Source: a bacterium (GTDB taxonomy: Bacteria; UBP15; UBA6099; DSWB01). Taken from it: DNA of 23,554 nucleotides. The notes below the pieces were generated by a model that saw nothing but the letters and a program-made list of their open reading frames with translations, searched no databases and was not told where the DNA came from. Positions within the stretch are counted from its first letter, which is position 1. Each line of letters begins with the position of its first letter. Positions 1 through 23,554 of the stretch are shown piece after piece. Location: positions 1 through 23,554 of the forward strand of contig JAGUYV010000461.1 of NCBI GenBank assembly GCA_020061125.1, given 5' to 3'. The position numbers and the translations under genes were made by a program.

Positions 1-454
1 CCAGCGCGCGGCGCAGGCCGCAGGCCGCAAGCCGCGGCAGCGCTTCCGCGGGCTTGATGGTCTGTTTCGCGGACACTTCTTGCACGGCGATTGTGCCCGC
101 GCTGCGGATGCCCGTGTAAGCGTTGTAGCGGAACATGTCCGAGGAATTGATCTTGTCCACCTTGGGTCCGGTGCGCTCGAAGCCCTGGAACCGGCCGCGC
201 AGCCACCAGGCGCTCATGTCCTGCGTGAGCACGCCCACGGCCACGCCGGAGTTGAGTTCCAGGTTGCGTTTTGTTTTTCGGATCATGAAGTCGCCGAAAA
301 TGAGCGTGCCGCGGTCCCAGGGTTCGATGGAGATCACGGGCACCACATTTGGCTGGCCGTCCGGGCCGATGGTGGCGAGGAAAATCGGGGTGCGTTCCCC
401 GGCCAGCGCCTCGCGCAGTTCGCCGTCAAGTTCTTGAGTTGCCGCATGTGCCAT
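1..454 (-). CDS. Pyridoxamine 5'-phosphate oxidase-like FMN-binding protein, 3' end cut by window edge
   Basis: About 151 codons are visible; the C-terminus runs off the left edge. The N-terminal part (TPIFLATIGPDGQPNVVPV, about residues 22-40) followed by a strand with a conserved Trp (ISIEPWDRGTLIFGDF) and a KTKRNLELN segment is the typical start of the PNPOx-like split-barrel fold, which binds FMN or a related cofactor and acts in the cytoplasm on small molecules. The substrate cannot be told from sequence; true PdxH is less likely because the extended family is much larger. The ATG at 454-452 is chosen because GGAGG lies 11 nt upstream, and a perfect TATAAT lies about 38 nt upstream. The gene lies downstream of the giant secreted-protein gene on the same strand, separated by a terminator-like hairpin, so it is probably its own unit. 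Confidence 0.8.
   Translation of the reverse strand, partial: MAHAATQELDGELREALAGERTPIFLATIGPDGQPNVVPVISIEPWDRGTLIFGDFMIRKTKRNLELNSGVAVGVLTQDMSAWWLRGRFQGFERTGPKVDKINSSDMFRYNAYTGIRSAGTIAVQEVSAKQTIKPAEALPRLAACGLRRAL
14..34. repeat. Three tandem 7-bp units inside the partial flavoprotein gene
   Basis: Reading CAGGCCG, CAGGCCG, CAAGCCG in direct succession on the plus strand. Three heptamers equal 21 nt, so the present copy number keeps the host frame open, but gain or loss of one unit would shift it. The third unit differs by one base. Confidence 0.5.
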
Positions 455-492
455 GGCCGCACCGCCCTCCACGGATCAATTGTTGAATATAC

Positions 493-498
493 ATTATA
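493..498 (-). promoter_or_regulatory. -10 box for the partial flavoprotein gene
   Basis: A perfect TATAAT on the minus strand, 38 nt before the ATG at 454. No convincing -35 hexamer is seen at 16-18 nt, where the sequence is GC-only. It sits between the terminator-like hairpin at 573-594 and the gene, which suits an independent promoter. Confidence 0.5.
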
Positions 499-572
499 TC
501 CCATGCGGCCGCGCTGCGCGCGGGAATTGCTTCTCAACACCCGGCCCGGTTGTAATTGTGCTGCCAATGAGA

Positions 573-594
573 ACGGGCCGCTTGCGCGGCCCGT
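573..594 (-). terminator. Terminator-like hairpin after the giant Fn3 gene
   Basis: A perfect 9-bp stem (ACGGGCCGC / GCGGCCCGT) closed by a GCAA tetraloop when read on the minus strand, 37 nt past the stop codon at 631. The downstream tract TCTCATT is only weakly U-rich, so termination may be partial or Rho-assisted. Confidence 0.6.
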
Positions 595-630
595 CCGGTG
601 GTGTGCTGTTGCGTTTGCGCTCGGCGCGGA

Positions 631-3600
631 TCACTTCTTGAGCAGCAGAGTGAGCGCGCGGTCAATCTTGAGCCAGAATCCGTGGCCCGCGGGGATGGAG
701 TCGGTTCCGGCGGCGAGATGCCGGTATTCGCCGTTGCCGAGTTCGTCGGTGACATACCGGACCGCGTGCTGCACAAACCCGCCGCTGGCGGCTTCGCCCA
801 GGGTGAGCCAGTTGACGCCGTCGGCAGAGAACATGACCTTGTCGTTGCTCCACGGCAGGCTTTCCACGAACGGGTTGCCCACAAGGTTCCAGCCGGGCTG
901 CAGCGCGATCTCGATTTCCGTGTCCGTGTTGAGCTGTCCTTCCACGAACAGGGGATCGGTTTCGTCCTCCACGAAGTACCAGAAGGCCAGGCCCTGCGAT
1001 GTGCGCACGATGTTGTCCGAAGGAATCTCGATGTATTTCTGCTCGCTGCTGAACGAGAAGACCTTGCTCGCGGCGCGCGCGGGCACGATGGGATCCTGGG
1101 TCTGGATGACGACCGTGGATTCGGTGCTGGCGAGCGGGATCGTGACCAGGTTCCAGCCGCGGGACACGGCGCGCGCGAACACCTTGCCGTCGGCCTTGGG
1201 CGTGGAGGTGACGAGCGGCGAACTCTGGCTTTCATTGCCCGCCAGGTCCACGGCCGTGACCTTGAACCAGTATACCGTGTCGTTGATGAGGCCGGTCACA
1301 TTGTATCGCGGATATGTGGCCAGTGAGGAGTTGATCTGCACGAAGTTGGTCTTGTCGCCCACGGACTTGTAAATGCGGTAGCCCGCGAGATCCGGTTCGG
1401 AGTTGGCGGTCCACTTGAGCTGCACCGATGCGTTGCCCGAGGTGGCGGTGAGGCTCTCGGGGCGCGCGGGCGGGATGGTGTCGCTGCCCGGCACGCCGCA
1501 GGCGATGACGCCCGGACTTTCCGCGCCGGTGGTGTCTATGACGAAAATCATGTAGCAATAGGTTTGCCCCATGGTGAGGCTGCTGTCCACGAAAAGCTGC
1601 GTGGATTTGGGGAAGTAGCCGTCGGCCGTGGGATTGCCCGGAGTGATGAGGCTGAATGGACCGGCTTCGGAGCCGCTCTTCAAGAGCCTGTATCCCGCGA
1701 CCGTTGTGTCGGTGGAGCGTGGCGTCCAGGATACTTTGAGCTTATAGTTGTCGTCCGGGTCGGGCTGGACTTTAAGGCCGGTGACATCCGCGGGCTGGCC
1801 GTTGATGGACGGAGTGCCGAACCCGAACGCGGATTTCTCGCTCTCGCGGCCCCAGCGGTCGTAAGCCGAAACTTTGTAATAGTACCGGGTGTCGTTGATC
1901 ACGCTGATGTCGTCAATGCAGAAGTACTCGGGCTGCGTGGCGTCGCAGTAAGTGACCTTGCTCAAGTCATTGATGGTCGTGAGCTTGGTAGAGTATGCGC
2001 CGTTCGCCTTGGTGTCGCGCCAGATCATGTAGCCGATGACATTTTCGTTGTCGGACAGAGATGTATCCAGCGGCTTGACCTTGACGATGAGTTTGCTGCC
2101 TCCGGTTGGCGCCTCGGTTTTGGGCTTGTCGGGTGTGTCCATGTTGTTGGCGGGCACGCGGTCCCTGGGCACGGTGGGCCAGGCGTAGGCGGCGTCGAGC
2201 GAGGATATGTTGCCGGTGGAGTCCACGCCCAGAACCTGGTACCAGTACTGGCAGTCGTTGCAAAGGCCCAGGCCGTTGTTCTTGTCGGTGTACAAGCAGG
2301 AGTTGGCCGAGAGTTTGCCGTCGGGCCGCACATGGTTGCCCGAGGGGCAGGCCGTGGCCGAGTCGAGCGTGGCGACCAGGGTCCAGGCGCTGCGGAACGG
2401 ATCCGTTTCATCGTCCTTGGGCGTGCACACGCAGTCGTCCACATTGTTGGCCAGGCCGTCGTTGTCGCAGTCACCCAGGGGGTTATTGTCCGGATCACAA
2501 GTGCAGGAGAGCTTGTCGGGGGGATCCAGGCGGTAGATGTTGTAAGAAGCCACATCGTATGCGGTGATGCGGTCCCAGTGGATTTCCACATTGCGGGCGC
2601 GCAGGTTGGCGTCGTCAATGAACCCGTCGGCGTCGCTGTCCAGGCCGTCGCTGCTTCCTGCTCCGGTTTCGCCGAGGTCGAAGCCCGCGCGGATGGCGAT
2701 GGTTGCTGGCCTGCCCGGAGCGGTAGTGTCCACGACCGTTGTGCGCGCGGACGCCGTGTCGCTGGTCTTGCCCTCGTTGCCCACATTGTCCACGGCGGTG
2801 ATGCGGTAATAATAAGTCGTGTCCGCGACCAGATCCAGGTCATTGTATTTGAGAGCATTCACGACCTGGAACTCGTCGCCGCTGGCGGCGATGCCGTCGG
2901 GATCCATGTTCACGAGATTGGCGCCGGTGAGCGTGACGGGCGAGAAGCTGCCTTCGAGGCCCGTCTGGCTGCGGTAGATGCGCCAGCCTGCGATGTCGGT
3001 TTCCGCGCCCTTGTTCCAGCCCAGGCCGATGGCGGCGTTCACCAGCGGAGTGGCCGTGAGGCCCGTGGGCTTGCCGGGAGGCGAGGCGTCCACGGGTTTG
3101 ACCGACCGTGCTTCGGACACCGGGCTTTCATTCCCGTAGCGGTCCACGGCGCTGATGCAGTAGTAATAGGTGACGCCGGGGAGCACATCGTCATCGTGGC
3201 GGTAATAGGTGTTGGTCACGCCGCTCGCCACTTTGCAGTCGAAGCCCGGGTTGCAGTTGTTGTTCACGGAAATGGTGCAGGCCGGGGTTTCGCTGCGGTA
3301 GATATTGAATGAAGTGAAGTCGCTTTCCGCGATGCTGTTGGTGTCGCATACGGTCTGCTTGTGGGGCGCCCATTGCAGAACCACGGCCTGGCCGGAGCCG
3401 TCGGAGAACACGCCGCCGGACACGCAGTCCGTCGCCAGCTCGGTTGTGCAGTTGCTGGGGCGCGCGGCCGTTGGGCAGCCGATGTTGGGCGTGCGGTACA
3501 GCGGATCCCAGCGCGGCGCGGACGGCGCCGCCAGATCCTGGGGCTGCGTGGGTCCGGCAACTTCGGAATAACCGCTTTCATTGAGGCGCGAGTCCAGGGC

Positions 3601-6600
3601 CGTGACCATGTAGAAATAATTCGTGCCGTTCACCAGATCGGAATCTTTGTAATACACGGAACTTGTTCCGGAATCGGGTTGTGCGATGGGCGTCTGGTTG
3701 ACTTTTTCGTATTGCGATGTGGGCGGCTCGTTTGTTCCGCTCAAGTTCACGGCGCGGTACAGGTTGTAGCCAATGATGTCGTCCTCGCTGTTGCGCAGCC
3801 AGGTGATGGTGAGCTGTCCGCCGTAGTCGTCGCGCGGCGTTATGGTGGTGTTGACCTCCACGCAAGGCTCCGGCTCCGCGGTGACCGGGTCCGCGCATGC
3901 GCCTGTGGGCGCGGACGGCGGCTGGGCGTCCACCGGTTGAACCGGCACGGCCGTTGATTGTTCGCCCTCATTGGGCGGATGCACATCGTAGATGGCGTCG
4001 TCTTCCGGCGGGTCGTACACGGCGTTGTCCACGCCGGCCACGCGGTAGAAATATGAGCGGCCGGGCAGCAGCCCGTAGTCCACCGCGCTCATGCTCTCGT
4101 ATTTCACATATTTGAGCGGGGCGGCGGGATCCGGATCCAGAACCGGGCATGCGCCGACTTTGAAAATGTACTTCTTGGTGCCGTCGGGCAGAGTCACGAT
4201 CTCCTGTTGCCCCTGGTCCTCGTCCACGAGGCCGTCGCCGTCGTCGTCAACACCGTTGACATTTTCCTCGTCAATGGTGCCGTCGCCGTCGTTGTCAACG
4301 CCGTCGTTCACGGCCATGGGCACGCCCGTGGGCTGGCAGGATTTGTATTGGAATGTGCATGTGCGGCTGGCCGTGCATTGCGCGTCGCTCGTGCAGGAGA
4401 TGTTGGAAAGGGTGCAGCGCCCGCTTGAGCAGGTGTCCTGCTTGCAGTCGGAGTTGCTGTTGCACTGGCAGCCGTCGTTGTATGGCGCCGTGCCGCACCC
4501 GTTGGGCTGCGGCTGGATGGTAAAGTCTGGCGGGTTTGTGCAAACCTTGACGGCGTAGGTGCAGGAGCTTCCGGTATTGCAGTCCGCATCGTCCTGGCAC
4601 TGGCAGCCGTCTATGTACGGAGCCGTCTGGCATCCGCCGTGCACGCACGCGAACGGGCCGGTCTGTTTGTTGGATCTGTAAACCCGGAAATGGTCCAGGG
4701 TGATGTCGTTGTCGAGCATGCTCCATGTGAGGTTCACGGTGGTGCCGTCGGCGTTGCCGTCGGCCTTGAGGCTGGCTGGCATGGCGGGCGCCTGCGTGTC
4801 GGCGGGAACTCCAGACACGGAGTCCGAGAACACGCTGCAGTTGCCGCCGCTTACCCAGTTGAACTTGATATGCGGGTCGTCGCAGTTGCGCGGGTTCAGG
4901 AATGGATCCACGCCGTCGGTGTCCTCGATGGGGTTCACGCAACCCTGCTTGGTGTCGCGCCGCCAGGAGTTCTTGCCGTTGTCGCATGTGCCGGGCACGG
5001 CAAGCCCATCGCCTCTGTACGGCGAATCAATAGCCTTGACTTTGTAGTAATAGGTGTAACCGTCCACAAGACCGGTGTAGAACAGCACCGGGCGGTTTTC
5101 GCTGTCCGTGGCCTGATACAGCGCGATGCGGGTCTCTCCGTCCGTGTCGTAAATCTCGTCACCCACATTCCAGGCCGGGTCCATGTTGCCGCAATACTTG
5201 AGGTCGGGATTGTCTTTGGACAGCGTGGCGCAGTCAATCCATTCGTAGGCGTTCGGTTCGCCGGGGGTGGGCAGTCCATCGGCCTCGCCGGGATCCGTGG
5301 TTGCGGCCTGTCCGTCCATGCCCACATCGTCCGTGGCCGGATCCCAGTTGCAGTTGTCGTCGCCGAATATCTGGTCCGGGTTGCCGTCGCCGTCGCGGTC
5401 GCAGGTGTCTTCCGCGTTCACCGCGCCCACGCCGCCTTCAAAATAGCCCAGGCCGTCGTCCTTCATGTGCTTGTTGAGCTGGTGCAGGAACACCGGGGAC
5501 ACCACGCGGTAATGCGTGTCCGCGTCCGCGGCGTTTTCGCAGTAATCGGCCAGGGTTCCGTCTTCGGTTTTGATGACGGCGTCAATGGGCCGCGCCGGGC
5601 AGCGGTACACCACATATCCGCCCATGTCCGACTCGGGATTGAGGTCCCAGACCACTTTGGTGCTGCGGCCTTCGGATAACTGGTATGCGTGCCGTATCAC
5701 GGGCTTCATGGGCGGCGTGGTGTTGCGCAGAATGGTGACCGTGACCGTGTTCGACCACTGGCTCTGGTTGCCGTTCATGTCATAGGCAAGGGTTCTGAAA
5801 TTGTAGGTCTGCCCGTCTTCGGCAAGTTGCACATTGGCGTCGTTGTCATGATAGCAGTTGGTGGTGTAGCAGCCTTCGTCAATGAGGCCGTCCTTGTCGT
5901 CGTCCAGGCCGTTGCCCGGAATGTCGCAGTCCGCATCCATGACACAGGCGATTTTCTCTCTCGGGAAATTCCAGCCGGACAGAGACTTGGTTTCGTCCGC
6001 GGGAATGGAGAACCTGCGGCCATTGGGAGCGTAAGGCTCGTCCATGGCGGGGTTGTCGCGCGCTACGGTGGCGCCGCCCGTGTCCAGCGGGCTGTGGCCG
6101 TCGCAGTCACCGGCTGCGGTCATGGAGCAGACCGTGTAATAGTGCTGGAACTGCTGGCTCTGGCCTCGGGATACATAAATCTTGTATCCGGCCAGGTCCC
6201 TGATGAATGTGCTGTCCGAGTCCGTGTTGAAGATGACTTCGGGGAATTTGATCTCAATCTCCGTGGCTGTGGGATCGTAGCCTTCATCTATACGCGTGAC
6301 AATATTGGGATCCATGCCAACGGGATCCTCGAACGCGATGGGATCCGCGTCGTTGTCCGCGGTGTCGCTGGTGACGGCTTCGTCGCAGCGGCCCAGGCAG
6401 GCCTTGATTCTGGGCGCCTCGGGCGCTGTAACATCCGGGCGCAGGGACACGCTCTTTCTGGCTTTGTCGCCGGTGTGGTAATAGTTGATGCGCGGCGCCT
6501 GGTCCGAAGCCAGAGCCGCGAAGCTGAAGTTCTTGAAGCATGCGGCTTCGAGCAGCTTGCAGATTTCAAAGTCGTGCAGGCCGAGCACCATGCCGAGAAT

Positions 6601-8832
6601 TTCGTATGGCGCTTCTCCCGATTTTTGAATCTGACCCTCGATGGCCATTTCCACATATATTTTGTTGTTCTGTTTCTCGATGGTGCACGCTTTGCACATG
6701 AATTCGTCCAGCCCCATGCCGCCGTCGTCGGGATCTTCCGGAGGACAGCCGTCCGATGTGTCAGGCCCGCCGTCTTCGCAGGGGCAGGGGTCCACGCTGT
6801 TGCTGTAGGGGCCGTAAATGGCGTCGCCGTCGCAGTCGCCGTCGGGATCGCCAATCGGATCGCAGCCGAGTTCCTCGCACGGATCCTCTGACGCGCCCTC
6901 GGTGTTGCAGAAGTTGCATGCGCCGCCGTCTGCGTAGCTCTCGAGATCGCAGCTCTTGTAGTTCGACCCGAGGCCGCCGCTGATGAGCGCGTTGAGGTCC
7001 AGGAACAGCACGATTTCGCCGTAAATGGGAATGTCGGGCAGGATGACAAGGAAGTAGGTGCCGGCCTGTGCGCCCTGGTTCATGATTCGGAAGGTGTACC
7101 CGGTGAATTTGCTGGCTTGATCGCCGAAGTTCAGCACTTCGCATCCGATGATGGGATACCAGCTTCCATAGCAGCCGAAAACAATTTCGCCCGCGGTTTC
7201 CATCTTTAGATAGATATTTGAGGAGGAATGACTGACCTTGAGATTATGAATTTCCGCCATGCCGGTTTTGCCCTGGAATTCATGGCCGCACCCGGGCGCG
7301 TTGCCCGCGTCGCCGACATTCACGCAACTGTTGTAGACCGGAGAGTTCCAGGTGCAGCTTGTGGGCGCGCACTCGTTGTAGCAGCATTCGCATTCGGGCC
7401 ACGGGCACGGGCCGCCGTCAGTGAGCAGGTTCCAGTCTTCGGGCGCGGCGTTGCCCGGACAATACTGTTCCGTGGCGCCTCCCGACGCCGCGCCGCAGTC
7501 GGTGTTGTCGCGGTCGTCAAGCGCCTGGATCATGGCGTCCTGGTCCGTGGGCACCAGGTCCCAGTGGAAATCCTCGACGCCGACATAAGAATTTTCGTTG
7601 TTCGTGGGATTGAATGACGGGAACGGGGGCGACTTGGTGCCGGTGGCCAGATTGCCGCAGGTGTCAATCACGCGCGGGAAGAACTCGAATGCGCCGCCCG
7701 TCGTGTTGATGGCGCTGAACGGCGCCTGCGCCAAATCCACGCGCGCGGTCCAGGTTCCTCTGGTGTACACATAAAATGCGGCGTCCACCACATCCTGGTT
7801 GGTCAATTGATGCACGAACATGACCTTGCCCGAGTCCGGGTTCAGGGTGTAGGCGTAGATGCCGAAATCATCGTAAATCGCCACCATGTCCTCGTCCGGA
7901 AATTCCTCGCACAGGGGGTGTCTGGGCTTGCCGTCGTCGCCGTTGTAAACGCCGCAGGAAATGCCGGGAACGCCGTTCACTCGCACAATAGGTTCGCCGG
8001 GAATGTTCGGGAAATCCGTTCCGGGAACCGGGTCATATTGCGGGAAATAGTCCATGAAGTCGCCGCCGCCCTCTGGGAAGCCGGGCACATTGCAGTTGCC
8101 CGCGCCCTTGGTGCAGGTGGCGGGCCGGGCCGCGAGGAAATCCACGCCGTAGCCCGTGTCCACCGGCCCCCAGTCGTCCCACAGGGGGCAGTTGTTGCCG
8201 TAGGGGCAGGGGTAGTTCCAGGGAAATTCGTAGGCGTAAGCGCCGAAGCCCGCGGGCATGGCGCCGCGGCGGTTGGGCGCCGGGGCGTTGGTGGGCGCGG
8301 GCGTGAACGGAAGAGAAACCGCCCACGAGCCTTGAGGCGCTTGATAGGTTTTCCATTTCTTGCCTACATCGTTCAAAACCCGCAGAACATCGCGTTTGAA
8401 ATAATCCATGGGAACGCCCGGCCCCACGCCTGCCTGATTCATGTGCCACGAGCCGGGAGTGAATGAATACGCGATTTCCGAATACATAAGCCGCTGCGCA
8501 CCCGTTGTGAGGTTGTCCGTGGTTTCGGGCGTGCCGCCTTTTGCGGTAATCTGGATGGTCAGCAAATCGTTGGGGTTCGGGAACGGTTTGACAACTTCCA
8601 CGGAACTCAAGGCGGGCGGGGTTCCCGTTCCGTAGGGATAATCCCTGTTCCATGTCACAAGGCCGGGGTGGTAGATCCGCTTTTCTTTGCTAAGCGTATC
8701 GTCCGGCAATGTCACGGACAGAAATGTGCACAGGGGAAATATGCCCTTTGTGGGATGCGCAAACGCCTTTGCGGAAAATACGCAAAGCGCGATCGCGCCG
8801 ACCAGCGCCAGAACTGGTATTCGTGTTTTCAT
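631..8832 (-). CDS. Giant secreted Fn3-repeat protein with calcium-loop and Cys-rich inserts
   Basis: 2733 residues; probably secreted or surface-exposed, with an adhesive or scaffold role inferred from architecture only. Residues 1-25 form a signal peptide (KTR, hydrophobic core, cut after AKAFA). Residues 26-800 match nothing I recognise and include Cys-rich parts (470-515, 635-715). About ten Fn3-like units follow (roughly 865-1035, 1040-1280, 1345-1640, 1640-1765, 1770-1913, 1918-2032, 2038-2225, 2235-2342, 2345-2447, 2452-2546), recognised by the GYxxYR strand and YYYKVxAxD strand. DxDxDG loops occur near 661-685, 974-988, 1145-1165, 1510-1538, 2063-2074 and 2121-2135. The tail (2550-2733) has two GWNLVxxP motifs (2559 and 2648). 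No C-terminal anchor or sorting signal is seen. The ATG at 8832 is preferred because AAAGGGG lies just upstream and it begins the signal peptide; an in-frame ATG at 8883 is a weaker option. Confidence 0.9.
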   Translation of the reverse strand: MKTRIPVLALVGAIALCVFSAKAFAHPTKGIFPLCTFLSVTLPDDTLSKEKRIYHPGLVTWNRDYPYGTGTPPALSSVEVVKPFPNPNDLLTIQITAKGGTPETTDNLTTGAQRLMYSEIAYSFTPGSWHMNQAGVGPGVPMDYFKRDVLRVLNDVGKKWKTYQAPQGSWAVSLPFTPAPTNAPAPNRRGAMPAGFGAYAYEFPWNYPCPYGNNCPLWDDWGPVDTGYGVDFLAARPATCTKGAGNCNVPGFPEGGGDFMDYFPQYDPVPGTDFPNIPGEPIVRVNGVPGISCGVYNGDDGKPRHPLCEEFPDEDMVAIYDDFGIYAYTLNPDSGKVMFVHQLTNQDVVDAAFYVYTRGTWTARVDLAQAPFSAINTTGGAFEFFPRVIDTCGNLATGTKSPPFPSFNPTNNENSYVGVEDFHWDLVPTDQDAMIQALDDRDNTDCGAASGGATEQYCPGNAAPEDWNLLTDGGPCPWPECECCYNECAPTSCTWNSPVYNSCVNVGDAGNAPGCGHEFQGKTGMAEIHNLKVSHSSSNIYLKMETAGEIVFGCYGSWYPIIGCEVLNFGDQASKFTGYTFRIMNQGAQAGTYFLVILPDIPIYGEIVLFLDLNALISGGLGSNYKSCDLESYADGGACNFCNTEGASEDPCEELGCDPIGDPDGDCDGDAIYGPYSNSVDPCPCEDGGPDTSDGCPPEDPDDGGMGLDEFMCKACTIEKQNNKIYVEMAIEGQIQKSGEAPYEILGMVLGLHDFEICKLLEAACFKNFSFAALASDQAPRINYYHTGDKARKSVSLRPDVTAPEAPRIKACLGRCDEAVTSDTADNDADPIAFEDPVGMDPNIVTRIDEGYDPTATEIEIKFPEVIFNTDSDSTFIRDLAGYKIYVSRGQSQQFQHYYTVCSMTAAGDCDGHSPLDTGGATVARDNPAMDEPYAPNGRRFSIPADETKSLSGWNFPREKIACVMDADCDIPGNGLDDDKDGLIDEGCYTTNCYHDNDANVQLAEDGQTYNFRTLAYDMNGNQSQWSNTVTVTILRNTTPPMKPVIRHAYQLSEGRSTKVVWDLNPESDMGGYVVYRCPARPIDAVIKTEDGTLADYCENAADADTHYRVVSPVFLHQLNKHMKDDGLGYFEGGVGAVNAEDTCDRDGDGNPDQIFGDDNCNWDPATDDVGMDGQAATTDPGEADGLPTPGEPNAYEWIDCATLSKDNPDLKYCGNMDPAWNVGDEIYDTDGETRIALYQATDSENRPVLFYTGLVDGYTYYYKVKAIDSPYRGDGLAVPGTCDNGKNSWRRDTKQGCVNPIEDTDGVDPFLNPRNCDDPHIKFNWVSGGNCSVFSDSVSGVPADTQAPAMPASLKADGNADGTTVNLTWSMLDNDITLDHFRVYRSNKQTGPFACVHGGCQTAPYIDGCQCQDDADCNTGSSCTYAVKVCTNPPDFTIQPQPNGCGTAPYNDGCQCNSNSDCKQDTCSSGRCTLSNISCTSDAQCTASRTCTFQYKSCQPTGVPMAVNDGVDNDGDGTIDEENVNGVDDDGDGLVDEDQGQQEIVTLPDGTKKYIFKVGACPVLDPDPAAPLKYVKYESMSAVDYGLLPGRSYFYRVAGVDNAVYDPPEDDAIYDVHPPNEGEQSTAVPVQPVDAQPPSAPTGACADPVTAEPEPCVEVNTTITPRDDYGGQLTITWLRNSEDDIIGYNLYRAVNLSGTNEPPTSQYEKVNQTPIAQPDSGTSSVYYKDSDLVNGTNYFYMVTALDSRLNESGYSEVAGPTQPQDLAAPSAPRWDPLYRTPNIGCPTAARPSNCTTELATDCVSGGVFSDGSGQAVVLQWAPHKQTVCDTNSIAESDFTSFNIYRSETPACTISVNNNCNPGFDCKVASGVTNTYYRHDDDVLPGVTYYYCISAVDRYGNESPVSEARSVKPVDASPPGKPTGLTATPLVNAAIGLGWNKGAETDIAGWRIYRSQTGLEGSFSPVTLTGANLVNMDPDGIAASGDEFQVVNALKYNDLDLVADTTYYYRITAVDNVGNEGKTSDTASARTTVVDTTAPGRPATIAIRAGFDLGETGAGSSDGLDSDADGFIDDANLRARNVEIHWDRITAYDVASYNIYRLDPPDKLSCTCDPDNNPLGDCDNDGLANNVDDCVCTPKDDETDPFRSAWTLVATLDSATACPSGNHVRPDGKLSANSCLYTDKNNGLGLCNDCQYWYQVLGVDSTGNISSLDAAYAWPTVPRDRVPANNMDTPDKPKTEAPTGGSKLIVKVKPLDTSLSDNENVIGYMIWRDTKANGAYSTKLTTINDLSKVTYCDATQPEYFCIDDISVINDTRYYYKVSAYDRWGRESEKSAFGFGTPSINGQPADVTGLKVQPDPDDNYKLKVSWTPRSTDTTVAGYRLLKSGSEAGPFSLITPGNPTADGYFPKSTQLFVDSSLTMGQTYCYMIFVIDTTGAESPGVIACGVPGSDTIPPARPESLTATSGNASVQLKWTANSEPDLAGYRIYKSVGDKTNFVQINSSLATYPRYNVTGLINDTVYWFKVTAVDLAGNESQSSPLVTSTPKADGKVFARAVSRGWNLVTIPLASTESTVVIQTQDPIVPARAASKVFSFSSEQKYIEIPSDNIVRTSQGLAFWYFVEDETDPLFVEGQLNTDTEIEIALQPGWNLVGNPFVESLPWSNDKVMFSADGVNWLTLGEAASGGFVQHAVRYVTDELGNGEYRHLAAGTDSIPAGHGFWLKIDRALTLLLKK

Positions 8833-8908
8833 GGAGCCGCCCCTTTTACGGAGTTGTCTCTCGTGCCCGGATTGTTCCGTCATCAGTATGCTTTCCCGAT
8901 TTTCCTGA

Positions 8909-8937
8909 ATTTTAACACATACCAACAAATTTATTAA
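8909..8937 (-). promoter_or_regulatory. Candidate promoter of the giant Fn3 gene
   Basis: On the minus strand TTAATA, a 17-nt spacer and TAAAAT, giving a leader of about 70 nt to the ATG at 8832. A second candidate lies just upstream (TTGATC, 16 nt, TATATT; 8946-8973). Both are in an AT-rich block that contrasts with the GC-rich surroundings. Confidence 0.4.
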
Positions 8938-8963
8938 GTAATCCAAATATAAATCTGTGGTTG

Positions 8964-8975
8964 ATTTGATCAAAT
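8964..8975. promoter_or_regulatory. 12-bp perfect palindrome, possible operator
   Basis: ATTTGATCAAAT reads the same on both strands and overlaps the -35 of the upstream candidate promoter of the giant gene. A dimeric repressor or activator site would fit, but AT-rich DNA yields such palindromes by chance fairly often. Confidence 0.25.
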
Positions 8976-9226
8976 TCCATGCCACTGGCGCACACTTTTG
9001 CGCTCGCTTCAAAACGCATGAAAACATCAATAATGAAGCTGTTTATTTGTTCATTCATGATTGCGGCGGCCCTGGCAAGGCAGTGGCCGGTTCAATGATC
9101 GTGCAATGCGTTTCATGGGATCCGTGATTTTTTTGCCGCAAAATTTCGATTTTGGGGGCGGTGTTCACGGCTTCCGTGGCCATGATTCCAGACTTCCGGG
9201 AATTCCGATTCTCCGGCCGGACGGTG

Positions 9227-10027
9227 TCACTCGGACATTTTCAGGATGGTGCCGCGCCGCCGCGCGCGCTTCTCGGACAGCATGACCAGCGTGTACAGCC
9301 CGGCCATGTAAATCGCGCTCAAGGCGTACCCTTTGAGCGCCGCGTGCTCATGGCCCCGCAATCCGAACGCCTGCCGGAACGCGTCCAGAAACCAGGTCAG
9401 GGGAATGGCCTGGCCCAGCATCCGCGCCGCGGGCGGCAGGATGTCCACCGGGTAATATATGCCGCACACAATCATGAGCACGCTCACGATGGACCACGCC
9501 GCAATCTCCGCCCGCATGCCGAACGAGTACAGCAGGATGATGATCAGTAATCCAATAAATAGCCCGGAAAGAAACAAACCGGAGAGAAAAACAATGGTTG
9601 GACCAATTCCGGCCTGTAGTATGTCGAATTTGAAAAGCCAGCGGATCAGCACCACGAGGACCATGAAAGTCACGGTTCCGCGGAACATGCCGAACAGCCA
9701 CGCGCCCACGATGTAGTGCCGCCTGCCCACGGGCGCTACCAGGGTGTGCTTCATGCTCTTGCTCCACATGTCGAACAGCAGAACATAGGACACATCAAGC
9801 TGGCAGGGCTGCAGCACGCTCATGGCCACCACGCCGGACAGCACCACGGCCGCGTCGCGGGTTCCGATCTGCAGGTACGCCAGCATGAACCCGATGCTTA
9901 ACACCGCAATAAAGGGCCAGTACAGCATGTCCCCCAGCAGGAACACATTCCGCTTGGTCATGGTCACATTGCGGTAGGTGAACGCGAAAGTTTTGGCGAT
10001 TTCACTGGATAAGTTCAAGAAAGACAT
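9227..10027 (-). CDS. ABC-2 type exporter permease
   Basis: 266 residues with about six hydrophobic segments and the ABC-2 membrane-domain pattern: a long cytoplasmic N-terminus, several helices, a conserved YYPVDILPP loop before IPLTWFLDAFRQAF near residues 201-227, and a short basic tail. It should form the inner-membrane channel driven by the ATPase encoded just upstream, exporting a lipid, glycan, drug or peptide; the substrate is not evident. Its start overlaps the ATPase gene by 26 nt, so the two are translationally coupled. GGAGG directly touches the ATG at 10027 (zero spacer), while an in-frame TTG at 10018 sits 9 nt after it, so the real start may be the TTG. Confidence 0.88.
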   Translation of the reverse strand: MSFLNLSSEIAKTFAFTYRNVTMTKRNVFLLGDMLYWPFIAVLSIGFMLAYLQIGTRDAAVVLSGVVAMSVLQPCQLDVSYVLLFDMWSKSMKHTLVAPVGRRHYIVGAWLFGMFRGTVTFMVLVVLIRWLFKFDILQAGIGPTIVFLSGLFLSGLFIGLLIIILLYSFGMRAEIAAWSIVSVLMIVCGIYYPVDILPPAARMLGQAIPLTWFLDAFRQAFGLRGHEHAALKGYALSAIYMAGLYTLVMLSEKRARRRGTILKMSE

Positions 10028-10763
10028 CCTCCAGCGTGGGATCCTTGACCTTGAAGCTGACCTGCTCCTTGAGTTCGTCGGGCGTGCCCTCCGCGGCCAG
10101 AGCGCCGCCGCGCAGAAACGCCACGCGCGCGCAGGTCTCCTCCACTTCCTTCATGTAGTGGCTGGTGAGCAGGATGGTCATGCCCTGCTCCTCGTGCACC
10201 TGGCGGATGATGCGGCGCATCTTGATGGCCATGTCCGGGTCCAGGCCGATGGTCGGCTCGTCCAGGAACAGGAGCGCGGGATCGCTCAAAAGAGCCTTGG
10301 CCAGGGCCAGGCGCTGCTTGGTGCCCGTGGACAGGCTGTCGAAGGTCGTGTTGCGGAACGCTTTGAGTTCCATGAGATCTATCACGCGCTCCACGCGCCG
10401 CCGCTTCTCGCGGCCGAGGTACCCGTACAGCATGGCGTAATAGGTGAGGTTTTCGGCCACGCTCATGCTCCACAGGAAATTCGGGTTGCCCGAGCAGATG
10501 TTGATGCTGCGCTTCACGAACTCCGGGTTGCGGCGCACATCGCGTCCGAAGATTTTAATGGTCCCGCTGTCCGGGTAGGTCAGATTGGCGATCAGGGACA
10601 GGAGCGTGGTTTTGCCTGTGCCGTTGGGCCCGAGGATGCCGTAAATCGTGCCCCGAGGCACGGTCAGGGACACCCCGTTCAGCACAGGCTTGCGCTTCAG
10701 CCCCAGAAACCCCGTGGGATAGCTCTTGAAAACATCCTGCACCTGTACTGCATATTCGGCCAT
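10002..10763 (-). CDS. ABC transporter ATP-binding protein (ABC-2 / NatA-like)
   Basis: 253 residues, the normal length for a single cytoplasmic ABC ATPase. Walker A is GPNGTGKT (45-52), Walker B is LLFLDEP (164-170), the D-loop follows (GLDPD, 173-177) and the switch His is in TSH (200-202). The signature reads LSTGTKQR (144-151) rather than LSGGQ, a form known from NatA-like exporters. The Q-loop region (SINICSGNPNFLWSM, 86-100) has no glutamine. It energises the permease whose gene overlaps its 3' end. AGGTGA lies about 4 nt before the ATG, and a perfect TATAAT (10863-10868) about 100 nt upstream suggests its own promoter. Confidence 0.9.
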   Translation of the reverse strand: MAEYAVQVQDVFKSYPTGFLGLKRKPVLNGVSLTVPRGTIYGILGPNGTGKTTLLSLIANLTYPDSGTIKIFGRDVRRNPEFVKRSINICSGNPNFLWSMSVAENLTYYAMLYGYLGREKRRRVERVIDLMELKAFRNTTFDSLSTGTKQRLALAKALLSDPALLFLDEPTIGLDPDMAIKMRRIIRQVHEEQGMTILLTSHYMKEVEETCARVAFLRGGALAAEGTPDELKEQVSFKVKDPTLEDVFLELIQ

Positions 10764-10862
10764 GCTTCACCTGCCCGGAGCGCGCCGCCCCATGTTTCTT
10801 TCCACAAATCAAACCCCGCGCGCGCCGCCATGTTCCGCGGCAGCGGGGCCAATGCTCTGGTT

Positions 10863-10868
10863 ATTATA
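10863..10868 (-). promoter_or_regulatory. -10 box for the ABC exporter genes
   Basis: A perfect TATAAT on the minus strand in an AT-rich island, about 100 nt before the ATPase ATG. No good -35 hexamer is seen. A 6-bp hairpin (10911-10926) upstream may mark the end of the HD-GYP transcript but lacks a U-tract. Confidence 0.45.
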
Positions 10869-10953
10869 CAAATTGCGGAGGAAAATCGCTCACCGATCGG
10901 AAACGCACGCGATTGCCGGGGCAATCAGCGGCCCGCGTGTTTCAATAGAAGAT

Positions 10954-11613
10954 TCAGGCGAAAACTTCCTTGCGCGAGTGCATCAGGGCGTCGTGATCCA
11001 CCATGCGCCAGGTTGCGGAATCCTCGACATGCGCCGGGATGGCCATGGCGCGCAGTTCGGTCTGGCGCTCCACGGCCGCGGCCACGATGTCCGCGTCGAA
11101 CTGCGTGCCGCCGTGCAGGCGCAGCTCGTCCATGGCTTCATCAAAAGGCATGGGTCTGCGGTAGGGGCGCATGGAGGTCATGGCGTCCAGGGCGTCGGCC
11201 ACGGCGATGATGCGGCTCCCGAGCGGGATGTCCTCTCCGGCCAGGCCGTCGGGGTAGCCTCTGCCGTCCACGCGCTCGTGATGGTGGCGCACGATGAGCG
11301 CCACGCCCTTGAGCGGACTCACATCCTTGAGGATGCGCGCCCCCAGGCGGCTGTGGCGCTGGATCTCCTTGTACTCCCATTCCTCGAGCGCGCCCGGCTT
11401 CTGCAAAATGCGGTCCTTGACGCCGATTTTGCCGATGTCGTGAAGGTGCGCGGCGATGTGGATGTCCGCGAAGTCCTCCAGACCCATGAAATCGCACAGC
11501 GCGCAGGTGATTTCCGACACATTGCGCGCGTGTTCGTTGGTGAAGGGGTCCTTGGCGTCCAGGGCCGAGGTGATGGCGTGGATGAAGTCGTGAAAATGCA
11601 TGTCACGGATCAT
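10954..11613 (-). CDS. Stand-alone HD-GYP domain protein (probable cyclic-di-GMP phosphodiesterase)
   Basis: 219 residues made almost entirely of one HD-GYP domain. Visible metal-binding and signature residues are NEHARNVSE (26-34), HDIGK (58-62), RHS (86-88), HHHERVDGRGYP (110-121) and VADALDAM (138-145). The family hydrolyses cyclic-di-GMP in the cytoplasm; many members carry a receiver or other sensor domain, absent here, so control would be by expression or by a partner. The complete HD and GYP motifs argue for an active enzyme. The start is the ATG at 11613, with GGAGG 6 nt upstream; an in-frame ATG at 11640 lies before that Shine-Dalgarno and is less likely. Neighbours give no clear functional link. 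Confidence 0.88.
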   Translation of the reverse strand: MIRDMHFHDFIHAITSALDAKDPFTNEHARNVSEITCALCDFMGLEDFADIHIAAHLHDIGKIGVKDRILQKPGALEEWEYKEIQRHSRLGARILKDVSPLKGVALIVRHHHERVDGRGYPDGLAGEDIPLGSRIIAVADALDAMTSMRPYRRPMPFDEAMDELRLHGGTQFDADIVAAAVERQTELRAMAIPAHVEDSATWRMVDHDALMHSRKEVFA

Positions 11614-11718
11614 GGGAGGCCTCCATTTCGCAACAAACACTTCCGGCGGTTCGCCCGCCCCGGACCCGGTTCCTTCAGATCCGGTTATTATGCGTTACAC
11701 AACGGTTCTTTCATTCCT

Positions 11719-11724
11719 ATTATA
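11719..11724 (-). promoter_or_regulatory. -10 box for the HD-GYP gene
   Basis: A perfect TATAAT on the minus strand about 105 nt before the ATG at 11613 and downstream of the preceding gene's terminator. A matching -35 is not obvious. Confidence 0.45.
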
Positions 11725-11781
11725 CCCGCCGCGGGCTTTGTTTTTCCGTCTGCCGCAGAATGTTTTTACGGCAACGAAAAC

Positions 11782-11809
11782 GCCGCCCGCATTTTGGGGT
11801 GCGAACGGC
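11782..11809 (-). terminator. Intrinsic terminator of the acetoacetyl-CoA synthetase gene
   Basis: On the minus strand a 10-bp stem (GCCGTTCGCA / TGCGGGCGGC, two G-U pairs) with an 8-nt loop CCCCAAAA, followed at once by GTTTTCGTT. It lies 139 nt past the stop codon at 11948. The plus strand has no U-tract after the hairpin, so the direction is minus. Confidence 0.7.
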
Positions 11810-11870
11810 GGTAATGTCACTGCCGGGGAGCCGCAGGCATCTCCGGGGTTATGCTTCATTTCAGATACAA

Positions 11871-11912
11871 CTCTGTCTCCGTGGCCTTCGCGTTTCCGTA
11901 CTCTCCGTGTCA
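11871..11912. repeat. Decayed half copy of the CACGGAG-type palindromic repeat
   Basis: The minus strand reads CACGGAGAGTACGGA and then a second CACGGAG, close to the left arm of the intact palindrome at 14065-14131 (CACGGAGAGCACGGA). The opposite arm is missing. It sits downstream of the acetoacetyl-CoA synthetase gene, while the intact copy sits upstream of it. Confidence 0.5.
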
Positions 11913-11947
11913 GATGGTAACCCGCAATCAAGCCCGCGCAAGCGCGC

Positions 11948-13903
11948 TCAATCCTTCAACTGCGGCAGATCCTTGTAAAGCTCCAGGCAATGGGGGTTGG
12001 CCAGGGCGTCGGCGTTTTTCACGGCGCGGCCGTGGATGATGTTCTTGACCGCGAGTTCCACCTTTTTCATGTTGATGGTGTACGGGATGTCCGCGATGGG
12101 AATGACCTTGGCGGGCACATGGCGCGGCGAGCAGTTCACCCGGATGTTGGTTTTGATCTTCTTGATCAGATCATCGTCGAGCTGTTTGCCCTCGGGCATT
12201 TTTACGAACAGGATGATGCGCACATCGTCTTCCCAGTCCTGGCCGATGACCAGGCTGTCGGCGATTTCCTCCATGCCCTCGACCACGCGGTAGATTTCCG
12301 CGGTGCCGATGCGCACGCCGCCGGGGTTGAGCGTGGCGTCGCTGCGGCCGTGGATCACGACCCCGCCGCGCTCGTTGATGGTGATGAAGTCGCCGTGGCA
12401 CCAGATGCCGTCGTATTTGTCGAAATATGCTCCGTGGTATTTTGCACCGTCCGGGTCGTTCCAGAAATGGATGGGCATGGACGGGAACGGCTTGAGGCAC
12501 ACAAGCTCGCCCGCTTCGTTAATCACGGGCTTGCCCTCGTCGTTGAACGCCTGCACGGCCATGGCCAGGCACCGCGCCTGCAGTTCGCCCTTGTACACCG
12601 GCCCGATGGGATTGCCCGCGGCGAAGCACCCGTTCAAATCCGTGCCGCCCGAGATGGACGACAGGCAGATGTCTTCCTTGATTTGCTTGTACACAAAGTC
12701 GAAGCTCTCGGGCGACAGGGGCGAGCCGGTCGAAAGCATGGCTTTGAGCGTGTCCACTTTGTACTGCTCTTTTGGCTTCACGCCCGCGTCTTCCACGCTG
12801 GCGATGTACTTGGCGCTGGTGCCGAAGATGGTCATGCCCTCGTCCTCGGCGTATTTGAAAATCGCGCCCGCGTCCGGATAGAACGGCGAGCCGTCGAACT
12901 GCAGGATGGTGGCGCCCACGGACAGCGAACTTGTGAGCCAGTTCCACATCATCCACCCGCAGGTGGTGAAGTAGAAAATTTTGTCCTCGCGCTTGAGGTC
13001 CGTGTGCAGGAGCAGTTCCTTCATGTGGTGGATGAGGATGCCGCCCGCGCTCTGCACCATGCACTTGGGCAGGCCCGTGGTGCCAGAGGAGTACATGATG
13101 TACAACGGGTGATCGAAGGGCAGTTGCTCGAATTCGATGTCCAGGCCTTTTTCATGGGAGATGAAATCCGCGTAGTGAACCGCACCCTTGAGCATGGAGA
13201 TGTCCGCTCGCTCCTCGGTGTAGGGAACCACCACGACTTTGGGGTGCGAGGTGAGCTGCTCGAAGATGCCTGCGACTTTGTCCAGAGAGCTGAAAGTTTT
13301 GCCGTTGTAGGAATAGCCGTTGGCCGTGAATAGAACCTTTGGCTCGATCTGGCCGAAGCGGTCGAGCACGCCCTTGACGCCGAAGTCGGGCGAGCACGAG
13401 GACCATGCCGCGCCGATGCTGGCCGCGGCGAGCATGGCGATTACGGTCTGGGGCATGTTGGGCATGAACCCGGTCACGCGGTCGCCTTTTTGCACGCCCG
13501 CCGCACGCAGGCTTTTGGCCAGGCGCGCCACTTCGTCGTACAGCCCGGCGTAGGTGTAGCGCACGGGCTGGCTCATGGCCTCGCCCTTGAACACGATGGC
13601 CGGGCGGTCGTCACGGTAACGAAGAAGATTTTCCGCAAAATTCAGTTTTGCGCCGGTGAACCATTTCGCGCCGGGCATCTTGTCCGGATCGTCAATCACC
13701 TGGTCATAACCCTGTGAGGCGATGATCCCGGCGTAGTCCCACATGGCCGCCCAGAAGTCCGCGATATTGTTCACGGTCCACTCGTACAGTTCGGGGTAGT
13801 CCTTGAAATCCGTGCCGTGCTTTTGATTGATTTTCTGCATGAATTCGAACATGTTGGTGCTTTTGATGCGTTCCTGCGAAGGTTTCCACAACATCTCGGC
13901 CAT
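11948..13903 (-). CDS. aacS: Acetoacetyl-CoA synthetase (acetoacetate-CoA ligase)
   Basis: 651 residues, the usual length of the family. It activates acetoacetate with ATP and CoA through an acyl-adenylate, feeding ketone bodies or PHB breakdown products into acetyl-CoA and lipid metabolism in the cytoplasm. The N-terminal cap domain has [15 protein letters not shown] (80-94). ATP-binding motifs are [10 protein letters not shown] (271-280), GWMMWNW (316-322), SGGTDL (418-423), WCHGDF (501-506) and [15 protein letters not shown] (519-533). The catalytic lysine of the adenylation half-reaction should be K613 in NMKKVE. The separation into MWNW and GGTDL segments points to acetoacetyl- rather than acetyl-CoA synthetase. 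GAGGTGG precedes the ATG at 13903 by about 6 nt. It is monocistronic, with its own promoter (13980-14009) and terminator. Confidence 0.92.
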
Positions 13904-13979
13904 TGGGATTCCACCTCGTAACCTGAATGAATTGCCGGACGGCGAAACGCCGCGACTGCGGGACGGTTCTTAAGAGGGG

Positions 13980-14009
13980 ATAATAACCGCCCGCGGCGCG
14001 GGGTGTCAA
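13980..14009 (-). promoter_or_regulatory. Sigma70 promoter of the acetoacetyl-CoA synthetase gene
   Basis: On the minus strand a consensus -35 TTGACA, an 18-nt GC-rich spacer and a -10 TATTAT (five of six). This predicts a start near 13973 and a leader of about 70 nt. Confidence 0.7.
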
Positions 14010-14064
14010 TGCGGCGCGGGCGCGGAAGGTTTCCTTGGCGGCGCATGTGCGCATGAAAAGTTGA

Positions 14065-14131
14065 ATCACGGAGAGCACGGAGATACGGAGAAACCCGGTG
14101 TTTCCCTCCGCGCCTCCGTGTCCTCCGTGAT
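14065..14131. repeat. 67-nt imperfect palindrome of the CACGGAG / CTCCGTG class
   Basis: The left arm starts ATCACGGAGAGCACGGAG and the right arm ends CTCCGTGTCCTCCGTGAT; the centre is AAACCCGGTGTTT. The arms pair over about 26-28 positions with few mismatches and would make one long hairpin. Each arm is itself built of repeated ACGGAG units. From general knowledge, palindromes of this look recur in many environmental bacterial genomes between genes and are often mis-annotated as small proteins reading NHGEHGDTEK and SLRASVSSV; exactly that frame is present here at 14061-14130. Confidence 0.75.
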
Positions 14132-14180
14132 AATGCTTTGCCGCAAACCGGTCATTCCCGAGCAGTTGATAAGCCTCGAG

Positions 14181-14209
14181 TTGGCAAACCGCGGCCGCGC
14201 GGGTAAACT
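14181..14209 (+). promoter_or_regulatory. Promoter of the nucleoside hydrolase gene
   Basis: TTGGCA, a 17-nt spacer and TAAACT. The expected transcription start (about 14215-14217) is immediately before the ATG at 14218, which has no Shine-Dalgarno, so a leaderless mRNA is predicted. Confidence 0.55.
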
Positions 14210-14217
14210 TTTTATCC

Positions 14218-15249
14218 ATGAAAATGCTGCTTCAAACACCGGTGATTCTGGATGTGGACACGGGCGTGGACGATGCGCTGGGCATCATTCTGGCGCTGAA
14301 TTCCCCGGAACTGGATTTGCGCGCGATAACCGTGTGCGGGGGCAACAACGGCCTGGAGCAATGCTGCCTGAACACCGTGCGCGTGACGCATTTTGCGCTC
14401 AAGGAGCTGTGTCCGGCCGTGGCCGCGCCGGTTGTGGCGCGCGGACTCAACCCCGGCGGCAAGGAGCCGGAAGGCGCGGCCGTGCATGGCGGAGACGGAC
14501 TGGGCGGCATCTCGCACCGGCTCGCATTCGAGGGCGAGGATGATCTGATCGTGCCCCAGGCCGCGCCCGTGGTGCGCGCGGTTCTGGACCACGCCGAAGC
14601 CGCAGGCGAAAAAATCACCATCGTCACCACAGGCCCGCTCACGAATTTCGCGTCCTGGACCCTGGATATGCCGGACCTGCTGCTGAACACAGTATCCGAG
14701 GTCATCTGCATGGGCGGCGCGTTCCGGGCCGGCGGCAACATAACCCCGGCCGCGGAATTCAACATTTACGAAGACCCGTCGGCTGCGGCCGTGGCGCTCG
14801 CGTTCTGCCGCGGAGACGAACGCAGCGGCCCCGCCATCCCCATCACCTTCGCGGGCCTGGATGTCACGCACAAAGTGGTTCTGCGCCGCGCGGTTATCGA
14901 GAACCTCGCCGCACGGCATCCGCACGCCGCCATGCCCGCTTTCGTGCGCGACCTCACGACCACTTACATGGACTTCTACGAGCGCGTCCGGGGACTCGAA
15001 GGCTGCGCCCTGCACGATCCCCTGGCAGTGGCTCTGGCCATAGACAAGTCATTTTGCGCCATCGAGCCTCTTCATGTGGAGATCGAAACCCGAGGAGAGC
15101 ACACCCGCGGCATGACCGTGGCCGACACCCGCGATTCCCTCCCGGCAAAACAGAACCCCAAGCGCACCACGGGCGTTTGCACGGCCGTGGACGCGGACCG
15201 GTTCGAGAAGTTTTTCCTGCAGCGGGTGACAGGGATTGAAGCCGATTAA
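14218..15249 (+). CDS. Inosine-uridine preferring nucleoside hydrolase family protein
   Basis: 343 residues, slightly longer than typical members. The family cleaves the N-glycosidic bond of ribonucleosides to base plus ribose in purine and pyrimidine salvage, in the cytoplasm. The calcium-binding N-terminal motif DVDTGVDDA spans 12-20, with D12, D14, D18 and D19 present. Further family marks are TVCGGN (38-43), VTTGPLTN (136-143), MGGAF (165-169), AEFNIYEDPSAA (179-190) and the C-terminal HDPLA (266-270), which supplies the remaining metal ligand and catalytic His. Base specificity cannot be read from this. No Shine-Dalgarno precedes the ATG; the second Met (residue 3) has none either. The next gene follows after 36 nt on the same strand and may be co-transcribed. 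Confidence 0.9.
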   Translation: MKMLLQTPVILDVDTGVDDALGIILALNSPELDLRAITVCGGNNGLEQCCLNTVRVTHFALKELCPAVAAPVVARGLNPGGKEPEGAAVHGGDGLGGISHRLAFEGEDDLIVPQAAPVVRAVLDHAEAAGEKITIVTTGPLTNFASWTLDMPDLLLNTVSEVICMGGAFRAGGNITPAAEFNIYEDPSAAAVALAFCRGDERSGPAIPITFAGLDVTHKVVLRRAVIENLAARHPHAAMPAFVRDLTTTYMDFYERVRGLEGCALHDPLAVALAIDKSFCAIEPLHVEIETRGEHTRGMTVADTRDSLPAKQNPKRTTGVCTAVDADRFEKFFLQRVTGIEAD

Positions 15250-15285
15250 CCATTCTTTGCTAACAGCAAGCAACGGGAGCCGCCC

Positions 15286-16416
15286 ATGAAACAAGGCACA
15301 GCGCACCTTGCACGATCATTTATCGCGGGCTTGATCCTGCTCGCTGCGCCGGTCCGGCCCGGCATGGCCTCGGACGCGCCGCAACCGCCCGCCATGGAAC
15401 CCTGTCCACAAGACATGGTCTTCATCCCGGCAGGGGAATTTCTCAAGGGCTGGGACAACGGCGAACCCGACGAACGGCCCGAAGTCGTGCAGTTCACCGG
15501 CCCCTATTGCATTGACGCCTACGAATTCCCGAACAAAAAAGACGGCATGCCCGCGGCGGATGTGTCATTCGAGCAGGCCGCGCAATCGTGCGCCGCACAG
15601 AACAAGCGCCTGTGCAATGAACCGGAATGGGAACGCGCCTGCCGCGGCCCTCGCGGCCTTGTCTACACAAGCACACAGGATTACAACCAGATCCGGTGCA
15701 ACCTCAACAGCGCCGGCGCGCAGGCAGCGGGCGCAAACCCGGAATGCGGCAACGCCTACGGCGTGCTCGACATGACCGGCAACCTGTGGGAATGGGTGGA
15801 CGGCGTGTACAGCGAGGAAAATCCCTGGCCGCTCATCAAGGGCGGTTCTTTTAAGAAGGGCGCGCTGTTCGCGTCCTGCTACGCACGGTTCACCCAGCCC
15901 CCGGAAGCCCAGAGCGACAGCGTGGGCTTCCGCTGCTGCGCGGACGCCGCGAATGAATCAATCCCGAAATACGGAGACGGCTGCGGAGCAAACCCAGGCC
16001 CTTTCATCCACGATGATATCCTCGCCCTGAAACAGGACGCGAAAGTTGTGTTCATCCTGTTCGTTGCGCCGGAACAAATCCCCGGCAGTTCAAATAATGC
16101 GCCGCGTGCAATCATTATGCAAAACGATGGCACAGCGTCGTTGATTAACAATGCCGAAAAGAGCAAAGATAAATGGGCGCTGACCGGCCTTGCGCCGGAA
16201 TCCGCGAAATCCATTGCAGATTCAGTCACAGGCTGGTTCGAGGCCAACCACGGTCCCGAGACCTTCAATTATTTCTGGTCCTGTCCGGGAACACGCATTT
16301 ATGCGTTTCATGGGGACAAAGAAACCTGGATAAGCATCAGCCAGAAAACCGCAGCCATTGCGGATCCCGTTCTGTCGGGCATCGCGGACAAGGTTCTCGC
16401 CCTGCCATTAAAATAG
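15286..16416 (+). CDS. Exported formylglycine-generating-enzyme-like (SUMF1 family) protein with unknown C-terminal domain
   Basis: 376 residues. A signal peptide is likely (residues 1-28: basic start, hydrophobic SFIAGLILLAAPV, cut near GMA-SD). Residues 40-220 are a SUMF1/FGE-sulfatase fold: QDMVFIPAGEFLKG (42-55), CIDAYEFPN (75-83), ADVSFEQAAQSC (91-102), KRLCNEPEWERACRG (107-121), YGVLDMTGNLWEWVDG (158-173), KGGSF (185-189) and VGFRCC (213-218). The Cys pair of authentic formylglycine-generating enzyme is not in its usual context, so a structural or C-type-lectin-like role is more likely than sulfatase activation. Residues 230-376 form a second domain I do not recognise. GGGAG sits 6 nt before the ATG. 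It follows the nucleoside hydrolase gene by 36 nt and ends flush against the convergent phosphatidyltransferase gene. Confidence 0.85.
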   Translation: MKQGTAHLARSFIAGLILLAAPVRPGMASDAPQPPAMEPCPQDMVFIPAGEFLKGWDNGEPDERPEVVQFTGPYCIDAYEFPNKKDGMPAADVSFEQAAQSCAAQNKRLCNEPEWERACRGPRGLVYTSTQDYNQIRCNLNSAGAQAAGANPECGNAYGVLDMTGNLWEWVDGVYSEENPWPLIKGGSFKKGALFASCYARFTQPPEAQSDSVGFRCCADAANESIPKYGDGCGANPGPFIHDDILALKQDAKVVFILFVAPEQIPGSSNNAPRAIIMQNDGTASLINNAEKSKDKWALTGLAPESAKSIADSVTGWFEANHGPETFNYFWSCPGTRIYAFHGDKETWISISQKTAAIADPVLSGIADKVLALPLK

Positions 16417-17022
16417 TTACTCTTCTTCCTCATCCCGCCGCCCGCCGAAAAGAGCCTTCATGCCCTGCGGGAAAATCCAGCCGCCCTTGCGCAGATACGA
16501 CACATAAGCCAGTACTGTGAACAGCGTGGCCAGGTACATCATGCAGGAAATCAGCTCGGGCTTGAGTTTCAGAAGCGCGAAAAACACCACCGACGCCTGA
16601 ACCGGATATGTGGCTTTCACAATCATTGTGGGCGTGGGAAAAGTTACCGCGGGATTCCTGCGCTTGATCCGCGTGAACAGGAATATGCCGATGAGCGTGC
16701 TGATGTCCGCGTACACGATAATCACCACATAAAGTATGGGCGACACGGGATACGCGCCGCGTGTTCCGTTCAGCAGCCCCACGGCAAGTATCACGATGAG
16801 CAGCGGCGACATGAGCAGGCGATCCGCGGTCAAATCGAACATGGCCCCGAAATCGCTCTGCTGTTTGAGGCGGCGCGCGAACTGCCCGTCAAGAAAATCC
16901 GTGAAAATGGCGATTAGAAACAGTCCCGCAGCCGCCTTGAGATCGTCCGGCCTGCGGATTACGATGGACATGATCACCACGGCCAAGAAAATTCTGAACC
17001 CCGTCAGTATGTTTGGTATCAT
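16417..17022 (-). CDS. CDP-alcohol phosphatidyltransferase (probable CDP-diacylglycerol-glycerol-3-phosphate type)
   Basis: 201 residues, the usual length for PgsA-like enzymes, with about five to six hydrophobic helices in the inner membrane. The whole family motif DGxxARx8GxxxDxxxD is present: D45, G46, A49, R50, G59, D63 and D67, which hold the metal and CDP-alcohol. The start IPNILTGFRI is typical of PgsA, which makes phosphatidylglycerophosphate in phospholipid synthesis; other CDP-alcohol transferases cannot be excluded. The C-terminus ends in an acidic stretch (DEEEE). The ATG at 17022 is chosen because GGGAG lies about 10 nt upstream and the family begins here; the open frame extends further upstream (to 17139) without family similarity. 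Confidence 0.87.
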   Translation of the reverse strand: MIPNILTGFRIFLAVVIMSIVIRRPDDLKAAAGLFLIAIFTDFLDGQFARRLKQQSDFGAMFDLTADRLLMSPLLIVILAVGLLNGTRGAYPVSPILYVVIIVYADISTLIGIFLFTRIKRRNPAVTFPTPTMIVKATYPVQASVVFFALLKLKPELISCMMYLATLFTVLAYVSYLRKGGWIFPQGMKALFGGRRDEEEE

Positions 17023-17137
17023 GCGAAACCGGCTCCCGCCCGCGGCCGCGCGCACACGCCGCCCTGGCCCCTGTTTTTGTCCTGCTTCTCCAGAAAAGAC
17101 GCGGCAGTCCGCAATGCAATTCTGCATCTTTGAGCGC

Positions 17138-17146
17138 ATTATAGCA
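17138..17146 (-). promoter_or_regulatory. Extended -10 promoter of the phosphatidyltransferase gene
   Basis: On the minus strand TGCTATAAT, the TGn-TATAAT form that can work without a -35. The predicted leader to the ATG at 17022 is about 108 nt. Confidence 0.55.
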
Positions 17147-17183
17147 CATCAGAAATCGCAAAGGAAACAGAACACTTTATCAA

Positions 17184-17249
17184 GTTGCCGTAAAGGCAAC
17201 TCACGGGACGCTCTCACCCATGACGCGCGTCCCGCGAGTTCGGAACTCG
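17184..17249. other. Array of three adjacent hairpins in an intergenic region
   Basis: Hairpin 1: GTTGCC / GGCAAC with loop GTAAA (17184-17200). Hairpin 2: CGGGACGC / GCGTCCCG with a 15-nt loop (17204-17234). Hairpin 3: CGAGTT / AACTCG with loop CGG (17235-17249), directly abutting hairpin 2. On the plus strand ATTTTCGCTT follows soon after. It could be a structured RNA, a weak terminator or a protein-binding site; no family is recognised. Confidence 0.5.
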
Positions 17250-17308
17250 GATTTTCGCTTCAATTTTCCGCTCGTTTTTTGGATACTATAAATGATTGGC
17301 ACCGGCTG

Positions 17309-17338
17309 TTGACCGGCGCGGCTGCGTGCGCATAAAAT
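17309..17338 (+). promoter_or_regulatory. Promoter of the exported CuAO-N-like protein gene
   Basis: TTGACC, an 18-nt spacer and TAAAAT. The start would fall near 17345, leaving a leader of about 44 nt that carries the Shine-Dalgarno GGGGAGGA (17373-17380). Confidence 0.6.
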
Positions 17339-17388
17339 GGTATCCGGCGGCCCCGCACGCTTTTTGTCAACAGGGGAGGACTCTGTTC

Positions 17389-18666
17389 GTGACGGCTATC
17401 CCCCAGGTTTGCGGCATACGGCCCGAGCGCCGAGCGGCGTTTATGGCTCTTTTTACGCTGTTCGCCGCGGCCATGTTTGTGACGATTTGCGCACAATCGC
17501 CGGTCTTTGCAAGTGAATACCGCACCTCATGCCGCTGCGCTCCCAATCCCCAGGAATTCTGCCAGGGCACTCTCGGCGATACTGACATCTTTCTGAATGC
17601 CGCGGGCACGATTCTGCGGGGTGCGGATTCCAACTCCTGCCGCGATCTCTGGGAGTACGAATTTTCCTACGCCATTGATAAGATCGCCATTGACACAATC
17701 ACAAAACTCGTTTTCTTCTCCAGCGGCGACTCGGTTTTCGTACTCTCTCTTAATCAGAAAGAACTCGTTTTCAGCCAAGGTATGAACAGCGGCGTGAAAA
17801 ATATTTCCCTGCAGCCAAGGGAAAGACTATCCATTGATCTCGTGAATGGTGAACGCCATTATCTCAAAATGAAACTCTCGGCCGTTGACCAATTGCCGGA
17901 ATTCGAGATGGAATCCCCGCCCGCAGCCGCATCACAGCAGACCGTTTCAATCCCGGATACACGCATCTTTTCGACTCCCGATGAACAGATCGAAAATCAA
18001 GAATTGGTTGGACCAGAACAAGATAATGAACAGAATCTTATTGTAAATTTTGATAATATTGCCAAAATACCATTTGAAAATGAAGAATATGATCTTAATA
18101 TCGAACATACGGAACTTGCAAAAATAACATTTCAAAATCCAATAATATCCGAATCATCTGAAAATAAGATTCAACATGAAAGCATAAGTTCGGAAAAACT
18201 GAAAACTAATTCTAATAAAAATGACACATCAATAAAGCATGACACCAGCAATCAGAATGCCGAAAAATCTATGAAGCAAGGAATGAAGACGGCATGGAAT
18301 TGTGTGCAAAGCGTTGCTCTAAATCCAGAAAAATATAGTAAAAATGCCAATATTTATATTAATAAGCATGGCGTAACCATGATTTCAATGGATTATCTGA
18401 TCTCACTGAATATCTGTGTTCAAACAAAGATTATGGATAATGTTTTACATATCATTGGACCCAATGGTAAGAAAATAGTTATTGATAATTTGAAAAAATC
18501 AATCAAGATAGGTGAAAATAGTCCCGTAAAATTTGATCGCACTTCAAGGCCTTACAGGACCGCACAGAAAAAATATTACATCCCGTTGCGTTCTGTATTA
18601 GAGTCTGCCGGTTACAAAGTTTCATGGGATTCAAAAGCAAGGCAGGCCATTGTATCTATTCCATAA
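17389..18666 (+). CDS. Exported protein with C-terminal copper-amine-oxidase-N-like domain and AT-rich second half
   Basis: 425 residues from a GTG start, chosen because a near-perfect GGGGAGGA lies 8 nt upstream; ATG at 17296 (no Shine-Dalgarno) and ATG at 17443 are less likely. Residues 1-41 form a signal peptide (RPERR, hydrophobic core 18-35, cut after VFA). The exported region begins with several Cys (CRCAPNPQEFC), then a beta-rich stretch to about 190 that I do not recognise. Residues 200-310 are a low-complexity N/K/S/E/I linker. The end (YIPLRSVLESAGYKVSWD, from 397) matches the repeat of the copper amine oxidase N-terminal domain, common in exported bacterial proteins and thought to bind polymers or the wall. 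GC content falls from about 65% (17521-17580) to 23-27% (18001-18060, 18121-18180) within one frame. The next gene starts 53 nt downstream on the same strand. Confidence 0.75.
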   Translation: MTAIPQVCGIRPERRAAFMALFTLFAAAMFVTICAQSPVFASEYRTSCRCAPNPQEFCQGTLGDTDIFLNAAGTILRGADSNSCRDLWEYEFSYAIDKIAIDTITKLVFFSSGDSVFVLSLNQKELVFSQGMNSGVKNISLQPRERLSIDLVNGERHYLKMKLSAVDQLPEFEMESPPAAASQQTVSIPDTRIFSTPDEQIENQELVGPEQDNEQNLIVNFDNIAKIPFENEEYDLNIEHTELAKITFQNPIISESSENKIQHESISSEKLKTNSNKNDTSIKHDTSNQNAEKSMKQGMKTAWNCVQSVALNPEKYSKNANIYINKHGVTMISMDYLISLNICVQTKIMDNVLHIIGPNGKKIVIDNLKKSIKIGENSPVKFDRTSRPYRTAQKKYYIPLRSVLESAGYKVSWDSKARQAIVSIP

Positions 18667-18719
18667 TTCACTGAAAAATCAATACATATATCATTTTAGC
18701 AGGGAAAAGTTCACACTAA

Positions 18720-20159
18720 ATGCCAGCAGAGAACAGCGGTGGAAAGAGCAACCAGGGCGGCAATTTGTGCCCTATGTGCCGCAGGCCGCTCAAGCCGAAT
18801 TCCTTTTTTTGCACAGGTTGCGGCCACCGTATCGGCGAACCGCCCAAAGCTGCGGTCCAACCAAGCGTAAACCCCGAATTGCTAAAATACCAGCAACGGA
18901 GCGCTTCTCTGGAGGAACCGGAACCTAAAGGCAAGCGAGTAAAGAAGAAAAAAGCCGCGCCTCCGTCTGAAGCGGCAGCGTTTTTTAAGGCATTCCAGAA
19001 AAAATACATCATATTTATTGGCGTTTCGATATTTTTCATACTGCTCGGAACGGGCTTGTTCGTATGGCAGAACTCCCGGTATCCGGACCTCGAATATCCT
19101 GTTCAGATGGAAGAAACCGCGGATGGTATATATATTTCCTCGACAAAAATGATTGCAAAATATACATCCGATGGCGATCTTGAATGGAAATTGGAGAAGG
19201 CGGGCCAGGGGCGCGACTTTTCGGGCCGGCTCGATTTTTCGTTCGGACCCGATGGGAATTTGTACATCGCGAACACGAATCACGGCGTGATTGAAATTGT
19301 TTCGCCGGACGGCAAATGGACGGGCGCCATGGGCAAGGGCACGCTGGGCGCCCTATTCACCCTGGCGTTTCTCAAAGACGGGCGCATTGCAGTGGCGGAC
19401 ACGCTCAACCATGCAGTCGTGGTGTTCACGGCCGGGGGCGAAGTCGAGGCCAGGCTGGGCGGCGCGGCGGGCAGCGGCGCCGAGCAGTTCAACTTTCCGT
19501 CCGGCATTGCGCAGTTGCCCGATGGCCTCATTCATGTGGTGGATTCCGGAAACCAGCGCATGCAGCGCATAGATCTGCAATTCATTTTCCGTGATTCCTG
19601 GGATCTGTCTTTGCGAGCAGGCTCCACGCCGCGCCGGGGCGGCATGATCAAATCCATAAAAAACGCTATATTCAAAAGCACTTTTTTCCCGAAACGGATT
19701 TTGTTCGATCCGGTCAGGGACCATGTGCATACGATCTACGGACCCGGCATCACAGAGTTTCCAACGGATGAATCATTCATTGTGCGTCTCGACAAAAACG
19801 GCCAGTTTGTGGAGAGCGTGGATTTGCCCGCGCCAGGTGGCGGGCCGTTGAATCCGCAGCGGCTGCGCCGCGCGCTGCAAGATAAAATCGCGCTCGTGGA
19901 TCCGGATGCGTTTATCGCGGGTTCGTGGGATCCGGCCTCGAATTTTTTCGAGCCGGTTTTCAACCCGGGAGTAAGCATGGAACTGCAGCGCATGAAAGAC
20001 GCGCACGGGTCGTTGCGCGCCATCCGGGGCGTGGGCGTGTTTCTGCTGATTCTGGGCGTTTTGGGCCTGGCTGCGCTCGGAGCGCTGGCATTCAAAGAGT
20101 ACGGCGGCTATCGCGGAGACAGTGCGGCAACGGCAGGCGGCGCGCCTCCGGCGCATTAA
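18720..20159 (+). CDS. Membrane protein: zinc ribbon, TM helix, NHL-type propeller, TM helix
   Basis: 479 residues. A zinc ribbon lies at the N-terminus (CPMC 17-20, CTGC 31-34), followed by a charged linker (KGKRVKKKKAAPP, 70-82), a first TM helix (about 96-115), a large domain with NHL/SMP-30-like repeats (FSFGPDGNLYIANTNHGVI 173-191, FLKDGRIAVADTLNHAVVV 217-235, QLPDGLIHVVDSGNQRMQRI 265-284) and a second TM helix (about 438-458). This predicts a cytoplasmic zinc ribbon and a periplasmic beta-propeller, with the short C-terminus back in the cytoplasm. NHL propellers bind ligands or proteins; the partner is unknown. The ATG at 18720 is the only sensible start; GGGAAA about 13 nt upstream is a weak Shine-Dalgarno, and coupling to the gene 53 nt upstream is possible. 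Confidence 0.82.
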   Translation: MPAENSGGKSNQGGNLCPMCRRPLKPNSFFCTGCGHRIGEPPKAAVQPSVNPELLKYQQRSASLEEPEPKGKRVKKKKAAPPSEAAAFFKAFQKKYIIFIGVSIFFILLGTGLFVWQNSRYPDLEYPVQMEETADGIYISSTKMIAKYTSDGDLEWKLEKAGQGRDFSGRLDFSFGPDGNLYIANTNHGVIEIVSPDGKWTGAMGKGTLGALFTLAFLKDGRIAVADTLNHAVVVFTAGGEVEARLGGAAGSGAEQFNFPSGIAQLPDGLIHVVDSGNQRMQRIDLQFIFRDSWDLSLRAGSTPRRGGMIKSIKNAIFKSTFFPKRILFDPVRDHVHTIYGPGITEFPTDESFIVRLDKNGQFVESVDLPAPGGGPLNPQRLRRALQDKIALVDPDAFIAGSWDPASNFFEPVFNPGVSMELQRMKDAHGSLRAIRGVGVFLLILGVLGLAALGALAFKEYGGYRGDSAATAGGAPPAH

Positions 20160-20190
20160 CATTTTTGCGGTATTTTTTTCAAATCACCGG

Positions 20191-20219
20191 TTGACATATC
20201 AGCGGGAATTGGGTACACT
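20191..20219 (+). promoter_or_regulatory. Strong sigma70 promoter with no protein gene downstream
   Basis: A consensus -35 TTGACA, exactly 17 nt, and TACACT (four of six). The predicted start is near 20226. The next gene downstream (stop at 20364) is on the opposite strand, so this promoter drives no visible coding sequence. Confidence 0.7.
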
Positions 20220-20225
20220 AACCTT

Positions 20226-20310
20226 GACTGGTTTATTTCCTCTTTGGTGTTGCAATCGAGCCCGGACTTCAACTCGTCAGCAAAATACTAAAAGGGCTCG
20301 AATTTTTTTT
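20226..20310 (+). ncRNA. Candidate small RNA of about 85 nt
   Basis: Bounded by a near-consensus promoter (20191-20219) and a hairpin plus T-tract (20256-20310). The 5' part is unpaired and pyrimidine-rich; TTTCCTCTTT (20236-20245) is complementary to purine-rich Shine-Dalgarno sequences, as in many trans-acting repressors. The 3' half is the terminator hairpin. A 14-codon frame from GTG at 20248 lacks a ribosome site. No known RNA family is recognised. Confidence 0.55.
20256..20310 (+). terminator. Hairpin with eight-T tract
   Basis: An 8-bp perfect stem TCGAGCCC (20256-20263) / GGGCTCGA (20294-20301) followed by ATTTTTTTT. The 30-nt loop is long for an intrinsic terminator. On the minus strand no T-tract follows, so it acts on plus-strand transcripts: the candidate small RNA and possibly read-through from the NHL protein gene ending at 20159. 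Confidence 0.65.
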
Positions 20311-20363
20311 GCCTGAAACACGCCCCCGAACGAACTGATCTGTAGACGGAAAATCCTGAAAAA

Positions 20364-21497
20364 TCATTTATCTTTGAGCAGATTTCTATAGATGCGCTCC
20401 GTGCGGTCGGCCATGACATCCACGGTGAAGTTTTCGAGCACCATCTGGCGTCCGCGCACGGCCATGTCCTGGCGCAGCGCGGGATCCTCGATGAGTTTGA
20501 GGATGGCCTCGCGCAATGCGGCGTAGTCCCGGGGCGGCACCAGAAGACCGGTCTGCTCGTGATACACCAGTTCCGGGATGGCCATGACCTTGCTTGCGAT
20601 TACGGGCGTCTGTTGCAACAGAGCTTCGACCACGCCCAGGCCGAACCCTTCGCCGTGCGTGGGATAACACGCCAGGTCGCACGCGCGCAGAATGCCCGGC
20701 ACATCTTTGCGGAACCCGAGGAACAGCACATTGTCCGCGATGCCGAGTTCCCGCACGCGCGCTTCGAGGTCCGGACGCAGAAGCCCGTCGCCGATGACCA
20801 GCAGCTTGGCTTCGGGGTGCTCATTCATCACGCCTTGCAGGGCCTGGAACAGGGTGGGGTGCCCCTTGACCGGCACCAGGCGGCCCACAGTGGCGATGAG
20901 AAAATCGTCATCGGACAGGCCGTGCGCGGCGCGATCAAACGGACTCGCCTCGGCCTCGGCAAGCATCCGGTCCGTTTCGATGCCGTAATACACGGTTCGC
21001 ATGTGCTGTTTCGGAATCTTCTCCACCACATGCACGAATTCCTGGAGCGCGTCGGAGATGGTGATGACGCGGTGCGCCCAGCGGCTCACGATGCCGTCCA
21101 GCTTGTACAGCCGGGACGGACGCTCGTAATTGTCGTACCCGTGTTTGGTGCTCACAATGCAGCGCACGCCCGCGCTGCGCGCTGCGGGGATGCCGTACAG
21201 ATCCCCGTGAATCAGGTGGGTGTGAACAATGTCGTATTTGCCCGCGGCCACAATTTTGCGCACGGCCCTGAAGGCCCCGAAATCCGTGTGTGTTCGAATT
21301 GGAATGGGTGTAACTTTTACCCCGGCCGCCTCGTTTTTTGCGTAATACTCCGGAAAATCCGCTTCGGGCGGGTGCAGAATCAGAAATTCCACGACGAAAC
21401 CGCGGCGGACAAGAGCGGGCAGGAGCATGCCAAGGTGATGCTCGGACCCGTATATTCCGCTGATTTTCTGAATGTGAAGCACGCGCGGGTTTGGCAT
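20364..21497 (-). CDS. Family 4 (GT-B) glycosyltransferase
   Basis: 377 residues, a full-length GT-B enzyme that transfers a sugar from a nucleotide donor, probably at the inner face of the membrane in surface glycan synthesis. The N-terminal acceptor domain has VLHIQKISGIYGSEHHLGML (6-25), a variant of the family's GGxE motif, and HTHLIHGDLYG (92-102). The C-terminal donor domain has VGRLVPVKGH (204-213), VIGDG (234-238) and HGEGFGLGVVEA (281-292), which contains the E-x7-E pair E283 and E291. The ATG at 21497 begins at the first beta strand; it has only a weak Shine-Dalgarno and lies 11 nt after the stop of the radical SAM gene, so re-initiation is likely. It is the last gene of a three-gene minus-strand operon. 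Sugar and acceptor are unknown. Confidence 0.9.
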   Translation of the reverse strand: MPNPRVLHIQKISGIYGSEHHLGMLLPALVRRGFVVEFLILHPPEADFPEYYAKNEAAGVKVTPIPIRTHTDFGAFRAVRKIVAAGKYDIVHTHLIHGDLYGIPAARSAGVRCIVSTKHGYDNYERPSRLYKLDGIVSRWAHRVITISDALQEFVHVVEKIPKQHMRTVYYGIETDRMLAEAEASPFDRAAHGLSDDDFLIATVGRLVPVKGHPTLFQALQGVMNEHPEAKLLVIGDGLLRPDLEARVRELGIADNVLFLGFRKDVPGILRACDLACYPTHGEGFGLGVVEALLQQTPVIASKVMAIPELVYHEQTGLLVPPRDYAALREAILKLIEDPALRQDMAVRGRQMVLENFTVDVMADRTERIYRNLLKDK

Positions 21498-21508
21498 GAT
21501 GCGTCCGA

Positions 21509-22561
21509 TCAGGTAAGAATCCGGGTGTAATAAGCCGGGCAGCCGCGGCAGATTTTGGGCGGCGAATCGCTCTTGAGCGCGCGGCGGAACGCCTGATACT
21601 TCTTGTTGTTCCAGATTTCCGCAAAAGGTGTCTCGAAAATATTTCCGAATTGGATCACATCCGGGTTGGACCCCTGCACGCAGCACGGGGTCACAAAGCC
21701 CTCCACACTGATGTAGGTGGAGAACCAGGGCCACTGGCACCCGCGCACGGTCTGATCGCCGGAAAAGTCCGAAACTTTGTTGAACCGCACGCCATGTTTT
21801 GCGGCCTCTTGTTCGGTCTGCGACACGATGTCCGCGAATTCGCCCTTATTGATGCCAAGCTCTTGAACTACGGATTTGGACAATTCCTCGCGGCCCCAGG
21901 AGTGCAGGTTCTGAATGTAGAGATTCTTGACGCCCGCATTTGCGGCCAGAGCGGGCATCTGCGGCAGTTCCCTGATGTTTTCTTTCATGGCCAGGAACCA
22001 CACGCCCACAAGCATGTCCGCCGGGGCGCGGCGCCCCAGCCGTGTGAGGTTTTCAATGACTTTTTCAAACACCGCGCCGCGCCGGAAGTGCTCGTATGTC
22101 TGCTTTTGCGCGCCGTCTATGGACACGCGCACCTCGTTCGGCCCTGCCGCGATGAGCTTCTCGCAGTTCTTTTCGTTCAGCAGGCAGGCGTTGGTGTTGA
22201 AATACACAAAAACGCCCTGCCGCCTCGCAAACTCCACCATGTCGAAGAAATCCGGGTTCATGAGCGGTTCGCCCACGCCCTGAATGGCGAGTTTTTGCAG
22301 AAACGGGAATTGCCCGATGACATGGCGGAACTGCTCGATGGTCATTTGCTGCTTTGTGCGGCTGCGCAGGGCGGGGTCGCACATGAGGCAGTCGAGGTTG
22401 CAGCGCAGGGTCGGCTCGATAATGATGCTCAAGGGGTGGTAGCGGACGATGTCCGGCTCGGAACGGATGGCCGCATAGCCGCGGGCCATGTTAATCATGC
22501 CGGGCGCGCGGCCGCGCCGCCAGCATTGCAGGGCGTAACGGGCGACTTTACCGGGGTTCAC
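21509..22561 (-). CDS. Radical SAM protein with SPASM-type C-terminal domain
   Basis: 350 residues. The radical SAM cluster motif is C54-x3-C58-x2-C61 (EPTLRCNLDCLMCDP), followed by a GEP motif (97-99), a strand NTNACLLNE (122-130) and VSIDG (146-150). The C-terminal cysteines C275, C293, C294, C338 and C341, with FGNIFETPFAEIWNNKKYQ between, fit a SPASM or twitch domain holding an auxiliary iron-sulfur cluster. Such enzymes modify peptides or sugars through a 5'-deoxyadenosyl radical; lying between two glycosyltransferases, a role in making or editing a surface sugar, or a cyclitol such as those of aminoglycosides, is plausible. The start is GTG at 22561, sharing GTGA with the upstream gene's stop, a tight coupling. 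No peptide precursor gene is seen nearby. Confidence 0.88.
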   Translation of the reverse strand: MNPGKVARYALQCWRRGRAPGMINMARGYAAIRSEPDIVRYHPLSIIIEPTLRCNLDCLMCDPALRSRTKQQMTIEQFRHVIGQFPFLQKLAIQGVGEPLMNPDFFDMVEFARRQGVFVYFNTNACLLNEKNCEKLIAAGPNEVRVSIDGAQKQTYEHFRRGAVFEKVIENLTRLGRRAPADMLVGVWFLAMKENIRELPQMPALAANAGVKNLYIQNLHSWGREELSKSVVQELGINKGEFADIVSQTEQEAAKHGVRFNKVSDFSGDQTVRGCQWPWFSTYISVEGFVTPCCVQGSNPDVIQFGNIFETPFAEIWNNKKYQAFRRALKSDSPPKICRGCPAYYTRILT

Positions 22562-23554
22562 GCGCGGCCTCCGGCAGTGCGGATCACTTCTTCAAATAGC
22601 GCCATGGTATTATTGTATAGATTTTCCCAGGAGAAGTCCTTTAATTTGGCCTGCGAGCGCTGCGCGAACGCCGCGCGCATGTCCGTGTTTTCCATGATCT
22701 CGCGCACGCGCGCGCCCAGGGCCGCGTCGTCGCGCACCGGGACCAGGAACCCGTTGCGCCCGTGCTCGATGACCTCGGGGTTGCCGCAGATGTCCGTGGC
22801 CACCACGGGCAGGCCCGCGGCGAAGGCTTCCAGAATGCTGTGGGGCAGGCCCTCGTATTCGGTGTTCAGCACGAACAGATCGCAGCGGCTCAACAGGCGC
22901 ATCACATCCTCGTGCGCCAGGCGGCCCGTGAACGCCACACGGTCCCCCACGCCCAGTTGCCGCGCCTGGGCCTTGAGGTTGTCCAGCTCCTGCCCGTCTC
23001 CCACAACAACCAGGGACGCGCCCGGCAACTGCGCCACAACATTCACGATGCGGTCCACGCCCTTGTGCGGCACCAGCCTGGCCACGGTGATGAGCTTGAA
23101 CGAATCCTCGGGCACGGGCAGGGGGAATTGCGCCGCGTCCCGCGGAATCTCCGGCGCGTCCAGGGCATTGAGAACCACCCGCACCCTGGACTCCGGAGCG
23201 CCCCAGCCCACGGCGAGTTTTTTCAGGTACAGGCTCGGCGTGAGCACATGGTCCACGCTGCGCACCACCCGGCGCTGCGTCCAGCGCAGCAGCGAGAACA
23301 GGGGCGGATATTTTTTTGACTGGAACTCGTCCAGGCCGTCGTCAATGAGGCGGCGGGTGCGCAGGAATTCCCAGGGGATGTCGCCCGTGATTTTCACCAC
23401 CACGGGCCGGCGGAACGCCGGGCGCGCCAAGAGCACGGGGAACCCGGTGTCCCAGGGGCAGCCGTTGTCGAACACCAGGTCGGCCCAGGGCGCCTGGCGC
23501 AAAACCTCGCGGAAAGTGCGCAGGGAGCGCAAGGGCACGCGCACGCCGGGCCGG
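22558..23554 (-). CDS. Family 4 (GT-B) glycosyltransferase, 5' end cut by window edge
   Basis: The frame is open to the right edge; a GTG at 23544 is in frame, but the N-terminal Rossmann strand expected of the fold is missing, so the real start lies outside the window. Visible marks are VDHVLTPSLYLKK in the linker region, VARLVPHKGVDRI at the start of the donor domain, VVVGDGQE, and TEYEGLPHSILEAFAAGLPVV, which holds the E-x7-E donor-binding pair, then ICGNPEVIEHGRNGFLVP. It belongs to the same operon as the radical SAM protein (4-nt overlap) and the second glycosyltransferase, and likely works on the same glycan. It is not a duplicate of the 20364-21497 enzyme: motif regions agree but the rest differs. 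Confidence 0.9.
   Translation of the reverse strand, partial: RPGVRVPLRSLRTFREVLRQAPWADLVFDNGCPWDTGFPVLLARPAFRRPVVVKITGDIPWEFLRTRRLIDDGLDEFQSKKYPPLFSLLRWTQRRVVRSVDHVLTPSLYLKKLAVGWGAPESRVRVVLNALDAPEIPRDAAQFPLPVPEDSFKLITVARLVPHKGVDRIVNVVAQLPGASLVVVGDGQELDNLKAQARQLGVGDRVAFTGRLAHEDVMRLLSRCDLFVLNTEYEGLPHSILEAFAAGLPVVATDICGNPEVIEHGRNGFLVPVRDDAALGARVREIMENTDMRAAFAQRSQAKLKDFSWENLYNNTMALFEEVIRTAGGRA

Follow-up and report, generated by a model that had tools for sequence, protein, structure and literature searches.

A 23,554-nt stretch of DNA from contig JAGUYV010000461.1 (hereafter the window) probably carries a stand-alone gene for a trans-acting small RNA, RNA A, which would block the flagellin gene M, while a second small RNA with a FliA-type promoter, RNA B, would titrate RNA A and block another flagellin gene, F. 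This suggests a pair of opposing RNAs choosing which flagellar filament protein is made in uncultured bacteria. The proposal builds on sequence elements, their conservation and their complementarity, all of which are read directly from the DNA. An earlier note on the window had already taken the segment for a trans-acting small RNA, and the sequence argues for that reading: the RNA is conserved, contains no conserved open reading frame and has a conserved partner in a flagellin ribosome-binding site, and the rest of the RNA matches RNA B.

The RNA A locus

The elements of the locus and its two convergent neighbours are as follows.

18720..20159, plus strand: upstream convergent neighbour, NHL-repeat protein
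20191..20196, plus strand: −35 box TTGACA, identical in all five homologues
20214..20219, plus strand: −10 box TACACT (TACACT/TAAAAT/TACACT/TACACT/TAATAT in the homologues)
20226..20310, plus strand: predicted small RNA A, 85 nt, its start placed 7 nt past the −10 box; the conserved block starts at GAC
20256..20263, plus strand: 5′ arm of the terminator stem, UCGAGCCC, with GAGCCC conserved
20294..20301, plus strand: 3′ arm of the terminator stem, GGGCUCGA, with GGGCUC conserved
20303..20310, plus strand: T8 tract of the terminator, with T-runs at the equivalent place in all homologues
20364..21740, minus strand: downstream convergent neighbour, group 1 glycosyltransferase

The promoter singled out in the earlier note, TTGACA–17 nt–TACACT at 20191–20219, is indeed present, and the only other perfect TTGACA with an acceptable −10 box in the whole window lies on the minus strand at 14009. 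This second strong promoter-like site (13980–14009, minus strand, TTGACA-N18-TATTAT) stands 5′ of an acyl/acetoacetyl-CoA synthetase-like gene (11948–13903, minus strand) and thus has an ordinary gene behind it. A 10/12 promoter match is weak by itself, the window holding 18 promoter-like sites vs. 6.2 expected. The RNA A promoter rises above chance because TTGACA and a −10 box are kept at the same position in all five homologues. The hairpin and the eight Ts described downstream were likewise recovered, as an 8-bp stem around an unusually long loop of 30 nt, owing to which a terminator scan misses it. The stem energy is −14.2 kcal/mol in the window copy and −8.9 to −9.4 kcal/mol in the others; in the window copy the terminator stem is not the minimum-free-energy fold (z −0.18), and in the relatives' copies it is. 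Since neither the promoter score nor the fold energy alone is convincingly above chance, the case for RNA A rests on conservation.

RNA A occurs once per genome in five of the seven genomes of the order, i.e., G000 (the window's own), G001, G002, G003 and G005, which span four genera and three families. A search of 60 genomes detected it, 77–84% conserved, solely in four relatives from the same order, and a sequence model run over 98 genomes agreed, with matches at E values of 1e-22 to 1e-29; the 91 more distant genomes gave weak matches only, none of them convincing outside the order. The aligned copies retain TTGACA, the −10 box, GAC.GGUUUAU.U.CU..., UGGUGUUG, GACUUCAACU, GGGCUC and the T-run. 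Every copy lies in a gap between convergent genes, in three different gene contexts: the NHL-repeat protein and the glycosyltransferase in G000, DNase IV and others in G002, G003 and G005, and folC and lplA in G001 (gene names come from inspection, or from Pfam where that was run). The conservation search proposed in the earlier note thus finds promoter, core and terminator kept while the neighbours differ. No reading frame is kept across the five copies, in which the frames are broken differently, and there is no ribosome-binding site, in line with the earlier statement that no gene lies between promoter and terminator. That promoter, core and terminator persist beside differing genes and that no frame is kept together indicate that RNA A is a stand-alone RNA gene. 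RNA A was not found in G004 or G006, whose assemblies are incomplete; the locus is probably missing from these assemblies, since the DNase IV gene that flanks RNA A in their family is absent from them as well.

At both gathering and permissive thresholds, Rfam returned only chance matches, and RNA A fits no Rfam family at gathering score. A CsrA-sequestering RNA of the CsrB/RsmY type, which would carry several GGA motifs in its loops, was considered and rejected: the window copy has a single GGA, which is not conserved in the other copies. Elsewhere in the window, a 2799-aa open reading frame (631–9030, minus strand) contains many repeated fibronectin-like and Ca-binding-like stretches and probably encodes a secreted surface protein.

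Predicted pairing of RNA A with flagellin M

Flagellin gene M follows flgL-fliW-csrA in a flgK-flgL-fliW-csrA-flagellin locus, in which the identities of flagellin, FliW and CsrA were confirmed by Pfam; the sequence scan identified no promoter for M. The start of M (AAGGAGGAGAUAAACCAUGUC) is complementary to the 5′ end of RNA A through the following element.

20226..20246, plus strand: seed GACUGGUUUAUUUCCUCUUUG, pairing with flagellin-M mRNA CAAGGAGGAGAUAAACC(A)UGUC from the Shine-Dalgarno sequence to codon 2

The pairing uses all 21 of the 5′-terminal bases with one bulge, and with one extra mismatch in G002 and G003. The anti-Shine-Dalgarno seed of the earlier note, UUUCCUCUUU, does sit at 20236–20245 in RNA A, but the seed is wider than proposed and takes in the whole 21-nt 5′ end. 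Corrected for accessibility, the A:M energy is −19.5 to −24.2 kcal/mol, and M is the best flagellin target of RNA A in all five genomes. In G000, G001, G005, G002 and G003, this energy was matched or beaten by 0, 0, 0, 3 and 3 of 284 background starts and by 0, 0, 0, 2 and 1 of 500 shuffles, respectively; anti-Shine-Dalgarno seeds weakly match many starts, and the three background starts in each of G002 and G003 are equally good.

Targets were sought by pattern searches over seven whole genomes plus a 120-kb background sample. With up to two mismatches to the seed complement, the M start is the sole whole-genome site outside RNA A in G002, G003, G004 and G006, and one of two in G000, the other lying inside a phage-type open reading frame. 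There are three further sites besides the M start in G005, and in G001 the M start shows three mismatches; among the other sites inspected, none reads as a flagellin start. The G001 pair also covaries, the leader reading AGGGAGG and RNA A CUCUCUCU, so that a U-A pair is turned into C-G. Target prediction from the seed, as the earlier note had recommended, therefore yields a specific and conserved partner, the ribosome-binding site of flagellin M.

RNA B, its predicted pairing with RNA A and flagellin F

The only significant second match to RNA A in G000 is located on a different contig, on the other strand, and belongs to a separate RNA, RNA B, which would be transcribed toward a strong terminator. 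RNA B is present in five genomes (G000, G001, G005, G006 and, in a divergent form, G002), and searches of G003 (92% complete) and G004, both incomplete assemblies, did not detect it. Its fold stands out against shuffles (z −4.7 to −5.6). Its neighbourhoods vary, i.e., a valS/AtpZ-like gap in G000, an Rrf2-type regulator in G005 and a metallo-beta-lactamase-fold gene in G001 and G006 (L002, L017, L020, L021, L166).

The promoters of RNA B are of the TAAA-N15/16-GCCGATAA type and resemble the consensus of sigma-28 (FliA), after which we label them; the one in G001 scores under the threshold of the sigma-28 scan. Of the 90 flagellin leaders in these genomes, 36 carry the same type of motif, vs. 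4.25 in shuffles, and each of the seven genomes encodes FliA, with one copy cut by a contig end. Since its promoter fits the consensus and the genomes encode FliA, RNA B has the sequence features expected of a FliA (sigma-28)-dependent small RNA. Hfq was found in four of the seven genomes and was not detected in G000 (79% complete).

The complementarity between RNA A and RNA B amounts to about 32 bp in three blocks of RNA A.

20236..20243, plus strand: first block UUUCCUCU, complementary to RNA B AGAGGAAA and overlapping the flagellin-M seed
20246..20258, plus strand: second block GGUGUUGCAAUCG, complementary to RNA B CGAUUGCAACACC
20266..20276, plus strand: third block ACUUCAACUCG, complementary to the 5′ end of RNA B and mimicking flagellin-F codons (AACUUCAACUC)

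In the four genomes with both RNAs, the A:B duplex energies (RNAduplex) are −58.9, −53.3, −49.5 and −35.9 kcal/mol, and pairing is still favourable by −5 to −16 net of the unfolding cost. RNA B is thus complementary to RNA A across the seed, as a sponge or antagonist should be at the sequence level, and the two occur together in four genomes. In G002, where RNA B is shorter and weaker than the other copies, both partners have changed and yet pair (GUUCUC in RNA A, GAGAAC in RNA B).

The 5′ end of RNA B is also antisense to codons 2–11 of flagellin F (MAIVNTNFNS type), which was identified in five genomes. F is the best flagellin target of RNA B in all five, with the pairing in G002 not outstanding. 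The promoter of F is of the sigma-70 type in four of the five genomes, TTTACA-N16/17-TATAAT or near, with no sigma-28 site. The terminator loop of RNA A holds an F-like mimic, ACUUCAACUC.

These genes belong to an unusually large set: flagellin-N-domain matches number 7 to 21 per genome across the seven genomes, several of them in frames of more than 900 aa. A possible action of RNA A on an AACACC..AGAGG element of flagellin 5′ leaders was dropped, as the element occurs in one F leader (G000) and is not enriched over a reversed-pattern control in the seven genomes. Many flagellin leaders (L053, L043, L050, L046 and others) contain a small GGA-loop hairpin (e.g., gggcATGGATGccc, gggtcACGGACgaccc) just 5′ of the Shine-Dalgarno sequence, 20–45 nt before the start codon. 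These hairpins resemble CsrA-binding sites, and csrA and fliW adjoin flagellin M.

A third small RNA family, RNA C, has FliA-type promoters and is found in every one of the seven genomes, several of which have two copies (G000 contig C235, 1146–1244, minus strand, L275; other loci L232–L238, L277 and L278). Its 34-nt core, UGACAUGGUUGCUG.UAGCCACAGCAACUCCUCCU, is nearly invariant. RNA C shows block-wise complementarity to the start of flagellin M (AACCAUGUCA, AGGAGGAG). All M leaders share a conserved hairpin with the loop UGGCU, to which the loop AGCCA of RNA C is complementary. By simple duplex energy, C:M pairing is not better than background, and for this reason a role of RNA C as a further antisense RNA to M is a lead only.

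Alternative readings

We weigh four alternatives to the reading of RNA A as a blocker of M that is itself titrated by RNA B. First, RNA A could be a real small RNA whose sole function is to act as a decoy for RNA B through its flagellin-F mimic, its fit to the ribosome-binding site of M then following from a block that binds purine-rich sequence. The raw A:B duplex energy is much stronger than that of A:M, and any Shine-Dalgarno sequence is matched by pyrimidine runs. However, the A:M match runs well beyond the Shine-Dalgarno sequence to AUAAACCAUGUC and covers the invariant 5′ end GAC.GGUUUAU, which lies outside the three main B-pairing blocks, and across whole genomes the seed matches M uniquely or nearly so; we consider a pure decoy unlikely.

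Second, RNA B could be the primary regulator, acting only on F and on RNA A, with RNA A activating M, e.g., by displacing CsrA or by opening a structure. The position of M beside fliW-csrA, the AGGAGGA in its start and the control of flagellin by CsrA known in other bacteria all speak for such a role, whereas the simultaneous covering of Shine-Dalgarno sequence and start codon by RNA A would normally block initiation, and activation of M seems to us quite improbable.

Third, the segment might be merely the terminator of the upstream gene plus a chance promoter, as its position between convergent genes and its unremarkable promoter score would allow; the recurrence of promoter, core and terminator beside unrelated genes in other families already contradicts this and leaves it a very small probability. 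Finally, a short leader peptide or small protein, to which a short TTG-initiated frame in phase in the window copy could point, is barely credible given frames broken differently in the five copies and no ribosome-binding site.

Proposed mechanism

The favoured reading, in which RNA A blocks M and RNA B counters RNA A, involves transcription, a sign of regulation, a sponge effect and a timing that we infer from the sequence, and it would run as follows. RNA A would be made from its housekeeping (sigma-70-type) promoter, and its 5′ 21 nt would cover the Shine-Dalgarno sequence and start codon of M, blocking M translation. RNA B, made elsewhere from a FliA-type promoter, would pair with RNA A over the three blocks, one of which overlaps the M seed. 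Because the seed and the first B block coincide at 20236–20243, M and RNA B are expected to compete for RNA A; RNA B would thereby act as an antagonist (sponge), and M would be freed once FliA is active. The 5′ end of RNA B could in turn pair with F mRNA or, alternatively, with the F-like loop in RNA A (20266–20276), and since this loop mimics F, RNA A and RNA B may titrate each other. High RNA A would then mean M off and F on, and high RNA B would mean M on and F off. An early-F, late-M order would fit the sigma-70-type promoter of F and its lack of a sigma-28 site. More tentatively, and with somewhat less than even confidence, we propose that RNA A and RNA B form an RNA-only toggle between the flagellin paralogues F (early) and M (late), with the FliA-type RNA C also acting on the M start and the reciprocal decoys ordering filament composition.

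Relation to known systems and significance

CsrA and FliW control the translation of flagellin, e.g., of hag in Bacillus. The same CsrA–FliW–flagellin control regulates the translation of Campylobacter flaA (PMC4894983). The present system is similar in that flagellin translation would be the regulated step and M adjoins fliW-csrA; however, CsrA–FliW control is protein-based, whereas with RNAs A, B and C the same ribosome-binding site would also come under RNA control.

In Escherichia coli, the sigma-28-dependent small RNAs UhpU, MotR, FliX and FlgO are under FliA control, and some pair with flagellin mRNA and alter the flagellin level (PMC10578931). These RNAs are derived from UTRs and pair inside the fliC coding sequence (PMC10578931), whereas RNA A is preceded by a sigma-70-type promoter of its own, would cover a flagellin start and is matched by a dedicated antisense partner with a FliA-type promoter. 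In Campylobacter jejuni, FlmE (CJnc230) and FlmR (CJnc170) have opposing effects on flagella, one of them being FliA-dependent, and FlmE targets the flgM and Cj1387c mRNAs (PMC11187230), whereas RNA A and RNA B show complementarity both to one another and to a pair of flagellin paralogues. CJnc180, the antagonist of CJnc190, is encoded in cis opposite it (PMC8687705), whereas RNA B is encoded on a different contig, next to unrelated genes, and its complementarity to RNA A is only partial. Judged by its predicted elements, the system would work like known flagellar small RNAs and would differ from them in joining, in trans, two complementary small RNAs, promoters of different sigma types and two flagellin paralogues.

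If true, the proposal describes a post-transcriptional means of ordering filament proteins, with RNA B under the control of the sigma factor whose activity signals that the hook is complete. It would bear on how an uncultured lineage chooses among its flagellins, with 7 to 21 flagellin-domain matches per genome, and it would mean that small-RNA circuits are readable from metagenome-assembled genomes alone.
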